Source of the DNA: Hydrogenothermaceae bacterium
Lineage (GTDB): Bacteria; Aquificota; Aquificia; Aquificales; Hydrogenothermaceae
Assembly (NCBI GenBank): GCA_026418455.1
Contig: JAOABH010000006.1
Coordinates: 1-55,017, forward strand
Direction of reading: 5' to 3'
DNA length: 55,017 nt
The position numbers and the translations under genes are program-made. This document shows positions 1-55,017 of the stretch, in pieces. The notes beneath the pieces are model-generated. The model was not told the DNA's origin. It did not search any database and worked only from the letters and a program-made list of their open reading frames with translations. The first letter of the stretch is position 1. The number at the start of each line of letters is the position of its first letter.

Positions 1-137
1 TTAATCTCCTCAAGTAAATTATCCCAGTCAACCATGTCGTAAGCTTTATCTTTCAGTAGTTCTAAATTTACCTCAACCCAGAGAGGAAAATCCTTATCGT
101 ATAACTGTCTTAACTCTTCCTTTGTTAATGTTTTCAT
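1..137 (-). CDS. DUF29 family protein (3' end cut by window edge)
   Basis: The first 45 codons are visible from an ATG at 137, preceded by AGAGG, and the frame runs off the window edge without a stop. The pattern LYDKDFPLW, then an acidic stretch and DWDNLLEEI matches the start of DUF29 proteins (LYxxDFxxW ... DxxNLxEEI), which are small helical proteins of unknown function common in cyanobacteria and thermophiles. It lies 13 bp downstream of gpsA on the same strand and is probably cotranscribed. No function is claimed. The family call rests on motif recognition in a fragment. Confidence 0.7.
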   Translation of the reverse strand, partial: MKTLTKEELRQLYDKDFPLWVEVNLELLKDKAYDMVDWDNLLEEI

Positions 138-150
138 AGTTGCTACCTCT

Positions 151-1137
151 TTAAAACTCTGTTTTAAGGTCTCTGTTCATAAGATAATATACAGCATCTT
201 TCGGATTTAGACCATGATATAAAATTTTGTAAACCATCTCAGATATAGGAAGTTCTATATTATAGATACTTTTTATCCTGTAAACGGCTTCAACTGTTGA
301 TTTTCCCTCTATAACCTGTTTTACCTCTTTTTCCGCTTCCTCTACAGATAATCCTTTACCGATAAGATAGCCAAAAGTTCTGTTTCTTGACAAATCTCCG
401 GTTGCTGTCAAAACTAAATCTCCCAAGCCGGAAAGTCCGTATGCAGTCTGAGGATTACCACCGTAAACTTTTATAATTTTTGTAATTTCGTATAAACCCC
501 TTGTTATAAGACTTGCTCTTGCATTGTTTCCCATACCAAGTCCATCACTTATACCAGATGCTATTGCTATCACATTTTTTACAGCACCGCCAACTTCAAC
601 TCCAACGATATCATCACTTAAATAAACTCTAAAAGTTGGTCTGCTTAATTTATGTTGAAGTTCTTTGCCGTCTTTTATATCTCCGGCTAAGGTTATCGCT
701 GTTGGAAGTCCAATTATAACTTCCTTAGCAAAAGAAGGTCCGGATAATGCATAAACTTTATTTTCTTCTATATTTAGAGACTCAACTATAACATCACTAA
801 CAAGTTTTAATGTTGATATCTCTATCCCCTTTGATGCAGATACTACATACTTAACTTTTTCTGATTTAATATTTTTTAAGGTGTCTCTTATAAACTGGGT
901 AGGTATTGCTATTATTACTGTTTGGCAGTTATCAAATATTTCTTGAATGTTATAAACTGGATTTATATTATCTTTTAGCTTAATATTCGGATGGTATTTA
1001 TCATTTGATTTATTTAACTTAATGTTATCTAAAACTTCTTTATCTTTATCCCATATACATACCTCTTTAAAGTTTTCGGATAAAACTTGTGCAAGAGCTG
1101 TTCCCCAGCTTCCAGCACCGATAACACCAAGTTTCAA
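151..1137 (-). CDS. gpsA: glycerol-3-phosphate dehydrogenase [NAD(P)+]
   Basis: This cytosolic enzyme reduces dihydroxyacetone phosphate to sn-glycerol 3-phosphate, the backbone for phospholipids. The 328 residues are full length. The N-terminal Rossmann fold has [10 protein letters not shown] at residues 7-16. The middle carries the SGPSFAKEV signature and the C-terminal domain has GGAVKN (catalytic Lys region) and [19 protein letters not shown]. The ATG at 1137 lies behind an AGGTTTTAAGTTTG leader in a short intergenic region shared with divergent alr. Both genes appear to be driven by overlapping -10 elements in a palindrome at 1156-1174. The DUF29 gene follows. Confidence 0.96.
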
Positions 1138-1155
1138 ACTTAAAACCTCCGTATA

Positions 1156-1174
1156 AAGTATAATAATTATACTT
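1156..1174. promoter_or_regulatory. palindromic overlapping divergent promoter, gpsA/alr
   Basis: There is a perfect inverted repeat, AAGTATAA-TAA-TTATACTT. It contains TATAAT on the plus strand (1159-1164), placed to start alr transcription near 1171, and TATAAT on the minus strand (1171-1166), placed to start gpsA near 1159. The -35 elements are weak. A factor binding the palindrome would affect both genes. The promoter role is inferred from sequence alone. Confidence 0.55.
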
Positions 1175-1198
1175 CAAAACCTGTAAGGAGTTGTAATA

Positions 1199-2263
1199 CT
1201 GCTTAGAAGCTGGGCTAAAATTAATTTAAATAATCTGATAGAGAATTTAGTTAATATACATAGATTTTCTAACAAATATATCTTTGCGGTAGTTAAAGCA
1301 GATGCTTATGGACACGATGCAAAAATAGTATCAAAAATCCTTGAAGATATACCTTTCATAAAAAAACTCTGTGTTGCAACTCCGATTGAAGCTAAAGAGT
1401 TAAGAGAGATAGGCATAACAAAGGATATATTGGTTTTAGGTGGAATACTAAAAGGAGAGGAAGATCTATTTTTAAAATATAACTTAATTCCGGTTGTATC
1501 TACTTTTGAAAATCTATCTATTGCCAAAAGTTCAGGTATAAGGAAAATACATCTTAAATTTGATACTGGAATGGGAAGATTAGGTTTTTTTGAAGAAGAT
1601 ATATCTTTTTTAAAAGATGTTATTAAGGATTTTGAAGTTGAAGGAGTTATGACACATTTTCCATCTGCGGATATTGATGTAGATTTTACAGAAATTCAGA
1701 TAAAAAAATTTAAAGATATAGTAACCTCTCTGAATATACATCCAAAACATATACATATACAAAATTCAGCCGGAGTTATGTATAACTGTGATTACTGCAC
1801 AGATGTAAGGATAGGTTTAAGTATGTATGGAGAGAAACCTTGTGATAACTTTCCTATACCTCTTAAAAATGTTATGTCTGTTTATGCTAAAGTGATAAGT
1901 GTAAAACATTTTAAGAAAGGCACAAAGATATCTTACTGTGGAACATACACTACTACAAGAGATATTAAAGCCGGAGTGATATCCTTTGGTTATGCAGATG
2001 GACTTCCAAGACTTCTGTCAAATAAGGGAAATATTATTATAAATGGTAAAAAAGCAGATATAATAGGTAATATAACTATGGATATGACTATAGTTGATAT
2101 ATCTGATATAGATACAAAAGTAGGAGATGATGCCATTATTGTGGGAGAGGATGGATCTGCTAAAATAACATTCACTGATATTGCTAAACTTTCAGGGACT
2201 ATTCCATATGAAATTATGTGTGGTATCTCAAAGAGAGTAGTAAGAATAGTAGAGAGAGGGTAG
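1199..2263 (+). CDS. alr: alanine racemase (non-canonical CTG or ATA start)
   Basis: This PLP enzyme interconverts L- and D-alanine for peptidoglycan. The fold-III barrel has the PLP lysine in VVKADAYGHD (Lys33 from the chosen start). The C-terminal domain has KISYCGTY, SFGYADGLPR and GNITMDMTIVDI. The first in-frame ATG/GTG/TTG is a TTG at 1430, which would delete the PLP lysine. The upstream frame reads LRSWAKINLNNLIENL, the normal N terminus, and closes with a TAA at 1184-1186. The only start candidates near AAGGAG (1185-1190) are ATA at 1196 and CTG at 1199. CTG gives 8-nt spacing and 354 aa, the usual family length. The NtrX-like gene follows after 4 bp, so they probably form an operon. 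Confidence 0.9.
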   Translation: MLRSWAKINLNNLIENLVNIHRFSNKYIFAVVKADAYGHDAKIVSKILEDIPFIKKLCVATPIEAKELREIGITKDILVLGGILKGEEDLFLKYNLIPVVSTFENLSIAKSSGIRKIHLKFDTGMGRLGFFEEDISFLKDVIKDFEVEGVMTHFPSADIDVDFTEIQIKKFKDIVTSLNIHPKHIHIQNSAGVMYNCDYCTDVRIGLSMYGEKPCDNFPIPLKNVMSVYAKVISVKHFKKGTKISYCGTYTTTRDIKAGVISFGYADGLPRLLSNKGNIIINGKKADIIGNITMDMTIVDISDIDTKVGDDAIIVGEDGSAKITFTDIAKLSGTIPYEIMCGISKRVVRIVERG

Positions 2264-2267
2264 AGCT

Positions 2268-3629
2268 ATGTTGAATATTTTGGTTATAGATGATGAAGAA
2301 AATATAACTTCCTTGCTTAAGGATATACTTACAGATGAAGGATACAGCGTGGATACAGCCAGAAGTATAACTCAGGCAAAAGATTTGGTAAGAAAAAATA
2401 TATATGATGCTGTTTTTCTTGATGTGTGGCTTTCTGATGGAGATGGATTAACCTTCCTACCGGAGATTAAGACATTATCACCTCTTACTCAAGTTGTGAT
2501 GATATCCGGACACGGAAATATCCCTATGGCTGTTAAAGCTATAAAAGAAGGAGCTTTTGATTTTTTAGAAAAACCACTATCAACAGAGGCTATCATAGCT
2601 GTATTAGAGAAGATATATAAAGAGATAAAAATTCAACAAAACCTTGAATATCTAAAAGAGAAAGAGACAAAAGATATTGAGATTATAGGAAATAGTGAAA
2701 AAATTGAGGAATTAAAGAGACAGATAGAAAAGGTGGCGAAATCCAATGCTTGGGTTATGATTTTTGGTGAAAATGGGACTGGTAAAGAGTTGGTTGCCAA
2801 GAGTATTCATTATCTAAGTCCAAGAAAAAACTATCCTTTTGTTGATGTAAATGCTGCTGCCATTCCGGATGATCTTTTTGAGTCGGAATTTTTTGGTTAC
2901 GAGAAAGGAGCATTTACAAATGCATTTACAAGAAAGATAGGAAAACTTGAAGTTGCAGATAAGGGAACACTTTTTTTAGATGAAGTGAGTGATATGTCTT
3001 TGTCTTCTCAGGCAAAACTTTTGAGGGTTTTGGAAGAAAGGGAGTTTTCAAGACTTGGAAGTAACACAAAAATAAAGGTAGATATAAGAGTTATATCTGC
3101 AACAAACAAAAATTTACAAGAAGAAGTAGAAAAAGGTAGATTTAGGCAAGATTTAGCTTTTAGACTTGCAGTCATACCTATAACTGTTCCTCCTTTAAGA
3201 GAAAGAGGGGAAGATATACTTTTACTTGCAGATTACTATATAAAAAAGTTTTCTATAGAAAACAAAGTTAATCCTCCAATTTTAAGTGATGAAGTCAAGA
3301 AAGTGTTTTTAAACTACAGATGGCCTGGGAACGTAAGAGAGTTAAAAAATCTTATGGAAAGGTTAGTCATACTTCATAGTGAAGATGTTATTACAATAAA
3401 AGATTTACCATCTTATATGTATCAAAATGTTTCAACATCTAAGGAAGAAGTTTTACCTATAACTATTAAACCATTAAAAGATGTGAGAGAAGAAGCAGAA
3501 AGGTTAGTTATAAAGAAAGCCTTAGAGGTTATGGGTAACAATCTAAAAGAAGTTGCAAAAGCCCTCGATATTGATTTATCATCTTTATATAGAAAATTAA
3601 AACAGTATCAATTAGAGGTGGAAGAGTAA
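2268..3629 (+). CDS. ntrX: sigma-54-dependent response regulator, NtrX-like
   Basis: This cytosolic two-component transcription activator has three domains. A receiver domain spans residues 1-120, with acidic DDEEN and phospho-acceptor Asp52 in FLDVWL. An AAA+ domain spans about 140-370, with Walker A GENGTGKE near 168 and Walker B GTLFLDE near 233. A C-terminal Fis-type helix-turn-helix lies at about 415-450. The receiver DVWLSDGDGL and the GKLEVADKGT stretch resemble NtrX more than NtrC. The sigma-54 contact loop reads GAFTNA instead of GAFTGA. No histidine kinase lies nearby. It sits 4 bp after alr and overlaps the next gene by one base. The NtrX subfamily name is less certain than the class. 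Confidence 0.9.
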   Translation: MLNILVIDDEENITSLLKDILTDEGYSVDTARSITQAKDLVRKNIYDAVFLDVWLSDGDGLTFLPEIKTLSPLTQVVMISGHGNIPMAVKAIKEGAFDFLEKPLSTEAIIAVLEKIYKEIKIQQNLEYLKEKETKDIEIIGNSEKIEELKRQIEKVAKSNAWVMIFGENGTGKELVAKSIHYLSPRKNYPFVDVNAAAIPDDLFESEFFGYEKGAFTNAFTRKIGKLEVADKGTLFLDEVSDMSLSSQAKLLRVLEEREFSRLGSNTKIKVDIRVISATNKNLQEEVEKGRFRQDLAFRLAVIPITVPPLRERGEDILLLADYYIKKFSIENKVNPPILSDEVKKVFLNYRWPGNVRELKNLMERLVILHSEDVITIKDLPSYMYQNVSTSKEEVLPITIKPLKDVREEAERLVIKKALEVMGNNLKEVAKALDIDLSSLYRKLKQYQLEVEE

Positions 3630-3814
3630 TGCCATATGTAAATGTAAAAGTAGCTGGAAAATTAACAAAAGAACAAAAACAGAAGATAGTAGAGGGTATA
3701 ACAAAACTTCTTGAAGAAGTGGCAAACAAACCTCCATCATCTACATACATAGTTATAGATGAGGTGGATAGAGAAAATTGGGCTAAAGGTGGTAAACTTC
3801 TAAGTGATACGTAG
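3629..3814 (+). CDS. 4-oxalocrotonate tautomerase family protein
   Basis: This 61-residue protein starts MPYVNVKVAG, so removal of Met exposes the catalytic Pro1 of the tautomerase superfamily. The length and the VIDEVDRENWAKGG end fit small homohexameric 4-OT proteins, which catalyse keto-enol tautomerisation. No catabolic genes are nearby, so the physiological substrate is unknown. The ATG shares a base with the stop of the NtrX-like gene (TAATG), which indicates translational coupling. The downstream lipoprotein frame begins inside its last codons at GTG 3804. Confidence 0.9.
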   Translation: MPYVNVKVAGKLTKEQKQKIVEGITKLLEEVANKPPSSTYIVIDEVDRENWAKGGKLLSDT

Positions 3815-4557
3815 AATATTTTTAACTTTAATATTTTTATCAGTAGTTGGTTGTGGCGGAAGTTCTTCCTCTTTATCAGATAATACCAGTATATCAATTT
3901 TAAAAACAGTGTTAATTCCCATTTACTCTTATCCTACAACATATAAATCAGAGTATGATAAATTGCTTTCTATATCTACAGATAAAAGATAAAAGTGTAG
4001 AGATAATAATAAATCCATCAAGTGGTGTAGGAAGCAGTTATGATCAAAATGTAGAACAGACGATATTGAAACTAAAAGATAGAGGTTTTACAGTTTATGG
4101 CTATATCCATAGTAACTATTCCAGCAGAAATATTAATCAAATTAAAGAAGAAATAGATAGTTATTTACAATTATATCCACAGATAGATGGTTTCTTTATT
4201 GATGAAACTGCTACTAACAATTTTAATTACTATCAAGATATTTATAATTACGGACATCAAAAAGGTAAAAGGATAGTCTTAAATCCAGGAAGAGTCGTTC
4301 CTCCTGAATACCATACTATTGCGGATAAGATAGTCATTTTTGAAGATAAAGCAGATAATTTAACTACAAAATATCAAATTCCTTCTAATTTAACGAATAA
4401 AGATTGTTTTCTGATTTATGGAGTTTCTGATTCAAATACAGCTATAAATATAAAAAACTACCTTTTAAATAAAGGAGCCAGTTGCTTTTATATTACAGAT
4501 GAATATCCTACAACTTGGTTTAGAGTGTCACCTTATCTGGATTTGCTTTTAAGGTAG
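3804..4557 (+). pseudogene. spherulin-4-like lipoprotein, frameshifted by a 7-bp tandem duplication
   Basis: The first frame (GTG 3804 to TAA at 3992) gives a lipoprotein signal with lipobox VVGC, a serine-rich linker, then IPIYSYPTTYKSEYDKLLSIST. The second frame, open to 4557, carries EIIINPSSGVGSSYD, YGYIHSNYSSR and YPQIDGFFIDE, which resemble the spherulation-specific family 4 domain (a glycosidase-like barrel). GATAAAA occurs twice in tandem at 3981-3987 and 3988-3994. With one copy, the frames join as SISTDKSVEIIINPSSG, giving about 248 aa. As written, the mature product is a 62-aa stub. It overlaps trpG convergently by 25 bp. It could be a pseudogene, a phase-variable gene or an assembly error. 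Confidence 0.8.
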
Positions 4558-5129
4558 TTTTCTGATAATTTTAAAAAGTTTTCCAGTAGCTTTTTTCCAT
4601 ATTCTGTAAGTATAGACTCTGGATGAAACTGGACTCCCCATATTGGATATCTTTTATGCTCTATTCCCATTATCTCTCCATCGTCTGAACGGGCGGTTAT
4701 CTCTATCTCTTGAGTAAGAGTTGATTCATCAATTACAAGGGAGTGGTATCTTACAGCTTTAAAAGGTGAAGGTATCCCTTCAAATATTCCCTTTTGATTG
4801 TGGTATATATCAGAGGTTTTTCCGTGCATAAGACATTTTGCTTTTATTATCTTTGCTCCAAAAGCTTGCCCAATGGATTGATGTCCAAGACACACTCCCA
4901 AAATAGGATAAACACCTTTAAAACTTTTTATAACATCAACAGATATTCCGGCTTCATTAGGTGAGCAAGGTCCCGGAGATATTACAATAGCATTTACATC
5001 TTCCATATTTTTTATATCTTCTATTGTTATCTCATCATTTCTCTTTACTAAGACATCTTCTCCAAGGTCATAGAAGTACTGGACTATGTTGTAAGTAAAT
5101 GAATCGTAGTTATCTATCATCAATATCAT
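4533..5129 (-). CDS. trpG: anthranilate/aminodeoxychorismate synthase glutamine amidotransferase subunit
   Basis: This is a class I glutaminase subunit that delivers ammonia to a TrpE- or PabB-type partner for tryptophan or folate synthesis. The 198 residues begin MILMIDNYDSFTYNI. The oxyanion segment is ISPGPCSPNEAG, the nucleophile Cys lies in GVCLGHQSIGQAFG, and the His/Glu pair is in FHPESILTEYG. The synthase partner is not in the window, so TrpG versus PabA cannot be settled; one subunit often serves both. It lies 43 bp downstream of gap, with a GC-rich hairpin between them. Confidence 0.92.
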   Translation of the reverse strand: MILMIDNYDSFTYNIVQYFYDLGEDVLVKRNDEITIEDIKNMEDVNAIVISPGPCSPNEAGISVDVIKSFKGVYPILGVCLGHQSIGQAFGAKIIKAKCLMHGKTSDIYHNQKGIFEGIPSPFKAVRYHSLVIDESTLTQEIEITARSDDGEIMGIEHKRYPIWGVQFHPESILTEYGKKLLENFLKLSENYLKSKSR

Positions 5130-5146
5130 ATTTTAACCTCAAAGGA

Positions 5147-5165
5147 GGGGGACTTTTAATCCCCC
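5147..5165 (-). terminator. GC-rich hairpin between gap and trpG
   Basis: GGGGGA and TCCCCC arms enclose a 7-nt loop. There is no T-run on the minus strand, so it is a weak terminator or an mRNA-processing and stability hairpin that separates gap expression from trpG. The trpG ribosome site (GAGG) lies just after it. Confidence 0.5.
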
Positions 5166-5172
5166 ATAATAG

Positions 5173-7495
<2,323 letters not shown>

Positions 7496-7510
7496 AAAAT
7501 AGCTTCCTCT

Positions 7511-8125
7511 TTATGTATTTCTTCCTACTATTAAAAATATAGGATACTCTCTTTCTTCTCCGTTTCTCTCTTTTTTAACTTTATAAACAATCTCCGATTT
7601 TATATCTGTAAATCCAGCTTCTTTTAGATAGTTTATCATTTCCTCTATCTCAAATCCAAAATGCTCTACTCCTTCATTGTTATCGTGGAATGTTCCATCT
7701 TCCTTAACAAGGTCTGCTATAGCTATATAACCATTATTTTTAAGGTGATTTTTTAATCTCTTTAACATCTCCACTGGTTCTTTTATATGGTGAAATGTCA
7801 TACTACTTACTATAAGGTCAAAATCCCCTTCTTCAAAATCTTCATTCAATATATCTAACATGTATGCTTTTGCATTTATGTTGTTTTCCTGAGCTTTTTT
7901 GTTAAAAACATCTACCATACCTTGAGAGCTATCTACTCCAACAATCTGTCCAACATCTTCTGCTAAAAAGAAGGACACCAGTCCAGTTCCACATCCAAAA
8001 TCAAGGATTTTAAAATCTATCTTTAAAGGAATTAATCTTTTAACACCTTCTGCTACAGATTTTGCTATATTTATTCTCATAGGTTTTTCATCCCAAGTTA
8101 AAGCAGCCAAATCAAATCTTGTCAA
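7511..8125 (-). CDS. class I SAM-dependent methyltransferase
   Basis: This 204-residue soluble protein has a SAM-binding motif I, ILDFGCGTGLVSFFLAE, near residue 40. It also has the acidic adenosine-contact VGVDSSQGMVD, motif DLIVSSMTFHHIKEPVEML and YIAIADLVKEDG. The layout resembles UbiE/BioC-type small-molecule methyltransferases. The substrate cannot be read from the sequence. It heads the run of methyltransferase, murF and gap on the minus strand. Confidence 0.85.
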   Translation of the reverse strand: MTRFDLAALTWDEKPMRINIAKSVAEGVKRLIPLKIDFKILDFGCGTGLVSFFLAEDVGQIVGVDSSQGMVDVFNKKAQENNINAKAYMLDILNEDFEEGDFDLIVSSMTFHHIKEPVEMLKRLKNHLKNNGYIAIADLVKEDGTFHDNNEGVEHFGFEIEEMINYLKEAGFTDIKSEIVYKVKKERNGEEREYPIFLIVGRNT

Positions 8126-8167
8126 GATTTACCTCCTCAAAAATTTAATTAAAGATATGATATTTTA

Positions 8168-9091
8168 TTAACTATCTTTTTTCAATGAGAAAACTGATAA
8201 GATTAGAAATATTGATAAAGTAACTCCTAAGTAGAAAGTTACAGCTTTTAGATATGAGAAATCACCATTAAACAGTATTAAAATTGAAGATAAATTCTCC
8301 ATAAAAAATGTTATTGTTAGTAAGACACCAATTATTACTATAATTTTTCTTCTATTTGCGCTAAAACCTGCAAAATGTGTCAAAGTAAAAGAAAAAAGAG
8401 CCATAGTTAGAAGATGTGGATAAAAAGATTTCATCACTCCGGAAACTGTTTTAGCTCTTTTGAATTTTTCTGGATTACCTAAAAAATACTCTTTAATGCC
8501 AGATACAGATAATCCAAACTTTGAGAAATATATCAAAGCAGTAGATACTAAAAATAGAGAAAGCAATAAGGTTGATACATATATGATAATTTTTTGTAGA
8601 GATATTCTCTTTCCGGGAGTTTTCCCTCTGATAAGATGGTTTAATACCATTAATATCATAAGTCCGGATATGACTTGAAAACCGAAAAATGTGTATAGTT
8701 TAGAGTAGATAACTAAACTTTCTGAAAAGAGTATTACAAAGTCCGATAATAGGTAAGCTATACATAGGAGAGCAGACAAAATTATAATTGAAACTTTCAA
8801 TCTGTATCTAACCTCAGTCATTGCAAGTAGTGATGATAGCATCAAATAAAAAAAAGAGTAAAGGAAACTATTTATATGAAAATCTTCTGAAAGCTGTTGT
8901 AATGATATTCTCTCCGGAAACTCTGGGTCTGTAAAGTAGTATTTAAATAGAGAGTTATAATCAAAGCCATACTTGAAGTAGAAGTTTAAAAATCCGGATA
9001 ACCAGAATAAAAAGGAGAAGACTAAAAAAGATAAAACAGCCCAGTATAGCCCTTTTTTAGAATGTAGGTCTCCAGTTATCAGAAATTTCAA
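8168..9091 (-). CDS. 8-TM inner-membrane protein with duplicated 4-TM module; partner of FMN-binding protein
   Basis: The 307 residues give about eight predicted transmembrane helices (near 17-37, 73-91, 99-119, 134-153, 167-189, 224-242, 249-269, 282-303). The halves look homologous. Residues 40-90 contain YYFTDPEFPE then DFHINSFLY; residues 190-242 contain EYFLGNPEKF then SFYPHLLTM. Both are followed by a basic turn and two more helices. Histidines 72, 226 and 239 fall at or near helix starts and could bind heme or metal. It overlaps the exported FMN-binding gene by 4 bp, so the pair is translationally coupled. I infer a membrane electron-transfer partner. I do not recognise a named family. 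Confidence 0.6.
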   Translation of the reverse strand: MKFLITGDLHSKKGLYWAVLSFLVFSFLFWLSGFLNFYFKYGFDYNSLFKYYFTDPEFPERISLQQLSEDFHINSFLYSFFYLMLSSLLAMTEVRYRLKVSIIILSALLCIAYLLSDFVILFSESLVIYSKLYTFFGFQVISGLMILMVLNHLIRGKTPGKRISLQKIIIYVSTLLLSLFLVSTALIYFSKFGLSVSGIKEYFLGNPEKFKRAKTVSGVMKSFYPHLLTMALFSFTLTHFAGFSANRRKIIVIIGVLLTITFFMENLSSILILFNGDFSYLKAVTFYLGVTLSIFLILSVFSLKKDS

Positions 9092-9609
9092 CTACCTTCT
9101 CCAAATAATGTTTTCCAAAGTATTATAGCTTTTCTTCCATTTTCTGTGATGGCTCGTGAAGTTAATGTTGCTCCGGTTAAGTTTTGGATATCCTTTCTAA
9201 ATTTTAAACTATTTTCATCTCTCTTTGAAAACTGTTTGAACCAACTCTCTTCAGGTAAATACTCCAAAGGTTCATTAAAGGCAAGTACCTCTACAACATC
9301 AATTTTACCGTCAGGGGTTATTGTGTAAAGAACTGCTTCCGGCTTTGTTCTGACAGTGTGAATATCTACATAACCATAAGCTATTACTTTACTATCTTTC
9401 TTGACTATATAAAATGTAACTATCCTTGAGTCTAACTTTACATTGTAATCTCTTTGAAGTTTTTCTATAACCGAGTAAGGAATAACTATATTTTTAACCT
9501 CTATTGTAGAAGATGGGTATATCTGTTTTAAAGCTTCCTCTGTTTTTTTCGGTGTAAAACCAAACCCTATTTTATAAATTAGTAAAATAGCCAATAAAAT
9601 TTTAACCAT
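9088..9609 (-). CDS. exported FMN-binding domain protein (RnfG/NqrC-like)
   Basis: The 173 residues start with a hydrophobic signal peptide (MVKILLAILLIYKIGFGF). The C terminus has LTGATLTSRAITENGRKA, matching the FMN_bind signature (S/T)GATxT, whose last Thr receives FMN through a phosphoester bond. ApbE, which makes that bond, is encoded 4 kb away at 13666-14538. An upstream in-frame TTG at 9621 is part of the GGAGG ribosome site, so ATG 9609 is chosen. A Fur-like palindrome (9631-9647) covers its -10 region. It probably transfers electrons outside the cytoplasm with the membrane protein downstream. RnfG/NqrC proper are longer and lie in large operons, which are absent here. Confidence 0.83.
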   Translation of the reverse strand: MVKILLAILLIYKIGFGFTPKKTEEALKQIYPSSTIEVKNIVIPYSVIEKLQRDYNVKLDSRIVTFYIVKKDSKVIAYGYVDIHTVRTKPEAVLYTITPDGKIDVVEVLAFNEPLEYLPEESWFKQFSKRDENSLKFRKDIQNLTGATLTSRAITENGRKAIILWKTLFGEGS

Positions 9610-9630
9610 TATATCCTCCAAATACTAATA

Positions 9631-9647
9631 TTGAAATTATATCTCAA
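9631..9647 (-). promoter_or_regulatory. Fur-like operator and -10 region of the FMN-binding gene
   Basis: In the gene direction it reads TTGAGATATAATTTCAA, an imperfect inverted repeat (TTGAGA...TTTCAA) with TATAAT inside. It ends 22 nt before the ATG. The same 17-bp pattern precedes the porin and the 55-aa gene at near-identical spacing. The TGAGAxT half-site resembles Fur-family boxes. A possible -35, ATGACT, lies 18 bp upstream of TATAAT. Confidence 0.6.
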
Positions 9648-9694
9648 AGTCTTATTTAAAGTCATAATTCTTAAATTATGGCTGTAGTATCAAA

Positions 9695-9714
9695 CAGGAG
9701 AGATATCTCTCCTG
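9695..9714 (-). terminator. hairpin after the porin gene
   Basis: A perfect 20-bp palindrome CAGGAGAGATATCTCTCCTG is followed by TTTGAT on the minus strand, 15 bp past the porin stop. It is probably the porin transcript's terminator, with a short U-run. Confidence 0.6.
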
Positions 9715-9728
9715 CCTATGTTAACTCC

Positions 9729-11096
9729 TTAAAACATAAATCCTAAAGTAAACCTATAGTGATTCTCATCTTTCTTATTTTTATTGTAATCCAGCCTTGC
9801 ATAGTCAGCCTTTAAAGCTACAAGAGGGTGAGGTTTATAACTGAATCCTATATTGAATACTTGTAGTTTGTGACCTGCAGGTTTTGTATATCCTATTGGA
9901 ATGGCAGAATGAGTATCAATATTTTCATATACACCGAAGAGATATAACTCTTGATTTGTTATATCTGTTAATCTAAAGATGTTATACGCAATCTGAGTGT
10001 AGAATCCCTTTTGCTCCTTTGGAAATCCATCTTTGGTTTTATCTACTCCTATATCCTGTGATATTTTTTCCCCATTATTAACTTTTGTGTAAGCTCCTAC
10101 TGCTCTAATGTCCCAACCGTTATGTTGATACCAAATATAAGGTGATATGATAGTTATATCTCCAAGATCTGCTCCATTTCTCAAACCAAGTTTACTTGTG
10201 GTTCCACCTTTTGATACAACATCTCCAGTCCAGAAAGATCCGCCTATCTTTAAGTTGCTTGGAAGATTATACTCAATTTTACCTGTAAAGCCAACTCCGT
10301 CTGCACTTGCCCTTGCACCTCTCTGTATTAAATTTTTAAGAGGTTGTGTTGAGCTGTAGCTTCCATTTCCTGCTATCATAAGTCCATTGGTTATGTAAAA
10401 CTTGTAATCAAGATTTCCTAACTTTCCATAGGCTCCAAAACCCATCTCTTCCCATGTTGAAAGAAGTAATCTCGTTTCTAAGAATGGTCTTTGAGCTGTT
10501 GGAAATGTAGGAGGTTCATGGTACTCGTTTATTATACCTATAGGTATAAGTAGTAAACCTCCTCTAACTCCAAACTTTTCGCTAAAGTTATAGTCTAAAA
10601 AAGCCATCTCTGTTTTATAGTATCCACCACCATTTCCATGATTTGCATTTGTGGAAGAGTGTTCTAACTCAATTTCGGAGTTGAATTTTAATTTTTCATT
10701 AAATGCATAACCTAAGTAGAGAATCAATCTCTGCATATCTGTTATGTTTTTACTACCTGTAGCTGCGTCATTTCTAACGAAAGTGAGCTCTCCATACCCA
10801 CCTATGGATACGCCTTTTTTATTAAACATTGCCTTTGAGGCAGCCGGACCAAGTCCATAGTAAGGCTTAACCTCAAGTTCTCCTATGACGTTTTCAAGTT
10901 TAAGTTGTCTTATCTCCTCTTTAAGAACTTCTGTCTCTTCCTTCACAACTTTCTGCTGTTGCTGTTCCTTCTTTAACTCCTCTATCTGTTGCTGAAGTAG
11001 TTTTATTTGCTCCTCAAGCTGTTTTATCTTGGAATCATCAGCAAAAGATGACCCAACAGTTGTAAGCATTGCAGCTGTAAGTAAAACCTTCTTCAT
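9729..11096 (-). CDS. outer-membrane porin with N-terminal coiled coil
   Basis: The 455 residues begin with a signal peptide (cleavage near SSFA-DD). A Gln/Lys/Glu-rich coiled coil follows at about 22-70, as in Aquificota and epsilonproteobacterial porins that anchor to the cell wall. The rest is a beta barrel of alternating aromatic strands ending in RFTLGFMF, with the terminal Phe used by the BAM machinery. Substrate is unknown. The start is ATG 11096, 9 nt after AGGAGG; an upstream ATG at about 11102 is in another frame. A Fur-like palindrome overlaps its -10 region, linking it to the FMN-binding gene. Confidence 0.85.
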   Translation of the reverse strand: MKKVLLTAAMLTTVGSSFADDSKIKQLEEQIKLLQQQIEELKKEQQQQKVVKEETEVLKEEIRQLKLENVIGELEVKPYYGLGPAASKAMFNKKGVSIGGYGELTFVRNDAATGSKNITDMQRLILYLGYAFNEKLKFNSEIELEHSSTNANHGNGGGYYKTEMAFLDYNFSEKFGVRGGLLLIPIGIINEYHEPPTFPTAQRPFLETRLLLSTWEEMGFGAYGKLGNLDYKFYITNGLMIAGNGSYSSTQPLKNLIQRGARASADGVGFTGKIEYNLPSNLKIGGSFWTGDVVSKGGTTSKLGLRNGADLGDITIISPYIWYQHNGWDIRAVGAYTKVNNGEKISQDIGVDKTKDGFPKEQKGFYTQIAYNIFRLTDITNQELYLFGVYENIDTHSAIPIGYTKPAGHKLQVFNIGFSYKPHPLVALKADYARLDYNKNKKDENHYRFTLGFMF

Positions 11097-11118
11097 ATGA
11101 CATTACCTCCTATTGAAA

Positions 11119-11135
11119 TTGAAATTATGTCTCAA
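11119..11135 (-). promoter_or_regulatory. Fur-like operator and -10 region of the porin gene
   Basis: In the gene direction it reads TTGAGACATAATTTCAA, differing by one base from the site before the FMN-binding gene. It ends 23 nt before the porin ATG and includes CATAAT as the likely -10. The repressor role and its identity are inferred. Confidence 0.6.
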
Positions 11136-11269
11136 ATTATATTTAAATGATAAATATTTTTCTATGATAGAAAAAGCGATTTCATCATAAAATTATTGAA
11201 ATCCTAGGATTGGAAAGTAATATTAATAATTGTAATAATTGATACATAGATTTTATAGGAGAAAATTTG

Positions 11270-13690
11270 ATGGAATATAAAGGATTAAGCTCTATAGAAG
11301 CACAAAATAAGCTTAAACAGTATGGATATAACAAAATAAAAAATTATCATAAGTTAACAGATATAGATATTTTTATAAACCAATTTAAAAATCCTTATCT
11401 TTTACTGCTTTTATTTACAGCTTTTTTGTCTTTGTTTCTTGGAGAAAAAATTGATGCAGTGATAATAATTTTTATTGTTTTAATAGGTGTAGTTTTAGAT
11501 TTTTGGCAGGAGAGAACTGCCTATAAAACTGTTGAAAAATTACTGTCTATGGTTAAAACTTATGCAACAGCTATAAGAGATGGAAAAGAAATAGAGATTC
11601 CTATAGAAGAAGTTGTTCCAGAAGATATAATTGTATTAAATGCTGGAGATATAGTCCCTGCAGATATGATTTTACTTGAATCGAAAGATTTATTTATAAA
11701 TGAATCTTTACTTACAGGGGAACCTTATCCTGTTGAGAAAAAATCCTCAGATAAGCTCTTTATGGGAACTCATGTTGTAAGTGGATTTGGTGTTGCAAAG
11801 GTTGAAAAAACCGGAGAAAACACTCAGTATGGACAACTAATCAAAAGAGTAGAGCTTGGAAAGGAAGAAACAGACTTTGAAAGAGGATTAAGGCATTTTG
11901 GTTATTCCCTTTTAGAGATAGCTACAATCTTGATTTTAATAGTTTTTACCATTAATGCATATTTTAATAGAGGTATTATAGAATCCTTACTTTTTTCCCT
12001 TTCCCTTGGGATTGGTATAGCTCCAGTGCTTTTACCAGCTGTAGTTAGTATAGGACTGTCCTACGGAGCAAAACATATGGCACGAAAAGGTGCTATAGTT
12101 AAGAGATTAGTATCTATAGAAAATTTTGGTAGTATGGATATCCTCTGTACTGATAAAACCGGAACTTTAACCTTAGGTCAGATGAAAGTTTATAGTTATA
12201 TTGATATTACAGATAAGGAAAATGAAAGATTGCATATTTATGCTTGTTTAAATGCTATTTTTCAGACAGGTTATGAAAATCCAATTGATGAAGCTATAAA
12301 ATCTACCTGTGATAAAAATCTATCGTCAAGTTACAAAAAATTAGATGAAATTCCATACGATTTTAATAGAAAAAGATTGTCTATCTTGATTAAAGAAGAG
12401 GATAAAAACATAGTTATAACAAAAGGTGCCTATAAAGAAGTTTTAGGTATATGTAAATATGTAGAGGTAGAAAATGAGATTAAACCTATAGAGTATTTTA
12501 AAGAGCAAATAGAAAATCTGTATTTTAGATATAGTAAAGAAGGTTTTAAGATTATTGTGTTGGCTTATAAAGAAACAGAAAAAGACAGTTTAGCTTATGC
12601 AGATGAAAACTCAATGATACTTTTGGGATTTATTATTCTTTTTGATCCCCTTAGAGAAGATGCAAAAGAGACAATAGAAAGATTAAAAAATTATGGAGTA
12701 AATGTAAAGATAATAACCGGAGATAACAGGTTAGTTGCATTACATATAGCAAAATCCTTAGGTATCGGAGAAAAGATATTAACCGGAGAGGAACTCTCAA
12801 AACTTAATTCTGGGGCATTATTAAACATCATAAAAGACATTACTATATTTGCAGAGTTAACACCCCTTCAAAAAGAGACAGTTGTTCATTATCTAAAAAA
12901 AGCAGGTTTTACAGTAGGCTATATGGGAGATGGTATAAATGATATTGCTGCTATGAGAGCCTCTGACGTTGCTATTTCTGTCCAAAATGCTGTTGATATA
13001 GCAAAAGAAACTGCAGATATAGTTATGACAAGTTACAATTTAAATCTAATAGCAGATGCAATTTTAGAGGGTAGAAAAACATTTTTAAACACTCTTAAAT
13101 ACATATTTATGCAAACAAGTTCAAATTTTGGAAATGTATTTTCAATGGCAGGAGCATCTTTAATAGTTCCATTTTTACCTTTACTGCCAAAGCAAGTTCT
13201 TACTATTAATATGCTTAGTGATACAGCCGTAATGTCAATCCCTGCTGACAGTGTAGATAAAGACTGGATAGAAAAACCTGTTAAATGGAATTTAGATTTT
13301 ATAAAAAAATTTATGTTTATATTTGGACTTATCAGCTCTTTATACGATTATATCACTTTTACTTTTTTGTTATATATTTTAAAGGCAGATACATATATCT
13401 TTAGAAGTGGATGGTTTTTAGAAAGTATTTTAACTCAGCTTGCTGTTCTCCTTGTCCTTAGAACTAGAAAGCCATTTTATAAGAGTAAACCTTCAAAACT
13501 ATTGATAATTACTGTTTCTGCAATTTTTGTAGTTTCTTTTATTCTTCCTTATACACCCATAGGAAAGCTTTTAGAACTTTATCCTCTAAATATAGAGACA
13601 TACATATTTGTATTTTGCGTAATTATATCCTATGTGATAACTGTAGAGATAGGTAAATTTTTATTTTACCGTAAGATAATATCAAAATAA
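11270..13690 (+). CDS. P3-type ATPase (MgtA-like, possible Mg2+ or H+ transporter)
   Basis: This is an inner-membrane P-type ATPase of about 806 residues. It has actuator motif LLTGEPYPVEK, phosphorylated Asp in DILCTDKTGTLT, ITGDN and MGDGINDIAAMRASDVAISV. The segment after the P domain (TSSNFGNVFSMAGAS, FLPLLPKQVL, then IPADSVD and PVKWN) is close to MgtA/MgtB magnesium importers. However, M4 reads PVLLP (12023-12037), without the Glu of MgtA PEMLP, and resembles the PVGLP of P3A proton pumps. It is about 90 residues shorter than MgtA. ATG 11270 follows AGGAG by 8 nt; a TTG lies one codon earlier. It overlaps apbE convergently. Confidence 0.85.
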   Translation: MEYKGLSSIEAQNKLKQYGYNKIKNYHKLTDIDIFINQFKNPYLLLLLFTAFLSLFLGEKIDAVIIIFIVLIGVVLDFWQERTAYKTVEKLLSMVKTYATAIRDGKEIEIPIEEVVPEDIIVLNAGDIVPADMILLESKDLFINESLLTGEPYPVEKKSSDKLFMGTHVVSGFGVAKVEKTGENTQYGQLIKRVELGKEETDFERGLRHFGYSLLEIATILILIVFTINAYFNRGIIESLLFSLSLGIGIAPVLLPAVVSIGLSYGAKHMARKGAIVKRLVSIENFGSMDILCTDKTGTLTLGQMKVYSYIDITDKENERLHIYACLNAIFQTGYENPIDEAIKSTCDKNLSSSYKKLDEIPYDFNRKRLSILIKEEDKNIVITKGAYKEVLGICKYVEVENEIKPIEYFKEQIENLYFRYSKEGFKIIVLAYKETEKDSLAYADENSMILLGFIILFDPLREDAKETIERLKNYGVNVKIITGDNRLVALHIAKSLGIGEKILTGEELSKLNSGALLNIIKDITIFAELTPLQKETVVHYLKKAGFTVGYMGDGINDIAAMRASDVAISVQNAVDIAKETADIVMTSYNLNLIADAILEGRKTFLNTLKYIFMQTSSNFGNVFSMAGASLIVPFLPLLPKQVLTINMLSDTAVMSIPADSVDKDWIEKPVKWNLDFIKKFMFIFGLISSLYDYITFTFLLYILKADTYIFRSGWFLESILTQLAVLLVLRTRKPFYKSKPSKLLIITVSAIFVVSFILPYTPIGKLLELYPLNIETYIFVFCVIISYVITVEIGKFLFYRKIISK

Positions 13691-14538
13691 CTTCTAAATT
13701 TAGAATTAAACCAAATAGAGCCGTCCTTAAAAAGGATGAATACTCCAAAATCTTGATTGTCTTTTAAAAATTTCTCTCTATTTTCTCTATCCATTGAAAA
13801 AATTCCTGTTGATAAAGCATCTGTTATGCTACAATCTGTATAAGCAACGGTAATTTGTAGTATCTCCGTAGGTTTTCCTATTATATGGTCTTGGAAGTAA
13901 TTTCCTGAGGTTGAAAGACATACATCTTTTTTATTTATAACTTCTGCTAAAATGTCTTTTGTTTGTGGATTGTATATACCTAACCTTCTCTTCTGTCCCC
14001 AAACTTTTAAATCTCCGGCTATGGCTATAAATCCTGTAGGCAATTTATCTTTATATCTTTGATAAGCCTTTTCTACTGCATATCCCTTTCCTATTCCTCC
14101 AAGATCTATAGCCATTCCTTCTTTGGTAAGACATACTTTGTTATTTTCTATCTTTATATTTCTATAATCTATCAAATTAAATGCTGTCTCTCTCGGTAAT
14201 ATGTTTTTCCTTTTATAATTTATAGTAACTGATCCAACTGTTATATCAAAATAGCCACCTGTTAGCTCAGAAACATATACAGCTTGCTTGATTACTTCTA
14301 ATGTCTCTGGAGAAACCTCCACACATTCTTTACCTGCTACGCTGTTTATTTTTTCTATATCTGAATCATCTCTATAATCAGATAGAATTTTATCCAGATA
14401 AGATATATATCTATATATCTCATAGTTATACTTTTTTGTATCTACTATAAGATACGTTCCCATTACGTTGAATACTTTTTCCTCTCCGAAAGCTGTCAAT
14501 GAAAAAATGATAATCATCAAGTAAATAATCTTAACCAT
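13666..14538 (-). CDS. apbE: FAD:protein FMN transferase
   Basis: ApbE transfers FMN from FAD to a Thr/Ser of FMN-binding domains in exported proteins, using Mg2+. The 290 residues have an N-terminal signal (MVKIIYLMIIIFSLTAFG), VMGTYLIV, the DLGGIGKGYAVEKAY flavin-site motif, GDLKVWG, and SITDALSTGIFSMDRE near the C terminus. No lipobox Cys is evident, so it is probably periplasmic or anchored by its N-terminal helix. The FMN-binding protein at 9088-9609 is the evident local substrate. The gene ends inside the ATPase gene (25-bp convergent overlap). It starts 95 bp from the Fur-like palindrome at 14633. Confidence 0.93.
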   Translation of the reverse strand: MVKIIYLMIIIFSLTAFGEEKVFNVMGTYLIVDTKKYNYEIYRYISYLDKILSDYRDDSDIEKINSVAGKECVEVSPETLEVIKQAVYVSELTGGYFDITVGSVTINYKRKNILPRETAFNLIDYRNIKIENNKVCLTKEGMAIDLGGIGKGYAVEKAYQRYKDKLPTGFIAIAGDLKVWGQKRRLGIYNPQTKDILAEVINKKDVCLSTSGNYFQDHIIGKPTEILQITVAYTDCSITDALSTGIFSMDRENREKFLKDNQDFGVFILFKDGSIWFNSKFRSYFDIILR

Positions 14539-14632
14539 TTAAATACCAACCTCAAAAAGGATTTATAAACAGTTAAATATAAAGTTTATTCAGTGGTTCT
14601 GATTTTAATCATAGAATTTCTCCTTTATTTAT

Positions 14633-14649
14633 TTGAGAATAAATCTCAA
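14633..14649 (+). promoter_or_regulatory. Fur-like operator upstream of the 55-aa gene
   Basis: TTGAGA-ATAAA-TCTCAA is a perfect inverted repeat ending 20 nt before ATG 14670. It is the third copy of the pattern before the porin and FMN-binding genes. It lies between divergent apbE and the small gene, so it could control both, but the distance to apbE is larger. Confidence 0.55.
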
Positions 14650-14669
14650 TTAAAATTTGGAGGTAGAAA

Positions 14670-14837
14670 ATGTCTATTAAAGAAGTTGAAATTAGAATCA
14701 ATCAAATCTCTGAAGAATTTACAGAGTTAATACAGAAAGAGGAGAATTATGAAAAGAAAATTAAGCTTTTTGAAAGTTTTTACAAAACATTAAATCTTAT
14801 TCAGGATATATACAATCCTACAAAAATTCTAAATTAA
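14670..14837 (+). CDS. small helical protein, 55 aa, unknown
   Basis: ATG 14670 follows GGAGG by 6 nt and runs to TAA at 14837. The product is highly charged and probably all helix (ISEEFTELIQKEENYEKKIK ... [15 protein letters not shown]), with no Cys, signal or membrane segment. I do not recognise a family. Support for a real gene is the strong ribosome site, a Fur-like operator at the same distance as in two neighbouring units, and a clean frame. It overlaps the end of rlmB convergently by 9 bp. Confidence 0.6.
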   Translation: MSIKEVEIRINQISEEFTELIQKEENYEKKIKLFESFYKTLNLIQDIYNPTKILN

Positions 14838-15552
14838 CTTTTTAACAACTTCCCAAATTGCTATTGCTGTTGCAGAAGAGACATTTAAAGATGTTACTTT
14901 ACCTTTCATAGGAATAGTTGCAATTATGTCTGCTGTGTCTAATACAGATTTTGAAACTCCTTTACCCTCAGAGCCAACAACTATTGCAAGGGGAAAGGGA
15001 AAATCTATCTCGTTTATATTTTTACCGCCTTTTTCAACTGCAACAACCCATCCACCTTTTTTCTTAAACTTTTCAAGAAAGGTGGATAAACTTCCTACTT
15101 TCGCTATTGGCAAGTAGAATATAGCTCCTGTAGATGCTTTTACTACTGTTTCATTCATAGGGCTTGATCTTTCTCTTGGGACAACTATGCCAATTCCTCC
15201 TAAAACTTCTGTAGTTCTTATAATGTTTCCTACATTTTGCGGGTCTGTTATATGGTCTAAAACTACAATAAAACCTTTCTCCTTTATAACTTTCTCTATA
15301 AGTTTATCTTCATCCGTGTATTTTATTGGACTGATTAATGCCACTACACCTTGTGTTTTCTTTGTTCCGGCAAGTTCTTCAACTTTCTGACGGGAGACTT
15401 TCTGGACTTTTACTTTTCTTTTTGTGGCAAGTTCTAAAAGCTCTTTTGGTGGATGGCTATCATGGGCTATCAGTATTTTTTCTAAACTTCTTCCGGCTTT
15501 CAGAGCTTCTATTACCGGATTTCTTCCCCATATAACTATTGATTTATTTTCT

Positions 15553-15560
<8 letters not shown>
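14829..15560 (-). CDS. rlmB: 23S rRNA (guanosine-2'-O-)-methyltransferase, TrmH/SpoU family
   Basis: This 243-residue protein has an N-terminal substrate-binding domain ([16 protein letters not shown]) and a C-terminal trefoil-knot SPOUT domain. The knot shows [42 protein letters not shown], and [20 protein letters not shown]. These are the three SpoU motifs for 2'-O ribose methylation. RlmB (G2251 in 23S rRNA) is the usual assignment for this length and N terminus, though a tRNA target cannot be excluded. It overlaps fmt by 8 bp on the same strand. Confidence 0.9.
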
Positions 15561-17730
<2,170 letters not shown>

Positions 17731-17742
17731 AATCTTTTAGAT

Positions 17743-17766
17743 AAGGGGCCTTTAGGCCCCTTTTTT
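17743..17766. terminator. hairpin between rpmB and the SemiSWEET-like gene
   Basis: GGGGCC-TTTA-GGCCCC has six T on its plus-strand side. On the minus strand, where the genes lie, the stem is followed by TTATCT. It is probably the rpmB terminator, possibly leaky. The strong U-run faces the strand that carries no upstream gene. Confidence 0.6.
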
Positions 17767-17767
17767 G

Positions 17768-17959
17768 TTAAACAGCTTTCTTAACTTTTCCGGCTTTCAA
17801 ACATTTAGAGCAAACATAAACTCTCTTTGTTGAACCATCTGGCAAAACAACCCTAACTCTTCTTAAATTTGGTTTCCATGTTCTTCTTTCTGTTGTAGCA
17901 GAGTGGGCAACTGTATTTCCAAAAACTGTCTTCTTTCCACAAACTGAGCAAGCAGCCAT
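17768..17959 (-). CDS. rpmB: 50S ribosomal protein L28
   Basis: The 63-residue protein begins MAACSVCGKKTVFGNTVAHS and ends YVCSKCLKAGKVKKAV. It keeps two CxxC pairs, the zinc-binding C+ form of L28. The ATG at 17959 is chosen over an in-frame start 10 codons upstream because it follows an AGGAGG and matches the family N terminus. Flanked by a hairpin, it may be monocistronic. Confidence 0.97.
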   Translation of the reverse strand: MAACSVCGKKTVFGNTVAHSATTERRTWKPNLRRVRVVLPDGSTKRVYVCSKCLKAGKVKKAV

Positions 17960-18011
17960 ATAATCTTCCTCCTTGAAAAATTTTAACAAGTCAAATATTT
18001 TAGCATAAATT

Positions 18012-19418
18012 TTAATCCAAATCCATCTTTCCCGGATTTATGAGATTTTCAGGGTCAAACACTCTCTTAATTTTCCTCATAATATCCATCTCCTGAGGAC
18101 TAAACTGCTTTCTCATAAATTCAGCTTTTGTTATACCAACTCCGTGTTCTCCAGTGATTGAACCTCTGTAAGAGAGGGCAAGTTCAAAAACTTCCTCTAC
18201 TGCTTTTTCAGCTCTTGCTACTTCGTCAGGGTCAAGACCGTTTATCATAAAGTTGGCATGAACGTTTCCATCTCCTATATGTCCAAAATTCACCATTTTT
18301 AAATTATATCTTTTCCCTATTCCTCTCAATTTCGGAAGAGCCTCTGGTAGATAACTTCTTGGAAAAACTATGTCTTCGTTAATCTTTGTCCTTCCAAGTT
18401 TTGATACTGCCGGAGATAGAGATCTCCTTGCTTCCCAGAGTTTTTCAGCCTCTCTGTCAGTCTTTGCTACTTCTACCTTTGCACCGTTTAATTCACATAT
18501 TTTTGCCACTTCCATTATCTCATCTTCAATGGCTTTTGGGTGTCCATCAACTTCTATAAGTAGTATAACTTCTGCATCTCTCGGTAGTCCAAAATGTCCA
18601 AAATCTTCAACTGCATTTATAGCAAGTTTATCCATAAACTCAAGAGCTGAAGGTTGAATGCCTGCTTTAAATATGTCTTTTACGGTCTTACCTACCGACT
18701 CTAAATCCATATAAACCGCTTTGACAGTTTTTTTAGCTTTTGGTTTAGGTATAAGTTTTACAGTTATACCTGTGAATATTCCAAGTGTCCCTTCACTACC
18801 TATAAGTAATCTGGTCAGGTCATATCCTGCTACATCTTTAAGTGTTATCCTTCCTGTGTGTATTATATCTCCTGTGTGTATGACTGTATCTAACTCCATT
18901 ATATATTCTCTGGTTACACCGTATTTAACACATCTTGGACCTCCGGCATTCTCAGCTACATTTCCCCCCATAGTACAGAATTTATAACTTGCTGGATCTG
19001 GAGGGTAAAATAAACCTTTTTTTTCAACAGCTTGCTGTAATTTGTAGGTTATCACTCCAGGTTGGACTTTTGCAACAGCATTGTCTTCATCTATCCATAG
19101 GATTTTATCCATCTTCTCGAAAGATATTAAGACACCACCTTTTACAGGTATAGCTCCTCCTGTATACCCAGAGCCTGCTCCCCTTGGTGTTATCGGAACT
19201 CCATTTTCATAGCATATCTTAACAACCTTTTGAACATCTTCTTCAGATTCCGGAATAACAACAACATCAGGAGGATAACTTAATCTTGTAGCATCGTAAG
19301 AGTACAGCATCCTATCCATCTCATCATCTAATACATTATGATGTCCAATAGCTTCTTTTAGAGCTCTCTTTACAGATTCCGGAACGGGTATTTTTTCAAC
19401 TGGTTTTACTTTAAACAT
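18012..19418 (-). CDS. glcD: FAD-linked oxidase, glycolate oxidase subunit GlcD-like
   Basis: The 468-residue protein of the PCMH-type FAD family oxidises 2-hydroxy acids (glycolate or D-lactate). The FAD domain has VVVIPESEEDVQKVV, TPRGAGSGYTGGAIP, GGNVAENAGGPRCVKYG and GSEGTLGIF. The C-terminal substrate domain has NFGHIGDGNVHANF and GEHGVG, ending FDPENLINPGKMD. A start 40 codons upstream is open but adds a basic, atypical extension. ATG 19418, with GAGG ahead, matches the family. No glcE or glcF lies beside it. Confidence 0.92.
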   Translation of the reverse strand: MFKVKPVEKIPVPESVKRALKEAIGHHNVLDDEMDRMLYSYDATRLSYPPDVVVIPESEEDVQKVVKICYENGVPITPRGAGSGYTGGAIPVKGGVLISFEKMDKILWIDEDNAVAKVQPGVITYKLQQAVEKKGLFYPPDPASYKFCTMGGNVAENAGGPRCVKYGVTREYIMELDTVIHTGDIIHTGRITLKDVAGYDLTRLLIGSEGTLGIFTGITVKLIPKPKAKKTVKAVYMDLESVGKTVKDIFKAGIQPSALEFMDKLAINAVEDFGHFGLPRDAEVILLIEVDGHPKAIEDEIMEVAKICELNGAKVEVAKTDREAEKLWEARRSLSPAVSKLGRTKINEDIVFPRSYLPEALPKLRGIGKRYNLKMVNFGHIGDGNVHANFMINGLDPDEVARAEKAVEEVFELALSYRGSITGEHGVGITKAEFMRKQFSPQEMDIMRKIKRVFDPENLINPGKMDLD

Positions 19419-19509
19419 ACCGTATAACCTCACAGAAATTTTTAACATTAAATTATTATATTCTTTTTTCCGTTTCCTTAAACTGCTTCTTATCATTAAA
19501 AAAATTAAT

Positions 19510-19538
19510 TTGACAAAAATACGGTTTAGAGTTATCAT
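19510..19538 (+). promoter_or_regulatory. sigma-70-type promoter for the coiled-coil lipoprotein
   Basis: A perfect -35 TTGACA (19510-19515), a 17-bp spacer and -10 TATCAT (19533-19538) lie 33 bp before the lipoprotein ATG. This is one of the strongest promoters seen in the window, consistent with an abundant envelope protein. Confidence 0.75.
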
Positions 19539-19571
19539 TAAAAATGAATAATATCTGTAGGAGGTAGAAAA

Positions 19572-19943
19572 ATGAAGAAGTTATTAGCTTTAACAGTAGC
19601 AGTAGGTGCTTTAACTATTGCAAGCTGTGCAAACTATGCTACAAAAGAGTATGTGGACCAACAGATTGCTGGTCTGAATCAAAAAGTTTCTTCTGTTGAG
19701 TCAAAACTTTCTGCTCTTGAAAAAGAAGTTGCAGCTTTAAAATCTCAATCTGGCCAAACTGCTGGACTTGCTGACAGAGTATCAAATCTTGAAGCAAAAG
19801 TTAATGAGATGAAAAATACCTGCCCAACAGCATGCTCTGACAGAATTAACGCTTTAGAGAAAGATGTTTCTGCTTTAAAAGAAAAAGTTGAAAAACAAAC
19901 TTCTCATATGGAGAGAGAGGTAGAAAAAAGTATGCGAAAGTAA
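19572..19943 (+). CDS. coiled-coil lipoprotein, paralogue of the next gene
   Basis: The 123 residues begin with a lipoprotein signal (lipobox IASC, Cys19). ATKEYVDQQIAGLN follows, then an Ala/Lys/Glu/Leu heptad coiled coil with a CPTAC pair in the middle and the end SHMEREVEKSMRK. The size and layout resemble Lpp-type trimeric envelope coiled coils, but no clear Lpp homology is visible. The next gene shares TKEYVD, the CPxxC pair and the SHME-EVEKSM end. It has a strong promoter and AGGAGGT ribosome site. A structural envelope role is inferred. Confidence 0.75.
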   Translation: MKKLLALTVAVGALTIASCANYATKEYVDQQIAGLNQKVSSVESKLSALEKEVAALKSQSGQTAGLADRVSNLEAKVNEMKNTCPTACSDRINALEKDVSALKEKVEKQTSHMEREVEKSMRK

Positions 19944-19947
19944 TATA

Positions 19948-19970
19948 TCAGAGGGATCTTACCCCTCTGA
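19948..19970 (+). terminator. hairpin between the two coiled-coil genes
   Basis: TCAGAGGG and CCCTCTGA arms enclose a 7-nt loop, with no T-run. It may be a partial stop or a 3'-end stabiliser giving unequal expression of the two paralogues. Confidence 0.5.
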
Positions 19971-20035
19971 AGGCTACAGTTATAGAGAAAGAGGGTGAGT
20001 ATATCATCCTCTTAGAAAGAGTAAGGAGGTAAAAA

Positions 20036-20443
20036 GTGAGGAAGTTCTTGGTTGCTACTATATTATTAAGCGGTTCTGTTATGTCTTATACGTATGCGAA
20101 TCCGGGTAACTGTTGTTATGAGCCACCGATAGGAAAAGGAGATTTTGTTACAAAGGAATACGTTGATTCTAAAGTTGCGGAAGTGAATGCTAAACTTGAT
20201 GCAATAGAGAAGAGAATTGCGGACCTCAAATCTCAAATCTCATCTATACAAACAGTTCCAGCTGGTTTATCTGATAAAGTTGAAGCACTTGAATCTGCAG
20301 TTAACGAACTTGGAAAAGTATGTCCTGCAGAGTGTAATGCTAAGTTAGTTAAAATTGAAAGAGATCTCTCTGAGTTAAAAGAAAAAGTAGAGAAGAGATC
20401 TTCCCATATGGAAAAAGAAGTTGAAAAATCTATGAAAAAATAA
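20036..20443 (+). CDS. secreted coiled-coil protein, paralogue of the previous gene
   Basis: The 135 residues start at GTG, preceded by AAGGAGG. A signal peptide (MRKFLVATILLSGSVMSYTYA) has no lipobox Cys at the cleavage site, unlike its paralogue. The mature start NPGNCCYEPP is followed by FVTKEYVDSKVAEVN, a heptad coiled coil with CPAEC, and SHMEKEVEKSMKK. It probably lies in the periplasm or assembles with the lipoprotein. Function is unknown. Confidence 0.7.
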   Translation: MRKFLVATILLSGSVMSYTYANPGNCCYEPPIGKGDFVTKEYVDSKVAEVNAKLDAIEKRIADLKSQISSIQTVPAGLSDKVEALESAVNELGKVCPAECNAKLVKIERDLSELKEKVEKRSSHMEKEVEKSMKK

Positions 20444-20449
20444 ACTAAG

Positions 20450-20474
20450 AAGGGAGCTTAAAGCTCCCTTATCT
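20450..20474 (+). terminator. terminator after the coiled-coil gene pair
   Basis: GGGAGC-TTAAA-GCTCCC, extended by A/T pairs, is followed by TTATCTT just after the stop at 20443. It separates the pair from the radical SAM gene. Confidence 0.7.
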
Positions 20475-20544
20475 TAAAAAAATCAAAGTGTCAAATCAAA
20501 ATATAGCCCTTTAAAATTTTTCTTTTTGTGATAAACTGTTTTGT

Positions 20545-21459
20545 ATGTATAGATATGTATTTGGGCCGGTTTTATCAAGAAGGTTTGGAGTATCCTTAGG
20601 TATAGACCTATCTCCTGAGAAAAAAAGCTGTAATTTTGATTGTCTCTACTGTGAGTTAGAAAAAGCTAAGCCTATTGATAAGATAGAAAATGAGCCATTA
20701 GTGGAAGATATATTGAAGGAGGTTTCTGACTGGCTTTCAAAGAACGGATATCCGGATGTTATCACGGTTACTGCAAACGGTGAGCCAACTTTATACTCAA
20801 ACCTAAGTTCTCTTGTAGATGGATTAAATAAAATAAAAGGAGTGTCAAAAACCCTCATACTTTCAAATGGTAGTAGAATCAACGATAAAAATACTACAGA
20901 AGCTCTTAAAAAGTTTGATATTGTTAAGTTGTCTCTTGATGCCGCGGATCAAAAAACCTTTGAAAAAGTGGATAGACCTTTGAAAGGTATAAACATCGGA
21001 GAAATTATAGATGGTATGATCTCTTTTAGAAGAGAGTATAGGGGAGTTCTTGTCATAGAGGTGTTAGTAGTTAAAAATGTAAATGATAAAGAAGAGGTTA
21101 TAAAAAAGATTGTTGATGCTTGCAAAAAGATAAATCCTGATAGAGTAGATATATCGACTATAGATAGACCACCGGCTTACAGGGTTCAAGCTGTTGATAA
21201 TCAAACTTTATACAATGTAGCCCATATGTTCGAAGGATTAAATGTAAGTGTGGCTACAAGAAAAGATGGTGGAAATGTGAGAAGAATTCATCTTGATAAA
21301 GACGACTTACTACACACTTTCAGAAATAGAGCTTATACCGAAGCTGATATAGATATACTCTTTGATGAAGAAACAAAAGATCTGATAAATAGTTTGATAG
21401 CCGAGAATGTTTTACATAAACTTAAAGTTGGAAATACTGTTTTTTTAAAAGCACAGTAG
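20545..21459 (+). CDS. radical SAM protein, COG0731-like
   Basis: The 304 residues start YRYVFGPVLSRRFGVSLGIDLSP, followed by the 4Fe-4S/SAM motif CNFDCLYC (CxxxCxxC) near residue 29. TANGEPTLY and LSLDAADQKTF are typical of the barrel. This N-terminal pattern marks the COG0731 group, related to TYW1-like wyosine enzymes, but tRNA modification has not been shown for the bacterial forms. The C-terminal third may be a substrate domain. No ribosome site is obvious before ATG 20545. It is monocistronic, ending at a bidirectional hairpin. Confidence 0.82.
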   Translation: MYRYVFGPVLSRRFGVSLGIDLSPEKKSCNFDCLYCELEKAKPIDKIENEPLVEDILKEVSDWLSKNGYPDVITVTANGEPTLYSNLSSLVDGLNKIKGVSKTLILSNGSRINDKNTTEALKKFDIVKLSLDAADQKTFEKVDRPLKGINIGEIIDGMISFRREYRGVLVIEVLVVKNVNDKEEVIKKIVDACKKINPDRVDISTIDRPPAYRVQAVDNQTLYNVAHMFEGLNVSVATRKDGGNVRRIHLDKDDLLHTFRNRAYTEADIDILFDEETKDLINSLIAENVLHKLKVGNTVFLKAQ

Positions 21460-21461
21460 AA

Positions 21462-21486
21462 AGTGGATAGTTGTATCCTATCCACT
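21462..21486. terminator. bidirectional hairpin between the radical SAM gene and gltD
   Basis: AGTGGATAG and CTATCCACT form a perfect 9-bp stem with a 7-nt loop between the convergent gene ends at 21459 and 21496. Short T-runs follow on both sides. Confidence 0.7.
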
Positions 21487-21495
21487 ATTTGTAAA

Positions 21496-22950
21496 CTACT
21501 TAGAGTGTTCCCATTTTCCTGTCATAAGGTATTCATGGATACTCTCTGCCGCATCTCTACCATGTCTTATAGCTACAACGACAGTATCTCCACCGTTTAC
21601 AACATCTCCACCAGCAAAAATACCTTCAATGTTGGTTCTATACTTTGAGTCAACAGTTGACAGATTATTCCATTTGTCTATGTTTAGTCCTTCTACATCT
21701 TTATAAGCTATTGGATTATCTCCCTGTCCTACAGCCATTATAACTGTATCACATTCGATTATATGTTCCGAACCGGGAACTTCAACAGGTTTTGGTCTTC
21801 CTCCTTTTTCATCTGGAACTAACTCCATCTTTACACATCTAAGACCTATAACTTCTCCTTTTTCATTTCCTACAACTTCAATAGGTTGAGTTAGCCAGTG
21901 TAGGACTGCTCCTTCTTCTTCTAAGTGGTCCCACTCTTCCTGTCTTGCTGATGATGTGTCTCTCGTTCTTCTGTAGATAAGATGTGTTTCATTCCCAAGT
22001 CTTATAGATGTATACATACAGTCTGCCGCAGTAAATCCACCACCTATAACTGCCACTTTCTTATTTCTCGGTAAATCAACATCTACTTCCGGAGTAAGTA
22101 GCTCTGTTAGGTAGTTTGTATTTGCTTTCATTAAGAAAGATATAGCTGTATATACTCCTTTGAGGTCTTCTCCTGGAATACCCATCTTTTTTCCTCTTCC
22201 AGATCCTACCCCTATAAACACAGCATCAAACTCTTTTCTCAGCTGATTTATTGATATATCTCTTCCGACTACAACACCGGTTTTTATCTCTACACCTAAC
22301 TTTTGTATTAGAGATATCTCCCAATCAAGGACTTCTCTATCTAATCTTGCTGTTGGGATTCCGTATCTCATTACTCCACCTGTGAATGGTAATGCCTCGA
22401 AAACGGTTACAGAATGTCCCTTTCTTGCCAAGAAGTAAGCAGCTGACATACCTGCTGGACCTGATCCTATTACTGCCACCTTTTTCCCTGTTGGTGGTTC
22501 TTGCGGATCTATCCAATCTAACCCTGACATTCTTATTGAATCTCCAACAAATCTCTCAAGTCCACCAATTCCGACAGCTTGTCCATTATCCTTAAATGTT
22601 AAAACACAGCTGCTTTCACAGAGTCTATCCTGTGGACATACTCTCCCACATATAGAAGGGAAAGGATTTTTTTCTCTAAGTATTCTGAAAGCTTCTATAA
22701 GGTTGTTTTTCTGAATCTGTTCTATCCATAGGTTGATATCACCATAAACCGGACAGCCATACTTACCTTGATGTTCCTGACACGGTGGTTTTTTACAGAG
22801 AATACATCTGTTGGCCTCATCTTTTGCCGCAGTATGTCCGTATCCAAGTATATACTCTTTAAATGTTTTTTTTCTTACTTCAGCTGGCAAAAGGGGAATA
22901 GGATTTCTATCGTGTCTTCTATAAACTTTTTTCTTTTCACCACCTTCCAT
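21496..22950 (-). CDS. gltD: NADPH-dependent glutamate synthase small subunit
   Basis: The 484 residues contain an N-terminal iron-sulfur region (CILCKKPPCQ, CPVYGDI, CGRVCPQDRLCESSC). An FAD-binding GSGPAGMSAAYFLARKGHSV and a second dinucleotide site VIGGGFTAADC follow, then VGQGDNP and GIFAGGDVVNGGDTVV. This is the GltD beta-subunit layout, which passes NADPH electrons to a large GltB/GltA subunit absent here. Related flavoproteins (NfnB, sulfide dehydrogenase) share the fold, so the partner is uncertain. It lies 15 bp downstream of argF, in a nitrogen-metabolism run. Confidence 0.88.
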   Translation of the reverse strand: MEGGEKKKVYRRHDRNPIPLLPAEVRKKTFKEYILGYGHTAAKDEANRCILCKKPPCQEHQGKYGCPVYGDINLWIEQIQKNNLIEAFRILREKNPFPSICGRVCPQDRLCESSCVLTFKDNGQAVGIGGLERFVGDSIRMSGLDWIDPQEPPTGKKVAVIGSGPAGMSAAYFLARKGHSVTVFEALPFTGGVMRYGIPTARLDREVLDWEISLIQKLGVEIKTGVVVGRDISINQLRKEFDAVFIGVGSGRGKKMGIPGEDLKGVYTAISFLMKANTNYLTELLTPEVDVDLPRNKKVAVIGGGFTAADCMYTSIRLGNETHLIYRRTRDTSSARQEEWDHLEEEGAVLHWLTQPIEVVGNEKGEVIGLRCVKMELVPDEKGGRPKPVEVPGSEHIIECDTVIMAVGQGDNPIAYKDVEGLNIDKWNNLSTVDSKYRTNIEGIFAGGDVVNGGDTVVVAIRHGRDAAESIHEYLMTGKWEHSK

Positions 22951-22965
22951 CTATATCTACCTCTT

Positions 22966-23880
22966 TCAGATATTTTTAAATAAAAAGCTCATAAGAGCTT
23001 TTTGGATATGTAATCTATTCTCAGCCTCATCAAATATCACATCTGAAAATTTCTCAAATATATCTTCTGATATCTCCTCTCCTTTATGGGCAGGTAAACA
23101 GTGCATCACGATAGTACTATCTTTTGCCAATTTTAATAGGTCTCCATTTATTGTAAATCCCTTAAATAACTCTTTCTTATCTTTATCTGCTTCCTGACCC
23201 ATACTTACCCATACGTCTGTGTATAAAACATCTGCATCTTTTACTGCTTTTTTTGGATCGTTTGTTATCTCAATATTTGCACCGGATTTTTTTGCAAGAT
23301 TTACAGCTTCCAAAACTGCTTTTCCGTTTGGTTCGTATCCTTCCGGAGTGGCTACTGATATATCCATTCCCATAACTCCACAGGCAATGAGCCATGTATT
23401 AGCCATATTATTACCATCACCTATGTAAGCCACCTTTTTACCTTCCAAGCTGCCGAATCTCTCATAAATTGTCATCATATCAGCCATAACTTGACATGGA
23501 TGTAAATAATCCGTTAGAGCATTTATCACAGGGATTGAACCGTATTTAGCCAGATCTTCAACTTCTCTATGTGAAAAAGTTCTGATTACTATACCATCTA
23601 AATATCTGGACATAACTCTTGCAGTGTCTTTTATATCCTCTCCTCTACTTAGCTGAGTGGAAGAGCCGGATATGTAGAGAGGTTGACCTCCCATCTGGTA
23701 AACACCTACTTCAAAAGAAAGTCTTGTCCTTGTTGACTGTTTCATAAATATAAGTCCTATTGATTTACCTTTCAGAGATTGGTCTTTAAATTTGTCCTTT
23801 TTAAGTTCAATTCCATATTTTATAACTTCTAAAATCTCCTCTTTTGTTAAATCTGATACTGAGAGAAAATCTTTTTTCAT
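22966..23880 (-). CDS. argF: ornithine carbamoyltransferase
   Basis: This enzyme makes citrulline from ornithine and carbamoyl phosphate in arginine synthesis. The 304 residues have the carbamoyl-phosphate loop KQSTRTRLSFEVG, then HPCQVMADMMTIYE and the ornithine-side HCLPAHKGEEIS (catalytic Cys). It follows pyrB by 33 bp on the same strand, so both users of carbamoyl phosphate appear cotranscribed. A ribosome site AGGAGG precedes ATG 23880. Confidence 0.96.
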   Translation of the reverse strand: MKKDFLSVSDLTKEEILEVIKYGIELKKDKFKDQSLKGKSIGLIFMKQSTRTRLSFEVGVYQMGGQPLYISGSSTQLSRGEDIKDTARVMSRYLDGIVIRTFSHREVEDLAKYGSIPVINALTDYLHPCQVMADMMTIYERFGSLEGKKVAYIGDGNNMANTWLIACGVMGMDISVATPEGYEPNGKAVLEAVNLAKKSGANIEITNDPKKAVKDADVLYTDVWVSMGQEADKDKKELFKGFTINGDLLKLAKDSTIVMHCLPAHKGEEISEDIFEKFSDVIFDEAENRLHIQKALMSFLFKNI

Positions 23881-23913
23881 AAAAACCTCCTGTGAAAGTT
23901 CGTTTTAAACCTC

Positions 23914-24816
23914 TTAAACTAAAAAATTATACACTGCCATTCTGATAAACAAACCGTTTTCTACCTGATCCAAAATAACACTTTTATTTCCATAGACAAG
24001 TTCACTTTTAATTTCTACACCTCTATTCACAGGTCCAGGATGCATAATCAACACATCATCCTTCATCATGTCTAATCTTTTCTCATTTAAGCCGTATTTA
24101 ACTGAATACTCATTTAATGTAGAGAAGAAAGGTTTTTCCTGTCTTTCAAGCTGTATTCTTAAAAATATAACCACATCTTTATCCTTTATTGCTTCTTCCA
24201 CGTCAGTTGTTATATAATCTGCCCCTAAGGATTGTGGATAACGTGGTAACATTGTGATTGGACCACAGAGTGTCACTTCCGCACCAAACTTTTTGAATAT
24301 CTTTATATCTGATCTTGCCACTCTACTGTGAAGTATATCTCCTACAATTGCTATCTTAAGACCTTCTATATTTCCTTTCTTTTCCAGTACTGTGAATGCA
24401 TCTAACAATGCCTGTGAAGGATGTTCGTTTGTACCATCTCCTGCGTTTATAACCCTTGATTTAACAGATTTTGATACTATCTTTGCTGCCCCTGACATAT
24501 AATGTCTAATTACAATAAAGTCTGTATTCATTGCTTCAATTGTTTTTACTGTATCGTAGAGAGTTTCACCTTTCTTTACAGAGCTTGCAGATGCAGATAT
24601 GTTTATTGTATCTGCTCCAAGTATTTTTCCAGCAAGTTCAAAGGATGTCCTCGTTCTAGTTGAGTTTTCAAAAAAGACGAGTAAAACCGAAAAACCTCTT
24701 AAATCGGAAAATTTCTTTTCTCCAGATTTAAAACGTTCTTTATAACTCTTTGCTATCTTAAATATCTCTTCTATCTCTTCTTTTGTAATGTCGTTTATGC
24801 TCACTAAGTCTTTCAT
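23914..24816 (-). CDS. pyrB: aspartate carbamoyltransferase catalytic subunit
   Basis: PyrB condenses aspartate with carbamoyl phosphate, the first committed pyrimidine step. The 300 residues contain FFENSTRTRTSFELAGKILGA, DGTNEHPSQALLDAFT and MHPGPVNRGVEI, which distinguish it from argF. No pyrI regulatory subunit is adjacent. It overlaps dedA by 4 bp and precedes argF. Confidence 0.97.
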   Translation of the reverse strand: MKDLVSINDITKEEIEEIFKIAKSYKERFKSGEKKFSDLRGFSVLLVFFENSTRTRTSFELAGKILGADTINISASASSVKKGETLYDTVKTIEAMNTDFIVIRHYMSGAAKIVSKSVKSRVINAGDGTNEHPSQALLDAFTVLEKKGNIEGLKIAIVGDILHSRVARSDIKIFKKFGAEVTLCGPITMLPRYPQSLGADYITTDVEEAIKDKDVVIFLRIQLERQEKPFFSTLNEYSVKYGLNEKRLDMMKDDVLIMHPGPVNRGVEIKSELVYGNKSVILDQVENGLFIRMAVYNFLV

Positions 24817-25382
24817 TGCTCACCTCTTCTTCCTCTAAGATAATAAATAATGTAAACTACAAGTGCAACTAAAACAATTATTATACCGGTTGTCAGGTAT
24901 ATATCTTTTACTTTTCCAAAAATTATCTCTGCTGTATGACCAAAAAGATATCCTAAGGATAAAAAAATAGAAGTCCACATAACCAAAGATATTAAATTAA
25001 AGAACAAAAATTTGTAAAAGTTAAAACCGGTTGCTCCGAAAAGCATCATAGGAACTATTCTCATACCATACAAAAATCTTATAAAAAAGAGAGATAATAC
25101 ACCGTATTTATCGATCATTTTCTTTGCCTTTCTGTATCTTCTTTTTGTGTATTTGTTTCCAAGTAGAAAATGTCTTCCTTTCCATCTACCTAAAAAAAAG
25201 TATATAAGTTCATGAGTTAATGCTCCCAAAATTGAGAATATAAAAGTAGGGATAGGTTGTAAAAATCCGTGTTTTACAAAAAATCCGGCTACAAGTAAGA
25301 ATATCTCTCCCTCTAAGAATGTCCCTATAAATACAGCAACATAACCGTATTGATTGAGAAACTGCTCTAAATTCTCTATCAT
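24813..25382 (-). CDS. DedA family membrane protein
   Basis: The 189 residues show the SNARE-associated/DedA pattern: FIGTFLEGEIFLLVAGFFVKHGF, LTHELIYFFLGRWKGR, then FIRFLYGMRIVPMMLFGATGF. About five membrane segments follow and the end is highly basic (YLRGRRGEQ). DedA proteins include undecaprenyl-phosphate and phospholipid flippases. The Glu and Arg residues used for proton coupling appear present. It is the first gene of the dedA-pyrB-argF-gltD run and starts 29 bp from divergent ubiX. Confidence 0.9.
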   Translation of the reverse strand: MIENLEQFLNQYGYVAVFIGTFLEGEIFLLVAGFFVKHGFLQPIPTFIFSILGALTHELIYFFLGRWKGRHFLLGNKYTKRRYRKAKKMIDKYGVLSLFFIRFLYGMRIVPMMLFGATGFNFYKFLFFNLISLVMWTSIFLSLGYLFGHTAEIIFGKVKDIYLTTGIIIVLVALVVYIIYYLRGRRGEQ

Positions 25383-25411
25383 TTATCCTCCATAAGTGCT
25401 ATTATTATATT

Positions 25412-25993
25412 ATGAAAACTTTTATAGTTGGAATATCCGGAGCAAGTGGCTTTATATACGGTAGAAGATTGGTAGAGGAGATCTCGAAAGATAACCTCGT
25501 TAAGTTGATAGTCTCATCTAACGCTTATCTCGTAATGGAGAAGGAAGAAGGTATAAAAAAATCAGACTTTATAAAAAGTTTAAACTCAAACGTGGAGATT
25601 TTTTCTGAAAAAGATTTAGCAGCTTCTGTATCCAGTGGATCTCAGGTCGTTAAAACAGAAGGAGTTATAGTTGCTCCTTGCTCTATGGCTACCCTTTCTG
25701 CCATTGCCAACGGTTTAAGCTCTAATTTGATACATAGAGTCTGTGATGTCGCCCTGAAAGAGAGGAAAAAGCTGGTTTTAGTTGTTAGAGAGATGCCTTA
25801 TAATCTTATCCATATAGAAAATATGAGGAAGGTTACAATGGCTGGAGCTGTTGTTATGCCGGCTTCCCCAGGATTTTACCATAAGCCAAAAACAGTGGAA
25901 GATATGGTAAACTTTGTAGTAGGCAAAATTTTGGATCAGTTTGATATACAACATAGCCTTTACAAAAGGTGGAGAGAAAGTGAAGATCAGTGA
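25412..25993 (+). CDS. ubiX: flavin prenyltransferase UbiX
   Basis: UbiX attaches a dimethylallyl group to FMN to make prenyl-FMN, the cofactor of UbiD decarboxylases. The 193 residues begin MKTFIVGISGASGFIYGRRLVEEI. They have the flavoprotein segments VIVAPCSMATLSAIANGLSSNLIHR and LVLVVREMPYNLIHIENM, then MPASPGFYHKP. No ubiD is in the window. ATG 25412 has no recognisable ribosome site; TATTAT lies 6 nt before it, so the mRNA may be leaderless. It overlaps the Xer gene by 14 bp. Confidence 0.95.
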   Translation: MKTFIVGISGASGFIYGRRLVEEISKDNLVKLIVSSNAYLVMEKEEGIKKSDFIKSLNSNVEIFSEKDLAASVSSGSQVVKTEGVIVAPCSMATLSAIANGLSSNLIHRVCDVALKERKKLVLVVREMPYNLIHIENMRKVTMAGAVVMPASPGFYHKPKTVEDMVNFVVGKILDQFDIQHSLYKRWRESEDQ

Positions 25994-26858
25994 ATGTAAA
26001 GAGCTATTTCTATCTTACATACAGGATAAGTCTGTAAATACTCTAAAAAATTATGACGTAGATTTAAAGCAGTTTATACAGATCGTAGGAGATAAAAATA
26101 TATCTGACATCTCAAAAGCGGATGTGGCTAAATTTAGAATGATACTACAATCTAAAAACAAAAAATCTTCCACAATAGCAAGAAAACTTGCATCTCTTAA
26201 CTCTTTTTTTCAGTATCTCATAGATATAGAGCTTATATCCGTTTCTCCGATTACAAAGTCCCACAGACCTAAGATATCTCAAAAAATACCTTCCTCACTT
26301 TCTAATGAAGAGGTAAGGAAACTTTTAGGGAGTATTACGGATAAAACATTAAGAACAATCATTATTTTACTTATATCAACAGGGCTTAGGTCATCTGAGA
26401 TTCTAAGTATAAAGAAAGATAGCATAACAGTTGAAAGAGATGGTAAAACTTTCGGAGTAGATACTTTGATAAAAGAAGGTGTTTCTGAAGGAGATATAGC
26501 CTTTATTAGGGTAAAAGGAAAAGGAGATAAAGAAAGGGAAATTCCGATAACCGGAAAACCTCTTGAGATTCTGATTGATTATCTTAAAACCCATGATTTT
26601 GATACAGTTTTTCCAATCTCTTACCATTTACTATGGAGAAAGATAAGGGAAACTGGTAGAAAGTTGGGGATAGATATTCATCCCCATAAATTAAGACATA
26701 CTGCTGCTACTATGGCTCTACAAGCTGGAGCAGAGTTAAGGGTAATACAGGAATTATTAGGACATGCTTCCCCAATCACAACTGCGAGATATGCAAAAGT
26801 AGGACAGAAACAGTTATTGAAAGCAACAAAGGTTTTAGCAGAAAAAATAGACCTGTGA
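25980..26858 (+). CDS. xerD: tyrosine recombinase XerC/XerD family
   Basis: The 292-residue recombinase has an N-terminal SAM-like core-binding domain (LFLSYIQDKSVNTLKNYDVDLKQF) and a catalytic domain. Active-site residues are Arg in STGLRSSEIL, Lys in VKGKGDKEREI, His and Arg in HPHKLRHTAA, His in LGHASPITTARYAKV, and nucleophile Tyr in that same segment. A longer frame opens at 25941, but GTG 25980 follows GGTGGAG and gives the Xer N terminus. Housekeeping neighbours and absence of repeats suggest chromosome-dimer resolution, not an integrase of a mobile element. XerC versus XerD is unclear. Confidence 0.9.
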   Translation: MKISECKELFLSYIQDKSVNTLKNYDVDLKQFIQIVGDKNISDISKADVAKFRMILQSKNKKSSTIARKLASLNSFFQYLIDIELISVSPITKSHRPKISQKIPSSLSNEEVRKLLGSITDKTLRTIIILLISTGLRSSEILSIKKDSITVERDGKTFGVDTLIKEGVSEGDIAFIRVKGKGDKEREIPITGKPLEILIDYLKTHDFDTVFPISYHLLWRKIRETGRKLGIDIHPHKLRHTAATMALQAGAELRVIQELLGHASPITTARYAKVGQKQLLKATKVLAEKIDL

Positions 26859-26867
26859 GGTGTGTAG

Positions 26868-27116
26868 ATGAAGAGATTATTTTCTTTGCTAACTTTTTCA
26901 ATACCAGTATTTGCAAGAGAAGAAAATCCATTGGATATCTCCAATTTGAAACAGTGTGATCCTTACTCATCTTTTGGAGTTTTCTGTAATGCTAACTCCT
27001 TTGTTGAAGGATTGATAATTATAGTTGGTGTTGCTGCTATGTTTGCTGGTAGTATGTGGTTTGTTAAGAAAAATCAGGAGGGTGTCAGAAGAGAGAATAA
27101 GAATACCGGAGATTAA
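26868..27116 (+). CDS. small single-pass membrane protein, unknown
   Basis: The 82 residues have a signal peptide (MKRLFSLLTFSIPVFA), a short exported segment with two cysteines (LKQCDPYSSFGVFCN), a transmembrane helix (EGLIIIVGVAAMFAGSMWFV) and a basic cytoplasmic tail. It begins 9 bp after the Xer gene and ends 5 bp before a P-type ATPase, so it is in the same operon. Regulatory micro-subunits of P-type ATPases have this size, but no homology to one is visible. Confidence 0.65.
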   Translation: MKRLFSLLTFSIPVFAREENPLDISNLKQCDPYSSFGVFCNANSFVEGLIIIVGVAAMFAGSMWFVKKNQEGVRRENKNTGD

Positions 27117-27121
27117 AAACT

Positions 27122-29653
27122 ATGTATGATAAGTCCATAGATGAAGTTTTAAAACTTTTAGAAACATCTATACATGGATTAACAGAAGAAGAAGTAAAGA
27201 GAAGATTAGCAAAATACGGACTTAACACTATAAAACTTGAAGAGGAAACTGTTTTAAAGATATTTTTCAGGCAATTTACAAGTCCTCTCATTCTTGTGCT
27301 AATAATTGCGTCCTTGATAGCCTTGTATTTTGGAGAAATAAAAGATTTTTTCTTTATTATTGGTATAGTTATAATAAATGGTGCTATAGGTTTTTACCAG
27401 GAGTACAAAGCAAAAACGAAGATTAAAGAACTTCTTAAATTAACAATACCTAAAGTGGAGGTTATAAGAGAAGGAGTTGTTAAAGTTATATCTGCACAAG
27501 ATTTAACTGTCGGAGATATTGTGATAGTAAGAGAAGGTGATGTTATTCCGGCAGATATGAGATTTATAGAGACTAACAACTTACTTGTAGATGAATCTAT
27601 ATTAACGGGGGAATCTATCCCTGTTGAAAAAGATGCTGAAGATATCTTATTTCCCGAAACTCCACTGTATGAAAGGAAAAATATAGGTTTTTCAGGAACT
27701 ATCGTTAGTAGAGGTATAGGTAAAGGTGTTGTATATGCCGTAGGAATAGATACAGAGATGGGAAAGATATACAGCAAAGTCCAGATAAAGGAAAGAGAGA
27801 CACCTCTGAAAAGAGCTATATCCAAATTTTCAAAGAAGCTGATACTTACTATAGTTTCTCTTCTATCATTTATATTCATATTGGGTATTTTACAGGGAAG
27901 GGATATAGAAAAACTAATAATGCTGATTATAGCTCAACTTGTATCTGCGGTTCCGGAAGGACTTCCAATAGCTGTAACTATAGCACTTGTTGTGGGTGCA
28001 GTGATACTCTATAAGAAAAAAGTTCTTATAAGACAGCTTTATGCTGTTGAAGGACTTGGCAGTGCAACATTTATATGTTCAGATAAAACAGGAACTATTA
28101 CAGAAAACCGTTTAAAAGTTAAAGAGATATTTTCATTGGAGAAAGATAAAGATAATCTCGTTCTTGCATTATGTAATGACTCTGATATAGAAAGGGGAGA
28201 TCCCCTTGAAATAGCTATGCTTGAATATTTGGAAGACAATGGGGAAGATTATATAGACCTAAGAAGAAAGTTTCCAAGAGTTTGGCTCTATCCGTTTGAT
28301 ACCAAACTTAAATTTATGGCATCAATAAACAGAGTTGGAGACAAAGATTTCCTCTTTGTAAAAGGAGCCTTTGAGTCCCTTGAAAAGTTAAGTAATAATG
28401 CTGAGGATTTGAATCTGTTAAGGAATATACATGACTCTATGGCAGAATCTGGATTGAGAGTTTTGGCATACGGATATACCCAGATAGATGGAATACCTGA
28501 AAATATATTAGAGGTTAGGATAAAAGTTATAGGACTAATAGGATTTTTAGATCCTCCAAAAGAGAGTGCTATTGAAGCAGTAAAACTTGCGAAGCAGGCA
28601 GGTATAAAAGTTATGATGTTGACAGGGGATAATATTAAAACGGCTATGGCTGTTGCCAAAGCTGTTGGAATTCATGAAGAAGGTAAAATAGCTCTCCAAG
28701 GTTTTGAGCTCAATAACTACGGTGATGATGAACTAAAAGATATACTTAAAAATGTAAGTGTCATAGCCAGAGTTACTCCGGAAGATAAATACAGAGTGGT
28801 TAGAATACTTCAGAAATCTGGTGAAGAAGTGGTTATGATGGGGGATGGGGTAAATGATATGCCTGCAGTAAAGGCAGCAGACCTTGGGATAGCCGTAAAT
28901 GAAGGGACAGAAGCCACAAAATCAGTTGCGAAGATGGTCCTTCTTGAAAGAGACCTTATGGTGATAGTTGATGCTATAAGGGTAGGTAGAAGGATATCCC
29001 ATAACCTAAGGAAAGTCATACTTTATCTTGTATCTACAAGTATAGGAGAGATTATCCTATTATCTTTGGCATTTTTATTTAAACTGCCTCAGCCTATATA
29101 TGCAACTCAGATACTCTGGATAAATCTTATTACAGACGCAATTCAAGATAAACCTCTGGCTTTATCAAGAGAAGAAAGATGGTTGTTAAATTTAAAACCG
29201 CAGGTTTTTTCAAGATGGTTTTTGGATAAATTTCAGATTTTCAGGATAATCTCGTTTGCGTCTTTTGTGGCTGTTGTAAATATTTTTATTTTTGTTTATT
29301 TACTAAATTCTGGATTTACAGTTGAAAAAGCTGTTACTATAATTTTTAACTCTGTAGTTTTCTCTCAATGGTCTCACGGATTTCAGGCTGTTAGAGAAGA
29401 GCCTTTCTTCTATAAACCTATGGAAAATTTTAAGATAAATCCGTATATATTTTTGATAGTCCTGTTTGTAGGTTTTCCAATTCAGTTTTTCGGGGTTTAT
29501 TTTCTATCCGATTTTATTCATACAGTTCCTTTGGAGTTTGGAGATTGGATATACCCGATATCTGTGTTTTTTCTATGTTTTCTCTTTTTGGAAATCAGGA
29601 AATGGATAGAGTTCAGATTTATTAAGAAGTTATACTATAATATTAATCAGTAA
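27122..29653 (+). CDS. P2-type cation ATPase, probably Ca2+ (or Mn2+)
   Basis: The 843-residue inner-membrane pump has an N-terminal cation-ATPase domain, actuator DESILTGESIPVEK, phosphorylation motif CSDKTGTITENR, MLTGDN and MMGDGVNDMPAVKAAD. M4 reads SAVPEGLP, with the Ca2+-site Glu. M5 reads VSTSIGEII, keeping the site-I Glu but with Ser for the SERCA Asn. M6 has WINLITDAIQD, with Asn, Thr and Asp kept. That pattern fits Ca2+ transport with one full site, as in PMR1-type pumps. A SERCA-like mechanism is inferred. It follows a small membrane protein by 5 bp. Confidence 0.88.
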   Translation: MYDKSIDEVLKLLETSIHGLTEEEVKRRLAKYGLNTIKLEEETVLKIFFRQFTSPLILVLIIASLIALYFGEIKDFFFIIGIVIINGAIGFYQEYKAKTKIKELLKLTIPKVEVIREGVVKVISAQDLTVGDIVIVREGDVIPADMRFIETNNLLVDESILTGESIPVEKDAEDILFPETPLYERKNIGFSGTIVSRGIGKGVVYAVGIDTEMGKIYSKVQIKERETPLKRAISKFSKKLILTIVSLLSFIFILGILQGRDIEKLIMLIIAQLVSAVPEGLPIAVTIALVVGAVILYKKKVLIRQLYAVEGLGSATFICSDKTGTITENRLKVKEIFSLEKDKDNLVLALCNDSDIERGDPLEIAMLEYLEDNGEDYIDLRRKFPRVWLYPFDTKLKFMASINRVGDKDFLFVKGAFESLEKLSNNAEDLNLLRNIHDSMAESGLRVLAYGYTQIDGIPENILEVRIKVIGLIGFLDPPKESAIEAVKLAKQAGIKVMMLTGDNIKTAMAVAKAVGIHEEGKIALQGFELNNYGDDELKDILKNVSVIARVTPEDKYRVVRILQKSGEEVVMMGDGVNDMPAVKAADLGIAVNEGTEATKSVAKMVLLERDLMVIVDAIRVGRRISHNLRKVILYLVSTSIGEIILLSLAFLFKLPQPIYATQILWINLITDAIQDKPLALSREERWLLNLKPQVFSRWFLDKFQIFRIISFASFVAVVNIFIFVYLLNSGFTVEKAVTIIFNSVVFSQWSHGFQAVREEPFFYKPMENFKINPYIFLIVLFVGFPIQFFGVYFLSDFIHTVPLEFGDWIYPISVFFLCFLFLEIRKWIEFRFIKKLYYNINQ

Positions 29654-29675
29654 AAAAATATCGGAGGTAAAAGAT

Positions 29676-30332
29676 TTGACTAAGGTTGCATGGAGTGTTA
29701 CTCACCAGGAGTTTATTATTTCAGACCATTACTACTTTTCTAAGCTTCAGAAGTATGCAAAACAGAATGATATAGTTGTTGATGAAGTTGACCAGTTTGA
29801 GAGATTTTCTGAGTATGATGTAATTATATTTAACTATCCTGAAATACCATTTAAAAAAGAAGAAGTTGATTTTATTGAAGAGCTTGTTAAAAATGGTAAA
29901 AAAGTAGGTATATTTGCATACTACAAAAACGAAGACAGAATAGCAGATACTTGCAATACTATGTCTGAAAGGTTTGGTATAAAGTTCAACTGGGATATAA
30001 TAACCGATGATGTCAACAACTACGATAATGATAACCTTCTAATCACAACAACAAAAGTCTCAGAGAAAATGAAAGAGAAGGGAATAGGTAAGGTAGTTCT
30101 TGCCTGTACTGATAGTTTAACGATAACAGGAAATGATGTTATGCCTATGATATACGCAGAGGATACAGCGGTTTCTAAACTTGGTAAAGAAAAGATACTT
30201 TTTGCAAGGTATATGGATCCTTCCGGAGGGTGTTTTATAGCCGGAGGAAGTTGTGTATTCTGGGACAATTACTCAATAGACCTTTTTAACAATAAAGAGT
30301 TTTCCCTGGCACTTTTAACACATAAAAAGTAA
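29676..30332 (+). CDS. uncharacterised protein with glutamine-amidotransferase-like fold
   Basis: The 218 residues start at TTG behind GGAGG. The N-terminal half alternates strands and helices (KVAWSVTHQEFIISDHYYFSKL, YDVIIFNYPEIPFKKEEVDFI, GKKVGIFAYYKNEDRIADT), resembling the DUF4350/class I GATase-like fold that senses or binds ligands without a catalytic Cys. The C-terminal half has GKEKILFARYMDPSGGCFIAGG. There is no signal or membrane segment. It sits 23 bp after the ATPase and 1 bp before trmI. The fold call is tentative and no function is claimed. Confidence 0.6.
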   Translation: MTKVAWSVTHQEFIISDHYYFSKLQKYAKQNDIVVDEVDQFERFSEYDVIIFNYPEIPFKKEEVDFIEELVKNGKKVGIFAYYKNEDRIADTCNTMSERFGIKFNWDIITDDVNNYDNDNLLITTTKVSEKMKEKGIGKVVLACTDSLTITGNDVMPMIYAEDTAVSKLGKEKILFARYMDPSGGCFIAGGSCVFWDNYSIDLFNNKEFSLALLTHKK

Positions 30333-30333
30333 T

Positions 30334-31101
30334 ATGGAAAAGGTAAAAGAAGGAGATACGGTTTATCTTAAAGGTAAAAAAGCCGGCTTTTTCGTAAAAG
30401 TTAAAGCCGGTGAGGTTTTCTCTACCCATCTTGGAAATATAAACTTGGACAGTTTAATAGGGAAAGAGTATAACAGCTTCATAGAAAGTCATAAAGGTGA
30501 TAGTTTCATCATCTTAAAACCTACTCTATATGAAATCATAATGATGGGAATAAACAGAAAAACCCAGATAGTATATCCTAAGGACTCTGCTTATATAACA
30601 TTGAAACTTGGACTTAGAAGTGGGTTGAAGGTTTTAGAATCCGGAATAGGAAGCGGAGCTATGAGTATAGTTATGGCAAATGCTCTGTATCCTGACGGAA
30701 GGATATACGCTTATGAGAGAGAAAAAGATTTTTTAGAAAATGCAGTTAAAAATATAGACCTTGCAGGTTTTAAGGATGTAGTTATTCCACACCACAAAGA
30801 CCTATCAGAAGATATTGATGAAAAAGATTTTGATGCTGCTTTTATAGATGTGAGAGAGCCATGGTATTACATTTCCAAGGTTAGAGAACTACTAAAACCC
30901 GGCAGTATGGTAGGATTTTTAGTGCCAACTACAAATCAGGTATCAGAGGTTATAAAAGAGTTGAAAAACTGTCAATTTATAGATATAGAAGTTGAAGAGA
31001 TTTTGGTTAGACCATATAAGCCGGTTCCAGATAGGTTAAGACCGGAAGATAGGATGGTTGCCCATACAGGGTATCTAATATTTGCAAGAAAGGGATTTTA
31101 A
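30334..31101 (+). CDS. trmI: tRNA (adenine(58)-N1)-methyltransferase
   Basis: TrmI makes m1A58 in the T loop of tRNAs, important for heat stability. The 255 residues have an N-terminal beta domain and a C-terminal Rossmann domain. Motifs are MMGINRKTQIVYPKDSAYI, the SAM site LESGIGSGAMSIVMANAL, DAAFIDVREPWYYI, and GYLIFARK at the end. In bacteria this enzyme occurs mainly in thermophiles and actinobacteria. The ATG follows the previous stop by 1 bp, and its stop overlaps the proB start by one base. Confidence 0.93.
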   Translation: MEKVKEGDTVYLKGKKAGFFVKVKAGEVFSTHLGNINLDSLIGKEYNSFIESHKGDSFIILKPTLYEIIMMGINRKTQIVYPKDSAYITLKLGLRSGLKVLESGIGSGAMSIVMANALYPDGRIYAYEREKDFLENAVKNIDLAGFKDVVIPHHKDLSEDIDEKDFDAAFIDVREPWYYISKVRELLKPGSMVGFLVPTTNQVSEVIKELKNCQFIDIEVEEILVRPYKPVPDRLRPEDRMVAHTGYLIFARKGF

Positions 31102-32204
31102 TGGATAAACTTGACCTTCTTTCAAAAGCAAAGAGAGTAGTAATAAAAATAGGTTCCCAGATACTTGAAAAAGATGACAACATAGACAGAGACTTCATAG
31201 AAAGTCTTGCAAAGCAGATAAAATCCTTTGAGGACAGAGAGTTTATTATAGTTTCCTCAGGAGCAGTTCTTGCAGGTATAAAAAAACTTGGTTTAAAATC
31301 AAAACCAAAGAGTATAACAGAAAAACAGGCTGTTGCAAGTGTAGGACAGGCAAGTCTTATACAGATATACGATAATATTTTCTCAGAATACGGAATTACA
31401 GTAGGACAGATGCTTCTGACAGTGGAGGGACTTCAAGATAGGAGAAGATACATATATGCCAAAAACACCTTAAACAAGCTTTTAGATTTTAAAGTTGTTC
31501 CTATAATAAATGAAAATGATGCTATAGCTGTAAGTGAGATAGTTTTTGGTGATAACGATTTTTTAGCTTCCCATGTAGCATTAATGTCAGATGCGAACCT
31601 GCTGATAATCCTTTCTACTGCCGGGGGATTGTACACAGATGACCCATCTAATCCGGATGCTAAACTTATAAACTTTATAGATGATGTAGACCAAGCACTT
31701 TCTTTTGCAAAAGCATCTAAATCTACATATGGTAGTGGCGGTATGAGAAGTAAATTGGAAGCTTCAAAGATAGCGGTAGATCACTCAATTCCGGTAATTA
31801 TAGCTCCAAAAAGCCAAACCATCATAACTGATATTTTGCTTGGGAAAGATGTTGGGACATTTATATACCCATCGAAGAAAAAACAGACAACCAAGAAAAA
31901 AAGCTGGTTAAAACTTCTATCTTCTCCTAAGGGTAAAATCTACATAGATCAGGGAGCAGAAAAAGCCATCAGGTCTGGTAAAAGTCTTTTACCATCAGGT
32001 ATAAAGGAAGTAGAAGGTATATTTAAAGCAGGTGATGTGGTTGCAATTTCCGATATAGAAGGTAATATTATAGGGAAAGGATTGATTAACTTTGATTATA
32101 GGGAAGTAAACTCTATAAAAGGTATGAGAACAGACAAGGCTGCGGAAGTTTTAGGTAAAAAGGTGGATGAGGTTATACATATTGATAATATGGTAATTTT
32201 CTAA
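31101..32204 (+). CDS. proB: glutamate 5-kinase
   Basis: ProB phosphorylates glutamate in the first step of proline synthesis. The 367 residues combine an amino-acid-kinase domain (KRVVIKIGSQIL, VSSGAVLAGIKKLG, INENDAIAVSEIVFGDNDFLA, GGMRSKLEASKIA) with a C-terminal PUA domain (GSLLPSGI-type KSLLPSGIKEVEGIFKAGD). The two-domain form is typical of feedback-inhibited ProB. proA and proC are not here. The ATG overlaps the trmI stop by one base. Confidence 0.96.
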   Translation: MDKLDLLSKAKRVVIKIGSQILEKDDNIDRDFIESLAKQIKSFEDREFIIVSSGAVLAGIKKLGLKSKPKSITEKQAVASVGQASLIQIYDNIFSEYGITVGQMLLTVEGLQDRRRYIYAKNTLNKLLDFKVVPIINENDAIAVSEIVFGDNDFLASHVALMSDANLLIILSTAGGLYTDDPSNPDAKLINFIDDVDQALSFAKASKSTYGSGGMRSKLEASKIAVDHSIPVIIAPKSQTIITDILLGKDVGTFIYPSKKKQTTKKKSWLKLLSSPKGKIYIDQGAEKAIRSGKSLLPSGIKEVEGIFKAGDVVAISDIEGNIIGKGLINFDYREVNSIKGMRTDKAAEVLGKKVDEVIHIDNMVIF

Positions 32205-32215
32205 AGAGGTAGGAT

Positions 32216-33046
32216 ATGAAAAAGAAGATTCTCATAATAGTGTTGATATTAGCTGTTGTTTTGTATGTTATATCCGGGATAAAGGCGTCAAAAGAACCAA
32301 AAGTTGCACTTATTAAAGTTGAAGACAGTATAATGGGATATATGGATACAGTAGAGAGTATTGCGAAAGCTCAAAAAGATGAATCTATTAAAGCTGTGGT
32401 CATAATAGTAGATAGTCCCGGAGGAGCTGTAGGTGCATCCCAGGAGATCTATAGAAGCATAGAGAAGTTGAGAGAAAAGAAACCTGTTGTAGTATCTATG
32501 GGAAATGTGGCAGCATCGGGAGGATACTACATATCGGCACCTGCAAATGTTATATATGCAAATCCGGGAACTATAACGGGAAGTATAGGAGTTATCATTC
32601 AGCAGGTTGATTTAAGTGAGATACTAAGCAAGGTAGGTGTTAAAGTAAATACTGTAAAAAGCGGAGAAAATAAGGATATACTTTACCCAACAAAGCCATT
32701 AACCCCAGAGCAGAGAAAGATTCTTGAAGAAACAGTCAAGGATGTCTATGAGCAGTTTTTGGATGCGATAGTCAAATACAGAAAGATAGATAAAGAAAAG
32801 TTAAGACAGTATGCGGATGGAAGAGTTTTCAGTGGAAGACAGGCAAGGGAGATAGGACTTGTTGATAAACTCGGTAATGTACAGGATGCCATAAGAGAGG
32901 CAAAGATGTTGGCAAAAATTCCGGAAGATGCTCCGGTAATTGAGATAACTCCTCCAAAGTCAGTATTAGATGAGTTCTTAAAATCTAAATTAGGTATAGA
33001 TCAGAATTTTGTAAAAACTGGAATATACTATATGATGGAGTTCTGA
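32216..33046 (+). CDS. sppA: signal peptide peptidase SppA (short form)
   Basis: The 276 residues begin with a single membrane helix (MKKKILIIVLILAVVLYVIS). A crotonase-fold protease domain follows. The nucleophile Ser lies in VAASGGYYISAPA and the base Lys in TVKSGENKDI, with IVDSPGGAVGASQEI ahead. The length matches the half-size, homo-octameric Bacillus-type SppA, which clears signal peptides at the outer face of the inner membrane. It is in the proB-sppA-lpdA run with 1-11 bp gaps. Confidence 0.95.
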   Translation: MKKKILIIVLILAVVLYVISGIKASKEPKVALIKVEDSIMGYMDTVESIAKAQKDESIKAVVIIVDSPGGAVGASQEIYRSIEKLREKKPVVVSMGNVAASGGYYISAPANVIYANPGTITGSIGVIIQQVDLSEILSKVGVKVNTVKSGENKDILYPTKPLTPEQRKILEETVKDVYEQFLDAIVKYRKIDKEKLRQYADGRVFSGRQAREIGLVDKLGNVQDAIREAKMLAKIPEDAPVIEITPPKSVLDEFLKSKLGIDQNFVKTGIYYMMEF

Positions 33047-33047
33047 C

Positions 33048-34427
33048 ATGTATGATCTAATCATAATTGGTATGGGGCCTGGTGGATATGAAGCCAGTTT
33101 GACAGCTTTAAGAAAAGGTCTAAATATAGCCATCGTAGAAAAGAGTAAAGTAGGTGGGAACTGTCTAAACAGAGCATGTATCCCTACAAAGTATTTCAGA
33201 TCTGCTGCCCACCAATTGGAGAAATTAAAAAAACTTTCAGATTACGGGATAGTTGTAGAAAATTACACCGTTGACTACTCCAAGGCATTTGAAGGTAAAG
33301 AAAAAACCATAACATTTTTAAGAAACTCCCTTTTAAATCTTCTAAAATCAAAGAAAGTTCCGGTTTATAGAGGAACAGGGAAGATAGTTGGAAAAAACCA
33401 GGTTGAGGTAACATATCCGGAAGGTAATAGAGAATTAATAGAAGGTAAGTTTATACTGATAGCAACCGGTTCAATCCCTTCATCAATAGGTAATATAAAG
33501 CCAGATGGAGAGTTAATCATAACAACAGAACAGTTTATGGATAATCTAAATAAACTTCCAGAAAGTCTTCTTGTTATAGGGGCAGGGGTTGCTGGTTGTG
33601 AGCTTGGGTACATATCTGCTGTTTTTGGAAGTAAAGTCCATATAGTAGAGATTTCAGATAGACTCCTCCCTTCAAAAATATTCTCAAAGGAGATATCAAA
33701 AAATCTTTTAAGAAAGTTTAACCAACTTGGAATAGAAACAAACTTTAATACAACAGTAACAGATATATCAAGGGATAACCGTAAAGCAACGGTAACTCTG
33801 TCCAACGGAAAAATTTTAACCGTAGATAAGATACTGCTAACAGTAGGAAGAGTCCCAAACACTTCCGATATAGATACAGTAGGAATTGAGAAAGATAGTA
33901 AAGGGTTTATAAAAGTGAATGATTATCTACAGACAAATTTTGAAAATATATATGCAGTAGGTGATGTTGTAAATTCACCTATGTTAGCCCATATAGCTTC
34001 GTATGAGGCAAAGATAGTTTTACATAACATAACCGAAGATGAGAAGATATCCCCCGATTATACCTTAACACCTTGGAGTGTATTTAGCGGATATGAGATA
34101 GGACATGTTGGATTAAATGAAGAGGAAGCAAAAGAGAGAGGTATAGAGGTTATAACCGGATACTATCCATATCTTTACAACGAGAAAGCGGCGGATGAAC
34201 TAGACAATGAAGGTTATGTAAGACTGTACTTCAATAGATCAGATTTAAAGATAATTGGAGCGGATGTAGTAGGTATAGGTGCCAGTGAGTTGATACATCA
34301 GATATCTCTATTTATAAAACACGGTTATACGGCTAAAGAGATACACGACTTTATATATTTCCATCCTTCCTTAAGTGAGATATTTATTTATGCAACCTAT
34401 GATGTAGCCATAGGTAAACTGTTTTAA
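33048..34427 (+). CDS. lpdA: dihydrolipoyl dehydrogenase
   Basis: This FAD/NAD disulfide reductase reoxidises dihydrolipoyl groups. The 459 residues have GMGPGGYEASLTALRKG, the redox pair in GGNCLNRACIPTK (CxxxxC), NAD-binding VIGAGVAGCELGYI, AVGDVVNSPMLAHIA, and catalytic His/Glu in YFHPSLSE. No 2-oxoacid dehydrogenase, GcvH or LplA gene is nearby, so its lipoyl partner lies elsewhere. It starts 1 bp after sppA. Confidence 0.93.
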   Translation: MYDLIIIGMGPGGYEASLTALRKGLNIAIVEKSKVGGNCLNRACIPTKYFRSAAHQLEKLKKLSDYGIVVENYTVDYSKAFEGKEKTITFLRNSLLNLLKSKKVPVYRGTGKIVGKNQVEVTYPEGNRELIEGKFILIATGSIPSSIGNIKPDGELIITTEQFMDNLNKLPESLLVIGAGVAGCELGYISAVFGSKVHIVEISDRLLPSKIFSKEISKNLLRKFNQLGIETNFNTTVTDISRDNRKATVTLSNGKILTVDKILLTVGRVPNTSDIDTVGIEKDSKGFIKVNDYLQTNFENIYAVGDVVNSPMLAHIASYEAKIVLHNITEDEKISPDYTLTPWSVFSGYEIGHVGLNEEEAKERGIEVITGYYPYLYNEKAADELDNEGYVRLYFNRSDLKIIGADVVGIGASELIHQISLFIKHGYTAKEIHDFIYFHPSLSEIFIYATYDVAIGKLF

Positions 34428-34491
34428 ATCATAAACAATTTAGTTGTACAGAGTTATGTTATTAAAAACTTTTTAAAAGGAGGATTTAGTG

Positions 34492-34839
34492 ATGGAAGTA
34501 CAAACAGTAGAGTTTACAGTTACAGAAACAGCCGCTAAGGAAATTAAGAGAATAGCGGATGAGAACAATATCGAAAACCCAATTCTAAGGGTTAGAGTTG
34601 TTCCTGGTGGATGTTCCGGATTCCAGTATGCTATGGGATTTGACGATGAGATCTCTGAAGATGACAGAGTTGTAGAGACTGCAAATGGTGTAAAAGTTGT
34701 TATTGATCAGTTCTCTGCTCCTTACATAAAAGGTGCAGTTCTTGATTATGTAATGGACTTTATGGGTGGTGGATTTACAATTAAAAATCCTAACGCAGTA
34801 AGTTCTTGCGGTTGTGGAAGTTCTTTCTCTTGTGGATAA
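34492..34839 (+). CDS. erpA: A-type iron-sulfur carrier (IscA/ErpA/HesB family)
   Basis: The 115-residue protein delivers Fe-S clusters to apoproteins. The three conserved cysteines are in VVPGGCSGFQYAMGF and SSCGCGSSF. DYVMDFMGGGFTIKNPNA is the usual C-terminal segment. ATG 34492 lies 8 nt after AAGGAGG and is chosen over the overlapping GTG at 34489. ErpA versus IscA or SufA cannot be decided here. A strong terminator follows. Confidence 0.92.
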   Translation: MEVQTVEFTVTETAAKEIKRIADENNIENPILRVRVVPGGCSGFQYAMGFDDEISEDDRVVETANGVKVVIDQFSAPYIKGAVLDYVMDFMGGGFTIKNPNAVSSCGCGSSFSCG

Positions 34840-34843
34840 TAAA

Positions 34844-34866
34844 AAAAGGGGGTCATGCCCCCTTTT
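34844..34866. terminator. bidirectional terminator between erpA and SOD
   Basis: AAAAGGGGG-TCATG-CCCCCTTTT lies between convergent genes ending at 34839 and 34881, with A/T runs giving a U-tail in both directions. Confidence 0.85.
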
Positions 34867-34880
34867 AAAAAATTAAAATT

Positions 34881-35495
34881 TTAGCTTTTAACAGCTCTTT
34901 CAAATCTCTGATTTATCACATCCCAATTTAAGTTCTTAAAGAAAGCGTCAATGTAAGGTGGCCTTTTGTTTTTCTGATCCACATAGTAAGCATGTTCATA
35001 CACATCAAGAACTATCAGAGGATGAGACATTACAAATCCATACTGATTATGGGCATCAAACCCGTTTACGAATAACATCTTGTTGTAAGAGTCCCAGGAT
35101 AGTGTAGCCCAACCTCTACATGCAATACCAGTTGCTTTTATTTCATTCAGACAGTTTTCAACTGATCCAAAGGTCTCCTCAATTACTTTTTTAAGTTCAG
35201 GAGATGGTTCTCCTTTTCCACCACTTATCAGATGCTCAAAGTAGAGTTCATGTAAAACGATACCCATATAGTTAAAACTCTCTTCCACTTTTAAAGCTCT
35301 ATATTCCGAGTAGTTTTGGTTTGCTTTTGTCCTATCTGCAAACTCTAAGTTAGCAAGTTTCTCCTGAATTTCATTATACTTTGTCACATACCCTTTATAA
35401 TGGGCTTCAAAATGAACCTCAATCTGATCATCAGATATACCGATTAAACCTTTTGGTTTTAGATGATCCTTTGGTTGAAGCTTGACTACTTTCAT
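34881..35495 (-). CDS. superoxide dismutase, Fe/Mn family (divergent)
   Basis: The 204 residues keep the four expected metal ligands: His28 in VHFEAHYKGYV, His82 in VLHELYFEHL, Asp164 and His168 in VLDVYEHAYY. The canonical NHSFYW stretch is replaced by LHELYFEHL, and the N terminus lacks the usual LPYAYDALEP start, so this is an outlying subfamily whose activity and metal are not certain. There is no signal peptide, so it is cytosolic. It diverges from the superoxide reductase gene across 160 bp, pairing two superoxide defences. Confidence 0.85.
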   Translation of the reverse strand: MKVVKLQPKDHLKPKGLIGISDDQIEVHFEAHYKGYVTKYNEIQEKLANLEFADRTKANQNYSEYRALKVEESFNYMGIVLHELYFEHLISGGKGEPSPELKKVIEETFGSVENCLNEIKATGIACRGWATLSWDSYNKMLFVNGFDAHNQYGFVMSHPLIVLDVYEHAYYVDQKNKRPPYIDAFFKNLNWDVINQRFERAVKS

Positions 35496-35610
35496 AACTA
35501 TACCTCCTACAAAAGATTAATTTAATTTTAAAATTAACTTTTAAAGTATAGGTATATATGATAAATCTCACTTTTTGAGCTGATAAAACTCATTTGCATA
35601 TCTGTTGCTG

Positions 35611-35616
35611 TATAAT
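35611..35616 (+). promoter_or_regulatory. -10 element for superoxide reductase
   Basis: TATAAT lies 40 bp before the superoxide reductase ATG. The -35 is weak (ACTCAT-like). The 35496-35655 divergent region also holds TGAG/CTCA half-sites but no clean palindrome like those near the porin. Confidence 0.45.
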
Positions 35617-35655
35617 TTAATATTTAGAGTTAAAAACTAATCAGGAGGTTTAAAG

Positions 35656-36060
35656 ATGCCAAAAGTAAACAGTTATGTTGACATCTCTCAAATTGACAAA
35701 GAAGCTAAAAGAGACTTTATTGACAGACACTCTCCATTTGTTTATGTTGAAGGTGAGGCTGTAAAAGGTCAAAAATTGAAAGTGAAAGTAAGAGTTGGAA
35801 ATGAGTACGTTCACCCAGATGACTTTGATCACTATATAGCTTATGTTCAGCTTTGGGATGGTGATACTCTACTTGGACAGGCTACATTTACACCAGGTTC
35901 TCTTGGAAATAAGCCAAACCAGGCAGAAGTTGATTTTTACATTGTTCCTACAAAGGATAAGTTGAAACTCAATGCTATGAGCTACTGTACAAAACACGGT
36001 TTATGGCAGAGTGAAACAGTAGAAGTTGAAGTTTTAACTCCGGAAGGTGTAACAGCTTAA
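35656..36060 (+). CDS. sorA: superoxide reductase (class II, neelaredoxin type)
   Basis: This enzyme reduces superoxide to peroxide at a single Fe(His)4Cys site, without making oxygen. The 134 residues carry all five ligands: His25 (DRHSPF), His53 and His59 (EYVHPDDFDHYI), Cys111 and His114 (YCTKHGLW). There is no N-terminal desulforedoxin domain, hence class II. The usual Glu-Lys pair before the first His is Asp-Arg. It has AGGAGG before ATG 35656. The neighbour across the promoter region is SOD, and a strong terminator follows. Confidence 0.94.
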   Translation: MPKVNSYVDISQIDKEAKRDFIDRHSPFVYVEGEAVKGQKLKVKVRVGNEYVHPDDFDHYIAYVQLWDGDTLLGQATFTPGSLGNKPNQAEVDFYIVPTKDKLKLNAMSYCTKHGLWQSETVEVEVLTPEGVTA

Positions 36061-36093
36061 TATTTGAAAGTTAAAAATATTAAAAATGGTGTG

Positions 36094-36120
36094 AAGCCCC
36101 CTTTATGGGGGCTTTTTTTA
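36094..36120 (+). terminator. intrinsic terminator after superoxide reductase
   Basis: AAGCCCCC-TTTAT-GGGGGCTT is followed by a run of T, 33 bp past the stop. Confidence 0.9.
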
Positions 36121-36166
36121 TTTGTTATAATAAATTCAGTAAAAACAAACACAGAGAGGTGCTACG

Positions 36167-37672
36167 ATGAAAGTAGAAGTAGTTTCTAAAAAATATGAGA
36201 CAGCCAATGTAGATGCTTTAGTATTTCCTGTTTCAAAAGAAGAGAAGAATCTGAGAGAAAATATTAAAAAGATTGATGATGTTTTGGAAGGTGGGATATC
36301 AAAACTTAAAAAAACTTTGAAGTTTGAAGCTGAGGAAGGAAAATTTCTAATAGCTCCAACTTATGGAAAGATAAAAGCAGACTTTGTAATACTCGTTGGT
36401 CTTGGAGAGACAAAGAAAATAGATAAAGACACATTTAGGAGAGTTGCTGCATACACAGTTAGAGAGGCAAAGAAACAGAAGTTTTCAAAAATTCTAATAG
36501 ATATAAACCTTAACTTTGAAAAGCTCTCTCCGGAAGATGTTGCAGCTTCTATAACTGAAGGATCAATTTTAGGTAATTACTCTTTTGATAAATACTTTAC
36601 AAAGAAAAAAGACAGCTCAGAAGTTGAAAAGGTTGAGATAAATATAAATGTAAAAGACAAAACTGCTGTAAAAGAAGCTGTTAGAGTTGCTACTGTTTTA
36701 GCTGAAGCCCAAAACTTTACAAGGGATCTTGTAAATGAACCTGCAAATGTGATTAATACGGTTCAATTTGCTAAGATTGCAGAAGACCTTGCAAAACAGT
36801 ATGGATTTGAGATAAAGGTATACGATGAAAAAGAGATAGAAGAGATGGGAATGGGTGCTTACCTTGCAGTTGCAAAAGGTAGTGAAAACCCCCCAAGATT
36901 TATACATCTAACTTACAGACCAAAACATTCTAAAGGTGAGTACGCAGTAGTAGGTAAAGGTCTTATGTTTGATAGTGGTGGATTGAACATTAAAACCGGA
37001 GATTTTATGAGGTGGATGAAAACAGATAAATCCGGAGCTTGTGCTGTGTTGGGAATATTTAAAGCCATAGGAGAGTTAAAACCTGATATTACTGTTCACG
37101 GTATCGTTGCAGCAGCAGAGAATATGCCAAGTGGAAAAGCATACAGACCTGATGATATTTTGAGAGCTAAAAACGGTAAAACTATAGAGGTAGGCAATAC
37201 AGATGCAGAGGGAAGATTAACACTTGCAGATGCACTCTCCTATGCAAGCGAGCTAAAACCAGATGCCATCATAGATATGGCAACTTTAACCGGAGCCTGT
37301 GTTATAGCTTTAGGAGAGTTTACAGCTGGGGTTATGGGTAATAATCAAAAACTTATAAACGAAGTTTTATCTGTATCACAGGATACGGGAGAGTGGATGT
37401 GGCAACTTCCTTTCAACGATAAACTCAGGGAGCAGATAAAGGCGCCTCATGCAGATGTCTATAATGTAGGAACAACGAGATACGGTGGAGCAATAACTGC
37501 TGGACTGTTTTTAGAACATTTCGTTGACCCTAAGATTCCATGGGTTCATATAGATATTGCCGGACCTTCTCACCACACATCTGGTTGGTATTATCATCCA
37601 AAAGGGGCGACCGGTATTCCTGTAAGAACAATAACAACTTTATTGCTAAAAAAGGTAAATTACATAAAATAG
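36167..37672 (+). CDS. pepA: leucyl aminopeptidase (M17)
   Basis: This is a cytosolic hexameric two-metal aminopeptidase. The 501 residues have the metal and active-site motifs VGKGLMFDSGGLNIK, MKTDKSGACAVLG, and NTDAEGRLTLADALSYA, with a macro-like N-terminal domain. WVHIDIAGPSH and GATGIPVRT end the catalytic domain. The ATG has GAGAGG upstream. The heptad-repeat gene starts 15 bp after its stop. Confidence 0.96.
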   Translation: MKVEVVSKKYETANVDALVFPVSKEEKNLRENIKKIDDVLEGGISKLKKTLKFEAEEGKFLIAPTYGKIKADFVILVGLGETKKIDKDTFRRVAAYTVREAKKQKFSKILIDINLNFEKLSPEDVAASITEGSILGNYSFDKYFTKKKDSSEVEKVEININVKDKTAVKEAVRVATVLAEAQNFTRDLVNEPANVINTVQFAKIAEDLAKQYGFEIKVYDEKEIEEMGMGAYLAVAKGSENPPRFIHLTYRPKHSKGEYAVVGKGLMFDSGGLNIKTGDFMRWMKTDKSGACAVLGIFKAIGELKPDITVHGIVAAAENMPSGKAYRPDDILRAKNGKTIEVGNTDAEGRLTLADALSYASELKPDAIIDMATLTGACVIALGEFTAGVMGNNQKLINEVLSVSQDTGEWMWQLPFNDKLREQIKAPHADVYNVGTTRYGGAITAGLFLEHFVDPKIPWVHIDIAGPSHHTSGWYYHPKGATGIPVRTITTLLLKKVNYIK

Positions 37673-37687
37673 ATATAAGGTGATAAC

Positions 37688-38494
37688 ATGAGTTTGGCTA
37701 CAATAGACGAAAAAGTTTTAAAAGAGATGGAAAAGTATGAGATCAGAAATTTTGCAGATATTATAAGGGTACTTTTAGACCATCCAGACTGGCTAAACGA
37801 GCTTAGAAAGATGATACTAACTTCTGAACTACTTGAACTTCCAAGGAAAATGGAAGAGGTTTTACAAAGATTAGATAGGTTAGAGACTAAAGTTGATAAA
37901 ATAGAATCTGATGTTGAAGTCTTAAAGCAGGACGTAACTGTATTGAAGCAAGATGTAAACGTACTAAAACAGGACGTAGCTGTATTGAAGCAAGATGTAG
38001 CTGTGTTGAAACAGGATGTAGAAATATTAAAACAGGATGTAAATACTCTCAAAAAGGATATGAACTATATGAAAGGAGAGTTTGGTAGATTTAAAGGAAA
38101 GGATTTTGAGAGAACGGTTAAAGAGAAATATCCTGCATATTTTGGAAAAGTTGTAAGAAAATCTAAGCTTATAGGTTGGGAGAAGTTAGCTGAACTTATA
38201 GATGACTCTGAGGAAGAAGGTGTTATTTCTGAAAAAGAGAGAAATGGTCTGTTTGACCTTGATTTTGTGATATACGGAGAGTTAAAGGAGAGCAAAAAAC
38301 CAGTATATCTTGCCGTGGAAGCAACTTACTCTCTGTATAGAGATGATATAGATAGAGCATTAAGTAGAGCCGATTCTCTCTATAAAATTTTAAAAACAGA
38401 GGTTATTCCTACTGTTGTTTACGTTGAAAGTTCAGAGGATTTAGAAGGTTATGCATCTGATAAAGGAGTTTTAACTTTGAAAGTTTCTTATTGA
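37688..38494 (+). CDS. heptad-repeat coiled-coil protein with PD-(D/E)XK-like C-terminal domain
   Basis: The 268 residues have a helical N terminus, then a coiled coil built from seven near-identical 7-residue units (consensus LKQDVxV) at residues 79-127, encoded by 21-bp DNA repeats. The C-terminal 130 residues contain FERTVKEK, DLDFVIYGEL and VYLAVEATYSL in the order expected of a restriction-endonuclease-like fold (Glu, Asp, E-x-T). Related proteins occur in thermophiles as DUF3782-type hypotheticals. There is no signal peptide. It follows pepA in the same direction and ends at a terminator. Nuclease activity is inferred only. Confidence 0.7.
   Translation: MSLATIDEKVLKEMEKYEIRNFADIIRVLLDHPDWLNELRKMILTSELLELPRKMEEVLQRLDRLETKVDKIESDVEVLKQDVTVLKQDVNVLKQDVAVLKQDVAVLKQDVEILKQDVNTLKKDMNYMKGEFGRFKGKDFERTVKEKYPAYFGKVVRKSKLIGWEKLAELIDDSEEEGVISEKERNGLFDLDFVIYGELKESKKPVYLAVEATYSLYRDDIDRALSRADSLYKILKTEVIPTVVYVESSEDLEGYASDKGVLTLKVSY
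37922..38068 (+). repeat. seven 21-bp tandem coding repeats (LKQDVxV)
   Basis: Units begin at 37922, 37943, 37964, 37985, 38006, 38027 and 38048. The first six encode LKQDV plus two variable residues and the last is LKKDMNY. Because 21 bp is in frame, gain or loss of units would change coiled-coil length without a frameshift. Confidence 0.9.
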
Positions 38495-38499
38495 CAATA

Positions 38500-38520
38500 G
38501 GGGCTTAAAGCCCCTTTTTA
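38500..38520. terminator. terminator after the heptad-repeat gene
   Basis: GGGGC-TTAAA-GCCCC is followed by TTTTTA. It lies between convergent gene ends at 38494 and 38527. Confidence 0.85.
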
Positions 38521-38526
38521 TAGTGA

Positions 38527-39132
38527 TTAGCTCTCTGAAGGAACATCATGGACTACCACATTTTTACCTGCGTATCCAGCCATTATGTTACATGCTACTT
38601 GAGTTCCAGATCCAGCAGCACAGGCATACATCGTACTTACTCCTGCCAATAATCCGGCAACATATAAGCCGTCTTTTGCTCTGCTCTCTTCATCTACTTT
38701 TATCTGAATTTTACCCGGTCTGGGAGACTTTTTGTTTTCAATTATCTCTACACCTTCACAATCTATATCAAAATTGTGAAAACCTGTAGCAAGGACAACG
38801 TAATCTGCTTTAAACTCTTTACCGTCTTCTGTTATTACAGTAAAATCCCCCTTGTTTCCACTGACCTTTACAACCCTTCCAAAGATGATATCAACGTTTC
38901 CATAACTTTTAGCCTGCTCTCTTAGATCATCTAAAGCCTTTCTTCCAAGTGTTCCCTTTTGTATTCCCGGAACATTATTTAACATAGCTTTTAAAAGATC
39001 AGAAGATTGATTGTCGATTACTAAAAATCTTTTATTTTCTGCCCAATTAAAATGTCCCTTCATAGAGGCAAGGGTTAAAGCACAGGATAGGCCAGATACA
39101 CCACCACCTACTATAACAACATCATACTTCAT
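38527..39132 (-). CDS. small FAD-dependent oxidoreductase, thioredoxin-reductase-like
   Basis: The 201 residues have an N-terminal FAD site VIVGGGVSGLSCALTLAS, the VVLATGF segment and a C-terminal GLYVAGLLAGVSTMY. Thioredoxin reductases are about 310 aa. This protein lacks the inserted NADPH-binding domain and its CxxC, leaving one FAD domain. Two cysteines in YACAAGSGTQVAC could be redox active. Electron donor and substrate are unknown. It overlaps tatD by 4 bp at the end of the rpsT-tilS-ftsH-tatD direction. Confidence 0.75.
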   Translation of the reverse strand: MKYDVVIVGGGVSGLSCALTLASMKGHFNWAENKRFLVIDNQSSDLLKAMLNNVPGIQKGTLGRKALDDLREQAKSYGNVDIIFGRVVKVSGNKGDFTVITEDGKEFKADYVVLATGFHNFDIDCEGVEIIENKKSPRPGKIQIKVDEESRAKDGLYVAGLLAGVSTMYACAAGSGTQVACNIMAGYAGKNVVVHDVPSES

Positions 39133-39902
39133 CTGTTAACTACCTCCGGCTTTTTTATTTTAAATAAATTTAATGTGTTACTATAAACAGTATCCTCTAA
39201 CCTTTCCAAATCAATATTCAAAAACTGGGAGACAAACTCATAGGTATATCTTATGTTTGATGGTTTATTTTTCTGACCTCTCACTTTTTGAGGGGATAAA
39301 TAGGGACTATCTGTCTCTAAGAGAAGTCTATCTAAGGGAACATATCTTAACATCTCTCTTAAGTTGTCTGCTTTAGGATATGTTACATTTCCGGCGAAAG
39401 ATATGTATAATCCGTTATCTAAAGCTGTTTTCAACAGATTGTGATCTCCACCAAAACAGTGCATAACTCCATTATCTATACTCTCTGATTTGATAATTTC
39501 TTCTGTTTCTCTATTCGCTTCTCTACTATGAATAATTACAGGTAGGTTGTATTTTTTTGCTAACTTTATCTGCATAAAAAAGTATTTATACTGATTTTCT
39601 TTTGAGGCATTATTTCTGTAAAAGTCAAGCCCCATCTCTCCAACGGCAACAACTTTTTCACTCTTTAACAGATTTTCTAAGCTTCTTATACTACTTTCAT
39701 CTATTCTGTCAGCTTCATAAGGATGGTATCCTATCGCAACATAAACATTTTCAAATTTTTTTCCTAAACTTAGAGCCTTAGGGATTTCATCTTCATCACA
39801 ACCTACTGTTAAAAGTATACTAACTTCTTTTACAGACTCCTGTAAATCATCAGAATCTATCATATCAAGATGACAGTGGGTATCTACTAACTTTATACTC
39901 AT
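39129..39902 (-). CDS. tatD: TatD family metal-dependent DNase
   Basis: The 257 residues show the amidohydrolase metal motif VDTHCHLD, GEMGLDFYRN, PVIIHSREANRET, MHCFGGD and LLETDSPYLSPQKVRG. TatD enzymes are 3'-5' exonucleases acting on DNA and also aid RNA or D-Tyr-tRNA turnover in some species. It follows ftsH by 7 bp and overlaps the flavoprotein gene. Confidence 0.94.
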   Translation of the reverse strand: MSIKLVDTHCHLDMIDSDDLQESVKEVSILLTVGCDEDEIPKALSLGKKFENVYVAIGYHPYEADRIDESSIRSLENLLKSEKVVAVGEMGLDFYRNNASKENQYKYFFMQIKLAKKYNLPVIIHSREANRETEEIIKSESIDNGVMHCFGGDHNLLKTALDNGLYISFAGNVTYPKADNLREMLRYVPLDRLLLETDSPYLSPQKVRGQKNKPSNIRYTYEFVSQFLNIDLERLEDTVYSNTLNLFKIKKPEVVNR

Positions 39903-39909
39903 CTATAAA

Positions 39910-41817
39910 TTACGCTGGAACAGGTAGTTCTGCTGGAGGAACTTCCGGAGATGAGGAGTCTGATATTACATTTAAGTTTTCAAATTTTCTACATCTATTT
40001 AAAACCGGAACATTATACTCCTGTAAGATAGTAAACATCTCTTCACAACTTATTGTCTCTTTATCAAGAAGTAGATTCACTACTGCAACCACCGCATCTC
40101 TATACTCTTCAACTATGCTTTTTGCCCTGTAGTAAGCCTCTCTCAATATTTTATTTACCTCTTCGTCTATCTTTCTTGCCGTTTCTTCACTTATCTGAGG
40201 GCCTTGGTTTCCTAAGAAAATTCCTCCACTTCTATTAGTTGAAACGTGGATAGGACCTATCTCGTCACTCATACCCCAGGAAGCTACTATCCTGTATGCA
40301 AGCTCTGTTGCTCTCATTAAGTCATTCTCAGCCCCGGTTGTTATACCATCTTTTCCGTAGAAAACTTCCTCTGCTGCTCTTCCACCAAACAGCTGAAGTA
40401 TCCTTGCCATTAGGTCTTTCTTAGAGTATAGATGTCTATCTTCTTCCGGTAGATTTACGGTTACTCCTAAAGCCATACCTCTTGGTATGATAGAAACTTT
40501 GTGTAGTGGGTCTGCCTCTTCGAGCATAACACCCACTATAGCATGTCCAACCTCATGATATGCTATCTTCTCTTTTTCCTTAGGAGTGATTGCCATACCT
40601 TTTCTTTCAAGACCCATCATAATCCTATCTAATGCATCCTCAAATTCCTTCATTCCTACCTTTTCTCTCTTCCTTCTTGCAGCAAGTAAAGCGGCTTCAT
40701 TCACAACATTGGCAAGGTCTGCTCCAGAAAACCCTGGCGTTCCTTTGGCAATTGTTGCAAGATCAACATCTTCATCTAACGGAATGTTCTTCTTCTTTAT
40801 ATGTATCTGTAAGATGGCATATCTTCCTCTAACATCTGGTTTTGGAACAGATATCTGTCTATCAAATCTTCCAGGTCTTAAAAGAGCAGGGTCTAAGATA
40901 TCAGGTCTGTTTGTTGCAGCTATAACTATAATTCCCTCGTTTGAATCGAAACCATCAAGCTCAACAAGTAGTTGGTTTAAAGTTTGTTCTCTTTCATCAT
41001 GTCCACCACCAAAACCAACACCTGTCCTCGCTCTACCTACTGCATCTATCTCATCTATAAATATGAGACATGGAGCATGTTTTTTTGCAGTTTCAAACAG
41101 GTCTCTAACTCTTGCAGCACCAACACCTACAAACATCTCAACAAAATCAGATCCAGATATGGATATGAATGGAACACTTGCTTCTCCAGCTATTGCTTTT
41201 GCCAGCAATGTTTTACCAACACCTGGATCTCCGTACAAAAGGATACCTTTCGGCGCTCTACCACCGAGTTTTTGATATCTTGCAGGGTCTTTAAGATACT
41301 CGATGATCTCTTTTACTTCTTCTTTAACTTCATCTATTCCGGCAACGTCATCAAGTCTAACATTAGGTTTTTCTTCAAGGTAAAGCTTACCTTTACTTTT
41401 TGCAAAAGAGAATGCTCTGTTTGCTCCACCTCCGGACATCTGTCTCATCATAAATATCCAAAGTCCAATAAACAGTAGTATAGGAAGCCATGCCACTAAA
41501 AATGTCATAAACCAGCCACCACTTTCTGTCGGTAGAACCTTAACACTCACACCATTTTCTGAAAGTATATCGTATAATTTAGAATAACCTTGCGGTATTA
41601 CTGTTTCTATCTTTTTACCTTCGTCTGTTGTCGCAGTTAGTTCCTCTCCTCTAACAACTACATGCTCAACCTTTTTCTCATTTACGAGATTCATAAACTC
41701 TGTGAATGTAACTTTGTTATCAACAATCTGCCTTGATCCAAATATGTTGAAAGCAAGGATCATCGCAGCACCTATAAGAAACCATATAAAAATACTTTTT
41801 GATAGTTGCAACTTCAT
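39910..41817 (-). CDS. ftsH: ATP-dependent zinc metalloprotease FtsH
   Basis: This membrane-bound AAA+ protease has 635 residues. Two N-terminal helices flank a small exported domain. The AAA module has [18 protein letters not shown] and [10 protein letters not shown], with the second region of homology [20 protein letters not shown]. The protease has HEVGH zinc ligands and a second-helix Asp. The C terminus is a short Pro/Glu tail. The ATG overlaps the tilS stop by 4 bp. Confidence 0.97.
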
Positions 41818-43172
41818 ACCTCCTTAATCAACCTAAAGCAAATTACATTTTTAGATTCTTCTCTAACTGGGAAGAGTGCTGACCTTCTGTAGCCGCACAC
41901 CCATAATATTTTATCACCAAAAGCTAAAATTGGTATGTTATTCCTTATGGTTTTTGGTAATTTCATATCTATTAAAATATCTTTTACCTTTTTTTCTGTT
42001 TTATGACCAAAAGGTATCATTCTGTCCCCTTCTCTTCTATTTCTGACTATAAACTCCTCTGCTTCTAAATCAAAACACACAACATCATTACATTCCTTTA
42101 ATTTCATTACATCTACTTTATTTGTTTTAAAAGATTCTATCCACATCCCAGCTTCTTTTATATAGACTTTTTCACCAACTTTTAATTTATACAGAAAACC
42201 AACTTTTTCCATATCATTGACAGATTTAATGAGTATATTCTCACCGTCATATACCAAAACATATTCAGAAGATAGTTTTATGTATCCATTTTTCTTCGGA
42301 TTTTCAATAAATTCAAGGATATTCTTCAACTTTTGGTAAGAGATGATCAGGCCTTTCTTCTCACAAAATTTCTGTATTACTCTGTACTGTAAAGCTTTAT
42401 TTAAAGTTTTTAAAAAGTTGTAAGGTATGTACTCTGTCTTAATCTCCTTTAAAATCTCCTTTACTTTACTATCAAAGTAGTTCTCATCAACATCCAAAAA
42501 GTATGACATACGTTCTAAGGAGTTTTCTAAGGATTTATTTATATCTTTCATCACAGGGATAACTTTAATTCTTACTCTATTTCTGAGATATCTTTCAGAG
42601 AAGTTTGAGACATCTGTTATATAATCAAGATCATTATCTTTACAGTATTTTAGAATCTCCTCTTTTGATACATAAAATAATGGACGGATAACTTTATCTG
42701 ATTTTGGTCTAAAACCTCTCAACCCTCTCTTATTACCTTGAATGAACCATAAAGTCATGGTTTCAGCTAAATCTGAAAGATGATGGGCAGTAGCTATTTT
42801 GTTGAAACTTTCCTTCTTTGAAACCTCTTCTAAAAATTTATACCTTTCCTGTCTTCCAACATCCTCAATGGACTTTTTTAACTCTTTGGCTATCTTTCCA
42901 ATATCGGCTTTTTTAGTAAATACGGGAATGTTATGATCTTTTCCAAAGTTTATACTAAATTCTTCATCTTTAAAAGACTCTTTTCTTAAAAGATGATTAA
43001 AATGTGCCAAGCCTATCTTATTTATACCAAGGTAATTTTTCAGCTTCAGTAAAATGTATGTAAGGGCTACAGAGTCAGGACCGCCAGAAAAAGCTATTAG
43101 AACATTATCATTTGGTAAGATAAGGTTATACTCTTTGACAGCTCTTAGGACTTTTTTCTCTACATCCATCAT
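41814..43172 (-). CDS. tilS: tRNA(Ile)-lysidine synthetase
   Basis: TilS converts C34 of tRNA-Ile(CAU) to lysidine so it reads AUA, a codon used heavily here. The 452 residues have the PP-loop [53 protein letters not shown], and C-terminal domains with [12 protein letters not shown]. The open frame extends into the upstream tRNA gene, but those codons are tRNA sequence. The double ATG at 43172/43169 is the natural start. It lies 7 nt from the tRNA 3' end, with no ribosome site. It overlaps ftsH by 4 bp. Confidence 0.94.
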
Positions 43173-43179
43173 TTTAAGT

Positions 43180-43252
43180 GGCGGTACAGGGATTCGAACC
43201 CCGGACACCGCGGATATGAGCCGCGTGCTCTAACCAACTGAGCTATACCGCC
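43180..43252 (-). tRNA. tRNA with CAU anticodon (elongator Met or Ile2)
   Basis: A full cloverleaf is present. It has a 7-bp acceptor stem (GGCGGTA/TACCGCC), a D arm with AGTTGGTTA, anticodon stem CGCGG/CCGCG with loop CTCATAT (CAU at 34-36), and T stem CGGGG/CCCTG with TTCGAAT. Discriminator A73 follows at 43179 and CCA is not encoded. CAU fits elongator Met or the Ile2 substrate of TilS, whose gene follows immediately. The acceptor resembles Met tRNAs, but identity is unresolved. It does not look like the initiator, since it has a normal first base pair. Confidence 0.95.
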
Positions 43253-43265
43253 ATATTTAAAATAT

Positions 43266-43293
43266 ATTATACTAAAAATTTAAGCTTGTGCAA
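43266..43293 (-). promoter_or_regulatory. promoter for tRNA(CAU)-tilS
   Basis: On the minus strand, TTGCAC (43293-43288), a 16-bp spacer and TATAAT (43271-43266) lie 14 bp before the tRNA 5' end. The -35 lies in the last codons of rpsT. It can drive tRNA, tilS and ftsH independently of rpsT. Confidence 0.7.
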
Positions 43294-43591
43294 CTGTCTG
43301 TTTCGCTAAATTTAATCTTTTAGCAGCTCTTGACACTCTTCTTGCAGCCTCATTTTTATGGATAGCACCTTTGGCAGCTGCTTTGTATGCAAGCTTTTGA
43401 CAGAGAGGTAAGAGCTTCTCTGCTGCTTCTGCACCTTCCTTCTTTAAAGTTTCGTAGAATTTTTTAAATGCAGTTTTCATTCTTGAAACATGGTATCTAT
43501 TCTGTAGTCTCCTTCTCTCAGCAACTCTTACGTTTTTAGCAACTCTTCTCTTGTGTTTCTGTTTTTCCGGTGATAATACTCCTTTTGCCAT
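43280..43591 (-). CDS. rpsT: 30S ribosomal protein S20
   Basis: The 103 residues start MAKGVLSPEKQKHKRRVAKN and are Lys/Arg/Ala-rich, with RMKTAFKKFYETLKK, AYKAAAKGAIHKNEAARRVSRAAKRLN of S20. ATG 43591 is chosen over the overlapping TTG at 43594 because GGAGG then has 5-nt spacing. Its promoter shares a -35 hexamer with metK. No terminator separates it from the tRNA. Confidence 0.96.
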   Translation of the reverse strand: MAKGVLSPEKQKHKRRVAKNVRVAERRRLQNRYHVSRMKTAFKKFYETLKKEGAEAAEKLLPLCQKLAYKAAAKGAIHKNEAARRVSRAAKRLNLAKQTVAQA

Positions 43592-43626
43592 CAATTCCTC
43601 CGCAATTATTCAAACTTAGGCTAAAT

Positions 43627-43678
43627 ATTTTATTACTAATCTATAAAATTTGCAACAGGTTTAAAAATATGATAATTT
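43627..43678. promoter_or_regulatory. divergent rpsT/metK promoters sharing a palindromic -35
   Basis: TTGCAA (43650-43655) is its own reverse complement. Toward rpsT it has a 17-bp spacer to TAAAAT (43632-43627). Toward metK, GATAAT (43671-43676) or TAATTT (43673-43678) lies 15-17 bp away. One polymerase bound in either direction would exclude the other. Confidence 0.55.
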
Positions 43679-43711
43679 AATTACCTTAAATTTTCTTTAG
43701 GAGGAAGCGAA

Positions 43712-44914
43712 TTGGCAAATATCAAAGTGGGTTTGTTGGATTTTGAAAAAGTATCAACACAACCTGTTGAGATTGTTGAAAGAAAGGGAACAGGTCATCC
43801 GGATACAATATGTGATGCCTTGGCTGAGGAGTTATCAATAGCACTTTCTAACCTTTATAGAGAGGAGTTCGGTGCAATAATGCACCATAATGTTGATAAA
43901 GCTCTTTTGATAGGTGGAGTTGCTGATCCTCAGTTTGGTGGCGGAAAAATCATAGAGCCAATAGAGATATACCTTACTGGGAGAGCTATAGATGAAAAGG
44001 GAAATAAAAAGTTACCTGTAAAGGAAATTGCCATAGAAACAGCTCATAAATGGCTTAAAGAGAATATACCGAATTTAGATATATCAAACCATGTAATTAT
44101 TCATCCAAAACTAAAGCCTGGAAGCAAAGATCTTGTAGAACTTTTTGAGAGATTCCAATTGAAAGGTGAAATTCCTCTTGCAAATGATACTTCGTTTGGA
44201 GTTGGATTTGCACCGTTTTCTGATATAGAGACTATAGTCTATGAGCTTGAGAGAGCATTAAATAACAGATATTTTAAAAGGGAACATCCATACGTAGGTG
44301 AAGATATAAAGATAATGGGTGTTAGAAATGGTGATAATATCAGAATAACTATAGCTATGGCTTTTGTTGATAAGTATGTGAAAGATATTAAAGATTATGT
44401 AGAGAAGAAAGAGATAGTTTCAAACTATGCATACTCAATAGCTCAGAGACTTACTACAAAGCACGTTGATATATTTCTAAATACTGCTGATGACATTGAT
44501 AATCAATCTGTTTATATAACTGTAACTGGAACATCTGCTGAAGCGGGAGATGACGGTCAAGTTGGTAGAGGTAATAGAGTAAACGGTTTAATAACTCCAT
44601 ATAGACCTATGAGTTTAGAGGCAGCTGCCGGAAAGAACCCTATTAGTCATATAGGTAAAATATACAACACTGCTGCTATGGATATGGCTGAGAGAATTGT
44701 GGCAGAGATAGAAGAGGTTGAAGAAGCTTACTGCTATTTAGTCAGTCAGATAGGAAAACCGATAACAGAACCACAGGTTTGTGATGTTAAATTAAGAGTA
44801 AAAGGTGATATATCTAAAATAAAAGATAAAGTTGAAAGAATAGCTCAGGAAGAGATAGATAAACTACCTTCTACCTGGCAGAAGTTTTTAAATAGACATT
44901 TTAGACTATATTAA
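43712..44914 (+). CDS. mat: S-adenosylmethionine synthetase, archaeal type
   Basis: The enzyme makes SAM from Met and ATP. The 400 residues match the archaeal MAT family (PF01941-type), not bacterial MetK. Motifs are VEIVERKGTGHPDTICDALAEE, HHNVDKALLIGGVADPQFGGG, NDTSFGVGFAPFSD, and TGTSAEAGDDGQVGRGNRVNGLI. The start is TTG 43712 behind AGGAGG. This family in bacteria is a mark of Aquificota and a few others and reflects old transfer with archaea. The transcript ends at a hairpin that lies within the yihY coding end. Confidence 0.96.
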   Translation: MANIKVGLLDFEKVSTQPVEIVERKGTGHPDTICDALAEELSIALSNLYREEFGAIMHHNVDKALLIGGVADPQFGGGKIIEPIEIYLTGRAIDEKGNKKLPVKEIAIETAHKWLKENIPNLDISNHVIIHPKLKPGSKDLVELFERFQLKGEIPLANDTSFGVGFAPFSDIETIVYELERALNNRYFKREHPYVGEDIKIMGVRNGDNIRITIAMAFVDKYVKDIKDYVEKKEIVSNYAYSIAQRLTTKHVDIFLNTADDIDNQSVYITVTGTSAEAGDDGQVGRGNRVNGLITPYRPMSLEAAAGKNPISHIGKIYNTAAMDMAERIVAEIEEVEEAYCYLVSQIGKPITEPQVCDVKLRVKGDISKIKDKVERIAQEEIDKLPSTWQKFLNRHFRLY

Positions 44915-44918
44915 GATA

Positions 44919-45782
44919 TCAAGCCTCCTCAAAGGAGGCTTTTTTTACATAGTATAAGAACCTTGCCCCTATTAAGAATATATCAAACATTATTTTAAGC
45001 CACAGTATAACTGCAAATATCAGTCCAATTGCTGCAAAGACCGGACTTTTTACTATAAAGTAACTGAATATAAAACCGAATACATTTTTTAATATGAGAA
45101 TAACCAGAGAAACAGCCAAAGATGTGTAAAATACAGCCTTTTTTATTTTTATGTTTGCAAGAAGATAATAAGCTGTAAAGATAAATAATGACAGGGTTAT
45201 TAACTCAAATACCTCTCCAGCAAATATAACGTTATACAGTTTAAGAACAGTCTTTTTAATAAAAGTAATTGTTTTTTCATCAAACAATAAAGTTAAATAT
45301 TTTAGTATTAAACTGAAAGAGTTGAAGATAAAAGTTAACATAATTTTTAATATGTATAACGATATAAAAAGTATCAAAACTACAGGTAATGACAGGGTCA
45401 TAACGTATATACTAAATTTACCCTCAAAACTACTCTCTGTTATATATGAAAGAGCCTTTTTCATAGATAAAAAGAAATCCTTGGAAAAGTATACTGACAA
45501 AAGGAAAGAGATCAGATTTAAACTTGCAGGCTGTTGAGATAGGGTAAAAACCGTTTTTACAAAATTCTCTGCAACGGTAGGGAAAAATTGAAAAAGGATG
45601 TAGTAAATCTCTCCAATGTTGAATAATAAAAGCTTGGAGAGAACTACAACCATAAATAATAGTATAAAAAATAGAGAACTTAAAAAGTAAAAGGTTAAAG
45701 CTGCAGAGTGATAACTAATATTTAAGGTAAAGTAATCCTTAAGTGTTAAGAGTAATAATTTAAAACCTTTTTTAACTTTCAG
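44919..45782 (-). CDS. YihY/BrkB-like membrane protein (apparent CTG start)
   Basis: The predicted inner-membrane protein has six or more helices. The C-terminal pattern KSPVFAAIGLIFAVILWLKIMFDIFLIGARFLYY is the YihY/BrkB signature. The first in-frame ATG (45653) would remove the conserved first segment. The upstream frame reads LKDYFTLNISYHSAALTFYF, the usual family start, and is closed by TAA just before CTG 45782-45780. No ATG, GTG or TTG occurs in that stretch. CTG overlaps the upstream gene's stop by 11 bp, with GAGGA about 11 nt away. From there the product is 287 aa. Function is unknown; older RNase BN naming is not supported. Confidence 0.75.
   Translation of the reverse strand: MKVKKGFKLLLLTLKDYFTLNISYHSAALTFYFLSSLFFILLFMVVVLSKLLLFNIGEIYYILFQFFPTVAENFVKTVFTLSQQPASLNLISFLLSVYFSKDFFLSMKKALSYITESSFEGKFSIYVMTLSLPVVLILFISLYILKIMLTFIFNSFSLILKYLTLLFDEKTITFIKKTVLKLYNVIFAGEVFELITLSLFIFTAYYLLANIKIKKAVFYTSLAVSLVILILKNVFGFIFSYFIVKSPVFAAIGLIFAVILWLKIMFDIFLIGARFLYYVKKASFEEA
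44922..44946 (+). terminator. metK terminator embedded in the yihY 3' end
   Basis: AGCCTCC-TCAAA-GGAGGCT is followed by seven T, 8 bp past the metK stop. On the other strand the same bases encode the last residues of the YihY-like protein (KKASFEEA). Confidence 0.9.
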
Positions 45783-46065
45783 ATTTTACTACTTCCTCAA
45801 GTTTTTTAACTTTCTCCTCAAGTTCTGCAACTTCTTTAGCCTTCTCCTCTTCGGTTAGAGTATCGCTTCTCTTTACAAGAGATGTTAATTTTTCAACTAC
45901 ATCACTTAAAGCAGTTTTTGCCTTCTCTGTAAGTTCAGCTTCTTTTAGCTGATTTTGTATCTCTGAAAGTTTTGCAAGTATATCATCTTTCCTCTTGTAG
46001 GCAAAATATCCACCAATAGCAGCAGCCACAGAACCAAGTATGATTGCCAATGTACTTTTCTTCAT
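45772..46065 (-). CDS. YtxH-like small membrane protein 1
   Basis: The 97 residues have an N-terminal membrane anchor (LAIILGSVAAAIGGYFAYKR) followed by a charged amphipathic coiled coil (ILAKLSEIQNQLKEAEL, EEKVKKLEEVVKSES). The preceding gene has the same plan and similar end (KIKKLEEIIKS), so they are tandem paralogues. This form is like YtxH or DUF883 envelope stress proteins, but homology is not certain. It is in the osmC-to-yihY string, with the YihY start overlapping its stop. Confidence 0.65.
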   Translation of the reverse strand: MKKSTLAIILGSVAAAIGGYFAYKRKDDILAKLSEIQNQLKEAELTEKAKTALSDVVEKLTSLVKRSDTLTEEEKAKEVAELEEKVKKLEEVVKSES

Positions 46066-46077
46066 CGTCTTTTCCTC

Positions 46078-46368
46078 CTAAGATTTAATAATTTCTTCGA
46101 GTTTTTTTATTTTTTCTTCAACGAGAGATAAAATCTCCTCTTCTTTTTCTCTGGGTAAATCTTTCGACCTGTCTAAAAGTTTTGATATGGACTGTTTTAT
46201 ATCACCTAGATAGTCCTTTACTCTATCATAGATATTGCTATCCTCTATTCTGTCGGATATCTCCTCTAATTTCCTAAGTATCTCTTTCCTCTTTTTATAT
46301 ATAATAAAACCAGCTACCAAACCAACTAAAATTCCAAATAATCCCCAGATAACTCCTTTGCTTTTCAA
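46078..46368 (-). CDS. YtxH-like small membrane protein 2
   Basis: The 96 residues have an N-terminal Gly-rich helix (IWGLFGILVGLVAGFIIYKK). A coiled coil follows (KRKEILRKLEEISDRIEDS ... EEILSLVEEKIKKLEEIIKS). It is a paralogue of the next gene 12 bp downstream. Its ATG overlaps the upstream small membrane gene's stop by 4 bp. The helix and coiled coil suggest an inner-membrane anchored periplasmic or cytoplasmic stalk. Confidence 0.65.
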   Translation of the reverse strand: MKSKGVIWGLFGILVGLVAGFIIYKKRKEILRKLEEISDRIEDSNIYDRVKDYLGDIKQSISKLLDRSKDLPREKEEEILSLVEEKIKKLEEIIKS

Positions 46369-46598
46369 CTCTTGCTCCTTGCAAAAAGTTTTATAACTTT
46401 AAATATACCAGTTATAGATGACATATTATCCAACACGTTAAATATTTTAGGAGATAAATGTCTATAATCTAAATATAGAATCTCTAAAAGTTTTTTCAAC
46501 TTTAAAAGAACAAGTATCCATACTATCGTCCTAATAATTGCCATTATTGCCACTATTACCATAGAGAATGCGATAACACCTAAGAAGAAAGACTCCAT
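46365..46598 (-). CDS. small membrane protein, unknown
   Basis: The 77 residues have one long hydrophobic segment (FFLGVIAFSMVIVAIMAIIRTIVWILVLLKLKKLLEIL) and a polar tail ending KLFARSKS. ATG 46598 has GGGAG about 10 nt upstream; GTG 46607, overlapping the osmC stop, is an alternative. No family is recognised. Position between osmC and two YtxH-like genes suggests a shared envelope role. Confidence 0.6.
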   Translation of the reverse strand: MESFFLGVIAFSMVIVAIMAIIRTIVWILVLLKLKKLLEILYLDYRHLSPKIFNVLDNMSSITGIFKVIKLFARSKS

Positions 46599-46603
46599 AC
46601 TTA

Positions 46604-46993
46604 TCACTCTCCCATATATTTAACTTCAAAATCTATAGGTTTTAACATCGTATTACTTACAGTACATCCCCTTTTTCCAATCGTTAAAACTCTCTCTATC
46701 TGTTCAGCGGTTAGATCACCTTCAAAAGATACCTCAAGCCATATTTTTTCGTATCTGTTTTCAGTTTCGTGTTTCTCCCCAAAAGCTTTTATTTGAAGAT
46801 TTTTTATATTTAATCCTTTATGCTTTACATAAGCGTCAACGGTTATACCGAAGCAGTAAGCAACAGACATAAGCATAAGGTCTGTGGCGTTGAAAGTGGT
46901 ATGAGAGAGATTTAAAACAAAATCTTTACCTTCCATTTTACCTAAGAATCCTTCCTCTCCTAAGGAAACTATACTTACTTTTTTCTCCTTCAC
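46604..46993 (-). CDS. OsmC family protein
   Basis: The 129 residues have the swapped-dimer OsmC/Ohr plan. LSHTTFNATDLMLMSVAYCFGITVDAYVKHKG carries the first Cys, and RGCTVSNTMLKPIDF carries the second. These two cysteines reduce organic or fatty-acid hydroperoxides in Ohr/OsmC; whether this member is a peroxidase is not shown. It starts 2 bp after nfi. Confidence 0.88.
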   Translation of the reverse strand: MKEKKVSIVSLGEEGFLGKMEGKDFVLNLSHTTFNATDLMLMSVAYCFGITVDAYVKHKGLNIKNLQIKAFGEKHETENRYEKIWLEVSFEGDLTAEQIERVLTIGKRGCTVSNTMLKPIDFEVKYMGE

Positions 46994-46995
46994 TG

Positions 46996-47658
46996 CTAAT
47001 CCTCCTTAATTAATTTCTTTCTATACTCTTGTAGAGAGTTGTGGGCTATTCTTACCGCTTCTGGAAGTTTATAACCTCTAAGGTTATTAATTATAACATA
47101 AAGGGAGCTATCAACTGATATATTGTTTCCAGGAGAGATAAATATTGGATTTGTGTTTTTCTTTACACGAAGGGCATATCCGTATATCTTATCATTTACA
47201 TAAACCGGACTTTTTGCCATATTTTGGTTAGGTGGCGGTAAAAATTTACCGTACAGGTGGCTCTTTCCACAACCTATTGTAACTGTATCTGTTAGAACTC
47301 CAAAATGGGTGGCTATTCCCATATTTCTGGGATGCAGTATACCCTGTCCATCAAATATAAATATATCTGGAGCTTCCTTCACTTTCTCATAAGCTTTCAT
47401 AATTATAGGGATCTCTCTAAAAGCTAGAAATGTAGGAATGTATGGAATATCTACTTTACCTTCCCCAAATTGAGTTTCTAATATGTTAAACTGTCTATCC
47501 ATAACTACTATACAGCTTATTCCTATTGTGTGTCCATCTTTTTCTACAAAGCTACAATCAACTCCTGCTATCTTGGTTATGTTGTTTATATCTATTTTAT
47601 CTTCAATTTTTACTCTCTTTGAAAGTTCATTTTGAATCTTTATAAACTCTTCTATCAA
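46996..47658 (-). CDS. nfi: endonuclease V
   Basis: This deoxyinosine-specific endonuclease repairs deaminated adenine, a lesion favoured by heat. The 220 residues have the metal Asp in KIAGVDCSFVEKDGH, PYIPTFLAFREIP (the wedge motif PYIP), DGQGILHPRNMGIATHFGVL, and KSPVYVNDKIYGYALR. It overlaps rodA by 4 bp, an unusual neighbour for a repair gene. Confidence 0.95.
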   Translation of the reverse strand: MIEEFIKIQNELSKRVKIEDKIDINNITKIAGVDCSFVEKDGHTIGISCIVVMDRQFNILETQFGEGKVDIPYIPTFLAFREIPIIMKAYEKVKEAPDIFIFDGQGILHPRNMGIATHFGVLTDTVTIGCGKSHLYGKFLPPPNQNMAKSPVYVNDKIYGYALRVKKNTNPIFISPGNNISVDSSLYVIINNLRGYKLPEAVRIAHNSLQEYRKKLIKED

Positions 47659-48779
47659 TATTTTTCAACCTCTGAGTGAGATAGTTTAAACTTAGTTTTC
47701 TTATCTATTATATAGATATTTTGGTACATTGCCATCATTACGGAAAACACCATAAGAGCAGTTCCGCCATAACTCAAAAATGGAAGTGGTACTCCTACAA
47801 CAGGAAATAGTCCTATATTCATAGCTATATTTATGAAAGCTTGAGATCCTATCAAACTTCCTATACCATAGCAGACAAATTTCCCTCCTATGTCAGTCAA
47901 TCTATAACCTGTATACAGAATTTTTATAGATAGGAAAAAGTAGATTAAAACCAATCCAGCAGAAACAACAAATCCCCACTCTTCACCTATGGTGGCAAAT
48001 ATAAAATCTGTGTGTTGCTCTGGTAAGAAGTAGTATTTTGACTGGGATCCTTCAAGGAAGCCTTTACCTGTAAGCTGTCCTGAACCTACTGCTATAACAG
48101 ACTGGATTATCTGATATGCAAACTCTTTTGAGTATGCATCTGGATTTAGAAATGCGATAATTCTGTTTTTTTGATAGTCTTCCAAAAAGTGCCACACAAT
48201 CGGCATAGACATTAAGAATAGCGTGTTAAAAATTAGGATATATTTACTTTTAAATCCGGCAAAAAACACCATAAATAAAACTGGCAGCAATATTAAAACT
48301 GCACTTCCCAAGTCTGGCTGTGTCTTTATAAGTATGAAAGGAATTGCTGTTAAAAACATAACTTTAAAAAAGTCTTTAAGGCTTAATGGAAGTTCTAACT
48401 TTGAAAGTATATGAGCGGTTGTAATAATCGTTATAACTTTCATAACTTCGGAAGGCTGTAATTGAAAGAAACCTAAGTTTATCCATCTTTTAGCTCCAAG
48501 GACAGTTGTCCCAAAAATTTTGACAGCTATAAGTAATATAATCCCTGTAATGTATAATAATAAAGATAGCTCTAATATCTTCCTGTAATCTACTAATTTA
48601 GGCAAAAATAGTATAATCAATAAACTTATTGACACAAATACTATCTGTTTTATGTAAAGGCTTGAAAATTCATGGAAAGAGGCACTGTATATATTCACAA
48701 CACTCCATAGAAGTAGAAAAACTGTAATAAATAACACAAATCTGTCATACTCTCTAAAAGATAGAATCTCTTTTACCAT
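47655..48779 (-). CDS. rodA: rod-shape determining protein RodA (SEDS glycosyltransferase)
   Basis: This inner-membrane peptidoglycan glycosyltransferase works with PBP2. The 374 residues form about ten helices with SEDS motifs: GAKRWINLGFFQLQPSEVMK, TQPDLGSAVLIL, ATIGEEWGFV and PFLSYGGTALM. It lies 4 bp after mrdA in the mreBCD-mrdA-rodA elongasome cluster. Confidence 0.96.
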   Translation of the reverse strand: MVKEILSFREYDRFVLFITVFLLLWSVVNIYSASFHEFSSLYIKQIVFVSISLLIILFLPKLVDYRKILELSLLLYITGIILLIAVKIFGTTVLGAKRWINLGFFQLQPSEVMKVITIITTAHILSKLELPLSLKDFFKVMFLTAIPFILIKTQPDLGSAVLILLPVLFMVFFAGFKSKYILIFNTLFLMSMPIVWHFLEDYQKNRIIAFLNPDAYSKEFAYQIIQSVIAVGSGQLTGKGFLEGSQSKYYFLPEQHTDFIFATIGEEWGFVVSAGLVLIYFFLSIKILYTGYRLTDIGGKFVCYGIGSLIGSQAFINIAMNIGLFPVVGVPLPFLSYGGTALMVFSVMMAMYQNIYIIDKKTKFKLSHSEVEKY

Positions 48780-48783
48780 CTTA

Positions 48784-50586
48784 TCACTCTTCTAATATTT
48801 TTTCGTAGTAGGCTTTTCTTAGTATAGATGCTGCAATAGGAGCAGCAACTTTTCCACCACTTTCTCCATGTTCTACAAATACAGCCATAGCAATTTTAGG
48901 TTGATCGTAAGGAGCAAAATCTATAAACCATCCGTGATCTCTGAGTTCCCATCTGTGGTGTTTTTTCTGTCTAGTCATATAAGAATACACCTGAGCAGTT
49001 CCTGTTTTACCTGCATTTTTTATAGGGACTGTTGCCATAACTTTTGCTGTACCGTTTGGTCCATAAACCACTCTATACATCCCATACTTGACAGCTTCTA
49101 CGTTATAACTTTTAAAATTATAACGTCTTATCACTTCTCTCTGTGAATGAATAAGTTTTTGTGTTTTGTTGTCAAAGTATGCTTTTAACAGATTAGGTTT
49201 TAAAACATATCCACCATTTATGATAGGAAGTATTATCTTTGTTGCCTCAAACGGTGTTATGGCGATATACCCCTGGCCTATACTTAAATTTACAGTATCT
49301 CCATGAAACCATCCTGTTTTAATAACTTTCCTTTTCCACTGTCTATCTGGAACTATTGCCGTTTTTGATTCTATATCCGGATTAAGCTTCTCACCTATAC
49401 CAAATCCCCTTGTGTACTTTACAATATTATCTACTCCCAATTTAAGTCCAATTTGGTAGTAAAAAGTATCACAGGACATTTCCAAAGCTTGGGATACATC
49501 TATATAACCACATCCTCTCTTATCCCAGTTTCTATAAACATACTTTCCTATGTTAAACTCTCCTCTACTTAGTATCCGTGTTTGAGGTGTCAGCACACCT
49601 TCCTCAAGAGCAGCTATACTTACCAGAGGTTTATAGATAGAACCAGGAGGATACAATCCACTGAAAACTTTGTTAAGAAGGGGTTTATATATGTTAGATG
49701 TAAGATTTTGCCATTCTTCCTTTGTCATACCTTCATAAAACTTCTGTAAATCATATGTAGGGTAACTTAAAAGAGTGAGTATCTCATAACTGTTAGGATC
49801 AACTATAACAACAGCTCCTGATGGATTCCCTGATTGAACGAATGATTCGTATGCTATTTTCTGAAGTCTTATATCGATAGTTAGATATACATCATTTCCT
49901 TTCTCCGGCTCTTCTTCCCAGAGTATCTTTTTCTGTCTTCCCATTGCATCTACTAATACAGCTCTTTTACCTGGCTTTCCACGTAATATACTATCAAATA
50001 TCTTCTCTACACCGGCTTTTCCTACTAACATATTCATATTAAGGTCAGGATTTTTCTGAAGTTCTTTTTCAGAGGGATACCCAACATAACCTATAACATG
50101 TGGTAGATAATTTGCCTCTGGGGTGTAAACTCTCTTAGGGACTACATCTATATAAACACCATTAAATAGATAACTGTAATTCCAGAATGTTTTCATCTGT
50201 TGGGTTGATAAGCTTTTTTGAATTACAAGTTGAGGATACAGGTTCTTCTGTATAATCTCTACCTGTTTATCCGTTAGCTCTATATTTAGTAAATCCTTCA
50301 TATGTTTTTTAAAATCTTCAATTTTATAATTTTTCTTGACTATATACGGAAGACATACAAGTTGAAAAGTTGGAACATCGTAGGCAAGTAAAACACCGTT
50401 TCTATCGTATATTCTTCCTCTTGGAGGATTTGTTACAAATATTCTCATATAGTTTCTATCTGAAATTTCTCTGTAATGTTGTCCTTTGATAATTTGAAGG
50501 TAGAATAATCTTCCAACAATGGTTAATGCAACTATGAAAAATAGAATAAAAACTACACCAAACCTACTTTTCAAAAACTCTGCCAT
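48784..50586 (-). CDS. mrdA: penicillin-binding protein 2
   Basis: This elongasome transpeptidase crosslinks new peptidoglycan on the outer face of the inner membrane. The 600 residues start MAEFLKSRFGVVFILFF (ATG 50586, chosen over a start 25 codons upstream inside mreD). There is one anchor helix, a pedestal domain, and a transpeptidase domain with SxxK in PPGSIYKPLVSIAAL, the SxN-equivalent SCD, and KTGT in AGKTGTAQVYS. It overlaps mreD by 23 bp. Confidence 0.95.
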   Translation of the reverse strand: MAEFLKSRFGVVFILFFIVALTIVGRLFYLQIIKGQHYREISDRNYMRIFVTNPPRGRIYDRNGVLLAYDVPTFQLVCLPYIVKKNYKIEDFKKHMKDLLNIELTDKQVEIIQKNLYPQLVIQKSLSTQQMKTFWNYSYLFNGVYIDVVPKRVYTPEANYLPHVIGYVGYPSEKELQKNPDLNMNMLVGKAGVEKIFDSILRGKPGKRAVLVDAMGRQKKILWEEEPEKGNDVYLTIDIRLQKIAYESFVQSGNPSGAVVIVDPNSYEILTLLSYPTYDLQKFYEGMTKEEWQNLTSNIYKPLLNKVFSGLYPPGSIYKPLVSIAALEEGVLTPQTRILSRGEFNIGKYVYRNWDKRGCGYIDVSQALEMSCDTFYYQIGLKLGVDNIVKYTRGFGIGEKLNPDIESKTAIVPDRQWKRKVIKTGWFHGDTVNLSIGQGYIAITPFEATKIILPIINGGYVLKPNLLKAYFDNKTQKLIHSQREVIRRYNFKSYNVEAVKYGMYRVVYGPNGTAKVMATVPIKNAGKTGTAQVYSYMTRQKKHHRWELRDHGWFIDFAPYDQPKIAMAVFVEHGESGGKVAAPIAASILRKAYYEKILEE

Positions 50587-51049
50587 AAAGAAACTCTCTA
50601 AGATAGTAGAATAGGTAAAGTGCAACTGTGTTTGATATTGTAATATAGTATATATCAACAATGTTAAATGTAAATATTTCAGTATAAAGATATATCAGTA
50701 TGCTTTTAATAATAAAAGATAATATGCTAAAAAATAGAAAAATGATAAATTTTAAGAAGAAGTTGGATATAAATATCTTATCTTTTAATAGATATACCAC
50801 AGTTGCTGTTAATGGGAATATCACTGTCTCAAAAATGGGATATATACCTGTGATAGAATCAACAGATACACCCAAGATTAAAGATATAAATATAAACTGG
50901 ATGAAAGTATAATCTTTGTAAATAAAGGTAAGTAAGAGATAGATAAAGATAAAATCCGGAAGAAAGTTTATATCTAAAAATCTTAAAATAACAGAAGATT
51001 GTAATATCAATATAACAAAGCCTACAGCTAATATCTTTATTAAATTCAT
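50564..51049 (-). CDS. mreD: rod-shape determining protein MreD
   Basis: The 161 residues form about five membrane helices, with the MreD pattern LDINFLPDFIFIYLLLTFIY and GVSVDSITGIYPIFE. Sequence conservation in this family is low, so the call relies on the helix pattern and the order mreC-mreD-mrdA. It overlaps both neighbours (4 bp with mreC, 23 bp with mrdA). Confidence 0.88.
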   Translation of the reverse strand: MNLIKILAVGFVILILQSSVILRFLDINFLPDFIFIYLLLTFIYKDYTFIQFIFISLILGVSVDSITGIYPIFETVIFPLTATVVYLLKDKIFISNFFLKFIIFLFFSILSFIIKSILIYLYTEIFTFNIVDIYYITISNTVALYLFYYLREFLYGRVFEK

Positions 51050-51831
51050 CGTGACACAACAATTACATAATCTAATAAGGTTGGTTTATAGAAAAGGTTT
51101 ACTTCCACATACCTGAAAAACTCTCCTTCCTTCTGGGATATATTTCTTATTACCCCTATCGGAATTCCTGCAGGTATATTGTCAGAGACAGCATCTGTCA
51201 CTATAGTGTCTCCTATTCTTATGTCTTGATCCGGTATAACGAACTTTAGATGTCCTTTTCCTTTTTCAAAACCTTGATAAAAACATAGTTCTCCTGTTTT
51301 TGAAGTTCTCACCATAACTTTAAAATTTCTATCATCTACAGGAATAACAATGGAAAAATTGCCGTAAACATTTCCTATCATTCCAACAACATATCCATTG
51401 TTTATAACTATATCTCCGGATTTTACTCCATCTTTACTCCCTGCATCTATTGTAAAGCTTTTTACCATACTTTCTGGAGAGTAAGCTATAACCTTTGCAA
51501 CAGTCCATTTTTTTATTGTATAACTCTCTTTAAAGGAGAGTAAATTTCTCAGTATCTCATTTTCTTTTCTTAGATAAGAAAGATTTACCAGCTGAATATC
51601 TAAATTTTGAATTTCCCTCTTTAAACGTTGATTTTCTCTGTAAAGTTCATCCTTTTCTTTAAAATATTTAGATATATCACCTATAAAATGGACTGAATTT
51701 GTTAGCTGTTCTTCAACTCTAAAAATCAAGGAAGGAAGAAATATTTTAACTATCCCTATAAAAAAAATGAGGAAAGATATAAATACAAAAAAATAGACAA
51801 CCTTTTTACTGTTTTTAAAGCCAATATTCAT
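51046..51831 (-). CDS. mreC: rod-shape determining protein MreC
   Basis: MreC is a bitopic scaffold linking MreB to PBP2. The 261 residues have an N-terminal membrane helix (VVYFFVFISFLIFFIGIVKIFL), a coiled coil (KDELYRENQRLKREIQNLD), and two beta-barrel-like domains with SPESMVKSFTIDAGSKDGVKSGDIV and the GEFFRYVEVNLFYKPTLLDYVIVV end. The start follows the mreB stop directly. Confidence 0.95.
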   Translation of the reverse strand: MNIGFKNSKKVVYFFVFISFLIFFIGIVKIFLPSLIFRVEEQLTNSVHFIGDISKYFKEKDELYRENQRLKREIQNLDIQLVNLSYLRKENEILRNLLSFKESYTIKKWTVAKVIAYSPESMVKSFTIDAGSKDGVKSGDIVINNGYVVGMIGNVYGNFSIVIPVDDRNFKVMVRTSKTGELCFYQGFEKGKGHLKFVIPDQDIRIGDTIVTDAVSDNIPAGIPIGVIRNISQKEGEFFRYVEVNLFYKPTLLDYVIVVSR

Positions 51832-52869
51832 CTACTTCATAGATACCTTTTTTATAAGCTCAATATTTTGAATAGCTTTTCCTATCCCTCTTGCTACTGC
51901 TGTTAAAGGGTCTTCACAGTATACTACAGGTAGATTTGTCTCTTCTTTAAGTCTTTTATCAAGTCCGTATATTAATGATCCACCACCAGCTAAAACTATT
52001 CCTCTCTCTACTATATCTGCTGCAAGTTCCGGAGGAGTTCTCTCTAAGGTAGATTTCACAGCATTGACTATCTGGACTATAACATCTTCCAAGGCTTCCC
52101 TTATCTCTTTACCACTTATGACTATACTTCTTGGCATACCTGTCATATCTCTACCGCGAATTTCCATAGTTTTGTTGTCTCTATCTGACGGATAAGCTGA
52201 ACCAAGGTTTATTTTGATGTTTTCGGCAGTCTGCTCACCTATAAGTATATGGTTGTTTCTCTTTAGATAGTTTATGATTGCTTCGTTCATCTCATCCCCA
52301 GCTACTCTGATGGAATTTGAGATTACAAGTCCAGATAGAGAGATAACTGCTATCTCAGATGTTCCTCCTCCTATGTCAACTATCATATTTCCACCAGGAG
52401 CATCTATAGGCAGACCTGCTCCTATTGCTGCTGCCATAGGTTCTGCTATCAAGTAAACCTCCCTTGCCCCAGCTTGCCTGGCTGCATCTATAACAGCTCT
52501 CTTCTCAACTGTTGTAATTCCGGAAGGAACTCCTATAACAACTCTCGGTCTTGGGTTAAATATCGTTGTAAGGGGAAAATTTGAATGTACTTTCTGTATA
52601 AAGTATTTAAGCATAGATTGTGTAGTATCGAAATCTGCTATAACTCCGTCTTTAAGAGGTCTTATTACCTGAATATGTTCTGGAGTTTTACCAACCATCT
52701 CTTTTGCTTCTTTACCTACAGCCAAAACTTTGTTAGTAGCTCTATCTACTGCAACTATTGAAGGCTCACTTAATACTATACCTTTTCCCCTTACGAATAT
52801 AAGTGTGTTTGCAGTCCCTAAATCTATACCTATATCGTTAGAAAACATACCGAGGATTTTATCTATCAT
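51832..52869 (-). CDS. mreB: rod-shape determining protein MreB
   Basis: This actin-like ATPase filament guides lateral wall synthesis, so the cell is rod-shaped. The 345 residues have the phosphate-1 motif DIGIDLGTANTLIFVRGKGIVLSEPS, RPRVVIGVPSGIT, DIGGGTSEIAVIS and IVLAGGGSLIYGLD. The ATG overlaps the thrS stop by one base, linking expression to thrS. Confidence 0.97.
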   Translation of the reverse strand: MIDKILGMFSNDIGIDLGTANTLIFVRGKGIVLSEPSIVAVDRATNKVLAVGKEAKEMVGKTPEHIQVIRPLKDGVIADFDTTQSMLKYFIQKVHSNFPLTTIFNPRPRVVIGVPSGITTVEKRAVIDAARQAGAREVYLIAEPMAAAIGAGLPIDAPGGNMIVDIGGGTSEIAVISLSGLVISNSIRVAGDEMNEAIINYLKRNNHILIGEQTAENIKINLGSAYPSDRDNKTMEIRGRDMTGMPRSIVISGKEIREALEDVIVQIVNAVKSTLERTPPELAADIVERGIVLAGGGSLIYGLDKRLKEETNLPVVYCEDPLTAVARGIGKAIQNIELIKKVSMK

Positions 52870-54806
52870 TAAATCTTCTCCTTATTGTTTATAACAGACT
52901 TTATTTTATTTAAAAATTCAGAGAAAGTTAAGCTGTATGACCCTTGTTTCCCCTTTTCTCTCACAGAGACAGACTCTGTCTCTACCTCTTTATCTCCCAC
53001 TACTAACATATACGGTATCTTTTGAATTTCTGCATCTCTTATTTTTTTATTCATTCTTTCACTTCTATCGTCAACTTCTACTCTAATACCTTCACTTACC
53101 ATTATACTTTTTAATTTGTTTGCGTAATCAATATGTTTATCAGCTATAGGTATAATCTTAGCTTGAACTGGAGCAAGCCATACAGGTAAGAACCCTGCAT
53201 AATGCTCTATAAGGACACCTATAAATCTCTCTATTGATCCAAATATGGCTCTGTGAACCATATAAGGTCTATGTTTTGTGTTATCCTCTCCTATATAGTA
53301 CATATCAAATCTCTCTGGTAAATTAAAATCAAATTGTATTGTTGAACATTGCCAAAATCTACCTATGGCATCTTTTATCTTTATATCTATCTTCGGTCCG
53401 TAGAATGCTCCTCCACCTTCATCTATCTTATACTCAAGTCCCACACTTTCTATAGCCTTCCTCAAAGAGTTTGTAGCTATTCCCCACATTCTATCATCAC
53501 CTACGGATTTTTCAGGTCTTGTAGATAGAAATACATCAAACTCATCAAATCCGTATGATTTTAGTGTGTCTATTGCTAAGTGTAGAACATTTTTAATTTC
53601 TTCTTCAACTTGGTCTTCCCTACAGATTATGTGGGCATCATCTTGTGTAAATCCTCTCACTCTCATAAGTCCATGGAGAGCACCACTTCTTTCGTATCTA
53701 TAAACTGTTCCCAGTTCTGCTAATCTTATTGGTAGCTCTTTATAACTTCTCTGCTTTGATTTATATATCTCAACATGGAAAGGACAGTTCATAGGTTTTA
53801 CATAGTAACCTTCTTCCTCTACTTGCATTCGTGGATACATATTTTCTTGGTAGAAACTAAGATGTCCACTTGTTTGCCAAAGAGTTTCTTTTCCTACATG
53901 AGGTGTATATACAAGCTGATAACCTCTTTTTAGATGTTCATCTTTCCAGTAATCCTCAATGAGTTTTCTTATTATCGCACCTTTAGGAAGCCAGATTGCA
54001 AGTCCACCACCTACTTCTTCATCTATAAGGAAAAGTTCTAACTCTTTTCCTATTTTTCTGTGGTCTCTTTTTTTTGCTTCTTCTAAAAGGTTTAAGTAAT
54101 CATCTAATTCTTTTTTCTTTGGAAATGAAATTCCATATATTCTTTGTAAAGGAATATTTTTAGAATCACCTCTCCAGTATGAACCAGAAATGTTTAGTAA
54201 CTTAACAAATCTAATCTTTCCAGTGCTTGGAAGATGAGGTCCTCTACACAAATCCGTAAATGAACCTTCCTCGTAAATACTAATAATTTCATCTGGTTTG
54301 TTTTCCAATTCTTTCAGCAATTCAACCTTGAATGGATCACCTTTTTCAGTAAAAAATTCAATTGCTTCTTTGACTCCGCACTCTTTGCGAATAAAAGGTT
54401 TGTTAGCTTTTGAAAGCTCATACATTTTCAATTCGATTTGCTTTAAATCATCTTGAGTCAATTTACGGTCTACAAGAATATCATAATAAAAACCATTTTC
54501 GATAGCTGGACCAACACCAAACTTCGCACCAGGAAACAATTCTTCAATAGCGTGAGCCATTAAATGTGATGAAGAATGCCAATACACTTCCTTGCCAAGC
54601 TCATCTTCGAAAGTCAGAATTTTTACTATTGCATCTTCATTTATTGGAACTTCTAGTTCTTTGACTTTATCGTTAACTAAAGCCGCTAATGCTTCCTCAG
54701 CAAGCTTCTTGCTAAGTGAACTGGCAATTTCAAATGATGTTACTCCTTTCGGAAACTGTTTTACAGTTCCATCAGGCAAAGTAATATTTATAAAATTATC
54801 ATCCAT
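52869..54806 (-). CDS. thrS: threonyl-tRNA synthetase
   Basis: This class II synthetase charges tRNA-Thr and edits Ser-tRNA-Thr. The 645 residues comprise TGS (1-65), the N2 editing domain with HSSSHLMAHAIEELFPG, a catalytic core with MNCPFHVEIYKSKQRSYKELPIRLAELG, motif 2 RVRGFTQDDAHI and motif 3 HRAIFGSIERFIGVLIEHYAG, and an anticodon domain ending VREKGKQG. The first 165 codons or so use ATT/ATC, GGT, CAA, CGT and CGC. The rest uses AGA and ATA like the window. ATG 54806 has no ribosome site and directly follows a terminator-like hairpin. Confidence 0.95.
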   Translation of the reverse strand: MDDNFINITLPDGTVKQFPKGVTSFEIASSLSKKLAEEALAALVNDKVKELEVPINEDAIVKILTFEDELGKEVYWHSSSHLMAHAIEELFPGAKFGVGPAIENGFYYDILVDRKLTQDDLKQIELKMYELSKANKPFIRKECGVKEAIEFFTEKGDPFKVELLKELENKPDEIISIYEEGSFTDLCRGPHLPSTGKIRFVKLLNISGSYWRGDSKNIPLQRIYGISFPKKKELDDYLNLLEEAKKRDHRKIGKELELFLIDEEVGGGLAIWLPKGAIIRKLIEDYWKDEHLKRGYQLVYTPHVGKETLWQTSGHLSFYQENMYPRMQVEEEGYYVKPMNCPFHVEIYKSKQRSYKELPIRLAELGTVYRYERSGALHGLMRVRGFTQDDAHIICREDQVEEEIKNVLHLAIDTLKSYGFDEFDVFLSTRPEKSVGDDRMWGIATNSLRKAIESVGLEYKIDEGGGAFYGPKIDIKIKDAIGRFWQCSTIQFDFNLPERFDMYYIGEDNTKHRPYMVHRAIFGSIERFIGVLIEHYAGFLPVWLAPVQAKIIPIADKHIDYANKLKSIMVSEGIRVEVDDRSERMNKKIRDAEIQKIPYMLVVGDKEVETESVSVREKGKQGSYSLTFSEFLNKIKSVINNKEKI

Positions 54807-54809
54807 AAT

Positions 54810-54833
54810 AAAAAAAAATCGGTATAACCGATT
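54810..54833 (-). terminator. terminator-like hairpin directly before thrS
   Basis: On the minus strand AATCGGT-TAT-ACCGATT is followed by a run of nine T that ends 3 nt before the thrS ATG. It is shaped as an intrinsic terminator. It could end the upstream tRNA-Val transcript, act as an attenuator for thrS, or both. Confidence 0.7.
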
Positions 54834-54863
54834 AACTAAATAATGAAATCTCCTCAGTATTAT

Positions 54864-54890
54864 CTAATTTTTTGCAAAATAGAAAATTAG
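54864..54890 (-). other. second inverted repeat in the thrS leader
   Basis: CTAATTTT and AAAATTAG arms (8 bp) enclose an 11-nt loop, upstream of GAGGAG and the terminator-like hairpin. TTGAAA and TATTTT 17 bp apart lie around it as a weak promoter. It may be part of a regulated thrS leader. Confidence 0.45.
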
Positions 54891-54956
54891 AGGAAGGATT
54901 TCAAGTTAACTATTAGACTTTAAATATTAATTATTAAAATATTGTTAAAAACCAGT

Positions 54957-55017
54957 GGGCTCTATAAGATTCGAACTTATGACCTCTTCCATGTCAAGGA
55001 AGCGCGCTAACCAACTG
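54957..55017 (-). tRNA. tRNA-Val (GAC), 5' end outside the window
   Basis: The 3' part of a tRNA is visible: D loop AGTTGGTTAGCGC, anticodon stem CTTCC/GGAAG with loop TTGACAT (GAC at 34-36), T stem ATAAG/CTTAT with TTCGAAT, acceptor strand AGAGCCC and discriminator A. CCA is not encoded. The acceptor 5' strand and part of the D arm lie beyond position 55017. Confidence 0.9.

Follow-up and report, generated by a model that had tools for sequence, protein, structure and literature searches.

In delta-proteobacteria, a 17-bp palindromic Fur box lies at feoAB and at porin genes (PMC545781). Clusters of genes for flavinylated iron reductases have been proposed in other bacteria, and some of these clusters are repressed by Fur (PMC8238504). 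The main text of PMC8238504 contains no word beginning with "Aquific", and we found no earlier study of a Fur regulon or an iron-uptake regulon in Aquificales in the open-access literature. Here we describe a Fur-box-like palindrome from this order. The window that we analyzed (55,017 nt) spans a complete contig from a genome of 1.54 Mb; the nearest named relatives are Hydrogenothermaceae and Sulfurihydrogenibium.

Three palindromes upstream of three transcription units

The original prediction was that three copies of one palindrome precede a porin gene, the genes for an FMN-binding protein and its membrane partner (TM307), and a gene for a 55-amino-acid protein (s55) beside apbE. All three 17-mers are at the predicted positions and read as predicted in the direction of the genes (Table 1). 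Their short distance to the start codons also holds: 21 nt for the FMN-binding protein, 22 nt for the porin, and 20 nt for the 55-amino-acid ORF, if the likely starts are the ATGs at 9609 (with GGAGGATATA just ahead of it), 11096, and 14670. Two of the sites do contain a -10-like hexamer (TATAAT in the first and CATAAT in the second). The core, TGAGATT-T-AATCTCA, is a palindrome of the 7-1-7 type and is located at promoters, as is expected of a Fur box.

Table 1. Features of the window that are discussed in the text
Feature	Position	Strand	Remarks
TM307, 8-helix membrane partner, tandem duplication	8168..9091	-	start overlaps the stop of the FMN-binding gene
Exported FMN-binding protein, RnfG/NqrC-like, flavinylation motif TGAT (T148 invariant)	9088..9609	-	Pfam FMN_bind, above cut-off
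Candidate Fur-box-like operator TTGAGATATAATTTCAA	9631..9647	-	precedes the FMN-binding/TM307 operon; TATAAT inside; exact match to the strict pattern; second-best window site by the other-genera matrix
Outer-membrane porin, N-terminal coiled coil, Porin_O_P type	9729..11096	-	Pfam Porin_O_P, above cut-off
Candidate Fur-box-like operator TTGAGACATAATTTCAA	11119..11135	-	precedes the porin gene
ApbE flavin transferase	13666..14538	-	Pfam ApbE, 149.9 bits; divergent from s55 in the window
Candidate Fur-box-like operator TTGAGAATAAATCTCAA	14633..14649	+	precedes the 55-aa gene; the divergent apbE starts 94 nt away; best window site by the other-genera matrix
s55, 55-aa protein, predicted two-helix hairpin	14670..14837	+	family-conserved

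We ranked the sites in the window with a matrix that was built only from the sites of other genera. The three palindromes scored 24.5, 18.1, and 16.7, and the next matches scored 6.9 or less, so the window has no fourth copy, as had been noted. We also simulated the window 60 times with a Markov model; the third-best match then had a mean score of 9.2 and never scored above 15.4.

We did not include the P-type ATPase gene (11267-13690) in the putative regulon. It is divergent from the porin gene in the window, but not in the related genome G001.

Frequency and placement of the motif

We rejected counts of the loose motif as evidence, because they do not tell signal from noise. With three mismatches allowed, the pattern is at chance in the window (28 found versus 35 expected), and across the genome TTGARANNNNNTYTCAA is at background (7 occurrences versus 6 in the reversed control). 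Since the looser motif occurs genome-wide only at background frequency, it is the placement of the sites that carries the argument. The strict consensus TTGARAYWWWRTYTCAA is enriched in the window genome (5 versus 1 in the reversed control) and across 25 genomes of the family (23 versus 6). The positions of these exact matches are not random: 16 of the 23 are directly upstream of the genes under discussion, five are in CRISPR leaders or in an array, and two are inside ORFs. (Patterns were counted genome-wide, and the matrix was scored on selected stretches.) A putative site before cytochrome genes (C3:619693) was not counted, as it does not fit the strict pattern with up to one mismatch.

Outside of the window, the same genome has TTGATATTTAGTCTCAA directly before feoA-feoB (C8:355276) and a perfect box before the gene for a small outer-membrane barrel of 236 amino acids (C3:673909). 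The box is 13-22 nt from the start codon in four of the five units and about 40 nt from it in the case of the barrel gene.

The feoB genes provided a held-out test. For this we used a matrix that was trained only on the promoters of the porin, flavoprotein, and 55-amino-acid genes, with no feoB promoters. (The training set contains the three window sites, and the outcome at feoB is independent of their inclusion.) A score of 11 or more was reached in 15 of 16 held-out gaps facing feoB, versus 5 of 80 gaps that adjoin neither feoB nor the training genes (P = 1.8e-12, Fisher's test). Two of these five high-scoring gaps are in fact genes for the 55-amino-acid protein that fall below the ORF length limit.

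Across the family, feoB was found and examined in 23 genomes. All of these have the box at feoAB or feoB, and most have a strong one. The Feo boxes are weaker in genera g3, g4, g7, and g9, and these and the Feo boxes of the Aquificaceae score 8-15, so the operator may drift. In the Aquificaceae and in a third family, the box at feoA is weaker or absent (about 8-11 where present), and at stand-alone feoA genes it is stronger (19.6 in both G034 and G030).

The sites are conserved together with their genes in related genomes. The palindrome precedes porin, FMN-binding, s55, apbE, or small-barrel genes in about ten genera, and the gene for an OprB-like barrel has it in G003, G011, and G024. A box lies before the orthologous porin in five genomes (G001, G008, G012, G020, and G015) and in loci from Sulfurihydrogenibium yellowstonense and Hydrogenobacter, and the 17-mer TTGAGAATAAATCTCAA is identical before the s55 ortholog in G001 and G015. 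The genes also tend to be found together. Of the 41 genomes, 20 encode the FMN-binding protein, and its recurrent neighbours are the porin, TM307 (or its two halves), ApbE, and the 55-amino-acid protein; in most relatives that have this module, the porin ortholog adjoins the FMN-binding and TM307 genes. In G008 and in S. yellowstonense SS-5, feoB, the barrel, s55, the porin, the FMN-binding protein, TM307, and apbE form a single cluster with about five boxes. In G012 and G020, the porin and FMN-binding genes are divergent and have a single box in common.

We also note that in G005 the FMN-binding and porin frames are interrupted (L070, 7579-7992 and 8153-9424), which may be due to decay or to an assembly error. 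The Aquificaceae have a small gene (MKVVVLGGHDRLK..., probably DUF2325) that is preceded by box-like palindromes and is located close to the porin operon or ahead of it (L150, 4381 and 4859; L056, 3032; L177, 2076).

The proteins of the module

The FMN-binding protein is similar to RnfG and NqrC, and solved structures of RnfG match the profile of the family. Residues N143, G146, and T148 are invariant in 15 sequences, and T148 lies within the flavinylation motif. The gene for ApbE is close to the FMN-binding gene in the window and is also within the clusters of relatives. An exported FMN_bind protein with a flavinylation motif and a nearby apbE are two features of extracytosolic electron transfer by ApbE-flavinylated proteins, and we infer that ApbE attaches FMN to this protein. 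Some relatives have a diheme lipoprotein (two CxxCH motifs) in the operon, which is absent from the window genome. We also found FMN-binding and TM307 genes on a contig that is labelled as Acidobacteria (L183); this is likely to be a mis-binned contig from Aquificota or a case of transfer.

TM307 is a new membrane-protein family. It has no match in Pfam, NCBIfam, or PHROGs, its profile has no match among the sequences of solved structures, and its relatives were found almost only in Aquificota. In particular, TM307 does not resemble the membrane proteins of PepSY-like or MsrQ-like reductases: it matches neither PepSY (PF03929 or PF16357) nor the MsrQ-like family (PF01794), and its model has no fold match in the PDB. 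The AlphaFold2 model has eight long helices (pLDDT 87.7). In a fold search of the PDB, no match to it was significant, and heme A synthase matched only weakly (E = 1.9). The two halves of TM307 align with each other (hhalign probability 98%), which indicates an internal duplication, and in several genera they are separate genes. His72, His226, and His239 are invariant, and H72 and H226 are in equivalent helices. As a guess, this placement would suit a b-type heme.

The 55-amino-acid protein is a real, conserved protein that opens iron or flavin operons. It is present in 10 of 41 genomes, all of one family, with a 65% identical ortholog in G001, and it adjoins the cluster in several of them. 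Depending on the relative, s55 leads a unit with apbE, with the FMN-binding gene, or with the barrel; s55 and apbE are in one operon in G005 and G012. The model of the predicted hairpin has a pLDDT of 87. Pfam matches to poxvirus A27 and DUF5638 were weak and below the cut-off, so we disregarded them.

Proposed role in reductive iron uptake

We consider it likely that Fur-Fe(II) represses a module for reductive iron uptake that comprises the pores, the flavoprotein, TM307, and FeoAB. The box, its conservation, its placement, its sharing with feoAB, and the linkage of the genes were computed from the genomes; Fur binding, dependence on iron, FMN attachment, the path of the electrons, and iron reduction are our interpretation of them. 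When iron is replete, Fur-Fe(II) would block transcription by occupying the 17-bp box, which either overlaps the promoter or lies against it. In iron shortage, the three units in the window, feoAB, and the small outer-membrane barrel would be switched on together. The outer-membrane pores would then let in ferric iron or its chelates. TM307 would hand electrons from the membrane to the FMN-binding protein, once flavinylated by ApbE, and the flavoprotein would reduce ferric iron in the periplasm. FeoAB would import the resulting ferrous iron, and the s55 hairpin may be an accessory protein of the uptake system.

Not all parts of this proposal are equally probable. That the flavoprotein module functions in iron reduction is our favored reading, with some reservation. 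More tentatively, and with slightly more doubt than belief, we suggest that TM307 and the FMN-binding protein are an undescribed type of ferric reductase that acts from the membrane to the periplasm. TM307, as a duplicated four-helix protein whose histidines are symmetric, would pass electrons from quinol to its flavinylated partner. Together with s55, this would be a new kind of Fur-controlled reductive iron uptake in the Aquificales.

The main rival for the function, possible though unlikely, is that the box is a Fur operator and that the module is instead an iron-sparing electron carrier, which replaces cytochromes when iron is short. There is a parallel in Desulfovibrio, where a flavodoxin is predicted to be controlled by Fur and to replace iron proteins (PMC545781). 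However, the lipoprotein with two CxxCH motifs that is encoded in the operon of several relatives would cost iron, and the genes of the module lie together with those for feoB and outer-membrane pores. We therefore prefer a role in iron uptake.

Which protein binds the palindrome?

It had been proposed that one metal-responsive repressor of the Fur family controls the porin, the flavoprotein with its membrane partner, and the small protein. Our comparisons across genomes support this and narrow it to iron and to Fur, which very probably is the protein that binds these palindromes. The window genome encodes three proteins of the Fur family (PF01475). The one at C3:484658 has the motif HHDHLICLNCG, and its best matches in the PDB are Fur proteins; its best NCBIfam model is the Helicobacter-type Fur, with a score below the cut-off for that model. 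Most genomes have an ortholog of this protein at 41-76% identity (31-44% in the third family). The genomes without a strong match are G004 and G022, which are incomplete; nearly all other relatives have one. The boxes at feoAB, several of which are weak, would place iron uptake under the control of this operator, as in a Fur regulon. Such regulons often, though not necessarily, include fur itself. In the stretch L019 there is no box upstream of fur, where fur follows genes in the same direction whose promoter lies outside of the stretch.

The palindrome could also be bound by one of the other two proteins (PerR-like C3:479239 or Zur/PerR-like C8:44349), in which case the signal would be peroxide, manganese, or zinc. 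The boxes of the Fur family look alike and the genome encodes three such proteins, but the targets are for the uptake of ferrous iron, and only the Fur ortholog is near-universal. Furthermore, G005 and G010 lack a protein of the C8:44349 type and yet have strong boxes. In G009 (97% complete), the Fur ortholog is the only Fur-family protein that we detected, and boxes are kept at feoB (14.4) and at the OprB-like gene (12.6). For this reason Fur is the best candidate, and we think that control by a paralog is improbable.

Each palindrome is just upstream of a ribosome-binding site and could form a short stem, so it might act in the RNA, as a hairpin of the 5' leader through which translation is controlled, and not as a site in DNA for a protein. 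If a stem were selected for, then G-U pairs should be favored over A-C mismatches. Instead, among 34 sites that were assigned to promoters and read in the direction of the gene, the asymmetric positions correspond to A-C mismatches 19 times and to G-U 12 times, which shows no preference for RNA pairing. Also, one box serves both of the divergent genes in G012 and G020. We consider a hairpin very unlikely, and a protein-binding site for Fur remains our preferred explanation. That the three palindromes arose by chance is scarcely credible: loose versions are at background genome-wide, but the held-out test at feoB and the footprint over about ten genera already contradict this.

Similar palindromes near CRISPR arrays

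In several genera, an element that is conserved over about 200 bp carries the conserved palindrome TGAGATTTTRTCTCA, which is very similar to the Fur box and is roughly 220 nt from the array. Copies are at C3:292900 (L006, 1331-1550) and C3:563868 (L170) in G000, and also in L167, L168, L169, L172, and L205-L232. The element appears to be a CRISPR leader, because many copies of it have their core at the same distance from a repeat array (about 130 nt). If Fur bound the palindrome in this putative leader, then iron would affect the transcription of CRISPR arrays. An exact copy of the box also lies inside an apparent CRISPR spacer (L167, 2014; G010 C3:16613), which is probably a coincidence.

Comparison with known systems

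The closest described operator is the dFUR-box of delta-proteobacteria, WTGAAAATNATTTTCAW, which was found by comparative genomics (PMC545781). Like our motif, it is a 17-bp palindrome with TTGA and TCAA at its ends, and it precedes feoAB, porins, and genes for electron transfer. The half-site described here is TTGAGAT (consensus TTGARAYWWWRTYTCAA), the targets additionally include FMN-binding/TM307 and s55, and the regulon of the Aquificales is absent from PMC545781.

The module resembles the PepSY-like and MsrQ-like clusters for assimilatory iron reduction, which combine ApbE with an extracytosolic FMN-binding protein, are proposed to reduce iron, and are repressed by Fur in Shewanella and Caulobacter (PMC8238504). 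Our module differs in that the membrane component is TM307, which belongs to no Pfam family, and in that the set includes pores and s55. FsrB with FeoAB from Bradyrhizobium japonicum is a working analogue, as ferric iron is reduced in the periplasm to supply FeoAB (PMC10760861); FsrB is a COG3182 protein, whereas the reductase that we propose is an RnfG-like flavoprotein. RnfG and NqrC themselves share the FMN_bind domain and the flavinylation motif, but here the protein is small, exported, and stand-alone, with no adjacent Rnf or Nqr subunits.

The class of mechanism is known, and what is new is the operator in Aquificales, the TM307 family, and s55. For this thermophilic order, which is deep-branching, there is now a Fur operator and an iron regulon that can be tested, and there are likely roles in iron uptake for genes that were unannotated: a family of membrane proteins, a family of small proteins, two outer-membrane barrels, and a diheme lipoprotein. 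TM307 would add a membrane component to the known flavin-based iron reductases of the periplasm.
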